Source: Desulfosporosinus sp. Sb-LF (GTDB lineage: Bacteria; Bacillota; Desulfitobacteriia; Desulfitobacteriales; Desulfitobacteriaceae). Taken from it: 64,000 bases of DNA. Made by a program: the position numbers and the translations under genes. This document shows positions 1-64,000 of the stretch, one piece after another; position 1 is the first letter of the stretch, and each line of letters begins with the position of its first letter. The notes beneath the pieces are model-generated. The model saw only the letters and a list, made by a program, of their open reading frames with translations. It searched no databases and was not told where the DNA came from. The stretch spans positions 248,001-312,000 of the forward strand of contig NZ_SPQR01000002.1 of the NCBI RefSeq assembly GCF_004766055.1. Direction: 5' to 3'.

Positions 1-174
1 TTTACTACTCGTAAAAAACTCAATCGCGCTAGCTTGTCGAAACGTGGAGAGACCCTGCATTCCCACGAACCAAATAATGCATAAGATGATTAACGAGACC
101 AAAACTGCGCTACTAATGAATAGATAACGCGACAAGCGATCATTGAAATACACCCAGGACTTACGGTGAGGCAA
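1..174 (-). CDS. pstC: PstC, phosphate ABC transporter permease (5' part only)
   Basis: The first 58 codons of a membrane protein run off the left window edge. A TTG start is chosen because GGAGGTGT lies six bases upstream. The translation has a short basic head, one hydrophobic segment at about residues 20-40 and then a stretch ending IEFFTSSK, which fits the N-terminus of PstC, one of the two permeases of the high-affinity phosphate importer. It follows pstS on the same strand but has its own Pho-type promoter. The remaining pst genes would lie to the left, outside the window. Family assignment rests on context and the short N-terminus. Confidence 0.75.
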   Translation of the reverse strand, partial: MPHRKSWVYFNDRLSRYLFISSAVLVSLIILCIIWFVGMQGLSTFRQASAIEFFTSSK

Positions 175-268
175 CCTGCTACACCTCCAAATCTTTTATA
201 ATTTTTGATTTTTATCCCTAGCTAAATTCTAACTTGAAGAACTCCTATTAACTATTTACACCACTATT

Positions 269-322
269 AGTTTAGCGCATTTGTGTAAATTCTCGATTAA
301 GGGATTGTAAAGTTTAGGTTAA
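269..322 (-). promoter_or_regulatory. Pho-box promoter of pstC
   Basis: Read on the minus strand, four hexamers start every 11 bp: TTAACC, TTTACA, TTAATC, TTTACA. Nine bases later comes TAAACT as a -10 box. Bacillus PhoP binds direct TT(A/T/C)ACA repeats with 11 bp period, so this is a strong PhoP-site candidate. It lies between the pstS terminator and pstC, giving the permease genes their own phosphate-controlled start. Confidence 0.8.
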
Positions 323-413
323 AAAACAGCAACTAAAAATCACCTTCCCATGGGTGTTAATTAGGTTCTTGCCGATACCTTTACTCCGACCGTCTGATTT
401 ACACTTACTAGTA

Positions 414-449
414 GAAAAAATAGGAGCAAGGCTTATCCTTGCTCCTATT
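414..449 (-). terminator. Rho-independent terminator after pstS
   Basis: An 11-bp perfect stem (TAGGAGCAAGG / CCTTGCTCCTA) with a five-base loop is followed on the minus strand by six T. It would stop most pstS transcripts before pstC, so the binding protein can be made in excess over the permease. Confidence 0.9.
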
Positions 450-512
450 GTGCGTCTTTATATGATGTCTAATACCCATGTATCGGCATTTTTAGGGATC
501 TCTCGCATCATG

Positions 513-1382
513 TTATTTCTTGATCTTACTGATCGCTATAAACCCACTTTTCTCAACACTTTTACTTTGGAATTCTGGGCTTACTATATAGTCTAAGAAG
601 GCTTTTACCGTACCTGTTGCTTCCCCTTTGGTATACATATGTTCAATGGCATAGATTGGGTACTGTCCGCTAGCCACAGTATCTGCACTGTACGCTACCC
701 CATTGTACTTTATGGCTTTGACTGTGTCTTTAAGATATGCTGCGTCGATATAGCCAATTGCACCCGGGGTTTGAGCAACACCTGTGAGTAAATTACCCGT
801 GGAATCCTGGGCAGCGGCCGTATCAGTGAACTCTTTACCATCCAATATGATTTTAACTATTGTCGCACGAGTACCAGAAGATTTTGCTCGTCCGATGATC
901 GATATCTTAGCATCTTTTCCCCCAACATCTTTCCAATTGGTAATCTTTCCGGTGAAGATATCCGATAATTGAGCTTTAGTTAAGTTATCAACAGTCACAT
1001 CTTTGTTAACAATGATTAGGAAAGGAGCCACCGCAACTTCGTGATCGATCAAACCTTTATCTTTTAGTTCCGGTGTGACAACTACGTCGGAATTGCCAAT
1101 ATCCACAGCGCCGCTGGCCACATTGTTCAGACCGGTCATCGAGCCACCGCCGCTTAAGTTTACTTGTACCCCAGCGTTTTTGCCCATGAAATCATCGGCA
1201 GCTAATTTAACTAATGGTTGGAGGGCTGTCGAACCTGCAGCTGAAATAGTTTTCTTGTCAACGGTTGTCGTGGCGTTTGGAGTCGTTGGAGTTGGTGCAG
1301 CAGTTTGGCCACATCCCACCAGAGCCAGTAGAGCAATTAAGGTCGTGCTAACAAGAGCAATTTTTGATTTCGCTTTAAACAA
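513..1382 (-). CDS. pstS: PstS, phosphate-binding lipoprotein
   Basis: This is the periplasmic-type solute receptor of the Pst phosphate importer, here membrane-anchored. The TTG start is chosen because AAGGAGG precedes it by a normal gap, giving 289 residues; a longer in-frame start 33 bases upstream has no ribosome site. A lipoprotein signal peptide ends in the lipobox LVGC at about residues 20-23. The mature part shows the family's conserved AAGSTALQPL, the GGGSMTGL stretch, the GRAKSSGTRAT phosphate-binding segment and GAIGYIDAAY. It sits between phoP and pstC, with a Pho-type promoter in front and a terminator behind. Confidence 0.95.
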   Translation of the reverse strand: MFKAKSKIALVSTTLIALLALVGCGQTAAPTPTTPNATTTVDKKTISAAGSTALQPLVKLAADDFMGKNAGVQVNLSGGGSMTGLNNVASGAVDIGNSDVVVTPELKDKGLIDHEVAVAPFLIIVNKDVTVDNLTKAQLSDIFTGKITNWKDVGGKDAKISIIGRAKSSGTRATIVKIILDGKEFTDTAAAQDSTGNLLTGVAQTPGAIGYIDAAYLKDTVKAIKYNGVAYSADTVASGQYPIYAIEHMYTKGEATGTVKAFLDYIVSPEFQSKSVEKSGFIAISKIKK

Positions 1383-1419
1383 TCTTGTTTCCTCCTTAAA
1401 ATTCCTTAAGTTCAAATTG

Positions 1420-1473
1420 ATTATACTTTAAGTTTGTAAAGTCTTAATGAACTCCATGTAAAGTTTGAGTTAA
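1420..1473 (-). promoter_or_regulatory. Pho-box promoter of pstS
   Basis: Minus strand: TTAACT, TTTACA, TTCATT, TTTACA start at exact 11-bp steps, then nine bases, then a perfect TATAAT. No good -35 box is present, as expected for an activator-dependent promoter. It fills the gap between phoP and pstS, so pstS is not dependent on read-through from phoP. Confidence 0.88.
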
Positions 1474-1485
1474 AATTTCATCGGT

Positions 1486-2172
1486 TTATTTCCGACGAGT
1501 AAAAACATATCCCACTCCCCTAACCGACTCAAACACGGGTCCTAGAGTCTTTAGCTTATTCCTCAAATGACTAATATGGACATCAAGCGCTCTAGTGCTC
1601 GTGCTAGAAAGGTTGCCCCAAAGCTTCTGTATTAGATATTCTCGACTGAAAACCTGGTAAGGATTGGCCACGAAGAGCACCAAAAGATCGAATTCTTTCA
1701 CCGTTAGGGTTAAAGGGTAATCAGATAGAGTAGCCATGTAACTTTCTTGCACTATCTCTAAATTTTCCCACCTCAAAGGAACGTTCGGTGTGTCAGTTTT
1801 CCGTTGCTCTTCCCTTAGTCTTGCCTTAATTCTTGAAGATAATTCTCTAGAGCTAAAAGGCTTAGTCATGTAGTCATCTGCTCCAAGTTCAAGTCCGATT
1901 ACTTTATCCGCTACATCGTTGCGGGCACTCAAAATTATGATAGGGATAATAGCGGTATCTCTTTGGGCCCGCAGTATTTTACACACATCATGCCCATCGA
2001 GTATTGGTAGCGTCAGATCTAGGATTATGAGATCTGGTTTTTCTCGGATAGCCAGATATACCCCCTGCTCGCCGTCTGAGGCAATAATAACCTCAAATCC
2101 TTCATTTTCTAAGTTAAATCGAACCAGTTCTTGAATTTGAACCTCGTCTTCCACGAGTAAAATTTTGGCCAC
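1486..2172 (-). CDS. phoP: PhoP, OmpR-type response regulator of the phosphate response
   Basis: The 228-residue protein has a receiver domain (about 1-118) with acidic residues E9-D10, phospho-acceptor D52 in LIILDLTLP, and the conserved Lys of MTKPFSSRE, followed by a winged-helix DNA-binding domain ending GVGYVFTRRK. The GTG start is chosen because GGGGAG stands just upstream; the longer ATG frame begins inside the Pho box and cannot be right. Position next to pstS and the autoregulatory Pho box identify it as PhoP rather than a generic OmpR regulator. The partner kinase PhoR is not in the window and may lie beyond the pst genes. Confidence 0.9.
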   Translation of the reverse strand: MAKILLVEDEVQIQELVRFNLENEGFEVIIASDGEQGVYLAIREKPDLIILDLTLPILDGHDVCKILRAQRDTAIIPIIILSARNDVADKVIGLELGADDYMTKPFSSRELSSRIKARLREEQRKTDTPNVPLRWENLEIVQESYMATLSDYPLTLTVKEFDLLVLFVANPYQVFSREYLIQKLWGNLSSTSTRALDVHISHLRNKLKTLGPVFESVRGVGYVFTRRK

Positions 2173-2233
2173 AGTACAACTCCCCTCAACAAAGGCCTCC
2201 CTTACTAGTTTTAATTCGGACTTTACAACCACT

Positions 2234-2287
2234 ATATTAATAGTCAATTGTAAAGTCTTCATGAACGGAAAGTAAACTTATTGTTAA
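2234..2287 (-). promoter_or_regulatory. Pho-box promoter of phoP (autoregulation)
   Basis: Minus strand: TTAACA, TTTACT, TTCATG, TTTACA begin every 11 bp, followed by nine bases and TAATAT. The design is the same as upstream of pstS and pstC, so PhoP probably activates its own gene. Confidence 0.88.
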
Positions 2288-2361
2288 TAAATATCCTAAT
2301 CCATATTTTTTGTAATTCATTCAGAAAAATATCCTGATAAATAAAAAAGTGAAAAATCATT

Positions 2362-3510
2362 TTATCCAGTTTTCTGCCCCATTTTTATATCCTTCACCAC
2401 TTGGAGCATATCCTCCACAGCTCGCTCTGTTGAGTGACCTGGTAAGGCAACGGCCGCTTTTTCTCGCATTCTCTTGATTTCCTTAGGATTACTCAAGAAA
2501 CGATTTAAGAGCCATCCCAATTCCTCTTCTGTGCCTGCAACGTGTCCTGCACCTATACGTTGCACATAATGTGCATTTTCTTCTTCCTGACCAGGGATTG
2601 GCTTGTAGATAACAAGTGGCAAGTGCTGAGTTAACGCCTCTGTAACCGTTAAACCCCCGGCCTTAGTAATTATCAGATCGGAAACCGACATTAATTCCTC
2701 CACGTTATAAACGTACCCTAACCGTACCATGGGGTTACGAGACTGTTCGATCACGTCTTGCAGGGAGTTGTACAGTTTTTCACTTTTTCCACAAACAATA
2801 ATAGATTGAACCGGTACCAGAGAATCTGCGAGTTTTTGGCAGATTCTTTTCGTTCTTTCCAAACCCCCGTATCCTCCCATCACTAGAAAGGTGGGTAATT
2901 CTGACTTTAGACCTAACTTAGAAATAATATATTGACGATCGATTGGCCCTTCGAATTTTGGGCTGACCGGGATTCCCGTCACAAGAATATCTCGAGAATT
3001 GATTCCCCAGGACTCTAAACTTCCCTTGACATCCTCACATGCCACCATGTATCGATCAACACCCGAATGAACCCAGTGACTGTGAACCGCATAATCTGTA
3101 ATTACGGTGATCACCGGAACGTGAAGAATTTGTTCAAGTCTCAGCTGGGCTAGAATTGAAGAAACGGTGGGATAAGTACATACAATGAGATCAGGTTCAA
3201 ATGCCTGAATATATTTAAGAAAATTGCTTCGTCCCAATTGGTTCAGAAAACGTTGGATCATAGATTTAGGTTGTATCTTAGCTGTTTTATAATAAAACTT
3301 TCCCCAGAGTTTTGGGGTATGTTTAATCATATCAATATAAAATTTTTTCGCCATGATATTGAACCGCTTATTCAAAAAGTCACCAAAATCTAGATGAATA
3401 ATTTCAGCAAGAGGTTCCTTTATACGTATTCCTTCGATAACAGCTTCTGCCGCCCGCATATGTCCATTTCCAAACGCTGCAGAAAATACTAGAACTCTTA
3501 ACTGTTTCAA
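2362..3510 (-). CDS. GT28-type diacylglycerol glycosyltransferase (MGDG synthase / UgtP-like)
   Basis: The 382-residue protein has the two halves of the MGDG-synthase/UgtP family. The N-terminal lipid-binding half contains the GNGH motif at 14-17. The C-terminal GT28 half contains KAGGLTVTEAL and the nucleotide-sugar segment PIPGQEEENA. Such enzymes transfer glucose or galactose from a UDP-sugar to diacylglycerol at the inner membrane face. The start is TTG with GGGGAGGG just upstream. It lies 75 bases after a phospholipase C gene whose promoter carries a Pho box, so its likely role is making glycolipids from diacylglycerol during phosphate shortage. A close paralogue lies at 10303-11457. Sugar and number of transfers cannot be read from sequence. 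Confidence 0.85.
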   Translation of the reverse strand: MKQLRVLVFSAAFGNGHMRAAEAVIEGIRIKEPLAEIIHLDFGDFLNKRFNIMAKKFYIDMIKHTPKLWGKFYYKTAKIQPKSMIQRFLNQLGRSNFLKYIQAFEPDLIVCTYPTVSSILAQLRLEQILHVPVITVITDYAVHSHWVHSGVDRYMVACEDVKGSLESWGINSRDILVTGIPVSPKFEGPIDRQYIISKLGLKSELPTFLVMGGYGGLERTKRICQKLADSLVPVQSIIVCGKSEKLYNSLQDVIEQSRNPMVRLGYVYNVEELMSVSDLIITKAGGLTVTEALTQHLPLVIYKPIPGQEEENAHYVQRIGAGHVAGTEEELGWLLNRFLSNPKEIKRMREKAAVALPGHSTERAVEDMLQVVKDIKMGQKTG

Positions 3511-3585
3511 CTGTTACCCTCCCCATCAACAACCTTTGTACTATCCTTACCTCTGTAGAATAGCCAAATAAAATCGAGCTGAAAT

Positions 3586-4305
3586 CTACGCCAGCCGTAA
3601 CGATAAATCCTGTAATCGCTCAAAGGTAAAATTCAAAAAACCCGCAGAACTAGCAATTGTCAGAGGAATCAACACTTCTGACGCCTCTGTAAAGCTTTCT
3701 TCAGAACACCCTCTCTCCTGTGATACCAGGGGATAGAGAGGCCCAGAAACGCTCGCATTATACTCTATCCATTGAGCAGAGTGAGAAAACGGCATATACA
3801 GCCCCCTTGTTACTGAAAACTCATTCCAGTTTCGAGTTGCCCATGCTTCAAACTCTTTGTGTCCGTCAAAAACAATCCCCAAGGAATGGTGTGGTACACA
3901 CATGTCTTGGACAAGGTGAAGCGCCGCTCCTAAAAAGAACATGCCCTTTGAGACATTTCTCGGGAGAAAAATGGAAGCCTTATTGAAATAGTACTGACAC
4001 TCAGCCATCGCTCCCGGCCACTGAAGGATTCCTTGCTTGTCGGGATTGCGGTAAAAATGATTGACATTCTTCCACCCTCGGTCTGCCCAAAGTAATCCTT
4101 TTGTCAGCATAAAGTGATGAACTTTGAAAAAAGTGGCTATATCTTCTTTTCCATCGTGCTCCAAAACTTCGTATGCTAGATCAAGACAATGAACATGAGT
4201 TAGCCCTGGGGAATCTAGAAAATATTGCAAGGGCCCAACCGGAGCAAGAAGCAACTTTGTCATCTTTCCTAGTGTCTGACCAATAATCTTCTCATACATC
4301 TCCAA
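3586..4305 (-). CDS. Zinc-dependent phospholipase C-like protein
   Basis: The 239 residues match the bacterial zinc-dependent phospholipase C fold. Candidate metal ligands are H37/H39, D75, H83, the H130-x3-D134 pair in HLVQDMCVPHH, H149 and E153 in GHKEFEAW. These enzymes hydrolyse phospholipids to diacylglycerol and a phospho-head group. Unlike secreted toxins of the family it has no signal peptide, so it would act inside the cell on its own membrane. The TTG start follows GAGGTG. It is first in an operon with a glycolipid synthase, behind a Pho-type promoter. Together this suggests phospholipid turnover under phosphate limitation; enzymatic activity is inferred. Confidence 0.75.
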   Translation of the reverse strand: MEMYEKIIGQTLGKMTKLLLAPVGPLQYFLDSPGLTHVHCLDLAYEVLEHDGKEDIATFFKVHHFMLTKGLLWADRGWKNVNHFYRNPDKQGILQWPGAMAECQYYFNKASIFLPRNVSKGMFFLGAALHLVQDMCVPHHSLGIVFDGHKEFEAWATRNWNEFSVTRGLYMPFSHSAQWIEYNASVSGPLYPLVSQERGCSEESFTEASEVLIPLTIASSAGFLNFTFERLQDLSLRLA

Positions 4306-4334
4306 GTCAACACCTCTCTTATATTATTAAGATC

Positions 4335-4398
4335 ATTCTAATCCATTACTGTAAAGCACATATTATTCCCGTGTAAAGAAGTTGCGGGGTTTTGTTAA
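4335..4398 (-). promoter_or_regulatory. Pho-box promoter of the phospholipase-glycosyltransferase operon
   Basis: Minus strand: TTTACA, then 22 bp (two turns) later a second TTTACA, then nine bases and TAGAAT as -10. A TTAACA lies 21 bp further upstream, one base off register, and the hexamer between the two TTTACA copies is degenerate. The TTTACA-N9--10 part matches the other Pho promoters here. It is weaker than those of pstS and phoP, so confidence is lower. Confidence 0.65.
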
Positions 4399-4462
4399 TT
4401 TTGAGTTATTTTTGAAAGTTTTTTTATATATTGCATACTCTTTTGTGTTTTAGAGGATAAAT

Positions 4463-4516
4463 TTAACAATAAATTTACCTTTAATTCATTAAATATTTAC
4501 ACACACCCATTAATAT
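4463..4516 (+). promoter_or_regulatory. Pho-box promoter of the c-di-GMP enzyme/chemoreceptor operon
   Basis: Plus strand: TTAACA, TTTACC, TTCATT, TTTACA start at exact 11-bp steps, then nine bases, then TAATAT. The order of hexamers and spacing are the same as before phoP. It faces away from the phospholipase promoter, so one intergenic region holds two divergent Pho-type promoters. Confidence 0.85.
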
Positions 4517-4585
4517 ATAGTTGGTTACACCTACCTGATAGATTCAATTATATCCTGCAGTCAAGTTTGGAGAAGGAGTTTTGGA

Positions 4586-6718
4586 ATGTTCAAGTCGGTA
4601 GATATAAGCCAACAAAAGTTATACCGTCTACTCAGAGACGAGAAACCAATCTGGGTGTTGTATCTTGATATTGTTAAATTTCATGAGGTGGAATTTCGTT
4701 ACGGTTACAAAATCTGCCGACAAATCCTAGACGAATTAGAGCGTGAAATTACTCAAACGATTAAACAACAACGCAATATCTACCTGTTCTCTCATTTTGA
4801 AAGCAGGGGCGGGGACGACTTCGTAGTTTATTTTGTTCCTGGTAAAAAAATATATTCAGACATAACTGAAGTCATCGAACAATGGGTTCTCCCTTTGGAA
4901 GAACGGTTTAACCATAGGATTAGGAAACTGGTTAACGAGAAAATAAGCCTACGTTCTGGCCGAAGTGCCGATTATTTACTATATGCGGCTGTGAAAGAGG
5001 CCTTCCTCCTAAACAAATCTGAACCGGATCCCTACTTTTTTGCTCGTCGCGAAGAGATTACCCACCTAATCGAAGAACCTGACACGTACTTGAAAGCCGC
5101 TTTTCAACCGATCATTGAAACCCGAAGCGGAGAAGTGTTTGGTTTTGAAGCTTTGGCCCGTATACCAGATTCTACTTCTTTTAACAATATTGCTGACCTT
5201 TTTCCATTTGCCGAAAAAATAGGTCAGCTCTATCCAATCGAAACTCTTTGCCGGCGCCAAGCTATAAATTCTTACCCAAAGGTTGGCCAAAACCAGGAAA
5301 TGCTCTTTCTCAACATAAATCCCCAGGTCCTAGTCGACCCCGGATTTGCCTCCGGTCATACTAGAAAACTGCTTAGTGACCAAGGGTTGGCACCTTCCGA
5401 TGTTGTGCTAGAAATTACAGAGCGAAGTGCTATAGATGATTTTTCCACATTTCGCGATGCTCTGGATCATTATCGTAGTCAGGGTTACCTTATTGCTTTG
5501 GATGACGTAGGGGCCGGCTACTCCTCTTTGCAGTCCGTAGCAGAGCTTCATCCAGACTTCCTTAAAGTAGACCGATCTTTAATTGTCGGAGTGAATGCTG
5601 ATCCGATCAAATGGGCCTTGCTAGAGACATTTGTCACCTTCTCTAAGCGTATAGGTTGCCGCATCATTGCAGAAGGGGTGGAAACGGAAAAGGAAATGCG
5701 CACGGTGGTCCAATTGGGGGTAGATTACGTACAAGGGTTCTTTGTTGCAAGACCCTCTTTTGAACGAAATAGCATTAACCCCGCCGTTATGGAAATCCTG
5801 GATTCAAAACGAGGGCTTAAATACGTTGAGCAAAACCCTATTATTTCCATGATAGAGCCCTTACCCCTCTTCAATACCAACACCCTGGTCAATACCGTTG
5901 AAACTTACTTCCGTGAGCACCCCCACCAATGGCTGGTGGGGATAACAGAAGACTCCCGTTTAGTCGGTATAATCCAGCGCGACAGGCTATTTGCTGCCCT
6001 AGGAACCCGCTATGGGGTTCCCCTTTATTTAGAACGTACTGTTCCCATATTAATGGACGAAAATCCCCTAATAGTGGAAGAAACCACTCCTTTAGAAGTG
6101 ATGTCCAGCGTAGCTATGCAGCGTCCGGATGCCCAGTTATATGATGGCATTATTGTGGCTAACCAACAAAAGCCAATCGGCGTTGTTTCAGTGGCAAAAC
6201 TAATGAAAGCGATGACCGAGAGGCAAATCCAAATTGCCCGGGGAGCTAGCCCTTTAACAGGGCTGCCAGGCAACCTAAGCATTGAACTGGAGATCCAACA
6301 GTGCCTAGATCAACAATTGTCCTTTGGCCTTATATACGTTGATCTAAATAAATTCAAATACTATAATGACCTTTACGGTTTTCAACAAGGAGACTTAGTC
6401 ATCAAGATGTTAGGTGAGGTTTTGCTAAATGAATGTTACAAAACTGCTGAAGAAACCTTTGTCGGACACATTGGTGGCGATGATTTTATTATTATTTCTT
6501 CACCCTCGGAACTGGAAAAGCTAGCAGTCAACATCCTCACCCAATTTGAACAGTCTTGCGTGCACTTTTCCGGTGCCGAAGGTCTGAGCGTGGCCCTAGC
6601 TGGCCTTGTAATAAACACTACAGATAGAGTTTGGACACCCTTACTCGTTTCCGAGCGAGCTGCCCAAATTAAGAAAGAGGTCAAGGCAATAGAAGGCAAC
6701 TCTTTTTTGTTACGATAG
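4586..6718 (+). CDS. GGDEF-EAL-CBS-GGDEF protein (c-di-GMP turnover)
   Basis: The 710 residues read as four modules. A short GGDEF-like domain (about 15-130) has GGDDF at 75-79. An EAL phosphodiesterase domain (about 165-400) has E188 of the EAL motif, N244, E277, D306-D307 (DDVGAGYSS), K327, E363 and Q383 all present, so it should hydrolyse c-di-GMP. A CBS pair follows (about 425-545), a possible nucleotide sensor. The C-terminal GGDEF domain (about 555-705) has DLNKF and GGDDF at 630-634, so synthesis is also possible; no RxxD inhibitory site is seen before it. AAGGAG precedes the ATG. It heads a two-gene operon with a chemoreceptor behind a Pho-type promoter. Net direction of activity is unknown. 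Confidence 0.92.
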   Translation: MFKSVDISQQKLYRLLRDEKPIWVLYLDIVKFHEVEFRYGYKICRQILDELEREITQTIKQQRNIYLFSHFESRGGDDFVVYFVPGKKIYSDITEVIEQWVLPLEERFNHRIRKLVNEKISLRSGRSADYLLYAAVKEAFLLNKSEPDPYFFARREEITHLIEEPDTYLKAAFQPIIETRSGEVFGFEALARIPDSTSFNNIADLFPFAEKIGQLYPIETLCRRQAINSYPKVGQNQEMLFLNINPQVLVDPGFASGHTRKLLSDQGLAPSDVVLEITERSAIDDFSTFRDALDHYRSQGYLIALDDVGAGYSSLQSVAELHPDFLKVDRSLIVGVNADPIKWALLETFVTFSKRIGCRIIAEGVETEKEMRTVVQLGVDYVQGFFVARPSFERNSINPAVMEILDSKRGLKYVEQNPIISMIEPLPLFNTNTLVNTVETYFREHPHQWLVGITEDSRLVGIIQRDRLFAALGTRYGVPLYLERTVPILMDENPLIVEETTPLEVMSSVAMQRPDAQLYDGIIVANQQKPIGVVSVAKLMKAMTERQIQIARGASPLTGLPGNLSIELEIQQCLDQQLSFGLIYVDLNKFKYYNDLYGFQQGDLVIKMLGEVLLNECYKTAEETFVGHIGGDDFIIISSPSELEKLAVNILTQFEQSCVHFSGAEGLSVALAGLVINTTDRVWTPLLVSERAAQIKKEVKAIEGNSFLLR

Positions 6719-6732
6719 GAGGAGTAGAGTAA

Positions 6733-8451
6733 ATGAAGTGGGTCAATAACTTAAAAACGTTCTACAAAATTAATGCCTTGGTCTTTGTTATGGTAGGCTT
6801 TATGATAGGTTTAAGTTTAATGGGTTATCACTATTATCGGCAAGCCAAAGTAGCCATGAACGATGTCTATTCAAGTTCTCTGATTTCTGTGAAACTCATC
6901 AATGAGGCCAATGCTAATGTTCGAATGATCCGTAGTAGCAATATAGAGCTTCTCTTAGCACCTCTTGACACTTCCAAGAAACAAAACCTACTCATTCAGA
7001 CAACAGTACTACAAGGCTTAATAAAGGAGTCCCTGGATAACTACAGCCCCCTTGCCAAAGAGCCCTTCGAAGTAGCAAAACTTGCTGCAGTGAGAGATTC
7101 ACTCCAAAAATACAGCGACGAATGGCAGAAGGTAGTTTCTCTATTGGAGAGCGGTAATAAAGAGGGGGCCTATGTCTCCTTTTCTGAAAATGTTATCCAA
7201 GACTTAGACAATATTAACGCCCTGCTTCCTGAACTTGTAGAATTCAGCACGCAAAAAGCAAAAAGTACCATTGTTCGTGAAAATCTTAATTTTATTCAAG
7301 CAGAAAAGTTGCTATTTGTATTCCCTCTTATTGCTGCAGTACTGGCAGTTTTCATAGGAGCACTGGTGGCCCGAGCCATTGCCAAGCCTCTACAAATAAT
7401 GCTAGCAAATGTACAAGAGCTTGCCGCTGGGAATCTTAAGGTAACAACGATCAACACTGAATCCAAGGACGAAACGGGGCAATTAACTCAAGCTTTCAAT
7501 CAGATGGCAATAAATCTGACGACACTTGTAAGAAGAGTCTCTGAGTCGTCAGAGGAAGTGACCGCCTCAGCTCAACAGCTCTTAACCATTACTGAACAAG
7601 GTTCGAAGGCCACTAGCCAAATCGCGGTGGCCATCGCTGAGGTAGCTGGTGGTACAGAAAAACAAGCTGAAGCAGTTACTGAGACAGTGACCGCCATTGA
7701 ACAGATAGACGCTAATATTCAGATGGTAGCAGAGGCAGGCCAGCGTGTGATCACCCTCACCAATCAAACCGCTACCACTTCAGAAAATGGGCATAAGTCT
7801 CTCACTAAGGCTGTTGAGCAAATGGCGAACATCAGTCAGGGTAATCAAGTTGTTAAAGAAGCAATCACCTTACTGACTGAAAGTTCTGAACAAATAGCAG
7901 ATATTGCTCGCTTAATAACTAGTATCACTGAACAAACAAATCTTCTAGCCTTAAACGCCGCCATCGAGGCCGCTCGTGCAGGCGAACACGGACGCGGTTT
8001 CTCCGTAGTAGCTGAAGAGGTTCGTAAATTGGCAGAACAGGCTAAAGTTGCAAGCGGACAAATCACAGCTTTAGTAGTCTTAAACAGAGCTAACATCGAA
8101 CATGCTATTGAAGCAATCGATTCCGAAGAGACTCGCGTCAATGATGGAATTAATGTCGTGAACACAGTCGGTCTTGATCTTCGTGATATTTTGGAGATGG
8201 TGAATGAAGTCTCGTCACAAGTCAATGGTATCACCTCTTCTATTCTACAAATGGCGGGCGGAAGCCAACATATTGTCTCTGGAGTCCAGCATATCAGTTC
8301 GGTGAGTCAGGTTACCGCCGCCCAGACAGCCCAAGTATCTGCGGGGATTGACGAATTCACAGCTTCTATCGATGAGATTAACTTGTCTTGTCAGAGTCTT
8401 TCAGAATGCGCCCATACCTTACAAACTGGGATTAGTGTTTTTAGGATTTAA
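6733..8451 (+). CDS. Methyl-accepting chemotaxis protein
   Basis: A 572-residue chemoreceptor. It has a TM helix at about 12-32, an extracellular four-helix-bundle-like sensor to about 190, a second TM helix at about 195-215, a HAMP domain ([18 protein letters not shown]), then the long signalling coiled coil with the hairpin tip [25 protein letters not shown] lies ahead of the ATG, only 14 bases after the c-di-GMP gene, so the two are co-transcribed and probably share Pho control. The ligand cannot be told; a link to phosphate taxis is only suggested by the promoter. Confidence 0.93.
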
Positions 8452-8465
8452 GTTTAGACAACCTT

Positions 8466-9158
8466 TTACCAATCTGTCATCAAGTCGATGTAGAGTTGTC
8501 CAGAAGAATCCAGTTGGGCTAAGAATACCTCTGAAACCTCACCGACATTATGCGCATGCAACTGTGTCATTAACCAGCTTTTAGTTATCCCTAAATTTTT
8601 TAAACTTTCTTCCTCAAATTTTCCTTCCCGTACCAGGATGGTTGGTAACCCTTTATATTCTGTCGTCAGTTGGAGATCCCCCGTAGTAACTGTTCGATAA
8701 ATGGGTTTGAGTAAGATGCTAAGTTTTCCATCTGGTTCCATGATGGCAAATTCGACTTCTTTCAAATCGAATACTTTTTCCTCTCGAAGCTTAATCAATA
8801 AATTGTCCATTGATAAGCGCAGTGTTTTCAAATTCCCTTCTAAAATCTTGCCATTGGAAACAACTATCGTAGGAATTCCCTCTAAAACCTGACGAACGAG
8901 CTGGGATTTTAATGAAAGATAAGACATGAGATACGTCAAAAGAAAGTACCCTAGAAGAGGGAAAATAAAATCCGTAGGATCGTCATGCAAGTCCGTGGCT
9001 AAACTAGCAGCCATCTCTCCCACGGCTGCAATCGTTGCTACATTATAAATACTCAATTCCCCTACCTGCTTCTTCCCCAACACTCTCAACCCAAGCCAAA
9101 GAATAATAAAGGATAGCAATAGGCGCACAGTACTATTCATGATCACTCTATTTCTCAC
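8466..9158 (-). CDS. DUF421 (YetF-type) membrane protein
   Basis: A 230-residue protein with three N-terminal membrane helices and the family signature LGLRVLGKKQVGELS and YNVATIAAVGEMAA, then two soluble YetF-type repeats (IPTIVVSNGKILEGNL and LPTILVREGKFEEESL). Members occur widely in spore formers; some are spore germination or envelope proteins but no reaction is known. Two starts are possible, GTG as given or an ATG six codons on; neither ribosome site is decisive. It converges on the chemoreceptor with a 14-base gap. Confidence 0.85.
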   Translation of the reverse strand: MRNRVIMNSTVRLLLSFIILWLGLRVLGKKQVGELSIYNVATIAAVGEMAASLATDLHDDPTDFIFPLLGYFLLTYLMSYLSLKSQLVRQVLEGIPTIVVSNGKILEGNLKTLRLSMDNLLIKLREEKVFDLKEVEFAIMEPDGKLSILLKPIYRTVTTGDLQLTTEYKGLPTILVREGKFEEESLKNLGITKSWLMTQLHAHNVGEVSEVFLAQLDSSGQLYIDLMTDW

Positions 9159-9430
9159 CCCACCCTTATCTTCATTATCCCAAGCTTTTTTTGCTTTATG
9201 CTCCTAATTACGGGTCGGGCACTATTGCCCGTTCGTTTCTTATAAAACTTTTAAAAGCCTTTCACATTTCATTTTGAAGTGTGAAAGGCTCTTATAATAG
9301 AACGAATTTACTTCGTCGCCCCTTTGAAATTTCGAGGTCTCTTCAAAAACTATGCAGGTACTTACCCCATTCTTGTAGAAAAGAAACTTTGGAACAGAGA
9401 TAATATAAAAAACTACTAGGAGATGTTAGC
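9159..9430. other. Divergent intergenic region with two hairpins
   Basis: No gene is seen between the two divergent starts. There is a short palindrome CGGGCACTATTGCCCG at 9216-9231 and a larger hairpin at 9256-9290 with stem AGCCTTTCACA-type arms. The latter looks like a terminator but has no gene ending on either side, so it may belong to a small RNA or a lost gene. Confidence 0.5.
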
Positions 9431-10306
9431 ATGTTTTACGAAGGACGAATTTATCGCCCACCTAGCGAGGCAAAAAGCATTATCTTACAAATTACCGTGG
9501 GATGCCAACACAACGCTTGCACCTTCTGCACAATGTATAAGGATAAATCCTTTAGGATTAAATCACACACAGAAATCAACGATATAATTGCCAAGGCTCT
9601 AGTGCACGACTCCGATGCAGAACGAATTTTTCTTGCAGATGGTGACGCTATCGCCGTAGATTCCTTAATGCTGGTTGAGATTCTCGATCAACTTTATGAA
9701 AAATTCCCCCGACTAAAACGAGTGGGCATCTATGGAGGTCCCAAAGACATTCTCGCCAAGAGTCCTCAGGAATTAGCCGATTTAAAAGCACATGGTCTAA
9801 CTATTGTTTATTTGGGAGTCGAAAGTGGCAATGCGGAAATTTTATCATCCGTTTGTAAAGGGGTCACTCCAGAGCAAATGATCGCAGCCGGACAAAAACT
9901 TAAAGCGAGCGGTTTAACACAATCATGTACCGTTATCATAGGTCTTGGAGGAAAAGTCCTTTCGAATGAGCACGCTTGTGATACTGCAAGGGTGATTAGT
10001 GCAATTGACCCAGACTTTTTAGGAGCCTTGACCTTAATGGTGGAGGCAGAAGCCCCTTTAGCTAAAAATATAGAGCGCGGAACCTTTCAACTTCTCTCAC
10101 CACTTGAATCCTTGACTGAGCTTCGGGCCCTTCTCGGCCAACTCAACGTCACTCACTGTGTTTTCCGAAGCAACCACGCCTCCAATTACCTGCCCCTCCG
10201 CGCAACTCTGCCTGATGATCGAAGTAATCTTCTGCAGACTATTGATAAAGTCCTGCAAAATCAGGCACTTGAACAGCTTCGACCCGAATGGTGGCGAGGA
10301 CTTTAG
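9431..10306 (+). CDS. Radical SAM protein of unknown substrate
   Basis: A 291-residue protein with a CX4CX2C cluster motif (GCQHNACTFCTMYK) near residue 25 in place of the usual CX3CX2C. This spacing, followed by MYK and F, marks a recognised subgroup of radical SAM proteins related to the Elp3/MiaB superfamily. A YGGPKDIL and a YLGVESGN segment are further radical SAM landmarks. AGGAG lies upstream of the ATG. Its stop codon overlaps the stop of the convergent glycosyltransferase by four bases. The substrate is unknown and the neighbours give no clear hint. Confidence 0.85.
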   Translation: MFYEGRIYRPPSEAKSIILQITVGCQHNACTFCTMYKDKSFRIKSHTEINDIIAKALVHDSDAERIFLADGDAIAVDSLMLVEILDQLYEKFPRLKRVGIYGGPKDILAKSPQELADLKAHGLTIVYLGVESGNAEILSSVCKGVTPEQMIAAGQKLKASGLTQSCTVIIGLGGKVLSNEHACDTARVISAIDPDFLGALTLMVEAEAPLAKNIERGTFQLLSPLESLTELRALLGQLNVTHCVFRSNHASNYLPLRATLPDDRSNLLQTIDKVLQNQALEQLRPEWWRGL

Positions 10307-11457
10307 CCAATTCTTTGCTTGATTCTCGAATTCGACACTAAACGAAGCATGTCTTCCACAGCCCGTTCTGTGGAAAGTCCCGGTAAGGCGACGGCGGCCT
10401 TCTGCCGCATTTTCTCAATATCCTCTGGATGCCGTAAAAAGTGGTTTAGAATCCGTCCTAATTCGGCTTCAGTATCTGCGACGTATCCTGCACCGATGTT
10501 TTTTACGAAATGTGCATTTTCTTCTTCCTGGCCTGGGATTGGCTTATAGATAACTAGAGGCAAGTGTTTCGTTAACGCCTCGGAAACCGTTAAACCTCCT
10601 GCCTTAGTAATAATCAAATCCGAAACCGTCATTAATTCCTCAACGTTATTCACATAACCCAAGCGCACCATAGGGTTACGAGCTTTCGCAATCATCATTT
10701 CTAATGATTGATATAGTTTATCGTTCTTTCCACAAACAATAATCGTTTGGACCGGGACATAAGAATCTGCGAGTTTCTGGCAGATTCTTGCCGCGCTTTC
10801 CAAAATTCCATACGCTCCTCCCATCAATAAGAAAGTCGGTAGCTCTGGATTAAACCCTAACTTCTTGATAATGAGTTGGCGATCCACATACTCTTCGAAT
10901 CTTGGGCTAACTGGTATCCCCGTCATAAGAATACATTGAGCTTCAATTCCCCAGGACACTAACTTTTCCTTTACTTCGGGACATGCCACAATGTAACGAT
11001 CAACACCTAGATGCACCCAATGACTGTGAACCGTATAATCCGTGATCACAGTGATCACTGGAACATTAAGAATCTGTTCTATCCTAAGTTGAGCTAATAT
11101 AGAAGACACCGTGGGATAAGTACACACGATGAAATCTGGTTCAAATACTTGAATATATTTAAGAAAGTTCCTTCGTCCCAATTGGTTCAGGAGACGTTGC
11201 CCCATCGATTGTGGTTGCACCTTAGCCGTTTTATAATATAACCGTCCCCATAACTTTGGGATGTGTTTAATCATTTCACTATAGATATTCTTAATTATGG
11301 TATTAGACCGTCTACCTAAAAAATCACCAAAGTCCAGGTGAATAATTTTTGCAGAAGGTTCCTTGATACGTATTCCCTCAATAACTGCTTCAGCTGCTCT
11401 CTTATGACCGTTGCCAAACGATGCGGAGAATACGAGAACCTTTAACTGTTTCAACAC
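10303..11457 (-). CDS. Second GT28-type diacylglycerol glycosyltransferase
   Basis: A 384-residue paralogue of the protein at 2362-3510. The two share long near-identical stretches, for example the GNGHKRAAEAV head, KAGGLTVSEAL and PIPGQEEENAHFV. The start may be the GTG given or the TTG next to it, which matches the paralogue's start; GGGAGGG precedes both. No 11-bp TTTACA repeats occur upstream, unlike the first copy. The likely picture is one constitutive and one phosphate-controlled glycolipid synthase. It may glycosylate diacylglycerol for membrane lipid or teichoic-acid anchors; the sugar is not known. Confidence 0.85.
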   Translation of the reverse strand: MLKQLKVLVFSASFGNGHKRAAEAVIEGIRIKEPSAKIIHLDFGDFLGRRSNTIIKNIYSEMIKHIPKLWGRLYYKTAKVQPQSMGQRLLNQLGRRNFLKYIQVFEPDFIVCTYPTVSSILAQLRIEQILNVPVITVITDYTVHSHWVHLGVDRYIVACPEVKEKLVSWGIEAQCILMTGIPVSPRFEEYVDRQLIIKKLGFNPELPTFLLMGGAYGILESAARICQKLADSYVPVQTIIVCGKNDKLYQSLEMMIAKARNPMVRLGYVNNVEELMTVSDLIITKAGGLTVSEALTKHLPLVIYKPIPGQEEENAHFVKNIGAGYVADTEAELGRILNHFLRHPEDIEKMRQKAAVALPGLSTERAVEDMLRLVSNSRIKQRIG

Positions 11458-11635
11458 TGGCCCTCCCTCTCATCAACAAGAAAGTTATTCTGACGATCCT
11501 CCGCCAGACGGACTTTTCCCAAGGTCCCACAGACTACTACTTCTATTATAGGGACATCCTTCACAAAAGGAAAGAAGATAATCAACCCCAAAATATAGGC
11601 ATCAGCACTAATAAATTCAGAAGGAGTAAGAGATC

Positions 11636-12121
11636 ATGGCACACAAAACGAACGCTGCTCGTATTCTTGACCAGAATAAAGTACCCTATGAATTAAAGGA
11701 ATACACTGTCGATGAATCCGATTTATCGGCGGTCAACGTCGCTCAGAAGGTTGGTTTACCTATTGAACAAGTTTATAAAACCATAGTTGCACGCGGAGAC
11801 AAAACAGGAGTAATCGTCGCCTGCATTCAGGGAGACCATGAACTACATCTCAAAGGTATAGCAACATTAAGCGGAAATAAGAAAGTCGAGGTTGTGTCTC
11901 TTAAGGAAGTTCAACCTTTGACTGGTTATATACGGGGTGGTGTTTCCCCCATTGGTATGAAGAAGAATTATTCCGTCTTTATGGACACTTCCATTAATAA
12001 CCATGCAAAAATTGCTGTAAGCGCCGGATTACGTGGGCTTCAGCTCTTCCTTCGACCGGTTGATTTGATTTCCGTGACCAAAGCACAGTTAGGGGTAATT
12101 TCTATAGAAATTACCCCTTAA
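11636..12121 (+). CDS. ybaK: YbaK/EbsC-family Cys-tRNA(Pro) deacylase
   Basis: A 161-residue protein of the YbaK/ProX editing family, which removes cysteine from mischarged tRNA-Pro. The family landmarks are AARILDQNKVPYELKEY near the N-terminus, the conserved Lys in VYKTIVARGDK and the GYIRGGVSPIGMKK loop. Length is normal for the free-standing enzyme. AGAAGGAG lies before the ATG. It is divergent from the glycosyltransferase and stands alone. Confidence 0.92.
   Translation: MAHKTNAARILDQNKVPYELKEYTVDESDLSAVNVAQKVGLPIEQVYKTIVARGDKTGVIVACIQGDHELHLKGIATLSGNKKVEVVSLKEVQPLTGYIRGGVSPIGMKKNYSVFMDTSINNHAKIAVSAGLRGLQLFLRPVDLISVTKAQLGVISIEITP
12091..12118. terminator. 28-bp perfect palindrome inside the 3' end of ybaK
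   Basis: AGGGGTAATTTCTA is followed directly by its reverse complement. It encodes the last residues of YbaK and reads the same from both sides. A T-run is lacking, so termination would be weak; it may act as an RNA 3'-end stabiliser or a bidirectional stop before the convergent NlpC gene. Confidence 0.5.
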
Positions 12122-12239
12122 GCTGTTGAGCTAAACCATATTCATTTAAAATGTCCATCAATAATGATTTCTTTATTATCCGACCCTCTCTGCCGCTTTG
12201 GAGGCAGCACCGATGCAGCGGAATACTTCCTATAAATCA

Positions 12240-12914
12240 TTAAAGGACCCTTCGAGCGCCTACATAATAGGATTTCCAGTACGGTCCAATAGTGTAGACA
12301 GTAACTCCTTTAGAGGATGAAGCATTAATGAATTGTCCGTTGCCGAGATAAATTCCAACATGGTCCACGATATTGTCACCATCTAATGAAAAAAAGACCA
12401 AATCTCCAGGCTGAAGATCTTCATAATTAACCCCGGTACCTACAGTAAATTGATCTCGTGAAATCCGAGGCAATGAGATCCCGTTTTGTCCGAATACGTA
12501 CGAGACAAACCCCGAACAATCGAAGCCCGTCTCGGGTTTAGCCCCGCCCCATTGATACCTGACGCCGAGATTTTGTTTTGCAGTGCTAATAATATCTACT
12601 ATTTTATTCTGACGCTGTTTTTCTACGTAAACGGTATTAATTGACTGCGCCGTCAAGGGACCAACGATTCCGTCGCTTGCTAAACTATGTGCCTGTTGAT
12701 ACGAAATCACACACTGTTTGGTCATGCTACCAAAAATACCATCCACTTTTTCAACATTAAATCCCAGGTCGTTGAGTTCTTTCTGTAGCTCCACGACATC
12801 CCCTCCTGTGGAGCCTAACTTGAGTAAACTGTCTCCGAGAGATGCCTGAGCAGGATTAGGTGCAGAAAATAGTAAGATTGTTAAAATAATTGCGAGCATG
12901 AATCCCTTTTTCAT
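12240..12914 (-). CDS. Secreted NlpC/P60 peptidoglycan hydrolase with PG-binding domain
   Basis: The 224-residue protein starts at an ATG 8-10 bases after AAAGGATGG; an upstream in-frame ATG lacks a site. A signal peptide covers about 1-24. A peptidoglycan-binding repeat (about 30-92) contains LGSTGGDVVELQKEL. The NlpC/P60 domain (about 105-224) has catalytic C133 in FDCSGFVSYV and H185 in VDHVGIYLG. It should cut peptide stems of peptidoglycan outside the cell. It is monocistronic, with a strong terminator upstream isolating it. Confidence 0.92.
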   Translation of the reverse strand: MKKGFMLAIILTILLFSAPNPAQASLGDSLLKLGSTGGDVVELQKELNDLGFNVEKVDGIFGSMTKQCVISYQQAHSLASDGIVGPLTAQSINTVYVEKQRQNKIVDIISTAKQNLGVRYQWGGAKPETGFDCSGFVSYVFGQNGISLPRISRDQFTVGTGVNYEDLQPGDLVFFSLDGDNIVDHVGIYLGNGQFINASSSKGVTVYTIGPYWKSYYVGARRVL

Positions 12915-13095
12915 TTTTCCATCCATCCTTTTAATGATACTTTTACAGAAACTGGGATCTTTATAAGTCAAAACTATGTTCTAATATTGATTATCGTCGA
13001 ACTTGACCATATAATCCATGTGTAAAATGTTACATTTATTCAATGAACTTACATCTCCGCTTCTACAAACACGGGTGTTGTTTTTATTTGAAAAC

Positions 13096-13139
13096 AAAGC
13101 GTAGGGGCTAGGAAAAATTAATCCCAGCCCCTACGCTTT
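13096..13139 (-). terminator. Terminator upstream of the NlpC/P60 gene
   Basis: Long stem AAAGCGTAGGGGCT paired with AGCCCCTACGCTTT around a short loop. On the minus strand it is followed by TTTGTTTTC. It ends transcription of the small gene to its right. Confidence 0.85.
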
Positions 13140-13200
13140 TAGAAATTTTCTATTGTGCAAGTATCGGAACGTTCTAGACAGTATATATGGTGTCTGCCAA

Positions 13201-13392
13201 TTACGAAGGGGTTAACTCTTCCTCTTCTGAATCCCGAAGCTTATGCTGGGAAAGTCCTATAGAATCATCTATTTGACTAACTACTTGTGCGGATTGGCTT
13301 GGTTTATTCTCTAATTGCCCTGTTTCATTGGTGACCTCCATATCACCAGCTTTATAGACTTTGAATCTTTCAGTCACCTCTTTGTTTTCCAC
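13201..13392 (-). CDS. Small hypothetical protein
   Basis: A 63-codon frame beginning at GTG with GGAGGTG upstream. The product is acidic at its C-terminus (DSEEEELTPS) and has no membrane segment or known motif. It sits between two terminators, so it is its own transcription unit if real. An alternative TTG start six codons upstream overlaps the ribosome site and is less likely. I do not recognise the family. Confidence 0.5.
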   Translation of the reverse strand: MENKEVTERFKVYKAGDMEVTNETGQLENKPSQSAQVVSQIDDSIGLSQHKLRDSEEEELTPS

Positions 13393-13458
13393 GCTAACAT
13401 ACACCTCCAATATAGTTACTTAATGTAGTATTTCCCCAAATACAAAAAGAATGATTAT

Positions 13459-13510
13459 AAAAAGTTTAAAGATCCACCGTTCTTTGACGATAGATCTTTA
13501 AACTTTTTTT
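13459..13510 (-). terminator. Terminator after glnS
   Basis: Stem AAGTTTAAAGATC paired with GATCTTTAAACTT, with T-runs on both sides, directly behind the glnS stop codon. Confidence 0.88.
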
Positions 13511-13517
13511 CAATTTT

Positions 13518-15176
13518 TTATTGCTTCGGTAATTCAAAGGAACTCTTCAAAGATACGATCCTGTTAAAGACAAGATGATCCTGAGTTGTATTCAACGGAT
13601 CAACGTTAAAGTAACCATGTCTAAAGAATTGGAATTTATCCTGAGGCTTTGAGTCTTTGATGTTTGGTTCAACGAATCCGTGTACAATCTCCAAGGACTT
13701 AGGATTAATGTGATCCATAAACGAGGTCCCGTCCTCCTCGTCGTCATCCAAAATCAAGGGTTCATATAACCTGAACTCCGCAGGAATAGCCTGCCCGGCA
13801 TCAACCCAGTGAATCGTCCCTTTGACTTTTCTCCCTGTGAAGCCTGATCCACTCTTGGTCTCGGGATCATACGTACATTGCAGTTCAACGACCTTTCCAG
13901 ATTCATCTTTAACTATATCATTACATTTAATGAAATAGGCATTTTTCAAGCGTACTTCATTTCCCGGAAACAACCTATGATACTTCGGCGGCGGATTCTC
14001 CGTGAAGTCCTCTTGCTCAATATAAATTTCGCGAGAAAAGGGGATTTGTCGAGTACCCATTTCGGGATTTTCTGGGTTGATTTCAGCCTCCAGCATCTCC
14101 TCCTGACCTACCGGATAATTCGTGATAACCACCTTAAGAGGCTCGAGTACGGCCATTGTTCTTGGTGCTTTAAGTTTCAAGTCTTCTCGGATAAAATGTT
14201 CGAGCATTTTGCTGTCAACAACACTATCCGCTTTGGCCACCCCAATTTCTCGGGCGAACGTACGAATTGCCTCCGCAGTATATCCTTTGCGCCGAAGTCC
14301 CGAGATTGTTGGCATTCGGGGATCATCCCAGCCGTCCACAACTCTGTCATCGACAAGTTGCTTGAGCTTTCGCTTACTCATGACTGTATTTGTGATATTT
14401 AAGCGTGCAAATTCATATTGATGAGGTACATTTACCATTTCACATTCTCGAATAACCCAATCATACAAAGGACGATGATCCTCAAATTCCAACGTACAGA
14501 TCGAGTGAGTGATCCCCTCGATTGCATCTTCCAACGGATGCGCGAAATCATACATTGGATAAATACACCACTTGTCCCCCGTATTATGATGAGACGCATG
14601 AGCAATCCGGTAAAGAACCGGATCACGCATATTGATGTTCGGAGAAGCCATGTCAATTTTAGCGCGTAGTACTTTTTCTCCGTCCTTGAATTCCCCTTTA
14701 CGCATGCGCTCAAATAACTCCAGATTTTCTTCGACCGACCGCTCACGAGAGGGGCTCCCTTTTCCCGCTTCTGTTAAAGTTCCACGCATTTGCCGTATTT
14801 CTTCTGCAGTAGAATCACAAGCATAAGCTTTGCCTTTTTTAATGAGCAAAACCGCGCGATTGTACATCTCCTCAAAGTAATCCGAGGCAAAGAACAATGC
14901 GTCCCATTCATACCCTAACCACGACACATCTTCTTTGATAGACTCTACATATTCCGTGTCTTCTTTGGTCGGATTCGTGTCATCAAAGCGCAGATGAGTC
15001 TTCCCCTTAAATTCATCCGCCAATTCAAAGTTTAGGATGATAGATTTTGCATGTCCAATATGTAAATAGCCATTAGGCTCCGGTGGAAACCGTGTAATAA
15101 TATGGTCGACCTTTCCCGCTTTTAAATCCTCCGTAACAATGTTCTTTAGAAAATTTGAGGTGGATTTACTTTCCAT
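13518..15176 (-). CDS. glnS: Glutaminyl-tRNA synthetase
   Basis: The 552-residue class I synthetase charges tRNA-Gln directly. The HIGH motif is at 39-42 within [17 protein letters not shown] and the KMSKS equivalent is VMSKRKL at about 265-271. The C-terminal beta-barrel anticodon-binding domains follow ([14 protein letters not shown], ends SFELPKQ). Most Gram-positives use GltX plus GatCAB; a direct GlnRS in a Firmicute is typical only of some clostridial lineages and is thought to have come by transfer. AAAGG precedes the ATG. It is monocistronic between terminators. Confidence 0.97.
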
Positions 15177-15291
15177 CCATTATCAACCTTTCTCACTTAA
15201 ATGATCCTTCATCTGCCAATTTTACCCTTACCCTAAATAATACTGCATACAAGGAAAGAGTTCAACTTTAGGTATTATATTTGTCTACCAG

Positions 15292-15342
15292 GCCTCAAAA
15301 AACCTGTATCTTAGGATTACTTAGTAATCTAAGATACAGGTT
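15292..15342 (-). terminator. Terminator after htrA
   Basis: An 18-bp stem with CCTGTATCTTAG-type arms and a short loop is followed on the minus strand by six T. It ends the walJ-htrA transcript. Confidence 0.9.
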
Positions 15343-15386
15343 ACATCCTATAAAATATTGAGTCTTCTCCACGTTATACCATTCTC

Positions 15387-16538
15387 TTATTGAGGCTTAA
15401 TTTCTGTCAGTGTAACGGAAACGTCCTGTGTTTTGTTATTGCGGAAAATTGTTATAGTGACCTTTTCGCCCGGATTATACCTGAACAGTTCATGGGTTAA
15501 CTCCAGCGAACTCTTGATTTCCTTACCATTAATCTTCGTTATGACATCACCAGCAACAATCCCTGCGCTATCCGCAGGACCACCCTGCGTAATTTTGGAT
15601 ATATAAGCCCCAGCTGGCCATCCACGTTGACTCGCATATTCTGCCGTATACCGAGGATCTATTTGAACATTTAGGCCGGGATGACTTGCATACCCTTTCT
15701 CGATCAGTTGTTTAATCGTCGGTAACGCATCTGAAATTGGGATGGCAAAGCCCATTCCCTCAAATCCTGCTTCCTGATTTTTAGCGGAATTGATCCCGAT
15801 AACTTGACCCTGATAATTGACAAGTGGCCCACCACTGTTTCCAGGGTTAATGGCCGCATCCGTTTGGATGAGGTTGAAACTCGCCTCCCCAGGGATGTTT
15901 AAAATCCGATTCGTTGCGGAAACAACACCAGTGGTCACAGAGCGTGCAAATTCTTGACCTCCTGGATTTCCGATCGCAACGACTGGTTCACCAACTTGGA
16001 GTTTTGTAGAATCTCCCTGTTGAGTAGCCGTCAAATCTTTAGTGTCTGCAATTTGAACCACAGCTAAGTCCGTACGATCATCAGCACCGACCAATTTTGC
16101 ATTAATATTGCGGCCATCTGCTAGACTCACCACGATCTTCTCGGCTCCAGTAACCACATGGTTATTCGTGACAATGTAGCCATGTTGCGCATCAATGATG
16201 AAGCCTGAGCCACTTCCTACTTCGGACGAACCCCCCCCGCCGAATAATGCTCCGCGTGATTGGAAGTTGGCAATCCCGACAACCGCAGGGCCTACGGCCT
16301 TAGCAATCTGGGCGACAGGAAAATTAGTCGCTGCGGCTGTATTGACGGTAGGGGTTGTGGCCCCACTATTAAGAACCACTTGATTTGTCGAGGCGAGCTG
16401 CTTATTGCCATAGATCGACGGAATTAACGCCACTGCCATGACTCCACCCAGCAGGGCACTAATTAAAGCAACCGCAACCGTTGAAAAGAAGCGGGGTCCT
16501 TTCCTTGAATAATTACTTTTATCATTATAATAGCTCAT
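15387..16538 (-). CDS. htrA: HtrA-type membrane-anchored serine protease
   Basis: A 383-residue protease of the HtrA/DegP family. A TM anchor lies at about 20-40, a trypsin-like domain at about 75-255 with triad H127 (TNNHVV), D157 (DDRTDLAV) and S235 (NPGNSGGPL), and one PDZ domain at about 285-380. It degrades misfolded proteins outside the membrane. AAGGAGG lies ahead of the ATG, 22 bases after walJ, so the pair is an operon as in other Firmicutes (yycJ-yycK). The WalRK regulators that usually precede it are not in the window. Confidence 0.95.
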   Translation of the reverse strand: MSYYNDKSNYSRKGPRFFSTVAVALISALLGGVMAVALIPSIYGNKQLASTNQVVLNSGATTPTVNTAAATNFPVAQIAKAVGPAVVGIANFQSRGALFGGGGSSEVGSGSGFIIDAQHGYIVTNNHVVTGAEKIVVSLADGRNINAKLVGADDRTDLAVVQIADTKDLTATQQGDSTKLQVGEPVVAIGNPGGQEFARSVTTGVVSATNRILNIPGEASFNLIQTDAAINPGNSGGPLVNYQGQVIGINSAKNQEAGFEGMGFAIPISDALPTIKQLIEKGYASHPGLNVQIDPRYTAEYASQRGWPAGAYISKITQGGPADSAGIVAGDVITKINGKEIKSSLELTHELFRYNPGEKVTITIFRNNKTQDVSVTLTEIKPQ

Positions 16539-16560
16539 ATTAAGACTACCTCCTTTATCA

Positions 16561-17370
16561 TCATTCCCTTAATTGGATCAATTCATGCGGCGTATACCGA
16601 GGAGCAACTTGAACTAGCACATCTGGGCACTTTTTAGAACTATTTAGTTCTTGCAGAATACGCATAACTGTAGACAATGCGATCTCTGGAGTATTATTTT
16701 CTTCACTCAAATGGGCTAATATGACCCGTTGAGTATTTTCCGTTATCCATTCTGAAAGCCCTTCTGCCAACTGCTTGTTTTCAAGATGCCCGTAACGTCC
16801 ACTGATCCTCTTTTTAAGATACGCAGGATAAGGACCCCATTTTAGCCGTTCCTCATCATAGTTTGCTTCCACAACAAGGGCATCACACCCTTTTAAATGC
16901 CGGTGCATTTCTTGGGTGATCACTCCACTGTCAGTGGCAATCCCGACTGCTAGGTCCCCCTTATTTTTAAGCCTCGGTCTCGAGACCTTCAAGCCATAAC
17001 TTTCACGACTATCGTGAGAGGTTGGGTAGAGCACGACATTAAGCCCTGCACACGAAAATGAACTTTGAACTTCGATACGTTGGTTTTCCGCAAGCTTTCC
17101 CAAAGAAGAACCCATGGCCTCCCACAATCCTGTAGTGGCGTAGATCGGTATCTTTAATTTACGCGCCAAGATACCTACTCCGCGAATATGATCTACATGC
17201 TCGTGCGTAACTACGATCCCCTCAATTTCTGAGTCTGGAATGTTTACCTGGGAAAGGTTATGTAAAAGGCTCTTGCCACTTATTCCGCAATCCACTAATA
17301 AATGTCGATTGTTCTCCCCGACTAGAATTGCGTTTCCGGAACTCCCACTCGCTAATGTCGTAAGATGCAA
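16561..17370 (-). CDS. walJ: WalJ (YycJ), metallo-beta-lactamase-fold nuclease
   Basis: A 269-residue metallo-beta-lactamase-fold protein. Metal ligands are visible in HEHVDH at 56-61, with further His/Asp downstream (TSHDSRESYG, ATDSG, LAHLSEENN). YycJ homologues have 5'-3' exonuclease activity and take part in DNA repair and in coordinating division with replication. The TTG start follows GGAGGGAA. It is first in the operon with htrA, behind a promoter with four 11-bp spaced repeats. walR, walK, walH and walI are absent here, so the operon has been split from the two-component genes. Confidence 0.9.
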   Translation of the reverse strand: MHLTTLASGSSGNAILVGENNRHLLVDCGISGKSLLHNLSQVNIPDSEIEGIVVTHEHVDHIRGVGILARKLKIPIYATTGLWEAMGSSLGKLAENQRIEVQSSFSCAGLNVVLYPTSHDSRESYGLKVSRPRLKNKGDLAVGIATDSGVITQEMHRHLKGCDALVVEANYDEERLKWGPYPAYLKKRISGRYGHLENKQLAEGLSEWITENTQRVILAHLSEENNTPEIALSTVMRILQELNSSKKCPDVLVQVAPRYTPHELIQLRE

Positions 17371-17398
17371 TTAAAATTCCCTCCGTTCCGGTAAATAA

Positions 17399-17452
17399 AG
17401 TATAGCAAAAGAAATTAAAAAGGGAGTGAAGCTTTTGTGAACATATTGTTAA
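17399..17452 (-). promoter_or_regulatory. Pho/WalR-type box and promoter of walJ-htrA
   Basis: Minus strand: TTAACA, TTCACA, TTCACT, TTTAAT begin every 11 bp, then nine bases and TATACT. This is the same geometry as the five promoters at 269-4516, though the last two hexamers are weaker. The reverse complement resembles the WalR half-site TGTWAH, also 11-bp spaced, so either PhoP or a WalR-like regulator could bind. Confidence 0.6.
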
Positions 17453-17493
17453 CAAATTTCAATCCCTCCTGTGAACTGACCTTTAATTCAAGA

Positions 17494-18207
17494 TTACGGA
17501 GTTGCTGAGTTTGACGTTCCATTTTTTAAGGCTGGATTGGGGTTGGATATGCCATTTGGGGCATTATTAGCCTTGAGTTGATTTTCGGCCTCGCTAATTA
17601 AAGTTTTCATGCGATCTTTCTCGTCGCTAGTTTGGGCTACAGATTGAGCCTTCTGCCACTGAGTAAGGGCTCCAGCCCAATCCTTCTTTGCTTGCGAGAG
17701 AAAGATCCCGTAATTACCCAAGGCGTTGTAGGAATCTGGTTTAAGGACTAGTGCTTCCTTATATGTCTTTTCTGCTAATTCATTATCTCCGCTGTAAAAG
17801 GCCGCTGTCGCCATATCCACTACGACGTTAAAATCTTTATTTGTTTTCAATACATTCTGGTATGCTTCAACAGCATGTTTAAAGTTCCCTTGCGCATCAG
17901 TAGGCGCAACATCCAGTGCTGCCATTCCCGCGTCATAGTATCCATCGCCTAAAGCGCTTTGCAAGGGTACATTCCCTGGGTCAGTCTTTGCCTGTTGGGC
18001 CATGGCTTCAACGCGCGCCTTCTTAGCCTGGTAATCTTCCGTAGCACTGGTAGTCTTCGTCGAACTATTCGTACCCGGAGGGACACCTCCGCCCACGAAA
18101 TACCCGACTACTGCCGAACCAATCATGGCAACGCTAATAAGAACAGCAAGTATCGTTGCAAAAACACGTTGTTGCTTTTTCTTCAAACGGCTCGCCTCCT
18201 TGACCAT
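17494..18207 (-). CDS. Membrane-anchored TPR protein
   Basis: A 237-residue protein with a basic cytoplasmic head, one TM helix at about 17-38, a low-complexity Thr/Ser linker and two to three tetratricopeptide repeats (about 95-195, such as AEKTYKEALVLKPDSYNALGN). A disordered Asn/Pro-rich tail closes it. TPR proteins of this kind serve as scaffolds, but the partner is unknown. Its own start has GGAGGCGAG upstream. It stands alone between walJ and the molybdoenzyme. Confidence 0.85.
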   Translation of the reverse strand: MVKEASRLKKKQQRVFATILAVLISVAMIGSAVVGYFVGGGVPPGTNSSTKTTSATEDYQAKKARVEAMAQQAKTDPGNVPLQSALGDGYYDAGMAALDVAPTDAQGNFKHAVEAYQNVLKTNKDFNVVVDMATAAFYSGDNELAEKTYKEALVLKPDSYNALGNYGIFLSQAKKDWAGALTQWQKAQSVAQTSDEKDRMKTLISEAENQLKANNAPNGISNPNPALKNGTSNSATP

Positions 18208-18263
18208 ATAATTCCAACCATTATTGTAACATGCCTGCTCATAGCATCCAACTATTTCTTAAA

Positions 18264-20231
18264 CTAATCTAAAAACCACTTCCTAATCTGACAACGCATA
18301 TCATAATAAGAAGTGCTCTCGCCAACATCGGAAGTCTTTCCCATAATTAATTGATTGACACCCATCCCTTCTGCCGTCGTGCCCTCTGGCAACACAACAG
18401 TTTCGGGGTGAATATCTTCTGAAACAGCCACTTGCGCTACGAGTTGCCCATACATTGTTTCTACTATAGCCTGATTTCCAGGAAGCAAGTTATTCTTCTC
18501 TGCTAAATCTGGGTGAATAAAAACTATAAAACCATCCTCTACATGGAATTGGGAATGCATCGCTTTTGCCGGATGTGGGGTTAGTAGGTGCCAAGGAAAT
18601 TCTGTTTCACTCTCTTGAGTCTCTCCTGGTACATACGTTGCAACGGCTTCTCTCATTTCTTCCTTAGCCTTTTCTGAAGACAACTCTATTTTCCCACTAG
18701 GGGTTCTAAAGTCCTTTTCCGCCCAAGCCACCTTGGGAATATAAGGTGCGTAGATAGGCCCCTGAGCAAGTTGATTCAGAGTTATTCCGTAGGTTTCTTT
18801 CAAAGGAGCAATCACGAATTCAATCCACTCCCTCGGAGTGTTCACAAAATCCTTTTCTAAGCCTAACCTCTTGGCTAACTCTGTGAACAAGATAGGTTCG
18901 GATTTAATGCCCCCCTGCGGTTCAAGGACTTTTTGAGAATAGTGGATCAGTGGACTCCAGGACGTTGTGATCAGTTCCTCCTCCTCGAAAACAGTAGCAA
19001 TCGGTAACACTAGATCTGCTTGACGTGCCGTTTCCGTCATCACCGTGTCTAATACCACTTTAAAGGGGATCTCTCGCCAAACTTCCCGCCAAAGAGAGGT
19101 ATTTGGCTGTTGAACTAAAGGATTAGAACGTGTGACAACGGCCAATTGAATCTTGGGATTAGCCTTTTGTAGTTCTTCTGCCAAGACCGGATGAGGATAT
19201 GTCCGAGCTTGATACCGTTCAGGCGACAGCAACACAGAATTAAACTTACCCTTGTGATATTGGTGCGCATACTGAATCCCAGCACCCGTCCAGCCAATGT
19301 TACCGCTAATTGCTGCTAGTGCATCGATCGCCCGGACCGTATTTCCTCCGCTAACATAGCGCTGAACTCCATGTCCTAGAATAATGGATACTGGCCTCCT
19401 ATGGCTAATCCTATGTGCTAACTCTGTCATTTGGGATATGCTCACCCCGGTGATGGCTTCCACTCGCTCGGGGTAAAACTCCTTGACACGATCAGCAAAG
19501 GCGTCAAATCCATGAACATACCTTTGAATAAATTCGAAGTCCTGCCAACCTTCCCGTAAAATAATATTCCCTATCCCTAAGGCCAAGGCAGCATCCGTCC
19601 CCGGTCGAACTCGAATAAACTCATCCGCAAAATCCGCGCTTTTGACGCGGTTTGGATTGATAACTATCAGATGAGCTCCTCGTTTTTTCGCGGCCAATAA
19701 GTGAGGGACTAGGTGGATGTTTGTAACGGCAGGATCCCGTCCCCATAACACCAGTGTCTGTGCTTCCTCTAAATCTTCCCTGGCACTCGTAAAAACACCG
19801 CCAAAGTCTAACTCCTGAGCTCTGTACCCTGCTCCCCAACACATACTCCCTCGGGGTTCGGTGACACCCCCCAGCGCTTGAAAAAAACGTCGATCCAATT
19901 CTCGAAGGGCACCGTTGTGCCCATAATCATAATGATGGAGAATTCCCCAGGATCCTACTGTTTCCAACGTCTGTTTGATCTTCTCAGTTAAAAGCCCATA
20001 AGCCTCATCCCAAGTTAACCGTTTCCACCCTGCCCCCTGCCTTAACAAGGGAAACCTCAAGCGATCGGGTGAATATACACGCTTCGCCAAGGCATGGCCT
20101 TTAGAACATATAAACCCTTTTGTGGTAGGATTGGGATCTCCCTGTAAACGCAACCCCTTTTCAGTCTGCTCTACCAAAAAAGCGCAACCATCTGGACAGT
20201 TCAAAGGACATGCCGAACGTACTACAGCCAT
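18264..20231 (-). CDS. Molybdopterin oxidoreductase (DMSO reductase family)
   Basis: The 655-residue protein binds a 4Fe-4S cluster through C8, C12, C16 and C42 and a bis-MGD cofactor (motifs GWTGAGIQYAHQ, VVLDTVMTETARQADLVLP, then a C-terminal MopB domain from about 530). The ATG is chosen because AGGAGGA lies six bases upstream; a longer ATG seven codons earlier has none. No twin-arginine signal is visible, so it is cytoplasmic. No electron-transfer subunit is adjacent. The substrate cannot be assigned; it lies downstream of the SCIFF genes with a 161-base gap. Confidence 0.9.
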   Translation of the reverse strand: MAVVRSACPLNCPDGCAFLVEQTEKGLRLQGDPNPTTKGFICSKGHALAKRVYSPDRLRFPLLRQGAGWKRLTWDEAYGLLTEKIKQTLETVGSWGILHHYDYGHNGALRELDRRFFQALGGVTEPRGSMCWGAGYRAQELDFGGVFTSAREDLEEAQTLVLWGRDPAVTNIHLVPHLLAAKKRGAHLIVINPNRVKSADFADEFIRVRPGTDAALALGIGNIILREGWQDFEFIQRYVHGFDAFADRVKEFYPERVEAITGVSISQMTELAHRISHRRPVSIILGHGVQRYVSGGNTVRAIDALAAISGNIGWTGAGIQYAHQYHKGKFNSVLLSPERYQARTYPHPVLAEELQKANPKIQLAVVTRSNPLVQQPNTSLWREVWREIPFKVVLDTVMTETARQADLVLPIATVFEEEELITTSWSPLIHYSQKVLEPQGGIKSEPILFTELAKRLGLEKDFVNTPREWIEFVIAPLKETYGITLNQLAQGPIYAPYIPKVAWAEKDFRTPSGKIELSSEKAKEEMREAVATYVPGETQESETEFPWHLLTPHPAKAMHSQFHVEDGFIVFIHPDLAEKNNLLPGNQAIVETMYGQLVAQVAVSEDIHPETVVLPEGTTAEGMGVNQLIMGKTSDVGESTSYYDMRCQIRKWFLD

Positions 20232-20391
20232 TTTCTTTCCTCCTGAAAACATTTGATCTGAATCTTCTTTTCAACCCTCTGAAATTTTTCAATTAGAGTT
20301 CCCTATCCGATGATGAAGAAGTAAGGATCGCCGACAGAGGCAATATCTAACAGCAACTTCTTGGACTAAAAAAATGTATCAGAAGAGATTC

Positions 20392-21849
20392 TTAGTTTTG
20401 GAGACTTTCTTTGATTTTGACATAAAGCGCAACTTCTAATCGTTTCTTCTGAAGTTCGCACCCCAGCTTATACACTTCTGTCAAGTTTTGAGTAGAGGCC
20501 ACATTCGCTGCGTGACAACCCCCACTGCAGGAAAACCGTGCCCAGCATTCCCGACAAGACACCTTCGAAAAGACATGGGAAGAACGAAAATTTTTAACAA
20601 TTTCAGCCTTGAGTGTATGCGGATTTTCGTTATAGAGTGACCCTAATTTGTAGGCTTCCTGCCCCACAAACTGATGACATGGATAGAGATCTCCCTCTGG
20701 GGAAATTGCCACATACTCGTGACCTGCCCCGCAACCAGAAAGCCGTTTGATCAGGCAAGGTCCTTGATCTAGCGCGACATTGAAATGAAAGAAGTTGAAA
20801 TCGCCTTCTTGTCCACGGCGCATTAACAATTCCTCACCAAGACGATCATAGGCTTCTCGAATCTTATCCAGATCCCCTTCTTGGAATGCGTAAGGATCCT
20901 CTGAACCCGCTACAACGGGTTCCATTGAAATTTGTTTTATTCCTAAATCTGCCATGTGCAAAACATCGCGATCGAAGTCTAAATTAAAATGCGTATACGT
21001 CCCTCTAACATAGTAATATGTCCCCAAGGCGTAGGGCGAGCTTTCTGGACGCTTGGTCGTAAACTGTTGGATACGGGGGGTAATTTCTGCGTAACTCCCT
21101 CGACCATCCGCATGGGGGCGCATCCGATCATGTACCTCGGGGCGTCCGTCTAAGCTTAAAACCACACTGATCTCCTCTTTCTCGAGGAAATCTTGAATTT
21201 CACGGTCTAATAATACTCCGTTCGTGGTCAGCGTAAATTTAATCGTTTTATTTTGGTCTACCGCAGCTTTTCTACCGTATGAGACAAGGGACTTTACCAC
21301 CCCAAAGTTAATCAGCGGTTCTCCACCAAAGAAATCAACTTCGCAATGGTCCCGATGACCCGATGATTCTAGAACAAAGTCGATACCCCTTTTACCTGTC
21401 TCGAAATCCATCAGCATTCTACTTCCACCAAATGCACCCGCTCCAGCAAAACAATATTCGCAACGCAAATTGCAATCATGAGCAACATGCAGACAAATTG
21501 CCTTAACAATCGGCTTTTCCGGGTAGTTGGGCGTTACTCCCTCAGACTCCTTCGAAAAAAGGGAGCCCTCCTTACTGAGCTCTTCAAGTTCTCCCAAAAT
21601 TTCAAAAAGTTCTTCTCCTGTTAGAGCCGGTTTCCCGCCTCTTTCACAGAAGAGGTTAATCCCCTCCAGACTGATCTCTTGCTCTCCCTCTTGTAGGCCT
21701 TCGATAGCTTTAAGCACATTAAACGTTCCCTCATCTAGAACATGCAAGGAACCGGAATTAACGTCATGTGCGATATATAAATCTCCCTGATGATAACTAT
21801 GAACATTCTTCTTGATGCGATATCCCTCAAAATTTAAGAACTGTGACAT
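20392..21849 (-). CDS. scfB: SCIFF peptide radical SAM maturase
   Basis: A 485-residue SPASM-type radical SAM enzyme. The SAM cluster motif is C126-x3-C130-x2-C133 (CNLRCEYC), and the SPASM region carries many cysteines near the C-terminus (CGAGHEY, LYPCHQF, CRECW, CSGGC) for two auxiliary clusters. Such enzymes form thioether crosslinks between cysteines and neighbouring residues of the SCIFF peptide. The N-terminal segment (about 1-105) is the peptide-recognition domain. GAGAGGA lies upstream of the ATG. The substrate gene is directly upstream at 22010-22150. Confidence 0.95.
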   Translation of the reverse strand: MSQFLNFEGYRIKKNVHSYHQGDLYIAHDVNSGSLHVLDEGTFNVLKAIEGLQEGEQEISLEGINLFCERGGKPALTGEELFEILGELEELSKEGSLFSKESEGVTPNYPEKPIVKAICLHVAHDCNLRCEYCFAGAGAFGGSRMLMDFETGKRGIDFVLESSGHRDHCEVDFFGGEPLINFGVVKSLVSYGRKAAVDQNKTIKFTLTTNGVLLDREIQDFLEKEEISVVLSLDGRPEVHDRMRPHADGRGSYAEITPRIQQFTTKRPESSPYALGTYYYVRGTYTHFNLDFDRDVLHMADLGIKQISMEPVVAGSEDPYAFQEGDLDKIREAYDRLGEELLMRRGQEGDFNFFHFNVALDQGPCLIKRLSGCGAGHEYVAISPEGDLYPCHQFVGQEAYKLGSLYNENPHTLKAEIVKNFRSSHVFSKVSCRECWARFSCSGGCHAANVASTQNLTEVYKLGCELQKKRLEVALYVKIKESLQN

Positions 21850-21946
21850 CTAGATCCTCTCTTTCTTATCTTATCTAAATTACTTTTCTTTCAAACTTTT
21901 TGCATTCTAATTTATTCATGTTCTTTCTAACCCTAATAAATAGAAA

Positions 21947-21978
21947 CAGAACCCAGCCCGTATTTGGGGTGGGTTCTG
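21947..21978 (-). terminator. Hairpin between scfA and scfB
   Basis: Stem CAGAACCCA paired with TGGGTTCTG, extended by GCCC/GGGG-type pairs. On the minus strand only a broken T-run follows (TTTCTATTT). A partial terminator here would let the peptide be made in excess over its maturase. Confidence 0.7.
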
Positions 21979-22009
21979 AGGTCTATGTTCAAACTTCAGC
22001 CAAAGCGCC

Positions 22010-22150
22010 TTATTTAACACACACTTGGTTACCAACCGTGCACGACGTCTTACATGCAGATTGGCAAGAGGTCTGACACTTGCCGCATCCTCCGGTCTTC
22101 ACTGTAGCACTTAGGTTTGCTTTCACAATGGTCTGAATGTGTTTTGCCAC
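22010..22150 (-). CDS. scfA: SCIFF (six cysteines in forty-five) ribosomal peptide
   Basis: A 46-residue peptide starting at GTG with GAGGAGGG nine bases upstream. It has six cysteines at 22, 25, 29, 33, 37 and 44 (CGKCQTSCQSACKTSC and VCVK), matching the near-invariant SCIFF precursor of Clostridia. The N-terminal leader MAKHIQTIVKANLSATVKTG is also typical. It is the substrate of the radical SAM maturase encoded just downstream. The biological role of SCIFF is not established. A promoter TTGCCT-18-TATAAT lies upstream. Confidence 0.95.
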   Translation of the reverse strand: MAKHIQTIVKANLSATVKTGGCGKCQTSCQSACKTSCTVGNQVCVK

Positions 22151-22374
22151 TCAAACACCCTCCTCTCGATACTCACGTCTTTTAATTCGTTCTTGATTAT
22201 ATCACACGAAAGAGGAAAAAGGCAAAGCTTCATCTTTGTCAAAATAACCTCTTTTCCTCGACTGCAATCCACTCTAAGAATACACTAGAATCGAGCTCGG
22301 CAACATAAGAAATCCTGAGAAAAAGAGATCTATCAATTGAATAATCGCTTATTTCTAAAATTTTAGCAAAAAAG

Positions 22375-22404
22375 TTGACGAATTTGCCTAATTATACATA
22401 TAAT
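22375..22404 (+). promoter_or_regulatory. Promoter of the Mg2+ riboswitch operon
   Basis: TTGACG and a perfect TATAAT stand 18 bp apart on the plus strand, about 20 bases ahead of the M-box aptamer. Nothing else in the 220 bases between scfA and the riboswitch looks like a gene. Confidence 0.8.
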
Positions 22405-22423
22405 GAAGTATACATCTGAAACT

Positions 22424-22648
22424 AATCTCTGTTAGGTGAGGCTCCTGCATAGACACAGGCCACTGCCCAGAAATGTCGAGAGACGCCAATTGGGTAGAAC
22501 AGGTATTACCGGCATAAGGTTCTACTTAATGTGGCTGAGAAAACTCTACTCTACGCTATGCAGTGCTAAAGCTCAACGAGAAGGGAGGTCCATAAGGCTT
22601 ACGTTTATTGACCTTCTATTTTGCATAGGGGTCTTTTTATTTTTTTGA
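22424..22648 (+). ncRNA. M-box (ykoK) Mg2+ riboswitch with terminator
   Basis: The conserved M-box landmarks are present in order: GTTAGGTGAGGCTCCT, ACTGCCCAGAAATGTC, AGACGCCAAT, GGGTAGAACAG and GGCATAAGG. A terminator follows: stem at 22610-22633 (GACC...GGTC, ten pairs with two G-U) and then a T-run. An upstream GGAGGTC can pair with GACCTTC as the alternative antiterminator. High Mg2+ should favour the aptamer fold and stop transcription of the transporter genes. Confidence 0.93.
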
Positions 22649-22693
22649 CTTATTATATTCCTCATTTTGGGAGAATTTAAAGGAGGTGGTTTT

Positions 22694-22807
22694 ATGGATT
22701 CTGGCCCTTACCCTTCGCAATCATACAATCTAATTATAATTCATCACAAACGCCGTCAATTTGACAACAAGTTCCAGAATCCATCACCTAAGGAAGAAGG
22801 GATGTAA
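22694..22807 (+). CDS. 37-residue ORF between riboswitch and transport genes
   Basis: The ATG follows a strong AAAGGAGGTGG ribosome site and the TAA abuts the ATG of the next gene with no spacer. The product (starts MDSGPYPSQSYN, ends SPKEEGM) has no membrane segment. The layout implies translational coupling to the MgtE-N/CBS gene. It may be a leader peptide or a small partner protein. I do not recognise a family. Confidence 0.6.
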   Translation: MDSGPYPSQSYNLIIIHHKRRQFDNKFQNPSPKEEGM

Positions 22808-24106
22808 ATGCATGAACTAAAAGTTCTCGGAGAATTTTATTTCAGCCAGTTGACAAACAAGCCGATCTTGGATGCCAAAGGACGTCGTATTGGCAGATTA
22901 CTTGACTTGGCCATACGCTGGGATAGTGTCTCTCCACACGTTACTGGGATACGATATGCCAAAGGGACACTTTCCTTAATTCCCATAGAATGGGTCGTTT
23001 CCTGGGATAAAAACGGTCTACGTCTTAATACCGTTTTCGATCCAATACTAACGTGCCCTCTCCAGGATGATGAAACATTTATTGGGAAATGGCTATTAGA
23101 TAAACAAATTATTGATCTGGTTGGTTCAAGACTAGTACGGGTAAATGATATTTCTTTGTCCTGGGTGTCACACGAGGAGCATCAATTCATCGTTTTAGTT
23201 GCAGTGGATATTGGCGTACGAGGCTTGTTCCGCAGATTAGGTGTTGAATTTCTACTAAGTCGCATTGACAATAATTTTGTAGGCTGCCAATACATCAAAC
23301 CCTTAGAAAATCGAACGTCATCCCTCCAACTCACTCGGGAAAAGGAGCAACTTAGACAGCTTCATCCTGCAGACATCGCCGACATTATTGAAAACATGGA
23401 CTATAAGCAGAGAGCGAATTTCCTAGATACGCTTGATTCCCAACAGACAATCGATGCCTTAACTGAAATGGAGTTAGATGCCCAAGTTGAAGTGATCAAT
23501 CAGATGGACGAAGACCGTGCTTCAGATATCCTTGAAGAAATGCCTCGAGACGAAGCGGCGGATATTTTGAGTGAATTGTCTATAGAGAAGTCTGAGGAAC
23601 TTCTACGTTTAATGGAATCTGATGATGCTGAAGATGTCCGTGAATTAATGCAGTATGAAGAAGATACCGCAGGTTCACTTATGACGACTGAATATATTGG
23701 TTTACCATTCTGGCTTACGGCCGAGCAAGCCATTGATGAATTAAGGAGATTGGCGCCTGAAGCGGAAACTATATATTACCTCTATGTAGTAGATGATCAA
23801 GAAATTCTGGAAGGGGTTCTTTCACTACGAGAACTGATCATTGCTTCCCCTGAGACACCATTAAAAGATTTGATGCATACAAAAATTGTAAAGATTTCCC
23901 CATATGATGATCATGAAAAGGTCGCTGACATCTTTCACAAATATGGCCTATTGGCAGTTCCGGTTGTCGGTGATCAAGCTCAAGTTCTGGGAATTATTAC
24001 AGTGGACGACGTTCTAGAATTATTAATGCCAGAGCGCCCTCGTGTGGAAATCCACTCCACCTTAATCGCCCGCCGCCGTCAGTCGAAAGGAGGACATAGC
24101 GAATGA
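22808..24106 (+). CDS. PRC-MgtE_N-CBS protein without transport domain
   Basis: The 432 residues hold a PRC-barrel-like repeat region (about 1-170), an MgtE N-terminal superhelix (about 175-285, LHPADIADIIENM ... ILEEMPRDEAADIL) and a CBS pair (about 290-415, with DTAGSLMTTEYI and VVGDQAQVLGIITVDD). In MgtE channels these parts sense cytosolic Mg2+ and gate the pore; here the five-helix pore domain is missing. The gene overlaps the next one, an Nramp-like transporter, by four bases (ATGA). Under an M-box riboswitch, the natural reading is a separate Mg2+-sensing regulatory subunit for that transporter. Physical contact is inferred. Confidence 0.85.
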   Translation: MHELKVLGEFYFSQLTNKPILDAKGRRIGRLLDLAIRWDSVSPHVTGIRYAKGTLSLIPIEWVVSWDKNGLRLNTVFDPILTCPLQDDETFIGKWLLDKQIIDLVGSRLVRVNDISLSWVSHEEHQFIVLVAVDIGVRGLFRRLGVEFLLSRIDNNFVGCQYIKPLENRTSSLQLTREKEQLRQLHPADIADIIENMDYKQRANFLDTLDSQQTIDALTEMELDAQVEVINQMDEDRASDILEEMPRDEAADILSELSIEKSEELLRLMESDDAEDVRELMQYEEDTAGSLMTTEYIGLPFWLTAEQAIDELRRLAPEAETIYYLYVVDDQEILEGVLSLRELIIASPETPLKDLMHTKIVKISPYDDHEKVADIFHKYGLLAVPVVGDQAQVLGIITVDDVLELLMPERPRVEIHSTLIARRRQSKGGHSE

Positions 24107-25365
24107 AACTTAAAGAGCGCTTTGCCCTATTCTTCGCCGTTATGGGCCCAGGAATCGTTACTGCGTTTGCTGATAACGATGCCGGAGGGATTGCCACTTA
24201 TGCCGCAGCGGGTGCAAAATACGGTTATTCCCTCATCTTTACCATGCTTGTCAGTACGGTCCTTCTGGCAATTGCTCAAGAAATATCCGCACGCACAGGA
24301 GCCGTAACCGGTCGAGGACTCTCTGACTTAATACGAGAAAACTATGGAGTTAAATGGACCTTCTTTGCCATGAGTGTCCTACTAATCGCTAATCTGGGAA
24401 CGACTGTGTCCGAGTTTTCCGGGATTGCCACAAGCTTTGAAATCTTTGGGATTAGCAAGTATCTTTCCGTACCAGCCATGGCAGCTATTATCTGGTGGCT
24501 AGTCATTAAAACTGATTATGGTAAAATTGAAAAAATCCTCTTACTCCTCTGTTTGACATTCTTTAGTTATGTTATTTCTGGGATTATGGTCAACCCGCCT
24601 TGGCCTCAAGTCTTTGTCGAATCCATTACTCCCACATTCTCAGGAACCCCTGCCTTTTTACTAATGGCCATTGGGGTGATAGGGACAACGATTACCCCCT
24701 GGGGACAGTTCTATGTGCAAGCTTCCGTGGTCGATAAGGGAATCACAGCTAAGGATTATCGTTACACACGCTGGGATGTACTGATCGGAACGTTCTTTAC
24801 TGGTTTTATTGCCTTCTTTATTATTGTCGCTACTGCCGCAACGCTCTATGCCAATAAAATCCCCATAGAAACAGCTATGGATGTGGCCTTGGCCTTAAAG
24901 CCGTTAGCGGGACAATATGCCAGTTTCTTGTTTGGCTTTGGTTTACTTGGTGCATCCATGCTAGCCGCATTTGTGCTTCCTCTAAGTACCGCCTATGCTG
25001 TCTGCGAAGCCTTTGGCTTTGAGCATGGGATTAGCAAATCGCATAAAGAAGCCCCCGCATTCTTCGGACTCTATACCGTCCTTATCGTTTTGGGGGCAGC
25101 CATTGTCTTATGGCCTAATTTATCCTTATATCACGTCATGTTGACGACACAAGTTGTTAATGGGATACTGCTACCCCCTATTCTCATCTTCATGGTGCTA
25201 ATCGCCAGTAAGAAAAGCATTATGGGAGATTACGCAAATACAAAATTCTTCAACATCGTCTCCTGGACCTTCACCTTTATCTTAATCCTTCTAACTCTGC
25301 TTTTACTTGCTTCAACCTTGTTCCCCGAGTTAGTAAGTAACGCTCTAAGCATATTGGGATTATGA
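24103..25365 (+). CDS. Nramp-related Mg2+ transporter (NRMT-like)
   Basis: A 420-residue protein with about eleven TM helices of the Nramp/SLC11 family. The TM1 metal motif DPGN of Mn2+/Fe2+ transporters is replaced by D24-N-D-A-G-G29, and the TM6 MPH motif by T198-P-W200. Loss of that methionine is known from the Nramp-related Mg2+ transporters, some of which are controlled by M-box riboswitches. With an M-box in front, Mg2+ import is the best call. The ATG overlaps the preceding stop, so the two proteins are made together. AAAGGAGG precedes the ATG. Confidence 0.88.
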   Translation: MKLKERFALFFAVMGPGIVTAFADNDAGGIATYAAAGAKYGYSLIFTMLVSTVLLAIAQEISARTGAVTGRGLSDLIRENYGVKWTFFAMSVLLIANLGTTVSEFSGIATSFEIFGISKYLSVPAMAAIIWWLVIKTDYGKIEKILLLLCLTFFSYVISGIMVNPPWPQVFVESITPTFSGTPAFLLMAIGVIGTTITPWGQFYVQASVVDKGITAKDYRYTRWDVLIGTFFTGFIAFFIIVATAATLYANKIPIETAMDVALALKPLAGQYASFLFGFGLLGASMLAAFVLPLSTAYAVCEAFGFEHGISKSHKEAPAFFGLYTVLIVLGAAIVLWPNLSLYHVMLTTQVVNGILLPPILIFMVLIASKKSIMGDYANTKFFNIVSWTFTFILILLTLLLLASTLFPELVSNALSILGL

Positions 25366-25524
25366 AGCAATACACTGTGATTCAGTGATTGTATAATACT
25401 CATTCAATAAACGATCTAAACTTTGGCTCATATCCACAAGTTCCGGATCGGTAAGGCTCATATAGTTGGCAGAATCATTAAGTTTCTTGCGAGCATCTTC
25501 GATTAAGGACAATAGACAATCCAT
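25360..25524 (-). CDS. Spo0E-family aspartyl-phosphate phosphatase
   Basis: A 54-residue protein, two helices, with the family motif SQSLDRLLNEYY at about 34-45. Spo0E phosphatases remove phosphate from Spo0A and delay sporulation. The ATG follows AGAGGCG. The 3' end overlaps the 3' end of the Mg2+ transporter by six bases on the opposite strand. Confidence 0.85.
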   Translation of the reverse strand: MDCLLSLIEDARKKLNDSANYMSLTDPELVDMSQSLDRLLNEYYTITESQCIAS

Positions 25525-26004
25525 AAAAATAATCGCCTCTTTTTTAAAATATCATTTGCGGAGGGGTACTCGCAAGCTACCAAAGATGACCCTCACCTGG
25601 AATATTTTAGTACATTGTATTCAAAAAATCAAGATACTTTTTAATTATCCTCTTTCATTACAAATAAGTTATTTTTCTCCTTCAAGCGAACTATTAGGCC
25701 ACAATCAGCGACCTTTAGTCATAATAGTTCCAAGTAATCCATTGAAATTACCTCTTTATCCAAAAAGAAGCTTCTTTACATCAAAAAAGAAGCTTCTTTT
25801 TACTTGTTCGCACGCTATCAAGCACAGAGAATAAAAATAAGACATAAAGTTTTCCACATTACAAACAAAAAAGCACCACAAACCCTTGCAGTGCCGCTAC
25901 ATTTCATATGGAGCGGACGACGAGATTATCTCAGAAAGAATTCAGCGTCAAGAAAAACGCCCCTTACCGCCTACGGAGAGCCAATGAGTAGGCCCGAGTT
26001 CAGT
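25525..26004. other. Intergenic stretch between two Spo0E-type genes
   Basis: No convincing gene is seen. A hairpin lies at about 25765-25802 with AAGAAGCTTCTTT repeated as inverted arms, resembling a terminator for the plus strand. The tRNA-Gly 3'-end duplication at 25866-25927 is listed separately. Confidence 0.5.
25866..25927 (-). repeat. Duplicated 3' end of tRNA-Gly plus its terminator (att-like)
   Basis: This stretch repeats 28556-28615 in the same orientation, with a few changes. It holds the last 19 bases of tRNA-Gly including CCA (AATCTCGTCGTCCGCTCCA on the minus strand) and the following terminator hairpin. Stem changes in the hairpin keep pairing. The rest of the tRNA is missing, as at an attachment site left by an integrated element. 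Confidence 0.75.
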
Positions 26005-26199
26005 TTATCCGATCCTAAACCCCGTCCCTTCTACGACACCTTTTACCTCTTCTTGGGAGATATAGAATTCGCTAATCAATATGTCAAGCTTTTCACTAAC
26101 CCTCACCACTCTTGGATCCGTAAGATCTTTATCCGAAGCAATTTTTTGCATTTGCACTCTTAAGTATTCGATTTGTTGTTCCTGTGCCATCAGTTTCAT
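26005..26199 (-). CDS. Second Spo0E-family aspartyl-phosphate phosphatase
   Basis: A 64-residue helical protein with the Spo0E core VSEKLDILISEFYI (about 34-47); SEKLD takes the place of the SQxLD motif. The first ATG is used, with AAGGATGG eleven bases upstream. It probably dephosphorylates Spo0A or a related regulator. A Spo0A-box-like TTGTCGAAA lies about 85 bases upstream. It is inside the stretch bounded by the tRNA-Gly duplication. Confidence 0.75.
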   Translation of the reverse strand: MKLMAQEQQIEYLRVQMQKIASDKDLTDPRVVRVSEKLDILISEFYISQEEVKGVVEGTGFRIG

Positions 26200-26285
26200 T
26201 CTAGAACACCATCCTTATTAAATTTGCACGCTTGGTTATTCTAGTATTTTATAACGTAAACATCAACCGTATAAAAAATAATGTA

Positions 26286-26294
26286 TTGTCGAAA
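26286..26294 (+). promoter_or_regulatory. Spo0A box-like site
   Basis: TTGTCGAAA matches the 0A-box core TGTCGAA. It lies upstream of the Spo0E-type gene to the left. A single site of seven conserved bases could be chance. Confidence 0.4.
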
Positions 26295-26303
26295 TATAAG
26301 AAA

Positions 26304-26374
26304 AGCAGTACCATCTGGACACAGAGAAAAGCCTCTACCATTTCGATCAAGACGAACAAAGAGCGCCTACTGCT
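26304..26374. other. Possible multi-helix RNA element
   Basis: A 7-bp closing helix AGCAGTA / TACTGCT encloses three local hairpins: CCA-TGG, AGAG-CTCT and TTCG-CGAA. It is not a tRNA, since no T-arm sits next to the 3' acceptor strand. No ORF overlaps it. The strand cannot be told. Confidence 0.3.
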
Positions 26375-26469
26375 CACCCCTCAACGTATTTTCGTATAAA
26401 ATATCCTTAGCATCATTCCTGCAATTCAGGTAATACTGTTAGGGTAAATATTTAAGGAGGCGTTCAATT

Positions 26470-26607
26470 TTGAGCAATAAAGATGAAGCTACAAGAGAAG
26501 CTTTAGCCAGTGAATTAGGACAACTTAAAGATAAATATTCACGGTTGGAACGTGCTTATAATGAATTAAAAGACCAGGTTTCTCAAGATCAAGGACATAC
26601 AAGTTAG
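26470..26607 (+). CDS. Small coiled-coil-like protein, 45 residues
   Basis: A TTG start follows AAGGAGG at a good distance. The charged product (MSNKDEATREALASELGQLK to start, rich in Glu, Lys and Leu at helical spacing) looks like a single coiled coil. A hairpin at 26633-26656 follows the stop. The family is not recognised. Confidence 0.6.
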   Translation: MSNKDEATREALASELGQLKDKYSRLERAYNELKDQVSQDQGHTS

Positions 26608-26632
26608 TCCTTTAGGTTCAAACTCACAAAGA

Positions 26633-26656
26633 GGGAGAGCACATAAATGCTCTCCC
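26633..26656 (+). terminator. Terminator-like hairpin
   Basis: Perfect nine-bp stem GGGAGAGCA / TGCTCTCCC with a six-base loop, 25 bases after the stop of the small gene. Only a short T-run follows. Confidence 0.65.
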
Positions 26657-26769
26657 TTCCCATCAATCCTTCACAGTCCGGATTACCATTTTCGCCAGTA
26701 ATAATAAATTCATCATCCAGGATCGTACCCTTGGGGATCCGATTGTAATAAGCTCGTGAAAGCTTTCTA

Positions 26770-26901
26770 TTACATACTCTTTATCACATCTTCACAAAAA
26801 CCACTTAAATACAGCTCGAACTTAATCTCGAACGCCTTAGCCCCCTTGATCCTCTGGCACCTAGCACAGCGTCCTATTGCTACGAACTTCTCTTCGGTCA
26901 C
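26770..26901 (-). CDS. Doubtful small ORF, 43 codons
   Basis: A GTG-started frame whose product begins MTEEKFVAIGRCARCQRIKG and contains a CxxC pair and a third Cys near the end. The composition looks protein-like, but no ribosome site is seen, so it may be a gene fragment in a decaying region. Confidence 0.25.
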   Translation of the reverse strand: MTEEKFVAIGRCARCQRIKGAKAFEIKFELYLSGFCEDVIKSM

Positions 26902-26988
26902 GAGAGAACTTGCTCGCGATCTTGAGTTTCATTATCGGATGGAATGAGTCCAAAAGTCAGCTAAGTCCTGATAAGGAGGTAAAATAAT

Positions 26989-27084
26989 ATGTTTAAAACT
27001 ATTCTCAAGTCTAAAAAAAAGCTTAATCGCTGGCCAAGCATTATAGTACGTACATTCAGAATGACAATGTGGCCTAAGATCTGA
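26989..27084 (+). CDS. Very small basic ORF, 31 codons
   Basis: ATG with a strong AAGGAGG six to eight bases upstream. The product is very basic (starts MFKTILKSKKKLNRWP) with no recognisable family. The site is good, but the length and the accessory setting keep confidence low. Confidence 0.4.
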   Translation: MFKTILKSKKKLNRWPSIIVRTFRMTMWPKI

Positions 27085-27129
27085 AATATTGGAATATCAA
27101 ATAAACTCCTACAAAATGCTATAATCCCC

Positions 27130-27415
27130 TTATGGTAGACACACAAAAAGAGAACTTAATTGGTTTCATAAATGTGTCTCTGTGAAGGGGTTTTTCTATG
27201 CCAAAAGAATAATGCGTATGACAAAGACTTAAAGCTACGAACAATTGACATGCATATAACACATTGTTGCTGAACTGACTGAGTCTAATCCATCAATACA
27301 TCGCCTTCTACAAGAAGGAACGTATACAATTAAAAACTGGCATGAGCCCGGTTGAATCCAATCCATGCCGCTTAAGGTTTCTTTTAAATGTGTTTACTTG
27401 ACAGGGACATCATTT
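27130..27415 (+). mobile_element. Internally deleted IS3-family remnant
   Basis: The left side has TAGACACA and a broken OrfA start (MPKE then, after a frameshift, NAYDKDLK). The right side keeps the C-terminus of the OrfB integrase (FYKKERIQLKTGMSPVE) and then TGTTTACTTGACAGGG, whose reverse complement gives TAAACACA, an imperfect match to the left end. All of the DDE core is deleted, so it is dead. Confidence 0.65.
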
Positions 27416-27932
27416 AAACGGGTGCCTATTTTATTCACAAAAAGTCCCTTCGCTAGGAGGGGAAAAGTAGGAGGATAAGAAAAAGGCTGTGTGTTAACCA
27501 CTAAAGCAGCAGGTGACCATCATCTGCTGTACTGTAATAATCTAAACCCGTTACCATTCAGTGACCTTTGTATGGAGAATCTGTGAATCTTATTAGGCGA
27601 GTGAGCAAACGAACAATGTTTAAAGGAAAGACGCCTAAGTTAAAAGCGTCAACCTTTTTCTTTATGGTGAGCTCCGTAATTGAAAGCTAGCACTGATACC
27701 AAGCTGAGTATATACGGAATTGCAAATTTCAAACTGGCACCCACTCTCTTCTAGTTTTGGTTAATTATAAATTTTTTCAATTTTTTTAACAATATCCAAA
27801 TGACTTATTCTAATAGGACTTTGGTCCTGCTACACATAATAGGCCTCTTGCTCAATACCTTTAATTACCAGATATTTAACCCTTGACCATGACTATTAGT
27901 TTTGTTAAAATAAAACCTGTCCAATAACGCGT
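27416..27932. other. Gene-free stretch with two hairpins
   Basis: No supported gene. A hairpin with arms CAGCAG / CTGCTG lies at about 27509-27531. At 27630-27659 the stem GACGC / GCGTC is followed by a T-run, like a plus-strand terminator. A small RNA is possible, but there is no family match I recognise. Confidence 0.3.
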
Positions 27933-28008
27933 GCCGACGTAGCTCAATTGGTAGAGCAACTGATTTGTAATCAGTAGGTTGCGGGTTCGAGTCCCATCGT
28001 TGGCTCCA
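27933..28008 (+). tRNA. tRNA-Thr (UGU)
   Basis: A 76-base cloverleaf with encoded CCA. The anticodon arm ACTGA-TTTGTAA-TCAGT gives anticodon TGT; the T-arm contains GGTTCGAGTCC. It lies inside the tRNA-Gly-bounded stretch, on the opposite strand to the other tRNA genes. Confidence 0.95.
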
Positions 28009-28047
28009 CACAGATTTAATCACTTTTAGCCATGTTGCATAGCAAAT

Positions 28048-28099
28048 GATTTAAAGAATAATAAGACAGGTAAACAACTGTCTCATTATTCTTTAAATC
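28048..28099. repeat. 22-bp inverted repeat
   Basis: GATTTAAAGAATAATAAGACAG and its reverse complement, with a single mismatch, are separated by eight bases. There is no T-run. It lies between tRNA-Thr and the recombinase chimera. It may be a tRNA-Thr terminator, a recombination site or a miniature element end. Confidence 0.7.
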
Positions 28100-28113
28100 G
28101 GAGGTTATGTAAT

Positions 28114-28558
28114 GTGGCTAAAATTCGTTTAATGACTAAAACAGCACAATCGGCTTCAGCAAAAATGGAAGTCCATGCAGAAAAGGAATATTGCACCGAC
28201 CTCTATCAACACAGCACTAAGACATACGAGGGAAGTCTTAAATTACTGGGTACTGGCTGTAAACTATCTACTCTCACAAGCGTTAGGATAGGCGATATGG
28301 ACTGGGAAAATGAACTGATAGCTTATATACATACCAAGAATAAGAAGGCACAATACGCACCAATATCAAGGCAGTTGGTAGTTTCATTAAAGGAAGCAGG
28401 CTGTGGTTTGATTTATCAAGAGAAGGTCGAGGCCACTACGAAGGATAGACCAGAATTACAGCGACTACTCGAAGATTTACAAACTGGTGACACTGTGATT
28501 GTCAAGGAGTTAACAAGGGTATCACGGTTCTTATTAAAAACAATGGAAATAATAACAA
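28114..28558 (+). pseudogene. Chimera of tyrosine- and serine-recombinase fragments
   Basis: The frame starts as unrecognised sequence, then gives a tyrosine-recombinase piece (TGCKLSTLTSVRIGDMDW to about residue 93), then switches to a serine-resolvase piece (IYQEKVEATTKDRPELQRLL ... VKELTRVSR). Neither catalytic domain is complete. The open frame then runs into the tRNA-Gly terminator and the antisense of tRNA-Gly, which is not coding. GGAGG precedes the start region. It is a relic of recombinase genes of an integrated element. Confidence 0.7.
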
Positions 28559-28590
28559 AAAGCACCGCAATTCTTTGCAGTGCCTACATT
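28556..28590 (-). terminator. Terminator of the tRNA-Glu/Phe/Gly transcript
   Basis: Minus strand: GCACTGCAA, a short loop, TTGCGGTGC, then TTTTTG. The same hairpin, with compensating changes, is repeated at 25870-25897. Confidence 0.85.
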
Positions 28591-28595
28591 TCATA

Positions 28596-28670
28596 TGGAG
28601 CGGACGACGAGATTCGAACTCGCGATCCTCGGCTTGGGAAGCCAATGCTCTACCGCTGAGCCACGTCCGC
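28596..28670 (-). tRNA. tRNA-Gly (CCC)
   Basis: A 75-base cloverleaf with encoded CCA. The anticodon arm TTGGC-TTCCCAA-GCCGA gives CCC. It is last in a three-tRNA cluster. Its 3' end is duplicated at 25909-25927. Confidence 0.95.
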
Positions 28671-28682
28671 TTGATATAACAG

Positions 28683-28758
<76 letters not shown>

Positions 28759-28768
28759 ATAATTGTAA

Positions 28769-28844
28769 TGGTGACCCGTACGGGATTCGAACCCGTGTAA
28801 CCGCCGTGAAAGGGCGGTGTCTTAGACCGCTTGACCAACGGGCC
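28769..28844 (-). tRNA. tRNA-Glu (UUC)
   Basis: A 76-base cloverleaf with encoded CCA. Anticodon stem CCGCC/GGCGG with loop CTTTCAC gives TTC. First gene of the cluster. Confidence 0.96.
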
Positions 28845-28960
28845 ATGTTCAATGTTTAGGGTATTTCCAAACCTTGCTCACAAATATGAATTTTACAGGA
28901 AAGGTTGTCTTCTGTCAAGTACTCTTTGAGTCTTTAATAAATATTTTTTTATTTCTGTAT

Positions 28961-30730
28961 CTAAATATTAAATTTCTTTATGGTTTCCTGCAACTCTTCT
29001 GCCAATTGAGCCAGAACCTGACTGGAAGAGGCAATTTCCTCAACCGATGCTGATTGTTCCTCCGTTGCAGCAGACACAGACTGTGTCTGTCCTGTAATGT
29101 TTCGACTAGTGTCATGAATATCAGCCACAGATGAGACTATTCTTGCGCTCCCCGCGGCCATTTGTTGAATCTCCTCTGAGATTTCCCCTACTTGCGTCGA
29201 AACATTATTAACCAAGGCAGTAATTTCATTGAATGCTTGGCCTGCTGTCTCAGCGACCATCGTCCCGAGTTTAACCTGATGCGTTCCCTCGTTGATCGAT
29301 AAGACCGCTTTCTGTGTGTCTTGTTGAATGACGTGAATCAGTGAGGCAATTTGTTGTGAGGCTTCTTGCGATTGTTCTGCCAATTTACGGACTTCATCCG
29401 CTACAACAGCAAAACCCCTCCCTTGCTCCCCTGCTCGTGCAGCCTCAATTGCGGCGTTTAAAGCGAGCAGATTCGTCTGGGAAGCAATGGCTGATATGGT
29501 ATCTACGATCTGTCCAATTTCCTTAGAACGTTCCCCTAGATTCAAAACCACCTCTGCTGATCCTGTCACTGTTTTTTCAATATTAATCATTTGCTGAATG
29601 GTTTTATCAATCGCCTGACTCCCTGCTACAGCTGAAAGGGCCGTGTCTTCGGAGGATTTAACGGCAACTTTGGCGTTCTCTAGCATTTGCTGTATCCCTG
29701 CTGACATTTGCTGCACAATTGCAGATGTCTCATCAACTGCATTAAGTTGTCTTTCTGCCCCTAGGGAGACTTCCATAATAGCCATAGCCACCTGTTGGGA
29801 GGCCTTTGCAGATTCTTCTGCTCCGGAACTTAGATGTTGCGATGATGCTGCAACTTGAGTTGAGGATGATGACACTTGTTGAACAAGATTTACTAGGTTA
29901 TCTGTCATGGTTCTAAAAGCTCTACCAAGTTGACCTAGCTCATCTTTTGAGTTATTTTTGAGGTTACCAACTTTTAAATTACCTCTAGCTATTTCTTCAG
30001 CATTCTCAGCAATCTCAGTAATCTGTTTTGAAATCTTATTACTTAAAAAAGTGCCTAAGATAAGAGAAAATCCAAAAGCGAATAGAATGGATACTATGGT
30101 ATAGATGATACTGATCTTACCCTTTTGTTTATAATCCAATTGTTTCTCATAGACAAGTTTATTAATATCATCAACCCAGTTTCCTGTTCCGATCACCCAA
30201 TTATAGGGTTGAAACAATAATGTATAACTTCTTTTAGGCAAGGCTTCAGTTTGATTTGGTTTAGCAAAGGTATAGTCTGTATAACCGCCACCTGCTTGAG
30301 TACCATGAGTAATAAATTCCTGAACAAAAAATTTACCCTGACTGTCCTTGCCATCAAATCGTGACTTGCCTTCAGAGGTATCTCTTCCTAGAAGGACGAC
30401 ATTCATTCCGTCAGTCGTGTCAATCCAGAAATAGTTATCTTTATCAAATCTTAAATTTCTAACTAGATCAGCCGCTTTCTTTTTGGCTTCTTCTGGAGTT
30501 AACTCTCCATTTTTTTGACGGTTGTAAGTGTCTTGAACCAAACTATAAGCGGTTTGTACCTCGAGTTTAATCGTTCGATCAAATTGCTCATATAAAGTAT
30601 TTCGATATTGAGTTACATTAGCTTGTTCCGTCGCGATTACATTATAAATGTTATACCCACCGAGAATCAGACCCATGATAAATGCAGTAGTCAATAACAG
30701 AAGAATCACTCGATGTTTTATTTTAGTCAT
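28961..30730 (-). CDS. Methyl-accepting chemotaxis protein with Cache sensor
   Basis: A 589-residue chemoreceptor. TM1 is at about 9-30, then a single-Cache sensor domain (about 35-195, with [19 protein letters not shown] and [14 protein letters not shown]), TM2 at about 205-228, a HAMP domain and the signalling coiled coil with tip [19 protein letters not shown]. Cache sensors of this type often bind small organic acids. Its leader carries a c-di-GMP-I riboswitch with a terminator, so receptor synthesis depends on c-di-GMP. A Spo0A-box-like site sits near the likely transcription start. Confidence 0.95.
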
Positions 30731-30795
30731 ACTCCCATCTCCCTTCCAAATACATCAAATTTATTGCACCTCTGATAGTAATATTATGAATTAAA

Positions 30796-30932
30796 ACAAA
30801 AAATAAAGTCGCCACCCAGAGTAGGCATGGCGACAGAATTCCTAATTGGTATCCCGGCTATCATCACCCTATCGTGGAAGACCCGTAGCTTTGCGTCCTC
30901 AGCTTTTACTGAGTTTGCCCTTATCAAGATCC
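30796..30932 (-). ncRNA. c-di-GMP-I (GEMM) riboswitch with terminator
   Basis: Minus strand landmarks of the GEMM aptamer occur in order: GGGCAAACTC, a hairpin, GAGGACGCAAAGC, TACGGGTCTTCC, then GATAGCCGGGATACC. A terminator follows: stem GTCGCC / GGCGAC at 30808-30834 and a T-rich run. It controls the downstream chemoreceptor. Whether c-di-GMP turns it on or off needs folding; the terminator position suggests an OFF or ON switch at transcription level. Confidence 0.93.
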
Positions 30933-30940
30933 TTATGTAA

Positions 30941-30950
30941 TTGTCGAATA
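30941..30950 (+). promoter_or_regulatory. Spo0A box-like site near the chemoreceptor promoter
   Basis: TTGTCGAATA matches the 0A-box core. It lies directly upstream of the riboswitch aptamer, next to a possible -10 TACTAT on the minus strand, where a bound regulator would block transcription. Confidence 0.45.
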
Positions 30951-31124
30951 ATAGTATGAACATATAAATTCATCAGAAAGGTAATAGTTTTCTAATTTTT
31001 CCATTCTGTAATCGAACTATAACACATGTATCCGTAATTTAAAATACTTTTTTAACACATTCTCAACAAATTTCGTGTTAATAATTCAGATAATTCCATT
31101 ATCTCCTCACTCACCATGCACCCC

Positions 31125-31170
31125 AAAAAATATAAGACAGTATTAAACGTTACGTCTAATACTGCCTTAT
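31125..31170 (-). terminator. Terminator of tRNA-Lys
   Basis: Stem ATAAGGCAGTATTA / TAATACTGTCTTAT (one G-U pair) followed by A then six T on the minus strand. Nothing else is seen in the 480 bases between the chemoreceptor and tRNA-Lys apart from the riboswitch and Spo0A-like site. Confidence 0.88.
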
Positions 31171-31219
31171 CACCCATTACTATTGTAGTGCAACAAACAG
31201 GTACACACACATTTAAAAC

Positions 31220-31295
31220 TGGTGAGCCATCCGCGACTCGAACGCGGGACACCCTGATTAAAAGTCAGGTGCTCTACCGACTGAGCTAATGGCTC
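31220..31295 (-). tRNA. tRNA-Lys (UUU)
   Basis: A 76-base cloverleaf with encoded CCA. Anticodon loop CTTTTAA gives TTT; T-arm CGTTCGAGTCG. It lies just downstream of purA on the same strand. Confidence 0.96.
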
Positions 31296-31401
31296 AAGTA
31301 ACTGTACCACGAATTAAAATATTACACGAAAACATCCTAATTGTCAAGATAGTTATTCTGAATTTATCTTAAATTGTAGATAAAGCGTATTTTATTAGAG
31401 C

Positions 31402-32706
<1,305 letters not shown>

Positions 32707-32709
32707 CTA

Positions 32710-34008
32710 TCAACCTTCTAAGCCGAGTCGGCGAAAAATGTCATCCACGTGAAGGAGATGATATTTCAAATCGAACAGACCTTGGATTTCTTCTTTAGCT
32801 AAATAGTTTAAAACCCGTGCATCTGCTGAAACGACTTCGATGAAGTCTTGACCATTATCCCAGGCTTGAAACGCATCCTGTTGAACCCATGCATAGGCTT
32901 CTTCTCTCATACATCCATGTTCAACTAAGGCTAAAAGAACTCTCTGAGAAGACGTCAGTCCAAACGTTTTTTGTAGATTTCGTTTCATCTGATCCTCACG
33001 GATCTTGAGCCCAGAAATCACCCGAGTCATCTGACGGAGCATATGATCCAAGAGAATGCAACTGTCTGGAAGTATTATTCGTTCCACAGAGGAATGGGTC
33101 ATATCCCGTTCGTGCCAAAGCGCCATATTCTCCATTGCAGCTAGTGCATTGCCCCTCAGAAGCCTGGACATTCCGCTCACCTGTTCAGATACGATCGGAT
33201 TACGCTTATGTGGCATCGCAGAGGAACCCTTCTGCCCTTCAGCAAAGGGTTCCTCAACTTCAAGAATATCCGTTCGTTGCAAATTTCGAATCTCTGTGGC
33301 TATTTTCTCCAGCGAACCACCGATTAATGCCAGAGTAGTTACAAAATGAGCATGTCTATCCCGTTGCAATATTTGATTACTGACTAAAGCAGTCTTTAAT
33401 CCCAAGTGATGACAGACCGCCTCTTCAATTTCAGGAGCAACGTTCGCATACGTGCCTACTGCTCCAGAAATCTTCCCAGCACTTACAGAAACAATGGCTT
33501 GATCAAGTCGTTCATCTTGGCGATCGACCTCAGCGATCCACAAGGCTAGCTTTAAGCCAAAGGTCAAAGGTTCAGCATGAATGCCGTGCGTTCGGCCGAC
33601 CATCACAGTATGTTTACTCTCAAGTGCTCGATTAACCAGTGCTAAGCGTAGCGCTTGAAGGTCCTTCTTTAATAAACGCCCTGAATCCCTTAAGACAAGG
33701 CTTAAGGCGGTATCCTTTACATCTGAAGAGGTTAATCCAAGATGCAAGTGTTTTCCAGCCTCACCAATCTCCTCTACAACCGCTTGCAAGAAGGCGATAA
33801 GATCATGGCGTACCACCGCTTCGATTTCCAGAACCCGCTTTGGGTTCACTTTAGCTTTTGCTCGGATTTCTTCCATTGCTTCCCGGGGTATCTCGCCCCG
33901 CTTCGTCATAACTTCAGCAACCGCCAGTTCTACTTCCAACCAACGTTCATATTCATAACCATCCTGCCATAACTCTCCCATTTCAGGATGAGTGTATCGA
34001 TCGAGCAA
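32710..34008 (-). CDS. purB: Adenylosuccinate lyase
   Basis: A 432-residue enzyme that cuts SAICAR and adenylosuccinate. The signature GSSAMPHKRNP is present at about 262-272, with the catalytic His of TSSDVKDTA-type and THGIHAEP stretches. The TTG given makes the N-terminus MLDRYTHPEM, the family's normal start, with GGGGGGCGAAGG before it; a longer ATG frame adds 17 atypical residues without a ribosome site. It is the middle gene of the FAD-purB-purA operon. Confidence 0.96.
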   Translation of the reverse strand: MLDRYTHPEMGELWQDGYEYERWLEVELAVAEVMTKRGEIPREAMEEIRAKAKVNPKRVLEIEAVVRHDLIAFLQAVVEEIGEAGKHLHLGLTSSDVKDTALSLVLRDSGRLLKKDLQALRLALVNRALESKHTVMVGRTHGIHAEPLTFGLKLALWIAEVDRQDERLDQAIVSVSAGKISGAVGTYANVAPEIEEAVCHHLGLKTALVSNQILQRDRHAHFVTTLALIGGSLEKIATEIRNLQRTDILEVEEPFAEGQKGSSAMPHKRNPIVSEQVSGMSRLLRGNALAAMENMALWHERDMTHSSVERIILPDSCILLDHMLRQMTRVISGLKIREDQMKRNLQKTFGLTSSQRVLLALVEHGCMREEAYAWVQQDAFQAWDNGQDFIEVVSADARVLNYLAKEEIQGLFDLKYHLLHVDDIFRRLGLEG

Positions 34009-34083
34009 CAACCTTCGCCCCCCGTCATTTCGTAGCCTCCCGCCAGTTAGAGACCTCATTAGCTTCCACTTATGACCTATATG

Positions 34084-35496
34084 TTATACCTTTGCCACGA
34101 TATCCCGGCCGACAACAATACCCGTTACCGAAGCTTGCATCAACCCGCGAGTAATTCCAGCTCCGTCGCCAATGGCATATAATCTCGGAATCGCTGTTTC
34201 GAAGTTCGATTGCACTTTTACTTTACAGGAATAAAATTTAACTTCTACCCCGTACAGCAACGTATTCTTAGAATACATGCCTGGCGCAATTTTATCAAAG
34301 GCCTTCAAGGTTTCGATTAGGGAAGTCAAGTATCGCTCAGGCAGTACATAACTGAGATCCCCTGGAACTGCCGAACGAAGTGTCGGAATTGTCGTCGATT
34401 GCCGCAGTCGACCTACAGTGGTCCTTCTTCCCTGGAGAAGGTCTCCTAAACGTTGAACCATAACGCCCCCGCCCGTTAACATGTTGGCAAGCCGAGCAAT
34501 ATATCGTCCATACTCGATCGGTTGATTAAAGGGTTCCGTAAAGCGTGTTGATACTAACAAAGCGAAGTTTGTATTCTTGGTTTTTTTCGCAGGATCGGCA
34601 TAACTATGCCCATTCACCACGGCAATTTCACCATCATAGTGTTCCTCAGAAACCACGCCGCCTGGGTTAACACAGAAACTACGTGTTTTAAGATCATAAG
34701 TATCTGAATAATAAACTAGCTTCGGTTCGTAAAGTTCGCGCGTTAAATGATCCATAATAGAGTTCGGGACTTCTACACGTACTCCAATGTCCACTTCATT
34801 GTTTTCGGTTACCACACCTAAACGTATAGCCTGTTCAGCGAGCCAATTCGCGCCACCACGTCCAGGAGCAGCAATCACATAACGAGCGCTTACTTCATCG
34901 AGTTCCTGTTCACTCCTCCGTTGAATGGTTGCTCCTATGACTCCTTCTGGACCAGCCAAGATATCCTTAACTTCAGCAAGTTCCCAAAAGATTGTCTTAC
35001 TCTTATCCATAAGATGTTCATACATACCCTTCAACACATCATAAGCCAGTTCTGTTCCCAAATGGCGTACTGGACAATGAATCAACTGAATATTGTGGCG
35101 TGATGCATCGTATTGAATCTCCTCAACCTTGCGGTTATCTAAACCGTACACCGTATCCTGCGCTCCAAACTTACGGTAAATAGAATCCGCATAATCAATC
35201 AGTTCTTGAGCTTGTTGTTCCTGCATATATTCCGTTAATCGCCCGCCGACTGCAGAGCTTTGAGACAGTTTTCCGTCACTGAATGCTCCTGCGCCCGACC
35301 ATCCTCTGGTAATTGCACAAGGGTCACATCCTGCGCAGACTCCAGTCGTACGGGCTGGGCACTTTCTCTTCTCAATGGTTCTTCCACTATCCACGATAAG
35401 AATCTTTAAATCGTTGTTATGCTTTGATAACTCCAAGGCCGTGAAAATTCCTGCCGGCCCGGCTCCAATAATCAAGACATCAACTTCATGCTTCAA
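34084..35496 (-). CDS. FAD-dependent oxidoreductase (COG2509 type)
   Basis: A 470-residue protein with an N-terminal dinucleotide fold (DVLIIGAGPAGIFTALEL, about 6-23), a cysteine-rich CPARTTGVCAGCDPC stretch at about 45-59, and a C-terminal FAD motif AIGDGAGITRGLMQA. This is the clostridial NAD(FAD)-utilising dehydrogenase family related to BaiN/HI0933-type proteins. The reaction is unknown. AGGAGG precedes the ATG. It heads the operon with purB and purA, 75 bases upstream, which suggests co-expression but not a known purine step. Confidence 0.88.
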   Translation of the reverse strand: MKHEVDVLIIGAGPAGIFTALELSKHNNDLKILIVDSGRTIEKRKCPARTTGVCAGCDPCAITRGWSGAGAFSDGKLSQSSAVGGRLTEYMQEQQAQELIDYADSIYRKFGAQDTVYGLDNRKVEEIQYDASRHNIQLIHCPVRHLGTELAYDVLKGMYEHLMDKSKTIFWELAEVKDILAGPEGVIGATIQRRSEQELDEVSARYVIAAPGRGGANWLAEQAIRLGVVTENNEVDIGVRVEVPNSIMDHLTRELYEPKLVYYSDTYDLKTRSFCVNPGGVVSEEHYDGEIAVVNGHSYADPAKKTKNTNFALLVSTRFTEPFNQPIEYGRYIARLANMLTGGGVMVQRLGDLLQGRRTTVGRLRQSTTIPTLRSAVPGDLSYVLPERYLTSLIETLKAFDKIAPGMYSKNTLLYGVEVKFYSCKVKVQSNFETAIPRLYAIGDGAGITRGLMQASVTGIVVGRDIVAKV

Positions 35497-35634
35497 TTGT
35501 ATAACCTCCTAGAAGCCGTTTACGTTTGCATAACTAGCCAAGAAATATCTATACCCACAAACAGTTCCATCTTAACAATCCTCCCCCTCCTTGTCAACCA
35601 ATAATCGAACGTTTATTAAAAATATACATAAAAC

Positions 35635-35666
35635 ATTCGACAATCATATGCTTGTTATTCGACAAA
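35635..35666 (-). promoter_or_regulatory. Two tandem Spo0A box-like sites
   Basis: Minus strand: TTTGTCGAAT and ATTGTCGAAT start 22 bp apart, two helical turns, both holding the 0A core TGTCGAA. They lie 140-170 bases before the FAD-purB-purA operon. Confidence 0.55.
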
Positions 35667-35700
35667 AAATTCGGTCTTTTACCTTCATTGAAAGTAGCGC

Positions 35701-35733
35701 AAAAAAAAATCCCTTCCTATATTGGCAAGGGAA
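35701..35733 (-). terminator. Terminator after dnaB
   Basis: Stem TCCCTT / AAGGGA followed by nine T on the minus strand, six bases past the dnaB stop. Confidence 0.88.
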
Positions 35734-35739
35734 TTTAGC

Positions 35740-37074
35740 CTATGCTGTTTGATGTTGTCGTTCTAAATTCACGAACTTTGTAAACTCTTTAAGAAAGCCT
35801 AATTCAACCGTCCCTACCGGGCCGTTGCGGTGTTTGGCAATAATTAGCTCTGCAATGCCTTTCTTTTCGGATTCAGGATTGTAATAGTCATCTCGGTAAA
35901 TAAAAGAAATCACATCTGCATCGGCTTCAATTGCCCCCGACTCTAACAAATCTGACATAATAGGCCGTTTATCTTGGCGTTGTTCAACCCCCCGGTTAAG
36001 CTGTGACAAGGCAATGACCGGGATCTTTAATTCACGGGCGAGCCCTTTGAGGGTTCTGGAAATTTGGGCCACCTCCTGCTGTCTGCTTTCTGTCTTTTTA
36101 CCAACCGACAATAGCTGAAGGTAGTCGATGACAATCATTCCCAAATTGTGTTCCATCTTTAGACGACGAGCCTTTGATCGGAGCTCCGCCAAAGAAATCC
36201 CCACTGTATCATCAATAAAGATCGGGGCATCCGACAGAGGACCCACTGCCCGCGTCAATTTTGGCCAATCTGCATCGAATAATTCTCCAGTCCTTACTCG
36301 CTGCTGATCGACCATCGCTTCCCCGCAAAGCATCCGTTGGACTAATTGCTCTTTGGACATCTCTAAGCTAAAAATGGCGACAGGGACCTTGGCCCGAACG
36401 GCCGCATTCTGTGCCATATTTAAAACCATCGCTGTCTTTCCCATGGAAGGCCGTGCAGCAATAATTATCAAATCAGAAGACTGCCATCCCGATGTCATTC
36501 GATCTAATTCCGTGAAAAATGTGGGCACACCCGTCAAGTTTCCTTTATTAGCATATAGATACTCGATCTTTTCAAACGTGTCTAATAGTACGTCACGAAT
36601 AAAGCTAAATCCATCTTTTACACGCCGTCGTGAAAGGTCGAGAATCAGTTGTTCTGCTTCCTCTAGAAGACCACGCGCTTCTTCTCCTGGCTCATATCCC
36701 CGCTCTAAGATGCTGCTTGTCGCACGAATGAGTTGCCTAAGAAGGGCTTTTTCGGTGACCAGTCTAGCATAATATTCTACATTGGCAGCTGAAGGAACAG
36801 AACGAGCGATCTCAGAGATGGTCGCAATTCCACCCACCTGCTCCAGACGCCCCTGCTGACGCAAAATCTCCGCAACACTGACAAGATCGACTGGATCTCC
36901 CTTTTCGAAGAGATCTCGAATCGCAGAAAAAATCAAACGGTGGTTATCTCTGTAAAAGTCCTCCGGTTGAAGCATTTCAAAGACAGAACTTCCGGTCTCC
37001 GGTTCGAGCATCATCGCACCCAGGACTGCTTGTTCAGCCTCTAAATTATGTGGTGGAACTTTCAGTAGTTCCAT
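35740..37074 (-). CDS. dnaB: Replicative DNA helicase DnaB
   Basis: A 444-residue replicative helicase (called DnaC in Bacillus). The N-terminal domain (about 1-105, PHNLEAEQAVLGAMML) contacts primase. The RecA-like domain (about 180-440) holds Walker A ARPSMGKTA, Walker B MIVIDYLQLL and the SQLNRGVEQR loop. It unwinds the fork. It is last in the operon yybS-rplI-lonC-dnaB. Confidence 0.97.
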   Translation of the reverse strand: MELLKVPPHNLEAEQAVLGAMMLEPETGSSVFEMLQPEDFYRDNHRLIFSAIRDLFEKGDPVDLVSVAEILRQQGRLEQVGGIATISEIARSVPSAANVEYYARLVTEKALLRQLIRATSSILERGYEPGEEARGLLEEAEQLILDLSRRRVKDGFSFIRDVLLDTFEKIEYLYANKGNLTGVPTFFTELDRMTSGWQSSDLIIIAARPSMGKTAMVLNMAQNAAVRAKVPVAIFSLEMSKEQLVQRMLCGEAMVDQQRVRTGELFDADWPKLTRAVGPLSDAPIFIDDTVGISLAELRSKARRLKMEHNLGMIVIDYLQLLSVGKKTESRQQEVAQISRTLKGLARELKIPVIALSQLNRGVEQRQDKRPIMSDLLESGAIEADADVISFIYRDDYYNPESEKKGIAELIIAKHRNGPVGTVELGFLKEFTKFVNLERQHQTA

Positions 37075-37124
37075 ATCTTCTCTCCTCCCGGTCGTACCGC
37101 TCTTATGGGACTGATTCCCTTAAA

Positions 37125-39023
37125 TTAAAAAGCTTGCTTAATAGCATCTTCGATGGTACTAACGGCCACCACTTCGATACCCTGCATACTCTGTGGTACA
37201 TCTGCTAAGTTTTCAAAGGGTATCAGAACCTTGCGAACCTCAGCCTGCTTGGCTCCAAAAATCTTTTCGCAAATACCGCCAACTGGTTTAACCTTCCCTT
37301 GAATAGAAATCTCTCCTGTGACAGCCACATCTTGACGTAAAGGTAGCTTTTTCAATGCGCTGTAAATGGCTAACGTTGTAGCGAGTCCTGCTGAAGGGCC
37401 GTCAATTTTTGCACCGCCGACTATATTAACATGCACATCATAATTGCGCAAATCTTCACCAGTCAACTCACGAATGACCGCAGTGGCATTAAATACGGCA
37501 TCTCTAGCCATACTGCCTGCAGTTTCATTAAAACGAACCGCGCCTTTACCATCTCTTCCCTCAAAGACAATCGCCTCGATCTCCAACACAGAGCCCAAAA
37601 AACCAGATACACCCAGCCCTAAGATTCTCCCAATTTCGAAGCCATGTGAACCTTTTCGGAAAACGTAAGGAGTCAACCGTGCTGAGCGTAGAACTTCATA
37701 AACTTCAGTACTTGTTACCCGAACTTCTTCTTGATCCAGGCTGCGATACCTCGCCAAACCATAGGCATCAGTCAGAATACTATTCGCTTTTCTGCCTTCA
37801 ATGACATACTCACTGATAATCTCTGGGACATCATTCTCCAAAGCAACTCCAAGTTTTTGTCCAGCTTGACGAATAATGTGTTGAACATCTCTCGGCTCAA
37901 GGGGTACGAAGAAGACTTCCGAACAACGAGAACGAAGGGCTGGATTAAGCTCTGCCGGATCACGTGTCGTCGCTCCGACTAGAACAAAATCTGCAGGCGC
38001 ACCTTCATTAAAGAGTTTCTTTATCCACAAGGGAACCTGCGGGTCATTGGGATCATAATAGGAAGAATCGAACGATACACGCTTATCTTCGAGTACTTTA
38101 AGTAACTTGTTTAGTAGCAAGGGGTCCATATCCCCTATTTCATCAATAAATAAAATTCCGCCATGAGCCTCACTCACCAGTCCCATTTTAGGCTCAGGTA
38201 TACCTGTATCTGCCAAATCATGCTTCGATCCTTGATAAATTGGGTCATGCACTGATCCCAATAATGGATTGGTTACATCTCTGGGATCCCACCTTAATGT
38301 GGTTCCATCCACTTCAATAAACGGCGCCTCTTTGGCAAAAGGTGAATGAGGATGGTTTTTTACTGTTTCTAAAGCGACTCGTGCCGCAGAGGTCTTACCC
38401 ACTCCTGGGGGACCATAGATCAAAATATGTTGAGGATAAGGAGTTGCCAACTTTGCCAGGAGAGATTGAACAGCACTTTCCTGCCCCACAATCTCTTCCA
38501 CTGTCTGTGGACGCAAAATATCAGAGGCTGAACTCTTTAGAAAAACGGTATTCATCTTTTCGAGAACAGCTAGCTTTTTAAGGGTTTGTGCATTTTCTGG
38601 TCCAGACGTTTCTTGAAGTACTTGAACCTTAATTTCTTTAACGTAATCCTCATGGCGTTCTTGTATCTTTGCTGAAACAACACGTTCTAGGCGTTCTTCC
38701 ACAGAACGCCTAGCAATAAGTTCTGCTATCTGTTCCTCAATTTCATCTAAGAGCTGGGGGACTTCCTTCATTTTCGGAATTTCCTGATCAGTCGGATCAT
38801 CAGTAACAATTTTGCGAAGCCCTGCAACACGTTCGACGAGCTCATCAGAACGCATGAGCTTGAGCGCTTCCAATTTACTAGCCTTAAGAACCAGCTTGTC
38901 AGTTCCATAATAATTTGAAAGCAGCACATAGAGGGCATCGACTTCCCGAATCCACTCTTCCTCATCGTGTAACCGTTCACCGAGATCCGAATGATTTAAC
39001 CATTTTTTCAAAATCCCTTTCAT
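37125..39023 (-). CDS. lonC: LonC-type ATP-dependent protease
   Basis: A 632-residue Lon-family protease with a short non-classical N-terminus, an AAA+ domain (Walker A YGPPGVGKTSA, Walker B FIDEIGDMD) and a C-terminal Lon proteolytic domain with Ser in DGPSAGLA and Lys in GGICEKIFGAK. Length and the absent long N-domain set it apart from the housekeeping Lon and fit the spore-former LonB/LonC group. AAAGGGG precedes the ATG. It sits between rplI and dnaB, as in related clostridia. Confidence 0.88.
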   Translation of the reverse strand: MKGILKKWLNHSDLGERLHDEEEWIREVDALYVLLSNYYGTDKLVLKASKLEALKLMRSDELVERVAGLRKIVTDDPTDQEIPKMKEVPQLLDEIEEQIAELIARRSVEERLERVVSAKIQERHEDYVKEIKVQVLQETSGPENAQTLKKLAVLEKMNTVFLKSSASDILRPQTVEEIVGQESAVQSLLAKLATPYPQHILIYGPPGVGKTSAARVALETVKNHPHSPFAKEAPFIEVDGTTLRWDPRDVTNPLLGSVHDPIYQGSKHDLADTGIPEPKMGLVSEAHGGILFIDEIGDMDPLLLNKLLKVLEDKRVSFDSSYYDPNDPQVPLWIKKLFNEGAPADFVLVGATTRDPAELNPALRSRCSEVFFVPLEPRDVQHIIRQAGQKLGVALENDVPEIISEYVIEGRKANSILTDAYGLARYRSLDQEEVRVTSTEVYEVLRSARLTPYVFRKGSHGFEIGRILGLGVSGFLGSVLEIEAIVFEGRDGKGAVRFNETAGSMARDAVFNATAVIRELTGEDLRNYDVHVNIVGGAKIDGPSAGLATTLAIYSALKKLPLRQDVAVTGEISIQGKVKPVGGICEKIFGAKQAEVRKVLIPFENLADVPQSMQGIEVVAVSTIEDAIKQAF

Positions 39024-39061
39024 CAGGGGTCCCCTTTCATGAGAACAGTTTATCGGAAGTC

Positions 39062-39508
39062 CTAAAGTCCGACAACGTGTATCTGGAGCTTAGCTACCAC
39101 GTCTGCGTGAATCCTTACATGAATCTCATAATTCCCCAGGGCCTTAATGGGGTCTTTTAAATCCAACTTTCGTTTATCCACTTCAAACCCATGCTGTTTC
39201 TTTAAAGCATCGGCAATTTCTTTACTGGTTACCGAGCCAAACAAGCGCCCGCCTTCACCCGTCTTAGTCTTAACTTCAATCTGGAGAGCATTTAACTTTT
39301 TGCCTAACTCAACTGCATCTTCTTTTTCCTTTTCCTTACGGCGATCTTCCACCGCTTTCTTATGCGAAATATCTTGGATGTTTCCAGTAGTTGCTTCAAT
39401 CGCTAACTTCTTCGGGAAAAGGAAGTTTCGAGCATATCCATCCGCAACCTCGAGTACCTGTCCTTTTTTACCCGTTCCTTTTACATCTGCTTGAAGAATG
39501 ACTTTCAT
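39062..39508 (-). CDS. rplI: Ribosomal protein L9
   Basis: A 148-residue bL9. It has the N-terminal rRNA-binding domain ([30 protein letters not shown]), the long connecting helix and the C-terminal domain with [23 protein letters not shown] precedes the ATG. Co-transcribed with yybS upstream (12 bases) and lonC downstream. Confidence 0.98.
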
Positions 39509-39520
39509 CTGAATTCCCCC

Positions 39521-40465
39521 TTACAATTCTTCTGGTAGGCGTCGAAAATTAAAAACTAAGTCAAATAACCCAAACATAATAATACTGACTACGCTGAAGA
39601 AGAAATAAACGAAGCTCGTTAGAATTAACGTAAATTTAAGGACTCGAGGTATCCTTGGGGATTGTAATAAGAACAGATACACAGAAGTACCCAGCACCAA
39701 GGCTAATGCCCCATACACAACCATTAAGTTTATCCCTAGGCCACGAAGGATAGGCCAAGCAAATTGATCCCCTAAAAGATAGAAAGCGATCCCCAATACT
39801 GCACCCCATACTGCGTACCAAGGCAAACTCCAGCGGGTAAATGGAATGCGTCCTTTGTCATCGTAAAGCCAGCGCCTAACAAAGTAAAAAACCAATCCAA
39901 ACTCAAGGGAAGTCACTATCGCTACAAAGCTCGGAATAATTAAACTATAAAATTGAATCAATTGTTGCAACAAATCTCGAAACTGCATTTCGGAAATTCC
40001 TTGTTGCTCAATCACTACCATCAATCCCGAAGCTTGGTATTGCTGAATTGTCATATTGATCATATTACTTACAGTTGTGGCATCAAAGCCTTGCACTTGG
40101 AACAAAAGGGTTGGCAATACCCCTAATGCCGCCGCAAACGTGACACTCCAAAAAAAGTTCACACGTACCGGCCAATGTCTAAGCCATCCTAACACACACA
40201 ATAACCCAGCTATTGGAACGAGACTCATCTGGTTTAGGGCCTCGGAACGAAAACCAACAAAGGCTGCAAGATAACCCGCTAACAGCAAAACTATAGCGAT
40301 AGACAATCCTCTTCGACGACCGACCAAAAACACCGAGAGCAGCATTAGTACTTCCCAGATAACTCCCCACGTTTCCCAAGCAATTCCCAGACAGGGAAAA
40401 GTCAAAAGGATAGCACCTGCTAAATAGTTTATAGCCACTTCATCTCTTAAAAACATGCTTGCCAA
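39521..40465 (-). CDS. yybS: YybS-family membrane protein (DUF2232)
   Basis: A 314-residue protein with about eight TM helices and the family's typical position directly upstream of rplI. The end VVSIIMFGLFDLVFNFRRL is characteristic. Function is unknown. AGGAGAA precedes the ATG. Linked by context to ribosome and replication genes. Confidence 0.88.
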   Translation of the reverse strand: MASMFLRDEVAINYLAGAILLTFPCLGIAWETWGVIWEVLMLLSVFLVGRRRGLSIAIVLLLAGYLAAFVGFRSEALNQMSLVPIAGLLCVLGWLRHWPVRVNFFWSVTFAAALGVLPTLLFQVQGFDATTVSNMINMTIQQYQASGLMVVIEQQGISEMQFRDLLQQLIQFYSLIIPSFVAIVTSLEFGLVFYFVRRWLYDDKGRIPFTRWSLPWYAVWGAVLGIAFYLLGDQFAWPILRGLGINLMVVYGALALVLGTSVYLFLLQSPRIPRVLKFTLILTSFVYFFFSVVSIIMFGLFDLVFNFRRLPEEL

Positions 40466-40478
40466 TTCTCCTAAAAAC

Positions 40479-40790
40479 TTAATCTTCGGGGGCGAGATAG
40501 CTCAAAAGCAGGCTCAAATCTCCCCACTGCTTTTCAAGATTCATCTCATCTGAATTTTTCAATCCCTCAAGGCGTTGTAAAAGCATGCGGTCAAGACGAG
40601 AAAAGTCAAAACCCAACCGTCTTGCAAGCAAGTAACTCATCCCTACTAGATCAGCTAACCCCTGAACCATTTCTGCTTCTGAACCACTCAGTGTCCCATG
40701 TTGTATAAGCCACTGCGCCTGTATTAAATTGACCTTTAGCTCATCAATGGCTCTTAGGCCTTTAACAACATCAACTTCAACATTTTCCAG
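40479..40790 (-). CDS. MazG-like family protein, apparently CTG-started
   Basis: The frame extends 40 codons upstream of its first ATG, keeps coding character and ends at a CTG eight bases after AGGAGGGGG; no ATG, GTG or TTG occurs in that part. The 103-residue product (LENVEVDVVKGLRAIDELK ... LLSYLAPED) resembles small all-helical MazG-like proteins found at this position in related genomes. Pyrophosphatase activity is not shown by recognisable metal motifs. It is the first gene after the rpsR terminator. Confidence 0.7.
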   Translation of the reverse strand: MENVEVDVVKGLRAIDELKVNLIQAQWLIQHGTLSGSEAEMVQGLADLVGMSYLLARRLGFDFSRLDRMLLQRLEGLKNSDEMNLEKQWGDLSLLLSYLAPED

Positions 40791-40980
40791 GGTTGCCCCC
40801 TCCTAAGTCCGTATTCTACGAGTTGCCTATCGTGTAACCGATAGAACAAGCCCCACTTAACAAACAGTTCGTGATAAACATCCAATTTCCTGCACTCATT
40901 GTTCATGAAAATTAAACCAATCTCTTTTCCATGGTCTATAGTCCGTTTTTACGTTAATGAAAGTATTCTACTGGAAAAAT

Positions 40981-41007
40981 GAAAAAGGGGAGCTCTCGCT
41001 CCCTTTT
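40981..41007 (-). terminator. Terminator after rpsR
   Basis: Stem GGGAGC / GCTCCC with four-base loop, then CTTTTTC on the minus strand, touching the rpsR stop. It separates rpsF-ssb-rpsR from yybS-rplI-lonC-dnaB. Confidence 0.85.
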
Positions 41008-41238
41008 CTACTCTACACTATATGGTAACAAGGCAATACTACGAGCCCGTTTAATAGCCAATGTCACTTGGCGCTGATGCATTGCACAGTTTCCGGAAAT
41101 ACGACGGGGCAATATTTTGCCACGATCCGTAACATACTTACGAACTTTATGGGTCTCTTTGTAATCCATAGACACAACTTTATCGACACAAAAACTGCAC
41201 ACCCGTTTCCGTGGGCGGCGTCCGCGTTCACGTTTCAT
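41008..41238 (-). CDS. rpsR: Ribosomal protein S18
   Basis: A 76-residue bS18 with the basic head [17 protein letters not shown] and the conserved core [18 protein letters not shown]. It keeps the cysteines of the zinc-type version (CSFC and one C later). GGGGAG precedes the ATG. Third gene of rpsF-ssb-rpsR. Confidence 0.98.
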
Positions 41239-41259
41239 ACTAATTCTCCCCTTCCCTTA

Positions 41260-41664
41260 CTAGAATGGGATGTCATCATCCAAATTCACTTCATGTCCGA
41301 ATGAGCCAGTTCCTCTTGGAGAGGTTGATTCTCCGCCTCCACCATCTTTCGGACTTAAGAAGCGAACATCTTCTGCTATAACCTCTGTAACCCAACGTTT
41401 TTGGCCATCTTGACTAGTGTACGAACGGACCTGGATTCGGCCATCTACAGCCGCCAGTTTCCCCTTCGCCAAATAATTTGCGACTAGTTCTGCAAGTTGC
41501 CGATAGACCACACAGGGAATGAAATCCGCGTCTCGTTCTCCCTGAGCATTTTTATAATTTCGATCGATCGCCAATGTAAAATTAGCAACTGCTACACCAT
41601 TAGGCGTGTAGCGCAACTCGGGGTCTTTCGTTAAACGGCCAATCAATACGACACGATTCAACAT
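41260..41664 (-). CDS. ssb: Single-stranded DNA-binding protein
   Basis: A 134-residue SSB with an OB fold ([20 protein letters not shown], about 1-105), a short Gly/Ser linker and the acidic tip DDDIPF that binds partner proteins. GGACGGTGG precedes the ATG. Lies between rpsF and rpsR. Confidence 0.98.
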
Positions 41665-41681
41665 GCAAGCCCCACCGTCCT

Positions 41682-41969
41682 TTAATCTTCTTTTCTAACG
41701 GTCAGGAATCGGATTATATCATCGGAGATTTTCATAACCCGTTCTATTTCCTGTGATGTACGGCCTTCACCATCAAAGTTCATAAGGATATATTGACCTT
41801 CTCTATAATCTTTGATTTCGTAAGCTAATCGGCGTTTGCCCCATTTTTCTACTGTCAGATTTTCGCCACCATTACTGGTAACGAGTCCACCAAAACGGTC
41901 AACCAATGCCGTTGTCGCCTCTTCATCCAAATCAGGACGAATGATATAAAGTATTTCGTACGCTTTCAT
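41682..41969 (-). CDS. rpsF: Ribosomal protein S6
   Basis: A 95-residue bS6 ([39 protein letters not shown]). GGGGAGGTG precedes the ATG. First gene of the operon; the leader contains GGGGCCGC and CCGAGG stretches that could form the S6:S18 autoregulatory hairpin, but I cannot fold it here. Confidence 0.98.
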
Positions 41970-42100
41970 ATTTGCACCTCCCCTCGGACTAAGCGGCCCC
42001 GAAAAAACGGAGCAGGGATATATTTATACTACCAAGCAAGAATTATACCAGCATGTTCCCAAAAAAGCAACTATTATTGCTAGATATTGTCGTTTGTCGC

Positions 42101-43201
42101 TTAAACGTTAAACCGAAAGTGAACAATATCCCCATCTTGCATAACATATTCCTTACCTTCTAATCGAACTAATCCCTTATCTCGAGCACCATTTAACCCA
42201 TTTTGATCCACGAAATCCTTATAAGAAACCACCTCAGCCCGAATAAATCCGTGCTCGAAATCTGTATGGATTGTACCAGCAGCCCGAGGTGCCTTGGTCC
42301 CTTGATGGATCGTCCAAGCTTTTACTTCCATAGGGCCGGCAGTAAAAAACGTCATGAGACCCAACAAATTGAAGGCCACCCGAATGAGTCGGTCTAGACC
42401 GGACTCTTCTAGCCCTAAGTCTTGTAAAAACCCTTCCTTTTCGTCCTCCTCAAGTTCTGCAATCTCCGCTTCAATCTGCGCACAGACCACAACGGCCTCC
42501 GCGCCTTCTTCAGCTGCAATCTTCATAACTTGTTGAACATAGGGATTTTCTGCTGCGGTAGAAAGGCCATCTTCACTGACATTCGCCACATAAAGTACCC
42601 GCTTTAAAGTCAACAGCGAAAAACCCTTTAAAATTTCCAGTTCTTCGTCCGTATAGGTCAAAGTCCGAGCCCCTTTTCCCTGGTTAAAGACTTCCTTCAA
42701 CCTTCCCAATAAGGCCACTTCGCCTTGGGCCTTTTTGTCCCCTGACTTTAGTAGTTTAGCTGAACGCTCTGCCCTTTTTTCTACGCTCTCCATATCTGCC
42801 AGAACTAGTTCAAGATCAATCGTCTCAATATCCCGTTTAGGGTTGACATTTCCTTCTACATGGATCACGTTCTCATTCTCGAAGCAACGCACAACGTGTA
42901 CAATGGCATCCACCTCACGGATGTGGGACAAGAACTTATTCCCTAAGCCTTCTCCTCTACTAGCACCCTTTACAAGTCCAGCAATATCTACAAATTCTAC
43001 GGTTGCTGAAACAATCTTCTTGGGGTGAACCATGTCTGCTAGTTTCTGCAAACGAGCATCGGGCACCTCTACCATTCCGACATTCGGGTCAATTGTGCAA
43101 AATGGATAATTAGCCGCCTCAGCACCCGCCTGAGTGATCGCATTAAACAACGTTGATTTCCCGACATTTGGCAAACCAACAATTCCCGCATGTAGTGTCA
43201 T
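42101..43201 (-). CDS. ychF: YchF/Ola1 redox-regulated ATPase
   Basis: A 366-residue Obg-family protein with P-loop [15 protein letters not shown] near the N-terminus and the switch [17 protein letters not shown]. The NKXD guanine motif is altered (YVANVSED), as in YchF, which prefers ATP. A C-terminal TGS domain runs from about 280. AGGAGG precedes the ATG. Follows the DUF951 gene in an operon starting at cvpA. Confidence 0.96.
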
Positions 43202-43273
43202 CCTTTGGCCTCCTCTTTATAGCAGACAAGCTATCTCTAAAGATTATATGTGATGTTTTCTCACTTCGCAATC

Positions 43274-43468
43274 TCACGTTTCCTCTACTCGTTGAAGAAT
43301 TTCTTTTATATTGCGTTCGAGTTTAATTCTAGGAATCCAAGCTTGGTGTTGGCAGCCTAGACACTGAATTCGAAAATCCATCCCTGTTCTCATTACTTTC
43401 CAATCCACGCTTCCACAAGGATGTTGTTTCCGAAGACGAACAATATCCCCTACATTCAAAAGTATCAT
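43274..43468 (-). CDS. DUF951 family protein
   Basis: A 64-residue protein with the family pattern LNVGDIVRLRKQHPCGS and IQCLGCQHQAWIPR. The two Cys after a strand-rich head suggest a metal-binding SH3-like fold. It is nearly always found next to ychF and mscS in Firmicutes. GGAGGTAA precedes the ATG. Function unknown. Confidence 0.9.
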   Translation of the reverse strand: MILLNVGDIVRLRKQHPCGSVDWKVMRTGMDFRIQCLGCQHQAWIPRIKLERNIKEILQRVEET

Positions 43469-43499
43469 CAGTTACCTCCATTTTTAACTCGCCAAGAGC

Positions 43500-44363
43500 C
43501 TAATCCCTCTGGGGGTCCATCATGACAAAATTTTGTACCTGTGGTGTACGGATTCCTTCTTTTAAAAATGCACGATGAATGCCTAGACGAAGTTCTCGTT
43601 CCAAATTCCACTGTTCATTAGGTTGGGTGTAGGCAACCACACGCAAAACAGCATTACGTTCTCCAAATTGGATCACGCCTTGTACAGTGGGAGCGTCAAT
43701 AATCTTCTCGCCAAACTCTGCACTAACAGTTTCACAAACAGTATGCATCACTTCCATCGCACGATCAAGATCCTCCTCATAAGGAATCAGAATATCAACC
43801 AAGGCACGCATCTTTCCTCGACTGAAATTGGTGACAGCGGTAATACTTCCATTTGGAATAATGTGGAGTTCTCCACCCCAATCCCTTAAGTGTGTGGCAC
43901 GAATTCCGGTCTCTTCGACGGTGCCCGAGAATCCTCCCACTTTTACATAGTCTCCAACTGAAAACTGATCTTCAAAAAGGATAAAGAAACCACCAATCAT
44001 ATCTTTAACCAAGCTTTGCGAACCAAAACCAAGCGCGACTCCCAAAACACTGGCCGAAGCCAATATTGTTCCAGTATCGAAATTAAAGAGGCGTTTGAAA
44101 ACATGCATAATCACCGAAATGGTAATCAAGTAAAATGCGATACTTCGGAGGAGAGAAAATAATGTATTGGCCTTACGTTCATCCAGTAGTTGTTTTCCTT
44201 TTCGTTGTACTAATACTCTCCGTAACATATAAATTGATAACCCGTAGGCTATGCGCGCGAACAAAAGTATGACAACTAGATAAATCAACGTATTTAGAAT
44301 CGCAAACCCCAATTGGGGTAAATCAAGTCCGCCTATTTCTTTAGTAATCCAAGAGACATTCAT
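43500..44363 (-). CDS. Small-conductance mechanosensitive channel (MscS family)
   Basis: A 287-residue protein with three N-terminal TM helices, the pore-lining TM3 region ASASVLGVALGFGSQSLVKD (about 103-122), then the cytoplasmic beta and alpha/beta domains (GDYVKVGGFSGTVEETGIR). It opens on membrane tension after osmotic downshock. Lies between cvpA and DUF951. Confidence 0.95.
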   Translation of the reverse strand: MNVSWITKEIGGLDLPQLGFAILNTLIYLVVILLFARIAYGLSIYMLRRVLVQRKGKQLLDERKANTLFSLLRSIAFYLITISVIMHVFKRLFNFDTGTILASASVLGVALGFGSQSLVKDMIGGFFILFEDQFSVGDYVKVGGFSGTVEETGIRATHLRDWGGELHIIPNGSITAVTNFSRGKMRALVDILIPYEEDLDRAMEVMHTVCETVSAEFGEKIIDAPTVQGVIQFGERNAVLRVVAYTQPNEQWNLERELRLGIHRAFLKEGIRTPQVQNFVMMDPQRD

Positions 44364-44446
44364 AGTATAAATCGTCCTTTACATACATAATGCCATTAGT
44401 GATACAATTACCTCTTAGTTTTCTTCTTTTATACTTGATTTATGTG

Positions 44447-45184
44447 TTAAAACCAAACTCCTTTACGCAGGGATAGCGGATCAAGAAGTTTTTGATCGAG
44501 TTGTGCTGAGAACGCCTGATCTAAGCTATGAAAGATCTGACCCAAATAGGGGAAAAAGTATGAATTCTGAACGAGCGTCTTAAAACTTCCACCCACTCCT
44601 AATTGTAAGAGGGGGAAAGACAACCCTGCCAAAATGGACAGACCGATAAGTGCACTAAGCCCTCCAAGCACCAGGCCTCCTCCGCGATTAAACGATCCGC
44701 CCCAGCTCCCAAAAGGGTGAAGGAAAATAGCGGCTAATACTTGGATTAAAAGCACCACAAGGTAAAAGACAAAGCCAAAAGCAATAAGATTTAAGATGCG
44801 CTCGGTGAGCATCCCTGCCAAACGATGAGTCACTTGTTCAATACCCTGTGTCATCTGCACACCCGGTATATTTGCTTGAGCAAAAATACCCCGCCATTCT
44901 GGAGGGAGTGCCCCCAAAATATTTCCTAAAGCCTGTTGTTGTAAAGTACTAGCTTTGGACTCGACTGAGGGAAGTATTGCTCGATAAATTACGGGTTCCA
45001 GCCATCGCTGAAGGGGAAGATATTGCTGTACCCAGCGAAGAACGGCAGCGTATTCCCAAGTTGCTACTAAAAATCCCGCAATGCTACTCAAGAAATTAAC
45101 AACACTAGTTAGAAAACCTCTTTGATAACCCCGTAAAGCCCCAAGCAAAATGATCCCCAGTATGAGAATATCAATAAGATTCAT
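44447..45184 (-). CDS. cvpA: CvpA-family membrane protein
   Basis: A 245-residue protein with the CvpA head MNLIDILILGIILLGALRGY and FLTSVVNFLSSIAGF, followed by further TM helices. The ATG is chosen because AGAAGGAGG lies six bases upstream; a longer frame adds 13 basic residues without a site. It heads the cvpA-mscS-DUF951-ychF operon. Homologues affect colicin V production and stress tolerance; mechanism unknown. Confidence 0.9.
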   Translation of the reverse strand: MNLIDILILGIILLGALRGYQRGFLTSVVNFLSSIAGFLVATWEYAAVLRWVQQYLPLQRWLEPVIYRAILPSVESKASTLQQQALGNILGALPPEWRGIFAQANIPGVQMTQGIEQVTHRLAGMLTERILNLIAFGFVFYLVVLLIQVLAAIFLHPFGSWGGSFNRGGGLVLGGLSALIGLSILAGLSFPLLQLGVGGSFKTLVQNSYFFPYLGQIFHSLDQAFSAQLDQKLLDPLSLRKGVWF

Positions 45185-45298
45185 GAAGTTCCTCCTTCTA
45201 GATACCCTGGCCCGTTCTCTCAATAAATTGATATCTTAAACCATATTCGTTTTAAACCATCAAAAATCCTGCCGAGTTGAATAGCCCACTATAGAACT

Positions 45299-45325
45299 CA
45301 AAAAGACAGCTTTTCGCTGCCTTGA
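45299..45325 (-). terminator. Terminator of selC
   Basis: Stem AAGGCAGC / GCTGTCTT with loop GAAAA, then TTTG on the minus strand, 30 bases after tRNA-Sec. Confidence 0.75.
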
Positions 45326-45355
45326 CACTCATCTAATGTAAAAATTATGTTTGTT

Positions 45356-45453
45356 TGGCGGGGATGCGTGCGAATCGAACACACCTCGGAACGTTCTGCG
45401 TCCCGACACGCGGATTTGAAGTCCGGGAGCAGCACCAGCCACCACCCATCCCC
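45356..45453 (-). tRNA. selC: tRNA-Sec (UCA)
   Basis: A 98-base tRNA with long variable arm and encoded CCA. Anticodon loop CTTCAAA gives TCA, which reads UGA. The long acceptor (GGGGATGG / CATCCCC plus G73) is typical of bacterial selenocysteine tRNA. selB lies 8 kb away at 53456-55351. Confidence 0.95.
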
Positions 45454-45654
45454 ATTCTATCGACAATAATATTACCACATAAATGCTTATTATGAAAGTA
45501 AACATCCAATAAATAACCCAATTTTATTTTCACGACCACGATCAACGTAAAGTTTAGGGTTAGATTTTGAAAAACTTGTACACAATACTAATATACATGG
45601 ATTATTTACGACTATAACTTATCTAAATATAATCAAAGAAAGGAGTTTTCTTGA

Positions 45655-45792
45655 ATGAACCATTCAAAGATTTTATTCTCGAATTTAACAAATGACCAAA
45701 TTGAAGAGGTTAAAGCTTTAGAAGCTAAGTTCAATACACAAGCCCACGACCAAGAAACCATCTTGATTGCCTACACAAACCCCACAAAATGA
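45655..45792 (+). CDS. Small hypothetical protein, 45 residues
   Basis: ATG after AAAGGAG. The product starts MNHSKILFSNLTNDQIEEVK and ends with a short Ala/Tyr/Asn/Pro stretch; a single helix is likely. A promoter TTGAAA-16/17-TAATAT stands about 60 bases upstream. One of few plus-strand genes in this half of the window. Family not recognised. Confidence 0.65.
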   Translation: MNHSKILFSNLTNDQIEEVKALEAKFNTQAHDQETILIAYTNPTK

Positions 45793-45811
45793 GATTATAC
45801 CGTGCAGCAAT

Positions 45812-46243
45812 CTAGGCCTTCTTGTAATGCAAACAGCTTCCTTCTAAATATTTCCCAACTACATCCCTAATTTCTTCAGGGGGCATTGTAAGATGCATCA
45901 ACTGAAATTTCGCCTGGATTAGGCCTTTTACACACTCGAGTGTAAGATCCACCAAATGTGTACATCCATAATCTATTCCGACGGCCTTCTGAATCTGCCT
46001 CCGAACATTATTATTTAGGTTAATTCCTACAAGGCTATTTATAAGAATCTGGGCTTTCTCACAATCTGTATGGGGAGCGCGACGAAATTCGCCGGTAGCT
46101 GAATTAATGGTATACCTTTCTATGTCAACGCCGAGGGTTAAGCAGATTTCATGATGACTATCCAGAAAGCAACCATTTACCCTTACACTTTTTTCGTCTA
46201 CTAACTGAACATTTATGGAAATAGATCGATTAAAAAGATTCAT
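45812..46243 (-). CDS. DUF2889 family protein
   Basis: A 143-residue protein with the family pattern: RSISINVQLVDEKSVRVNG, LDSHHEICLTL, RAPHTDCEKAQ and GCTHLVDL. The conserved Cys and His of the latter two might bind metal. Function unknown. It is separate from its neighbours, with a terminator just upstream. Confidence 0.8.
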   Translation of the reverse strand: MNLFNRSISINVQLVDEKSVRVNGCFLDSHHEICLTLGVDIERYTINSATGEFRRAPHTDCEKAQILINSLVGINLNNNVRRQIQKAVGIDYGCTHLVDLTLECVKGLIQAKFQLMHLTMPPEEIRDVVGKYLEGSCLHYKKA

Positions 46244-46311
46244 TGCCTTATCTCCTCATTTTTAATGATAAATCTTATTGCTATTGATGACATATATCTG
46301 TATTTCATTAA

Positions 46312-46353
46312 CAAAAGAAAGTTACTGGATGACCTTCATCCAGTAACTTTCTT
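46312..46353 (-). terminator. Terminator after the CBS-ACT gene
   Basis: Long perfect stem AAAGAAAGTTACTGGATGA and its reverse complement with a short loop, A-rich before and T-rich after, so it works in both directions. Confidence 0.92.
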
Positions 46354-46391
46354 TATCGTCAGCGGAGAACATTAGACATCCCAAGACGTCA

Positions 46392-47018
46392 TCATTTTCC
46401 GAGGCGATATCCTTTTTCCTTTAATGCCGCTTCAACCTCAGCCACTTGCTCGCCCTGGAGCCGTGCGAGGATCTGAACTTGATTGTCACGTAGATGATAA
46501 ACTGCAAAACTAGCAATGTTGACATCGAATTTTTTGATCGTCGAAGCAAGATCTAAGATGACACCCGTTTCATCTTTCGTTTCGATAACCACACGTTCAC
46601 CAGGACTTCGAAATCCCATAATATCCAAGAAAGCATCTAATATGTCAGATCCCGTAATAATTCCAACTAGTTTACCTTCATCGATGACCGGAAGTCCCCC
46701 AACTTCATGCTCCCTCATCAACAAAGCAGCATCTTCAATCTTTGTGTCAGGGTGACAAGTTACTACTTTCTTAACGGCAACTTCGCGGATAGGGGTTTTG
46801 GCTATCAAATAATTGAGTTCAAAAATACTTAAAGTCGTAGCTGGAGAAGGTGAGACTTCACGGAGATCTCCATCTGTCACAAACCCAACAAGTTTACCCT
46901 TCTCTATAACTGGCATCCTGTTAATTTTCTTCTCTCTCATGAGGGCCATTGTATCTGCAATAGATTCTTCCGGGCCCACTGTAAAAACCTGAGAGGTCAT
47001 AAATTGGCGAACGTACAT
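46392..47018 (-). CDS. CBS-CBS-ACT protein (AcuB-like)
   Basis: A 208-residue protein with two CBS domains (about 1-60 and 72-140) and a C-terminal ACT domain (about 142-205). The order is that of AcuB. CBS pairs bind adenine nucleotides and ACT domains often bind amino acids. It is last in the branched-chain amino-acid transport operon, 57 bases after livF, so it may report energy or amino-acid state. Function inferred from domains only. Confidence 0.85.
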   Translation of the reverse strand: MYVRQFMTSQVFTVGPEESIADTMALMREKKINRMPVIEKGKLVGFVTDGDLREVSPSPATTLSIFELNYLIAKTPIREVAVKKVVTCHPDTKIEDAALLMREHEVGGLPVIDEGKLVGIITGSDILDAFLDIMGFRSPGERVVIETKDETGVILDLASTIKKFDVNIASFAVYHLRDNQVQILARLQGEQVAEVEAALKEKGYRLGK

Positions 47019-47075
47019 TTTGCCCTACCCCTTTCTCCTTTGAACTTGAGTGGAGTCATTGAGAAATATATGCGT

Positions 47076-47780
47076 TTATCCACCTAAATAGGCCTTACGG
47101 ACTTCTTCACTTGCCGCTAATTGTTTAGAATCTCCAGAAAGGACAATCTTACCTGTTTCTAATACATAAGCTCGATTTGCAATAGAAAGGGCCATATGAG
47201 CATTCTGTTCCACGAGTAATATGGTTGTCCCGCTAGCGTTGATCTCTTTAATAATCGAAAAAATTTGCTTGACTAAAATTGGAGCGAGACCCATCGAGGG
47301 CTCATCAAGAAGGAGGAGCTGAGGTTTAGACATCAGGGCTCGTCCCATTGCCAGCATTTGCTGTTCTCCACCGGACAAAGTGCCGGAAAGCTGACTGCTT
47401 CGTTCCTGCAGACGGGGAAATAACTCATAAACCCTTTTAATGTCTTGTTTGATGCCCGCTTTATCCTTCCGTAAGTATGCCCCCAGTTCTAAATTTTCTA
47501 TAACGGTCATATTAGCAAACACGTGCCGCCCTTCGGGAACTTGGGATATTCCTTTGGCTACGATATATTGAGGAGCAACCGTCGCCATATTCTCCCCTTT
47601 AAATGTAATCTTACCCTTCTTAGGACGTAATAATCCTGAGATTGTCTTAAGACTTGTGCTTTTCCCTGCGCCATTTGAGCCGATTAGGGTTACAATTTCT
47701 CCTTGATTAACCTCAAACGAAATCCCTTTAAGGGCATGAATGGCACCGTAGTAAACATTAACATCTTCAAGAACAAGCAT
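47076..47780 (-). CDS. livF: LivF, branched-chain amino-acid ABC ATPase
   Basis: A 234-residue ATPase with Walker A GSNGAGKST, signature LSGGEQQ, Walker B LLLLDEPS and the H-loop. LivF and LivG form the ATPase pair of the leucine/isoleucine/valine importer. The start overlaps the livG stop by one base. Confidence 0.95.
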   Translation of the reverse strand: MLVLEDVNVYYGAIHALKGISFEVNQGEIVTLIGSNGAGKSTSLKTISGLLRPKKGKITFKGENMATVAPQYIVAKGISQVPEGRHVFANMTVIENLELGAYLRKDKAGIKQDIKRVYELFPRLQERSSQLSGTLSGGEQQMLAMGRALMSKPQLLLLDEPSMGLAPILVKQIFSIIKEINASGTTILLVEQNAHMALSIANRAYVLETGKIVLSGDSKQLAASEEVRKAYLGG

Positions 47781-48547
47781 CAGACAACCTCCTCTCCTAA
47801 ATATGCCTCGATGACTTTGGGATTACTCTTAATCTCATCTGGTGCACCTTGTGCAATTATCATGCCGTAATCCAAGACATAGATACGTTCACAGACGCCC
47901 ATCACTAAAGACATATCATGCTCAATTAGGAGAATCGTTAGCTTAAACTGCTCCCTAATCCAACGAATAAGATTCATAAGGTCATTCGTTTCCTGTGGAT
48001 TCATACCAGCAGCTGGTTCATCCAGCAAGAGGAGTTTAGGCTCTGTTCCCAAGGCACGGGCGATCTCTAAGCGACGTTGTTCCCCATAGGGCAAATTTTT
48101 GGCTGTCTCTTCGGCTTTGTCTTCAAGATGGAATATCCTGAGCAATTCCATGGCTTTGCGTTCCATTTCTGCTTCCCCTGAAAAATAGCTTGGAAGGCGG
48201 AATAAGGCACTGGCCGTGCTATAGGAAGTACGTTGATGATAGGCGATCTTGACATTATCGATAACACTTAAATCGCTAAACAAACGGATATTCTGAAACG
48301 TCCGGGCCATCCCCCGTTGGGTGACTTGATATGGTTTTAGCCCACTCAAGTCTTTGTCTTGAAACAATATTTTACCTTCTGACTTTTCATAAACCCCTGT
48401 CAGCAAATTAAAGACCGTGGTTTTTCCAGCCCCGTTCGGGCCAATAAGACCTATCAGTTCTCCAGAATTAATCTCGATATTTAAATTCGAAACCGCTTTT
48501 AAACCGCCAAAAGACTTCGAAAGATTTTCAATTTTTAGAAGCGGCAT
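47780..48547 (-). CDS. livG: LivG, branched-chain amino-acid ABC ATPase
   Basis: A 255-residue ATPase with Walker A GPNGAGKTT, an LPYGEQRRLE signature typical of LivG, and LLLLDEPAAGMNP. The ATG given makes the N-terminus MPLLKIENLSKSFGG; a GTG three codons earlier is also possible. The start overlaps the end of livM. Confidence 0.95.
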   Translation of the reverse strand: MPLLKIENLSKSFGGLKAVSNLNIEINSGELIGLIGPNGAGKTTVFNLLTGVYEKSEGKILFQDKDLSGLKPYQVTQRGMARTFQNIRLFSDLSVIDNVKIAYHQRTSYSTASALFRLPSYFSGEAEMERKAMELLRIFHLEDKAEETAKNLPYGEQRRLEIARALGTEPKLLLLDEPAAGMNPQETNDLMNLIRWIREQFKLTILLIEHDMSLVMGVCERIYVLDYGMIIAQGAPDEIKSNPKVIEAYLGEEVV

Positions 48548-49481
48548 TTTTATCACCCTTCTTTCCCAGGAAGCTCAAGCTGAATTCCTTCGTTCCCAAT
48601 AATCCAGTCGGCTTAAAAATCATCATTGCCACTAAAAGGACCGCTGTAATTACAAGCCGCCATTCTGGCAGACCAGCCAGTGCCGCAGATGCTACTGTCA
48701 TCACCACTGCGCCTACAATACTTCCCGTCAAACTCCCCAAGCCGCCGAGTACGACCATGACTAAAATATCAAAGGATTTGAGAAAGCTGAACGTCATTGG
48801 CTGAATAATATACATGTAATTAGCATAGATTCCACCGGCTAATCCAGCAAAAAAAGCGCCTATAGTAAAAGCCATAATCTTATATTTGGTAGTGTTAATA
48901 CCCATCGCATCCGCGGCAATTTCGTTCTCTCGGATGGAGATACACGCTCGCCCATGAGTAGAGTTAGTGAAATTACGGATAATGAGGATACTTAAAGCTG
49001 TGAGCCAAAACGCCCATGTCCAGTTAATTGTTTTAGGAACGGAAAATCCCGAAGCTCCACCAACATACTCCGTATTCAAAAAGATAATTCTTACAATTTC
49101 CCCGAGTCCCAGGGTAGCAATTGCTAGATAATCTCCCTTAAGCCGTAAGGTCGGAAGCCCAATCAAGAAACCGGCGACTGCAGAGACCAACGCACCAAAC
49201 AAGAGGGCCAAAATAAGAGGGCCATGAAATTTCACGATGACGATTGCAGCTACATACCCTCCAATCGCCATAAAACCAGCATGTCCAATGGAAAACTGGC
49301 CAGTAATCCCGTTAATAAGGTTTAAGCTACTTGCCAAAATAACGTAAATACAAATTTGAATTAATGTAAGTGCTACAAAAGGAGGTAAGACATCCATGAA
49401 AATACTGCCCTGAACGATGGCATAGATAATAAGAACCCCTATCAAGGTCACAAGGCTTTGGCGATTTATCCATTTACCCAT
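48528..49481 (-). CDS. livM: LivM, branched-chain amino-acid ABC permease
   Basis: A 317-residue permease with about ten TM helices. The family stretch GQFSIGHAGFMAIGGY (about 62-77) and VLGGLGSLTGSIVGA are present. Ends in a basic tail. Ten bases after livH. Confidence 0.95.
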   Translation of the reverse strand: MGKWINRQSLVTLIGVLIIYAIVQGSIFMDVLPPFVALTLIQICIYVILASSLNLINGITGQFSIGHAGFMAIGGYVAAIVIVKFHGPLILALLFGALVSAVAGFLIGLPTLRLKGDYLAIATLGLGEIVRIIFLNTEYVGGASGFSVPKTINWTWAFWLTALSILIIRNFTNSTHGRACISIRENEIAADAMGINTTKYKIMAFTIGAFFAGLAGGIYANYMYIIQPMTFSFLKSFDILVMVVLGGLGSLTGSIVGAVVMTVASAALAGLPEWRLVITAVLLVAMMIFKPTGLLGTKEFSLSFLGKKGDKNAASKN

Positions 49482-49491
49482 TGTTCACCAC

Positions 49492-50382
49492 CTACACTTT
49501 CTCACGGATGTTCTTACCGAAGAGCCCACTGGGCTTAACGATTAGAACAAGAATTAAAATCAGAAATGCCACTGCGTCCCGCCAAGTTGACCAGCCAAGA
49601 CCGCTAACAAAGGCCTCCGTAAGTCCTAAGAAATATCCCCCGACCATTGCACCAGGAAGAATACCAATTCCGCCCAATACAGCTGCGACAAATGCCTTTA
49701 GTCCTGGAATAATACCCATTAATGGATCAATAGTATTAAAATATACGCCCATCAACACACCAGCCGCGGCTGCGAGTCCTGATCCAATAGCAAAGGTGGC
49801 TGAAATCGTATTATTCACATTTATTCCCATCAATAATGCGGCTTCAGTATCAAACGATACTGCTCGCATTGCCTTGCCGATTTTAGAATATTGCACAATT
49901 ACATGCAGTGATATCATTAAGACAATAGAGGTAACGACCATGACAATATCGCCATATTTAATGATAATCCCGCCGACATTATAAATTGTGCTAGGGAAAA
50001 CTGGTGGATAGGTACGAACCTGTGGTGATACAAGCAGCATACCACCATATTCTAAAAATAGCGAAACACCAATCGCTGTAATCAAAGATGCGATCCTTAT
50101 AACATTGCGCAAGGGTTTATACGCGATCCGTTCTATCAATACACCGAGGATGGCACTGACCACCATCGCAATAAGCAATGCGGGGAGAAACGAAAGATGC
50201 AATACCGTTGTGGCATACCATCCCACATAAGCTCCAACCATCATAATATCACCATGAGCAAAGTTAATAAGTTTAATAATACCGTATACCATGGTATAGC
50301 CCAAAGCGATTAAAGCATAGATGCTCCCAAGAGAAAGCCCGTTCACAATCTGCTGCAAAAATTGCTGAGTTACATTTCCCAT
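49492..50382 (-). CDS. livH: LivH, branched-chain amino-acid ABC permease
   Basis: A 296-residue permease with about eight TM helices. Landmarks are GSIYALIALGYTMVYGI, INFAHGDIMM and AAVLGGIGILPGAMVGG. First transport gene after the terminator that follows livJ. AGGGAGTGG precedes the ATG. Confidence 0.95.
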   Translation of the reverse strand: MGNVTQQFLQQIVNGLSLGSIYALIALGYTMVYGIIKLINFAHGDIMMVGAYVGWYATTVLHLSFLPALLIAMVVSAILGVLIERIAYKPLRNVIRIASLITAIGVSLFLEYGGMLLVSPQVRTYPPVFPSTIYNVGGIIIKYGDIVMVVTSIVLMISLHVIVQYSKIGKAMRAVSFDTEAALLMGINVNNTISATFAIGSGLAAAAGVLMGVYFNTIDPLMGIIPGLKAFVAAVLGGIGILPGAMVGGYFLGLTEAFVSGLGWSTWRDAVAFLILILVLIVKPSGLFGKNIREKV

Positions 50383-50416
50383 ATTTCCACTCCCTATTCC
50401 CGAATAATTTTTATTT

Positions 50417-50446
50417 AAAAAAGGAGGGAGGAGTTCCTCCCTCCTT
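50417..50446 (-). terminator. Terminator between livJ and livH
   Basis: A perfect 12-bp palindromic arm AAGGAGGGAGGA with its complement and a T-run on the minus strand. It should attenuate transcription into livHMGF and keep the binding protein in excess. Confidence 0.9.
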
Positions 50447-50504
50447 TCCTATGCGAGATCCATATCCATTCGCCTCTTATCCGGGCCCTTGCTGACTCGC
50501 GATA

Positions 50505-51680
50505 TTATTTAGGATTTACCTTCGTCATAAATACGGCTTTTCCATCTTTAAATTGCAAGATGGCAGCGCTCTTCACTGGATTATGAGTTTTAGGATCAAC
50601 CGTCAACACACCGCTGACGCCTTGGAAACCCTTCGTGCTTTCCAGGGCAATTCTTAACTTTTCACTATCAGTACTTCCTGCAGTTTCAATCGCTTTAATT
50701 AACATATTTGCCGCATCATAGCCTAAAGCAGCAAAGGTGTCAGGATCTGATTGATATTTAGCTTTGAAATCTTTAAAGAATTGAGCCATTCCTGGATCAT
50801 CAATAGCTCCATGATTAACATAGTAAGTATTCTCAAGAGCCGCTTTTCCAGCAACGTCTACAAGTTGAGGAGAACCCCAACCATCTCCACCGAGAAATAC
50901 CTGATTCATCCCCATTTCACGAGCCTGCTTCAAAATCAAGCCAACTTCTTGATAATAACCTGGCACAAAGACCACCTCTGGGTTAGCGGCTTTGATACGT
51001 GTTAGGGTTGCACGGAAGTCTTTATCACTACCGGCTACATACTGTTCTTTAGCCACAATTTCTCCGCCGGCCTTTTTAAAGTTTTCTTCAAAGGAAGTGG
51101 CCAGACCTTTTGAATAATCTCCCTTTTGGTCAATGAAAAGTGCTGCTTTTTTAAATTTGAGGTTGTCACTAGTAAAGTTTGCAGCTACTTGCCCTTGGAA
51201 GGGGTCAATAAAGCAAGCCCGGAAGATCCAAGGTTTCACTTGTCCATTTTCTATCGTCACTTTATCAGAGGTCCCCGTCGGAGTAATCAACGGAACTTTG
51301 CTATCTGCGACCACTTGTGCTGCAGCCAACGTGTCCCCGCTTGTCATAGGTCCGAGTATCGCAACCACTTTATCTTGAGTAGCAAGCTTAGTGGCGGCCA
51401 CTGTAGATTCCCCAGCATCAGATTTATTATCTGCGGAAACGTATTCTAACTTCTTCCCGCTTAGGACCCCACCTTTGGCATTTTGTTGCTCAAATGCTAA
51501 CTTAATCGCTTTCTCAGCAGCCTGACCAAACGCAGCCGTTCCTCCGCTCAACTCTAGGTCTCCACCAACTTTAATCACATCAGCTGCCTTTGGTGCATTT
51601 GGTGCAGCTGTCGTTCCACAACCGGTTACAAGTGAAAGACTCAACAAAGCTACGGTTGCCATTGATAATACTTTTCTCAT
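50505..51680 (-). CDS. livJ: Branched-chain amino-acid binding lipoprotein (first copy)
   Basis: A 391-residue periplasmic-binding-protein-like lipoprotein. The lipobox is LVTGC near residue 21, then a type I binding fold (GGDLELSGGTAAFGQAAEKAI, FRACFIDPFQGQVAANF). It is a close paralogue of the next gene upstream. GGAGAGGAAG precedes the ATG. It feeds the LivHMGF importer. Confidence 0.93.
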   Translation of the reverse strand: MRKVLSMATVALLSLSLVTGCGTTAAPNAPKAADVIKVGGDLELSGGTAAFGQAAEKAIKLAFEQQNAKGGVLSGKKLEYVSADNKSDAGESTVAATKLATQDKVVAILGPMTSGDTLAAAQVVADSKVPLITPTGTSDKVTIENGQVKPWIFRACFIDPFQGQVAANFTSDNLKFKKAALFIDQKGDYSKGLATSFEENFKKAGGEIVAKEQYVAGSDKDFRATLTRIKAANPEVVFVPGYYQEVGLILKQAREMGMNQVFLGGDGWGSPQLVDVAGKAALENTYYVNHGAIDDPGMAQFFKDFKAKYQSDPDTFAALGYDAANMLIKAIETAGSTDSEKLRIALESTKGFQGVSGVLTVDPKTHNPVKSAAILQFKDGKAVFMTKVNPK

Positions 51681-51813
51681 TCTCTTTCTTCCTCTCCTTT
51701 AACATCTCATTAGCTACTTTCATACTTTACTTTCCATGCTCTTTTAAGGGCTGACTTTCAGCGCCCTCTGACCTTCACCTCCAATTTTTGCCTCTGCTTA
51801 CCTTCATTCCACA

Positions 51814-51860
51814 GTAAAACCTCAGTCAAAGAAAGCGAGTCTTATTGACCGAGGTTTTAC
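51814..51860 (-). repeat. 16-bp inverted repeat between the two livJ genes
   Basis: Arms GTAAAACCTC(A/G)GTCAA pair over 16 bases in the minus-strand RNA with one G-U. Only a short GGTTTTAC follows, not a true T-run. It may be an attenuator or RNA-stability element between the two binding-protein genes. Confidence 0.6.
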
Positions 51861-51947
51861 CTGTCCATCAGAGGCTGTTAGATAACAACTTCTAATTCTA
51901 TATTCTATATATTATAGTCTGAATTTACAAGCGGTCAAATACAAAGT

Positions 51948-53129
51948 TTAATTTGGTTCTACTTTAGTTAAGAAGGTATTCTTTCCATTCTTCATTTCAA
52001 TAATAACAGCACTTTTCACAGGATTATGCGTTTTAGGATCAATATTTGTTTCTCCGCTTAATCCCTTAAAGCCTTTCATAGTTTCTAAAGCTGTTCTTAC
52101 TTTTTCTCCATTTGTATCCCCGGCTGTTTCGAAAGCCTTTATGAGCATGTTAGCAGCATCATACGCTAACGCCGCCATGGCATCCGGTTCAACATTATAT
52201 TTTGCTTTGTAGTCTTTAACGAACGATGCCATAGCCGGATCATCAATGGCTACCATGTTGACAAAGTAGGTGTTATTTAATGCATCTGCTCCGGCAATCT
52301 TTAGGAGATCTGGAGAATCCCATCCATCTCCGCCCATAATAGGTTGCTTCATCCCCATTTCACGGGCTTGTTTAACTATGAGCCCCACTTCCTGATAATA
52401 ACCTGGGATAAACACATAGTCCGGATTAGCCGACTTTGCTCTTGTTAGCGTGGCACGAAAATCTTTATCACTAGAGGCGACATATTGTTCCGTATCTACA
52501 ATTGTGCCATTCCCCTTCTTAAAATTATTAATAAATGCTTCTGCTAATCCTTTAGAGTAATCGCTTTTTTGATCGATGAAAACCGCTGCAGTTTTGGCTT
52601 TTAAACTATTTAATGCAAATTTGGCCGCCACTTCACCTTGAAATGGATCTATAAAACAAGCCCGGAAAATCCAAGGTTTCACTTGGCCATTCTCAACAGT
52701 TACCTTCACATTCGTCGATGTCGGGGAAAGCAACGGTATCTTATTATCTGTAGCCACTTGAGATGCGGCCAACGTGTCCGTACTGGCATACGACCCTAAG
52801 ATAGCAACTACTTTATCTTGTCCGATAAGTTTAGTTACAGCGGCAGTCGATTCGCCAGCATCCGATTTGTTGTCCGCACTAACATTCTGCAACTTCTTAC
52901 CGAGCACACCTCCCTTAGCATTTTGTTGCTCGAAGGCAAGGTCAACCCCATTCACAGAAGACTTACCGAATGTTGCGTTTGCCCCACTCAATTCAAAATT
53001 GCTTCCGACTTTAATTACTCCACCGCTTCCGCCATTTCCACTGCTCCCTGATGTTGCATTCGTCCCACACCCAACCAGAAGGGTAGCGCTTAGTAAGACT
53101 CCTGTCAAAACGGTTAATATCTTTCGCAT
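51948..53129 (-). CDS. Branched-chain amino-acid binding lipoprotein (second copy)
   Basis: A 393-residue binding lipoprotein, about as long as its neighbour and closely alike (GSNFELSGANATFGKSSVNG, FRACFIDPFQGEVAAKF). The start is taken at the ATG after GGAGGAGGAA; a longer upstream frame is basic and unlike the family. Lipobox LLVGC at about residue 19-23. Two copies before one permease set suggest different amino-acid preferences. Confidence 0.93.
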   Translation of the reverse strand: MRKILTVLTGVLLSATLLVGCGTNATSGSSGNGGSGGVIKVGSNFELSGANATFGKSSVNGVDLAFEQQNAKGGVLGKKLQNVSADNKSDAGESTAAVTKLIGQDKVVAILGSYASTDTLAASQVATDNKIPLLSPTSTNVKVTVENGQVKPWIFRACFIDPFQGEVAAKFALNSLKAKTAAVFIDQKSDYSKGLAEAFINNFKKGNGTIVDTEQYVASSDKDFRATLTRAKSANPDYVFIPGYYQEVGLIVKQAREMGMKQPIMGGDGWDSPDLLKIAGADALNNTYFVNMVAIDDPAMASFVKDYKAKYNVEPDAMAALAYDAANMLIKAFETAGDTNGEKVRTALETMKGFKGLSGETNIDPKTHNPVKSAVIIEMKNGKNTFLTKVEPN

Positions 53130-53318
53130 TCCGTTATTCCTCCTCCTCATAGTTGATCTTTTTCTCCCTCGAATTACTTCCCATCTCATAGCTTTGTTAT
53201 CTTTAGATTTCAAATAAATAAAATGCAATATGTTATAAAGTATAAGTTCGGCATCCCTCTAAAGATTTTTCCCTTCACCTCCCTAATTTTTATAAAACTA
53301 AGTTTTTGACCTGCAAAA

Positions 53319-53349
53319 TAAAAAAACCTCCCTGACCCAGGGAGGAAAA
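53319..53349 (-). terminator. Terminator after selB
   Basis: Stem CCTCCCTG / CAGGGAGG with short loop followed by seven T on the minus strand. Confidence 0.88.
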
Positions 53350-53455
53350 CCCAGGCAAATTTGTTATAATACAGGCCCCTAAAATTAAAGCCATTTTATA
53401 ACTATTGTGCCATGGTGTCAACGATTTTGTTTTCCTGTGCAATACAAATGTATCT

Positions 53456-55351
53456 CTAGAAGAGAGTGCGCTTATCTCCTTGACGTCGTGTTACGCGCTG
53501 CTGATCAAAAAACTCAAGCAAAGGAACCGCATATTTTCGGGACGTACCCCATAACTCTCGTACCTCAGCGACGCCAACTTCCCCATGTAATTTAAGCACT
53601 TCCACCAAACCGTCTTTCGCTTTTTGAATATCGCTCTTATTGTAATAGAACCCACTTACAGCTACCCATTCACCCTGTTCACATAGATATCCAGCATACT
53701 CTGGTATATCTACTTTTTGGATGCCACACGTTTCAGATACTGTCCCTAACTCTGGAGGTGTTAGCCCAACGTTTTGCCAGAGAGATCTTAAGGCATTAAG
53801 TCGTTTTTGAATCTCGGAAGGAATTACAGCTCCTTCGATTGTTTCTACTTTGCTCCCAGAGATGCGATAAAAACCACGTACTGAACCTGATTCCAAAACT
53901 GTTTGCCAACGACGATGCGTCCAAGTAATTCCGAGGCGAGTTTTTAATTCCTCACGGCTAATTCCTCCGCGCAGGGGATTTAAGCCTTCGTAGGTTTCTA
54001 CGATCGAAATTAATTTTAGGCGCCAAGTCTCGGCCATTTCCTTCCCCCAATAAAGAGCGTTGTCATCTTCCTTCAAGATCTCTAGTCGTTGCGAATTTTC
54101 TAAAGATCTTAACCCCCCTTCCAGTTCTGCTAAGTCAATATGCAAGCGTGCTGCTAAATCTGGTCCTGATTGAGGTTCAGCCATTTCTCTTTCCAAGAGG
54201 TCAAGTGGATCTCCTTGATCTTTTATTCTTAGTTGTGACAATACGCTCTCTCGAAACCTTTTCTGCTTGAACTCAGCAACACTGAGTACTTTTCCGCCAG
54301 CAATCGTATGAGTAGGTGAGTAGAACCGAAGCACAAAACGGTCTCCAGGTGCCGCCACTACAGGCTGTTCTAGCAGAATTTGCGCAAATCCTTCTTGCCC
54401 AGGTTCTAGTTCCTCGTGATCCAGAAGATGTATTCGTCCAAGGATCTCCGTTGTACCAAGGTGAAAACGAACTCGCTGCCTTTGTATTAAAGATTTTTCT
54501 GCCGAGGAAAGATTTGAAACCTTCAAGTCTAATATCTTTCCTACCTTAAAGTTATTTGGCATAACAAGGACAGAGCCTTGCTCCACCTCAGTAACATCTA
54601 CCCCCGCTAGATTAACCGCTACCCTCAGCCCAGCTTCCGCTAAATTAACTTTGTTTTTGTAGACTTGCAGTGAACGAACCTTAGTCAAAATATGAGCTGG
54701 TTCAATCACCAACTCCTGCCCTAGTTTGATCACACCACTGTTAAGTGTCCCTGTCACCACTGTTCCAAACCCTTGAATGCTAAACACCCTGTCAAGAGGC
54801 ATACGAACTGGCCCGGACGTTTTCTTACTTTCTACGTCCGAGAGCAACTCGTCAATGGTTTGATGTAAGAAAGGAATTCCTTCACCTGTTAGAGCAGATA
54901 CCCGACAAAGCGGAGCTTCGTGGAATACCGTTTCTTTAAGTCCCTCTCGCACCTCTTCCTCCATAAATTCGAGCCACTCTTCATCTACGAGGTCGACCTT
55001 ATTGATAACAATAATTCCTCGAGGTATCCCAAGTAAGGTCAGGATATCCAAATGCTCCTGTGTCTGAGGTTTAATTCCTTCATCTGCCGCTATTACCAAC
55101 ATCACAACATCCATACCACTCGCCCCAGCCAACATTTGGCGTACAAAACGCTCATGCCCTGGAACATCTACAATTCCAACTTGCCGTCCACTAGGCAGTC
55201 TCATATGCGCAAACCCCAGTTCAATGGAGATCCCCCGTTGTTTTTCTTCCTTCAAGCGATCCGTTTCTATGCCGGAAAGTGCACGAATCAATTCTGTTTT
55301 GCCATGGTCAACATGCCCTGCAGTACCTACTAAATAGTGTCGTTCATCCAT
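53456..55351 (-). CDS. selB: SelB, selenocysteine-specific elongation factor
   Basis: A 631-residue GTPase with P-loop [13 protein letters not shown] at 9-21, G2/G3 [15 protein letters not shown], two beta-barrels and four C-terminal winged-helix domains (from about 375) that bind the SECIS hairpin. It brings Sec-tRNA to UGA codons. selA and selD are not in the window. It forms a unit with the TPR gene upstream (11-base gap). Confidence 0.95.
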
Positions 55352-55362
55352 TTTCGATCCCC

Positions 55363-55842
55363 TTATTTATTTGATTTAGAACAGAAGTTTGTTAGCCAAT
55401 TTCTGAAAGTATGTTTATCCTTTGAATAAATAACCTCTCTATGTTCTAAGCGTTTTGCAATCTTGATCTCCCTAATAAAGTCCCTGTAACGATTCTGCTG
55501 CTTATATACGACCCCTAAATTATTATGGGGAAGCGGATAATCCGGATTAATGCGGATCGCCTTTTGGTAATATTCTATAGCTAACGTTAACTCGCCCTCT
55601 TCTCTTGCAATATTACCCAGATTATTCAGGGCATGTATTAGGTAAGCATCATGTTTCAGTGCCTCTTCAAAACAACGTTTTGCTTCGTCTCGGTTGAGCC
55701 TATTAACGAAAACAACTCCCAGTTTATTATGGGCCATCGCATCCGTGGGATTCTCACGGACATATGTTTGTAACGTTTCTTCAGCCTCGTCTAATTCTCC
55801 CGCTTCTAGATGTTTTATAGCCTTTTCATAGAGTGTCCTCAA
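55363..55842 (-). CDS. TPR-repeat protein
   Basis: About 159 residues of tetratricopeptide repeats (AIKHLEAGELDEAEETLQTY, EALKHDAYLIHALNNLGNI, AIRINPDYPLPHNNLGVVY). A TTG start is preferred because AAAGGGTG lies eight bases upstream; ATG starts two and seven codons earlier are poorer. It precedes selB but has no known link to selenocysteine. Confidence 0.8.
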   Translation of the reverse strand: MRTLYEKAIKHLEAGELDEAEETLQTYVRENPTDAMAHNKLGVVFVNRLNRDEAKRCFEEALKHDAYLIHALNNLGNIAREEGELTLAIEYYQKAIRINPDYPLPHNNLGVVYKQQNRYRDFIREIKIAKRLEHREVIYSKDKHTFRNWLTNFCSKSNK

Positions 55843-56043
55843 TAACATCACCCTTTGTCTCATGATGACTGTATCTTAACCATTCCCAGATCTTACTAAT
55901 TTCATGTTTTTCATTCGAGACCGCAGTTTATTTACTAAATCTCTAAAAATTTCTAGTCAACCATCCTATCCCCATCTTAGACCTCTTACGAAACTAGTTT
56001 AAAGGCTTGTTAGAACGCTTCTACAACTAACCATTAATCTCCT

Positions 56044-57075
56044 TTATGCCTTTCGCCAAAAGTACAGAATCATCGGCAACAATACTAATCCCAAGTAACC
56101 AAATAGAGGATATACGAACTGTACTAGTTGAGAGAATTTAACTCCTGCTACTGGTAACAGAAGGAGCATTAGAAAGAGCGTCGCTTGACCATAACCCAAC
56201 TTGCCCGAATCAACCACTCGGCTAACAAGGCTAAATCCATTTCCGATTGCTGCAGTAATCATAGCTAACCATAAAACGATTACATATAAAAAGGCGGGCC
56301 AGTCTCCTAATTTCCCTGCTATAGCCACCATGGGGATTTCTAACCCTATAGTATCAGGAAACCGTAGTAATGCAGCCCCTATGACGAAGGCAAATAATCC
56401 AAGTGCTCCCCCACCTACCACTGCACCTAACCGAGCCCCTGGTCGTTGAACGTCACGTCCTAAAGATGCAAATACCACCATAGCTAGCGTTAAATTAAAG
56501 GATACGTATAGAACTGCAGAAAGGGCCCAATGTTCAACAATAGGGTTTGGAAGGATTACTATACCCTCACCATCACCTGAACTGGCGAAGAAAACGGCCA
56601 CTGTTGCAATACCTAAACAAAAGGCAAATTTCAAGGGTATCAAGACAGAATTAATCCATAAAACGCCTTCACCGCGAAACCATAAGGCTAAAGCAATCAC
56701 TGAACCTGTTAAAGAGATTCCCAACCACCTGGAAAAGCCAAAGTATTCGTAAAAGAGTGCCCCACTACCAGAAATCATCGCTAGCATGCCCACGAATAGA
56801 AGAACACTAACGATTGCATCCGCCCAACGCCCCCACCTATTACCGAGTAGGTGTATGAAAAATTCTGGATAGGAAGAGATTTTCCAGCGTTCTTGCAAAT
56901 CTAACATACCCCAACCTAAAAGCGAAAATAGAACTGCACTGACAATGACTCCCGCTAGACCCCAACGTCCAAACCGTGCAAAAAACTGCTGTATTTCTAG
57001 ACCTGAAGCAAATCCCGCCCCCATGACAGCGCCCACGTAAGTGGCGGCAACTTGAAACGTTGTTTTCCACTTCAT
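56044..57075 (-). CDS. YkvI-family membrane transporter
   Basis: A 343-residue protein with about ten TM helices. It belongs to the YkvI family, distantly related to amino-acid/Na+ symporters of the APC superfamily (ATYVGAVMGAGFASGLEIQQFF at the start is typical). Substrate unknown. It starts opposite yyaC. Confidence 0.85.
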   Translation of the reverse strand: MKWKTTFQVAATYVGAVMGAGFASGLEIQQFFARFGRWGLAGVIVSAVLFSLLGWGMLDLQERWKISSYPEFFIHLLGNRWGRWADAIVSVLLFVGMLAMISGSGALFYEYFGFSRWLGISLTGSVIALALWFRGEGVLWINSVLIPLKFAFCLGIATVAVFFASSGDGEGIVILPNPIVEHWALSAVLYVSFNLTLAMVVFASLGRDVQRPGARLGAVVGGGALGLFAFVIGAALLRFPDTIGLEIPMVAIAGKLGDWPAFLYVIVLWLAMITAAIGNGFSLVSRVVDSGKLGYGQATLFLMLLLLPVAGVKFSQLVQFVYPLFGYLGLVLLPMILYFWRKA

Positions 57076-57191
57076 TTTGTTTCCCCCCCGCCATCATCCT
57101 TATGGCAAAAGGAGAAATCTCATGCATAAAAGGGCTAAATTTTGGCAAAAATTTAACTATATATTTGTTGCATAATATTAGGGGGTATCTT

Positions 57192-57767
57192 GTGAGCCTA
57201 TTTTCATTAAGAACTGAGCCTCAAAAAATCAAAGCCCATGTAGATGACCTCTCAGCCAAAGCAAAACTTGAAACGCGACTATCTGACCTCTTTATTTCAA
57301 CCCGGAAACGTCCCGCCATAATCCTATGTATTGGCACCGACCGATCAACTGGAGATGCTTTGGGCCCTTTGATTGGTACGCATCTTTCGCGCTTGAATCT
57401 TCCACACCTTCATGTATACGGAACACTGGATGAGCCTGTCCATGCTACTAATTTAGGCGATAATATACAGTCTATTCATGACACATTCGAAAATCCCTTT
57501 ATCATAGCTATCGACGCCTGTCTTGGACGACTGGATTCCATTGGATGCATTACGCTTTCAGACGGTCCGTTGAAACCTGGTGCCGGTGTTCACAAACAGC
57601 TTCCCGAAGTAGGGGAGGCGCATATGACAGGAATCGTCAACGTTGGAGGGTTTATGGAATATATGGTCTTGCAAAACACAAGACTTAACCTCGTGTGGCG
57701 AATGTCCGAAAACATTAGTTCTCTCCTTACTCATTCTTTTCTAAAAGTACGCTATGAGTACCGCTAG
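57192..57767 (+). CDS. yyaC: YyaC, spore protease-related protein
   Basis: The GTG given follows GGGGGTAT and yields 191 residues; the longer open frame upstream overlaps ykvI and lacks a site. The core CIGTDRSTGDALGPLIGTHL, GTLDEPVHATNL, DACLGR and GAGVHKQLPEVGEAHMTGIVN identifies YyaC, related to the germination protease GPR and made in sporulation. A CATAATAT close upstream could be a sporulation -10 box. The 3' end overlaps the convergent DUF4446 gene by four bases. Confidence 0.9.
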   Translation: MSLFSLRTEPQKIKAHVDDLSAKAKLETRLSDLFISTRKRPAIILCIGTDRSTGDALGPLIGTHLSRLNLPHLHVYGTLDEPVHATNLGDNIQSIHDTFENPFIIAIDACLGRLDSIGCITLSDGPLKPGAGVHKQLPEVGEAHMTGIVNVGGFMEYMVLQNTRLNLVWRMSENISSLLTHSFLKVRYEYR

Positions 57768-58267
57768 ATTTTCTCCCCGTTCATTGCCTTAGCTATGACT
57801 TCTTTTTCTTCTCCGGTCAGTGAATACGTAGACTGGCCGAAGTTAACTGGTTTAGCGTATACTCTTGCTTCCTCACGGTTATGGATGGAGCTGAGTACAA
57901 CTCCGTTACCTTCTTGGTTCAAGAGAGCCACGGCAAAGCTCAAATCACTTCCCACGTTTTCAAATGCTCTGAAGCGAATTAATTCTACATGATCTACACT
58001 TGCACGTAATTTCTTCTCAACAGAATTTAGTCTCGCGTCATATTCTTCCTGTTTTTGCTCCTGTTTGGCCACTCTTTCAATGTTGTCTTGTAGTAATGTT
58101 TCTAATTGAAGTCCAGACATGAATGTCTGCAAACTAACATATGATGCTTCAAAGCGCCTCATTCGCCGTAAGAGTGCGAATGTCGCTATTAAAGAGATGA
58201 GTAATAGTATTGCTAATACAGTAATAGCCCACCAATGTAAAGGCATAATTTCCTCAAATAGTTTCAA
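57764..58267 (-). CDS. DUF4446 family protein
   Basis: A 167-residue protein with one N-terminal TM helix (about 12-32), a coiled coil (about 60-100) and the family end RFRAFENVGSDLSFAVALLN ... GVVLSSIHNREEARVYAKPV. Widely found near yyaC and parB in Firmicutes. Function unknown. Confidence 0.9.
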   Translation of the reverse strand: MKLFEEIMPLHWWAITVLAILLLISLIATFALLRRMRRFEASYVSLQTFMSGLQLETLLQDNIERVAKQEQKQEEYDARLNSVEKKLRASVDHVELIRFRAFENVGSDLSFAVALLNQEGNGVVLSSIHNREEARVYAKPVNFGQSTYSLTGEEKEVIAKAMNGEKI

Positions 58268-58318
58268 TGTTTCCCCCCCCTTTTATCAATCACTATAGAT
58301 TCTTTACAATTCTGCCGA

Positions 58319-59038
58319 TTACATACCCAAATGTAGTGTAGTGAAGAAAAGGGTTAATGGTACGGCAATAAATATAGCTGGCAATAGGTTACCAACTTTA
58401 ATTTCTTTAATCTCCAGGATATTAAAACCTATTCCTAAGATGAGTAGACCTCCTGTAGCGCCCATTTCTGCAATTACCTGAGAAGAAAAAACTCCTTGCA
58501 GTAACCCTGCTGCCAAAGTTATACCGCCTTGATATACAAAGACTGGTAAAGCTGAAACCAAAACACCAGTTCCCATAGAAGAGGCAAATACTAATGCTGA
58601 AATACCATCTAGCATCGATTTTGCAAATAGTATGTTATGTTTTCCAGTTAAACCACTCTCTAGTGAGCCCATGATTGCCATTGCTCCAACGCAATATATC
58701 AAACTTGTCGCCACGAATGCTTTCGTAAATCCTGATTCTTGCCCGTTTTTAGAAAATTTTCGCTCTAGCCATTCACCAAAATGCTGTAAACGGAGTTCTA
58801 TATTTACCCATTCACCTAAGACGCCTCCTAACACTAAACTCATAATAACAATTATTGGGTTTTTTGTTTGCATTGCCATGCTTCCACCTATAAGCAAAAC
58901 AGCTAGTCCAATCCCCTGGATAACAGTTTTCTTCATTCTTTCAGGCAAAGCATGTCCAAACAATAGTCCCATTACTCCTCCAAACACAATCGCCAAAGTA
59001 TTTACTATAGTACCTAACAAAGAATTCCCTTCCTTCAT
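58319..59038 (-). CDS. DUF554 membrane protein
   Basis: A 239-residue protein with about seven TM helices. Family landmarks are GTIVNTLAIVFGGVMGLLFG, AFVATSLIYCVGAMAIMGS and the DGISALVFASSMG stretch. Possible transporter. Located next to the parS region as in related genomes. Confidence 0.9.
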   Translation of the reverse strand: MKEGNSLLGTIVNTLAIVFGGVMGLLFGHALPERMKKTVIQGIGLAVLLIGGSMAMQTKNPIIVIMSLVLGGVLGEWVNIELRLQHFGEWLERKFSKNGQESGFTKAFVATSLIYCVGAMAIMGSLESGLTGKHNILFAKSMLDGISALVFASSMGTGVLVSALPVFVYQGGITLAAGLLQGVFSSQVIAEMGATGGLLILGIGFNILEIKEIKVGNLLPAIFIAVPLTLFFTTLHLGM

Positions 59039-59118
59039 AGATATAGGCTATCCTCAAAGTGAATATTGTTGCTCAACTATTGTAATTTTAATCCTTTACC
59101 AATTTTTGTTTCCGATAA

Positions 59119-59134
59119 TGTTCCACGTGGAACA
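59119..59134. promoter_or_regulatory. parS site 1 (perfect palindrome)
   Basis: TGTTCCACGTGGAACA, a 16-bp perfect palindrome matching the ParB/Spo0J consensus TGTTNCACGTGAAACA closely. It lies just upstream of the DUF554 start. Confidence 0.93.
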
Positions 59135-59645
59135 TTATGAACAAAGAAATGTAGTTACAAGTCTCTAACCTTGTAACTATTAAAATGAATCAGTTTATGA
59201 AATTTATAGCCTTATACGTTTCATGCCAATTAAATAACTAACACTTAATTATTGTTTTATAAAATTTATTGCACCGAATATAATTGAACGATGGCGCATA
59301 TAAGAGTGAGAGGCATTCGCTGTTCTAACACTTTATGAATCGTAGGCATGCTTCCTGACATATAGATGAAATTGGCGGTGTTATTAGCGCAAAATATTTT
59401 TAAAAATATTACTTATTGACTATAATAATCCAGTTTTTAAACATAACACCTCACGATATTCGCATAGTTAGACGTGAAGATGTAGAAGATTAAGTAAATC
59501 TGATCAAAGATTTCAATAATAATATACTGATAAAGAAAGTTTTAGCTGTATTTTGATCTACAGAAGATATCATGATACTACTTTCTGGAAGTTTCATTCA
59601 ATATTATATTGAAATAGTAAGTTAAGGACCATCTAGCCAGCTCTC

Positions 59646-59661
59646 TGTTCCACGTAGAACA
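59646..59661. promoter_or_regulatory. parS site 2
   Basis: TGTTCCACGTAGAACA, one base from the perfect site, in the middle of the gene-poor stretch. Confidence 0.85.
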
Positions 59662-60362
59662 ACCATTTCCCGTCTTAAATACTCCAATTCAGCTACAAGT
59701 ATTCCCCCAAAAACTTCTCAGTTAACAGCAACCTAAATTAGGACCACCGTCAACACACAAAGTAGATATCTAAGACTGACAACTAAGTTATATCTTAAAT
59801 ATTACTATGCTACTCATAATGATACCTAAACTTCTAAAAATTGCCTTGTTTGAGTCAGTACATTATACGAATGTACACAACTACATATTAGACGACTCTT
59901 TGGATTATTTGTCACTGCACTGCGAAAATAGACCGTTATAGCGACGTCGGTATATCACTAGATGAATCTTTAAATTAATTTTTAAAGAAATTGGAAAAAT
60001 TATTTATTTGAACAATAAACACTATAAAAAATTTGAATGAAGAATACCATGTAACTGCATAGGACGTGAGCGGAGTACCTAACATCAATTAAAGGCTAAA
60101 CATGTGCCCATTAAAGCCTTAAGGGCGTAGACAGAACTATTCCATAAAATCAGCATATTCTCCGATACCACAGATGGCAATTAAGAACATACAAGCGACG
60201 TAGTATAGTACATAGTACCCAATACACGTGTTTATAACATAGTAACCGAGAAATAGTACCAAAAGTTTGTTTGTGATTCTAATAAACAAATAGTTGCGGC
60301 AGCACGAGTGAGCGTACAATATTGATTGACTTGCTATTCGAGTCTCTGAACAAAATTATAAA

Positions 60363-60378
60363 TGTTCCATGTGGAACA
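60363..60378. promoter_or_regulatory. parS site 3
   Basis: TGTTCCATGTGGAACA, one base from the perfect site, immediately downstream of the parB stop codon. Confidence 0.85.
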
Positions 60379-60385
60379 TTTATGA

Positions 60386-61231
60386 TTAATCAATTCTTAC
60401 GTTCCACAAATCAAGGAGGCGATTTAACTCATCCTCGGAATAGTATTGAATTTCAATTTTACCCCGTTTGTAATCGCCCTTTAAAGAAACCTTTGTTTGG
60501 AAACTTGAACGCAAACGATCTTCGACGTTGTGTAGAACAGGAGCAAGTTCAAGCGGAGGTTTTTGTTTAGCCGTTTTTTCTGAGAGTCTGTTGATAAGAT
60601 CTTCGGTTTCACGAACAGATAACTGCTCTTGAGCAGCTTTTTGGGCAGTCAAAACTTGTAAAGATGAATCCTTAATTCCGAGTAAAACTTTGGCATGTCC
60701 TAGAGAAATCTTCTCACTTCTTAGTAATTCAAGAACAACCTCCGGCAATAGTAAAACACGTAGCAGGTTAGCTACAGTTGTACGGGCCTTTCCAACACGC
60801 TGAGCAACTTGTTCTTGAGTTAATCCATAATCAACAGTAAGTCGATGATAAGCCATTCCTTCTTCAATCGGAGATAGGTCGGCTCGTTGAATATTTTCGA
60901 TAAGGGCCCTCTCGGCCATTTCCTGGTCGCTGCATAACTGTACAATACACTTTATTGTGTCAAAACCTGCAATCCTAGCAGCACGCAACCGTCGTTCCCC
61001 AGCAATTAAGCAATAACGTTCACCCACGGGTCTAACTAAAACAGGTTGTAATAAACCGTGGTCACGTAACGAATCTGCCAAATCATTGAGTGCTTGGGGA
61101 TCAAACTCTCTTCTAGGTTGATCAGGGTTAGGCTCGATATCACCAATAGGGATTTCTTTGATGCCAGGATTATCCCCTAGTTCATCAGACAACAGTGCCT
61201 GAAGTCCTCGACCTAGACCTTTTTTAGACAC
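60386..61231 (-). CDS. parB: ParB/Spo0J, chromosome-partitioning CTPase
   Basis: A 281-residue ParB. The N-terminal CTPase part has PNPDQPRREFD and the CTP-binding GERRLRAARIAG; the arginine-rich core ENIQRADLSPIEEG follows, then the helix-turn-helix LTQEQVAQRVGKARTTVANLLR that reads parS, and the C-terminal dimer domain. The GTG start overlaps the parA stop by eight bases. Three parS sites follow directly. Confidence 0.96.
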   Translation of the reverse strand: MSKKGLGRGLQALLSDELGDNPGIKEIPIGDIEPNPDQPRREFDPQALNDLADSLRDHGLLQPVLVRPVGERYCLIAGERRLRAARIAGFDTIKCIVQLCSDQEMAERALIENIQRADLSPIEEGMAYHRLTVDYGLTQEQVAQRVGKARTTVANLLRVLLLPEVVLELLRSEKISLGHAKVLLGIKDSSLQVLTAQKAAQEQLSVRETEDLINRLSEKTAKQKPPLELAPVLHNVEDRLRSSFQTKVSLKGDYKRGKIEIQYYSEDELNRLLDLWNVRID

Positions 61232-61985
61232 GCTCTAAAACCTCCTTCGCAAGTTCACGATAAACTTCAGCGCCTCTAGAGCGAGAATCGTAAGAGTTAA
61301 TGGGCTTTCCGTGACTTGGAGCCTCACTAAGTCGGACATTTCGAGAAATTATTGTTCTAAAAACCTTTTGTGGGAAAAACTTTTTAACTTCATCAACTAC
61401 TTGAATAGCCAGGTTAGTACGAGCGTCAAACATAGTTAATAAAGCACCTAAAACATTAAGATTTGGATTTAAGTGTTTGCGAACTCTTTCTAGTGTGCTC
61501 ATTAAAAGGGTCAGTCCCTCTAAAGCATAGTACTCACATTGAATAGGAATCAAAACATCAGTTGCCGCAGTAAGAGCATTTAGAGTAAGAAGTCCCAACG
61601 ATGGTGGGCAATCTATAAAAATAAAATCAAATTTGTCACTAATACTTTCCAATGCACTTCTCAATTTACCTTCTCGAGAAATCTGCGCTACTAATTCTAT
61701 CTCCGCTCCAGCCAATTGAATTCTTGCAGGAACAACTTTTAAATTTTTTTGATCCGTTTTCTGAAGTACTAATTCCAGTGGGACATCGTTAATTAATACG
61801 TCATAGATACAACGCGTCAGCTTATGTTTCGCGACCCCCAGGCCACTGGTAGCATTCCCCTGAGGGTCTAAATCCACGAGAAGAACACGTTTACCTAGCT
61901 CTGCCAGACAAGCGCTTAAATTTATTGCCGTAGTCGTTTTTGCGACACCACCTTTTTGATTGGCTACAGCGATCACTTTTGTCAT
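61224..61985 (-). CDS. parA: ParA/Soj, chromosome-partitioning ATPase
   Basis: A 253-residue ParA with the deviant Walker A NQKGGVAKTTT at about 9-19, DLDPQGNATSGLG and DCPPSLGLLTLNAL. It works with ParB on origin segregation and, in Firmicutes, on DnaA and sporulation control. The ATG giving MTKVIAVANQKGG is preferred; an ATG five codons upstream overlaps the AAAGGA site. Confidence 0.96.
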   Translation of the reverse strand: MTKVIAVANQKGGVAKTTTAINLSACLAELGKRVLLVDLDPQGNATSGLGVAKHKLTRCIYDVLINDVPLELVLQKTDQKNLKVVPARIQLAGAEIELVAQISREGKLRSALESISDKFDFIFIDCPPSLGLLTLNALTAATDVLIPIQCEYYALEGLTLLMSTLERVRKHLNPNLNVLGALLTMFDARTNLAIQVVDEVKKFFPQKVFRTIISRNVRLSEAPSHGKPINSYDSRSRGAEVYRELAKEVLERV

Positions 61986-62067
61986 CAAACGCGTACACAT
62001 CCTTTTAATACTAAATACAAAAGATATTAAAGACTCATACTTTAGATAGTATCAAACCCCCCCCAAT

Positions 62068-62094
62068 AAAAAAAGCGTTATTAACGCTTTTTTT
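62068..62094 (-). terminator. Terminator after the VanW-family gene
   Basis: Stem AAAAAAAGCGTT / AACGCTTTTTT with a three-base loop; reads as a terminator in both directions. Confidence 0.88.
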
Positions 62095-62207
62095 AACAAA
62101 TACATAAATTATTTTAAATTTATTCCAAATTCAGGTACTTATAAGACCATTTCTCAAAAATTCGGGTTAACTTAGACTGAAATAAAGAGACCACCGAAGT
62201 GATCTTC

Positions 62208-63623
62208 TTAGCCACCAACAGCTATAATCGTTGGCAACGCCTTATAAATACTTTGTTTGAGTGGTTCACTGCTCACGACTTTACCATTCATTTTAACTGT
62301 GCGGATAGACTTAACGATTGACCCTGGTTGACCATGTTGCTTTACTATTGATACACCGTGAGTAAGGGTTTCATCCACGAGTCGCTGCTCTTCTGCAGGA
62401 ATAATAGACTCTGTAGTATTCGTAATAAAAACTTCTTGCCCAGGTTTAACCTTACCATACAATTCAATAGTCACAGAATTAGCACTTGATTTGCTACGAA
62501 CCAGAAGGTATCCACCAGTATTATTGTTAAATTTTAGATCAAGATCCGGGTATGCAACGGTTGCATCTTGTCCAAGTGGTACATAGGATATCGCCAAATC
62601 ATGATTACTACGTTGTGTGACAGCCAAGTTTGCTAATAAACCTGTGTTGTACAAAGTACTGGATACCTGACATATTCCTCCAGCTAATCCAGGAACAAAC
62701 TGACCATTGACAATAATATAAGCATCTTTATATCCGCCATCGACGGTTCTTTCACCAACGATTTGATTAAAGGATAAAGTATCACCTGGTTTCACAACCG
62801 CCATATCCAAAGCCTTTGCTGCAATACGGACATTTTCTGACCTCGCAATTTGTGAAGGATCAAACCGAGTGGTATAACTCGCTAATAAACCAGTAATTTT
62901 TTGGTCTTCCAATTGTACAGCAGTCAAATTAGGCAATTGTTCCTTAAATTCGACCTTGATCTCAGATGCAGGCTTATAAATATTGATTGCTTTAATTTGT
63001 GAACTCAGCGCTTCAGAATCAAAAACAGAACCTACATGTTCACTTTTAATAGTCATCGTATTTTGATTCGTTACATCGAAAGAAGCGTCCACGGCGGGTT
63101 TAACAAATTCATTTAAGGTCTGGTTCAGTTTTTCCTTTAATTTTTTGTCATCCCACTTTTGAGACAAGTCAAAGTTCATTCCTTTAGCTGCAGCCATTTT
63201 TGTTACAACCTTATTACGAAATGAACCCTTTCTGCTAATATCATAGGCTTCTTGTAAAGCTAGATCTGAAGTCACCGTCAAGCCAAGATCTTCTAACCTA
63301 ATCTCAGGTGATTTTTGACCCACATTTAGTTTCACGGACTGATTCATTAAGCGTTGAGTTTCTTTATCAATTGCAATTTTCGCTTGCTCTAAGGATAAAT
63401 CACCAACGTTAATTCCAGAAATCGACACCCCTTCTACGATGACGTGTTGATCCCGAGTATAGAACATTAAAGGAGCAATAACTAAGACGAGCGTAATTAA
63501 CAGAAGTCCGAATGTCATATAGAAAGACTTTGTTCTCAAAATTCGTTTTAGTCCATTCCAACGTTTCGTTATTGGCTTTTGAAATTCTCCATGACCAGCA
63601 CTTTGATCTTCTGACTCTCTCAT
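62208..63623 (-). CDS. VanW/G5-domain cell-envelope protein
   Basis: A 471-residue protein with a cytoplasmic head, one TM helix at about 35-55, two peptidoglycan-binding-4-type repeats (about 60-235), a VanW domain (about 250-385, KPGDTLSFNQIVGERT and GGICQVSSTLYN) and a C-terminal G5 domain (about 390-465). Resembles the YoaR group. It probably acts at the wall; the reaction is unknown. GGGGGAC precedes the ATG. Confidence 0.92.
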   Translation of the reverse strand: MRESEDQSAGHGEFQKPITKRWNGLKRILRTKSFYMTFGLLLITLVLVIAPLMFYTRDQHVIVEGVSISGINVGDLSLEQAKIAIDKETQRLMNQSVKLNVGQKSPEIRLEDLGLTVTSDLALQEAYDISRKGSFRNKVVTKMAAAKGMNFDLSQKWDDKKLKEKLNQTLNEFVKPAVDASFDVTNQNTMTIKSEHVGSVFDSEALSSQIKAINIYKPASEIKVEFKEQLPNLTAVQLEDQKITGLLASYTTRFDPSQIARSENVRIAAKALDMAVVKPGDTLSFNQIVGERTVDGGYKDAYIIVNGQFVPGLAGGICQVSSTLYNTGLLANLAVTQRSNHDLAISYVPLGQDATVAYPDLDLKFNNNTGGYLLVRSKSSANSVTIELYGKVKPGQEVFITNTTESIIPAEEQRLVDETLTHGVSIVKQHGQPGSIVKSIRTVKMNGKVVSSEPLKQSIYKALPTIIAVGG

Positions 63624-63768
63624 ACGTCCCCCTCCGAATATCTACCTCTTATCTAATATGCCTCATAATTACCTTATAAATTCGACGTTCTTCTCATTTA
63701 TCCTTCACAGAATTGCATAAAAAAGAGCCCTACTTCTCAAAGCAACGCTCCAAACGTACCAATCTGTA

Positions 63769-64000
63769 TCAACAAATTGGTTTTTTCGCAGGTGTACCGG
63801 CTTGACGTGGGAATTGTGATGATGTTTCCCTAATCTTTCTAATTACAACAACAGCCCTATGCTCTGCTCCTGAACCTAGATTAAAATGTTCTACCCCTTC
63901 AATAGTACCCCCTACAAGAGATAATGCCTTTTGGGATTCCGCTAATTCATCGTCAACTTGAGCTCCCTTTGGAGCTAGGAGCAATCCATCAACCTTAAGA
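63769..64000 (-). CDS. rsmG: RsmG, 16S rRNA m7G527 methyltransferase (3' part only)
   Basis: The last 76 codons of RsmG (GidB); the gene continues past the right edge, so its start is not in the window. The frame reads KVDGLLLAPKG, then FNLGSGAEHRAVVVIRK and the basic family end FPRQAGTPAKKP. A T-rich tail after a weak hairpin at about 63714-63750 may terminate it. Its place beside parA matches the origin region of related Firmicutes. Confidence 0.88.
   Translation of the reverse strand, partial: LKVDGLLLAPKGAQVDDELAESQKALSLVGGTIEGVEHFNLGSGAEHRAVVVIRKIRETSSQFPRQAGTPAKKPIC

Follow-up and report, generated by a model that had tools for sequence, protein, structure and literature searches.

The window, a stretch of 64,000 nucleotides from Desulfosporosinus sp. 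Sb-LF, carries on its forward strand one operon composed of an M-box, an open reading frame (ORF) for a detached MgtE-type sensor and an ORF for an Nramp-related transporter of the NRMT type (Table 1). The sensor and transporter ORFs overlap by four bases, as the original prediction had it. A small leader ORF lies between the terminator of the M-box and the sensor gene, and its stop codon abuts the sensor ATG.

Table 1. Features of the operon, numbered from the first nucleotide of the window.
Feature	Position	Strand	Basis
Promoter-like site, TTGACG-N18-TATAAT	22375..22404	+	read off the sequence; predicted
M-box Mg2+ riboswitch aptamer	22421..22591	+	RF00380 at 155.5 bits (gathering score 44)
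3' strand of the aptamer, candidate anti-terminator pairing with GACCTTCT	22579..22590	+	alternative pairing folds at -18 kcal/mol
Intrinsic terminator, hairpin and T-run (expression platform)	22610..22646	+	hairpin -7.8 kcal/mol
Shine-Dalgarno sequence of the leader ORF, AAGGAGGTGG	22680..22689	+	sequence; near-perfect; conserved in 20 congeners
Leader ORF, 37 codons and stop, MDSGPYPSQSYNLIIIHHKRRQFDNKFQNPSPKEEGM (MDSGPYP...)	22694..22807	+	start conserved; related ORFs ahead of Mg2+ transporter genes
Segment complementary to the leader start, CCAGAATCCATCACC	22774..22788	+	pairs with leader codons 1–5 in the window fold and in the 18-congener consensus
PRC-PRC-MgtE_N-CBS protein, 432 amino acids, without pore or plug helix	22808..24106	+	Pfam, solved relatives, AF2 fold matches, site mapping
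NRMT-type Nramp-related transporter, 420 amino acids	24103..25365	+	Pfam Nramp E 1.2e-98; EleNRMT top match; DxxG-TxxT

The M-box had already been recognised in the original prediction and was recovered with RF00380 at an E-value of 1.3e-35, being the sole M-box in the 4.27-Mb genome. Behind it, the terminator hairpin comprises positions 22610–22633 and is followed by the T-run, and the fold indicates that the 3' strand of the aptamer can pair with the 5' arm of this hairpin. The strand can either bind GACCTTCT or free GACCTTCT for the terminator, which is the usual layout of termination-type M-boxes, and equivalent hairpins are also present in congeners. By homology, high cytosolic Mg2+ would stop transcription at the terminator, a mechanism established for this RNA family.

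The Nramp-like nature of the transporter, with DNDAGG and TPW in the places of DPGN and MPH, agrees with what had been proposed for this ORF. Its nearest solved structure is EleNRMT of Eggerthella lenta (PDB 7qia; PMC8806188) with an E-value of 2.4e-110, followed by a runner-up at 4.2e-27, and the two proteins have the same fold and the DxxG-TxxA/T signature and are about 45% identical along almost their full length. In the 420-amino-acid protein, DAGG and TTIT correspond to DxxG in TM1 and TxxA/T in TM6 instead of DxxN and A/CxxM, so by its residues DNDAGG/TPW (TTITPW) is the normal NRMT signature. This signature was present with few exceptions across 80 related loci, a uniformity which is partly due to the way the loci were found. 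Signature and nearest relative suggest that the transporter imports Mg2+. In contrast to the gene studied here, EleNRMT was investigated as a lone transporter, and a sensor partner does not appear in the main-text discussion of that study. A second Nramp in the genome is canonical (DPGN/MPH), and one CorA-like protein plus one fragment are also encoded; NRMT as the sole Mg2+ importer was rejected on account of this CorA-like protein, which has a GMN motif.

For the 432-amino-acid protein, a MgtE sensor without pore and with an extra PRC-like part had been anticipated, and both elements were found. Pfam assigned MgtE_N (E 3.9e-25) and CBS (E 7.9e-15), and the MgtE pore domain PF01769 was absent from the protein as well as from the whole genome. 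Thus, the sensor cannot serve a MgtE channel, and this explanation of its presence was rejected. The PRC domain (PF05239) had an E-value of 0.0021, which does not reach the cut-off of Pfam, and was found in all 37 aligned relatives of the fragment (E up to 0.1; best 9.4e-11). Among solved structures, cytosolic domains of MgtE are closest to the protein, and its AF2 model adopts the same fold, with a TM-score of 0.82–0.91 against cytosolic-domain structures; MgtE and CBS structures fill the list of fold-search matches, and no PRC structure is among the matches listed. Like the cytosolic domain of the MgtE channel (PDB 2yvy, 2zy9), the fragment has an N domain, a CBS pair and the site residues D91, D95 and D247, but it is encoded on its own, carries an additional PRC pair and lacks the pore as well as E258/D259. 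Conservation within the fragment is highest in the second PRC region, a part that MgtE lacks; here, D98, Q100, D103, N113, D114, D134, R142 and R143 were invariant in 37 sequences.

The Mg2+ sites were mapped with MgtE of T. thermophilus as reference, and 95 fragments were compared. Residues D216, D248, D252, D401 and E404 align with E59, D91, D95, D247 and D250 of MgtE, and site residue D226 is replaced by Gly. All 95 fragments kept D95, and 85 of them kept E/D59. At the Mg4 pair D91/D247, 78 fragments had D/D, 16 had lost both residues and one was mixed, so that the pair was retained or lost jointly in 94 of the 95. Fragments without the pair carry S/N in the Syntrophaceae type, and A, G or S together with Q in Acidobacteriaceae; as most S/N cases share descent, these losses come down to about two events. 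The joint behaviour of the pair singles out residues for mutation, and its losses point to Syntrophaceae and Acidobacteriaceae as lineages where sensing should differ. In MgtE, a plug helix with E258 and D259 closes the pore. These two acids are Arg and Val in the 432-amino-acid protein and mostly basic residues or gaps in the 95 fragments, as far as the loose alignment of the tail allows. The fragment thus retains the sensing sites of MgtE but has lost the output known from that channel, and since the plug helix is absent and a basic tail stands in its place, any inhibition by the fragment would have to work differently from MgtE.

The pairing of such a sensor with an Nramp-related transporter, left in the original prediction as possibly undescribed, is real but not new. 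Shin et al. 2014 named the transporters NrmT, described M-box-controlled NrmT operons and reported that a gene like the cytoplasmic domain of MgtE adjoins nrmT in most members of the group, often behind an M-box (PMC4072509). The Ca_c0685 operon of C. acetobutylicum likewise unites an M-box, a gene for the MgtE cytoplasmic domain and an Nramp-related Mg2+ transporter, but its fragment is split into two genes (PMC4072509). The PRC part, the CBS domains and the leader ORF are not mentioned in the main text of that paper, nor is site conservation analysed there. New on the fragment are thus the PRC part, the site conservation and the extent of the pairing. The survey of neighbouring genes that had been suggested for this locus covered 80 named NRMT loci, which by their record titles represent about a dozen phyla. 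In 71 of them, a fragment gene shares the strand of the transporter gene, lying directly upstream in 69 and often overlapping; three of the nine remaining loci are cut by contig ends.

Further signs of coupling between the two proteins were looked for. Distance matrices of fragment and NRMT correlate (r 0.70, permutation maximum 0.15), which could stem from shared descent alone. No fusion of both into a single ORF was found in the 80 loci; an 839-amino-acid frame in locus L024 was rejected as a fusion, since one stop separates both genes, as is also the case in several other loci. When the pair was tethered for AF2 by reading a stop codon as Gln, a computing device that claims no read-through, the domains were modelled confidently (pTM 0.72), and no interface was read from the model.

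The most economical reading of the adjacency and the kept sites is that the PRC-MgtE_N-CBS protein reads cytosolic Mg2+ with the N-domain and CBS sites of MgtE and that, once loaded with Mg2+, it would bind the cytosolic face of NRMT and lower its activity. A cytoplasmic feedback by the MgtE-like fragment had been suggested as a speculation by Shin et al. (PMC4072509). Hence, the idea of control at both the RNA and the protein level fits the evidence in outline, whereas the coupling of fragment and transporter is unproven. In published experiments, two NrmTs of C. acetobutylicum rescued a Mg2+-transport mutant and transport without the fragment, and in the only co-expression test, the A. capsulatum fragment expressed with its NrmT in B. 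subtilis did not improve rescue (PMC4072509). The latter result, together with the strong conservation of a PRC region foreign to MgtE, could also mean that the fragment does not gate NRMT at all but works, for instance, as a buffer or chaperone for Mg2+, as a factor in assembly or stability, or as the partner of another protein via PRC. This is considered unlikely, as the near-universal same-strand adjacency to NRMT and the kept Mg2+ sites argue for a shared Mg2+-dependent task. A rescue test would not reveal an inhibitor. A literature search, with most subscription papers outside its reach, found no later paper resolving the role of the fragment since 2014 and none joining PRC-barrel, MgtE and Nramp. 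The operon makes this question, unanswered in the papers found, testable.

The experiments with A. capsulatum also bear on the transported metal. Its NrmT, which belongs to the same branch and is adjacent to a MgtE-like fragment and without M-box, behaved as a Mn2+ transporter in that it rescued a Mn2+-transport mutant but a Mg2+ mutant only weakly (PMC4072509), so the present transporter might mainly carry Mn2+ or another divalent metal that the fragment would then sense. For the operon studied here, this is quite improbable: it has an M-box, the signature is that of EleNRMT, and the genome holds its separate canonical Nramp. In addition, the Mg4 pair is lost in the fragments of the three Acidobacteriaceae loci having them but kept in the 432-amino-acid protein.

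The original prediction mentioned neither the terminator at 22610–22646 nor the small ORF at 22694–22807. The latter was present in 20 of 20 congeners examined, with a length of 28–37 codons and a start of the form M[D/G][S/A]GP; the first codons are conserved and the remainder is not. No such leader was found upstream of the CorA-like gene of the same genome. In 18 congeners, codons 1–6 pair with a downstream segment that is itself conserved and precedes the Shine-Dalgarno sequence of the sensor gene (11 pairs, few broken cells), and variable wobble bases are mostly outside the paired positions. The leader might accordingly be an RNA element rather than a functional peptide, its start being conserved for this pairing. 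Against it, compensatory changes were seen in none of the pairs in the 18 congeners, a strong Shine-Dalgarno sequence precedes each leader ORF, and unrelated leaders reuse the same residues with different codons, mostly without special pairing of the start. Covering the leader start did not clearly switch the Shine-Dalgarno sequence of the sensor gene on or off. A pure RNA element is rather unlikely, but since the leader codons pair with downstream RNA in the genus, RNA structure may contribute, as in MgtQ.

The leader has relatives beyond the genus. Pelosinus, Clostridium and others have, in the same place, ORFs starting with MDSGPSG, MDDGPER, MEGDPAN, MEADPSH and MESGPYG. Searching 41 relatives for a Shine-Dalgarno sequence with M[DE]x[GD][PS] gave 26 matches. 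Of these, 22 were leaders of sensor genes, including one at the edge of a contig, and one preceded a full-length mgtE; the other three were the starts of long genes. In a sample of 249 genomes from the phylum, each of the 12 matches starting with MDx[GD]P lay before a fragment/NRMT, mgtE or corA gene, and all 14 strict matches to M[DE]x[GD]P on both strands of the 1.545 Mb of NRMT loci were in leaders of NRMT operons, two of them in loci without M-box (L056 and L096).

An independent test was performed on gene families other than the source of the motif, using the regions upstream of 58 corA and 82 mgtE genes. A strict match occurred in 15 and a loose one in 25 of these regions, and none on the reverse strand. 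Among short ORFs required to have a six-base Shine-Dalgarno match, D or E stood at codon 2 in 49/108 before corA/mgtE compared with 36/369 in the background and 1/25 upstream of other genes (49/108 against 1/25, Fisher 5e-5), the control genes being from genomes other than those of the corA/mgtE set. Of the 49 ORFs with an acidic start, at least four (MEICCCPEMSKDANG-like) seem to be the M-box sequence read as protein. The class with at least two acidic residues within residues 2–6, unaffected by this artefact, comprised 27/108 leader ORFs of corA/mgtE and 0/25 ORFs of the control genes. As close relatives contribute some of the leaders, not all counts are independent. Acid and proline residues recur with different codons in unrelated leaders (GAC, GAT or GAA; CCT, CCC, CCA or CCG), an indication that selection acts on the peptide, and in most unrelated corA, mgtE and nrmT leaders the start has no special pairing. 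As read from the genomes, short, strongly initiated ORFs with acidic starts (MDxGP, MDGDP, MEGDP, MDDPDAD and others) precede nrmT, corA and mgtE in Bacillota. This leader ORF family is the new element of the present analysis; no paper on acidic leader peptides before Gram-positive Mg2+ transporter genes was found by the literature search, most subscription papers being outside its reach.

The Bacillota leaders resemble MgtL of mgtA and MgtQ of mgtB, which are short ORFs ahead of a Mg2+ transporter gene with early acids and proline (EPDP in MgtL; D2, P4 and E5 in MgtQ). MgtL needs E2/D4 of its destabilising motif EPDP and MgtQ needs D2/E5, and both raise the expression of the Mg2+ transporter through ribosome destabilisation (PMC11282234, PMC8092293). 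The strong Shine-Dalgarno sequence AGGAGG of MgtQ matches the strong initiation of the Bacillota leaders, the early acid and proline of MDGDP and MDDPDAD occupy corresponding positions, and Asp-Pro runs stall ribosomes of B. subtilis. However, the papers found describe MgtL and MgtQ from Enterobacteria only (PMC11282234, PMC8092293), whereas the leaders of Bacillota, of putative function, occur before nrmT, mgtE and corA and with or without an M-box. Moreover, MDSGP in the operon described here has one acid (D2, with P5) in contrast to two in MgtL and MgtQ, which makes its ribosome-destabilising strength uncertain. By analogy with MgtL and MgtQ, ribosomes would fall off the acidic leader codons at low Mg2+, and the leader RNA might then refold in favour of transporter expression.

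Altogether, the locus is best understood as a Mg2+-import operon with up to three levels of control, at the M-box, NRMT and a putatively inhibitory fragment, to which a Mg2+-responsive leader ORF would be added; a probability of about 60% is assigned to this reading. A more far-reaching proposal, which is tentative and somewhat short of an even chance, is that leader peptides with acidic starts form a widespread ribosome-based Mg2+ sensor of Bacillota and some Nitrospirota controlling corA, mgtE and nrmT. Here, the sensor would be stacked with an M-box and a detached MgtE-type sensor, so that RNA, ribosome and protein would each read Mg2+ for one importer. If the leader family is functional, ribosome-based Mg2+ sensing would extend from Enterobacteria to a second large phylum, it would reach CorA, MgtE and NRMT, and riboswitch and leader peptide would be used in series.

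Small ORFs behind an M-box have a further precedent in the uORF Rv1805A of M. tuberculosis (PMC12810186). It is described as mycobacteria-specific, with a translational platform and Rho-dependent termination, in contrast to the leader of the Desulfosporosinus operon. Both are conserved small ORFs between an M-box and the first gene, and Rv1805A likewise has a conserved N-terminus with an invariant proline.

The pore-less sensor protein, in which two PRC regions precede MgtE_N and CBS, is most highly conserved in its second PRC region, and within it D98, Q100, D103, N113, D114, D134, R142 and R143 were invariant in all 37 sequences compared. This region may form a binding surface or an additional metal site.

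Both residues of the Mg4 site, the cytosolic Mg2+ site pair D91/D247 of MgtE, have been lost from the corresponding fragments of the Syntrophaceae loci L053, L057, L060 and L109 and of other Syntrophaceae loci, as well as from those of the Acidobacteriaceae loci L093, L107 and L115. No M-box was found in any scanned locus among those of the two families that lack the Mg4 residues. These fragments may use a different way of sensing or respond to a different metal. Immediately upstream of the sensor gene, on the opposite strand, the four named Syntrophaceae loci carry matches to the PyrR binding site; a divergently transcribed pyrimidine operon probably has its leader here.

A single stop codon separates in-frame sensor and NRMT (Nramp-related Mg2+ transporter) genes in L024, L048, L049, L076, L077, L090, L095 and L096. 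The Chloroflexi locus L062 contains two tandem NRMT genes and no fragment gene. In Pelosinus (L042 and L043), paired M-boxes lie in tandem ahead of the same sensor/NRMT operon as in the window.

Divergently oriented from the Mg2+ operon of the window, a small Cys-rich peptide gene (MAKHIQTIVKANLSATVKTGGCGKCQTSCQSACKTSCTVGNQVCVK), presumably of the SCIFF type, adjoins a radical-SAM maturase-like gene. The window also carries, on the minus strand, a riboswitch of the c-di-GMP-I-GGC type and a tRNA for selenocysteine.

Positions of features in the window and in related loci
Feature	Source	Positions	Strand
Second PRC region of sensor (aa 91-150)	Window	23078-23257	
Cys-rich peptide gene	Window	22010-22150	(-)
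Radical-SAM maturase-like gene	Window	20392-21849	(-)
c-di-GMP-I-GGC riboswitch	Window	30844-30928	(-)
Selenocysteine tRNA	Window	45360-45453	(-)
PyrR binding site match	L053	3445-3547	(-)
PyrR binding site match	L057	3447-3551	(-)
PyrR binding site match	L060	3442-3546	(-)
PyrR binding site match	L109	3418-3521	(-)
Two M-boxes	Pelosinus L042	2998-3175, 3316-3487	
Two M-boxes	Pelosinus L043	3003-3180, 3311-3481	
Tandem NRMT genes	Chloroflexi contig L062	2883-4185, 4694-6236
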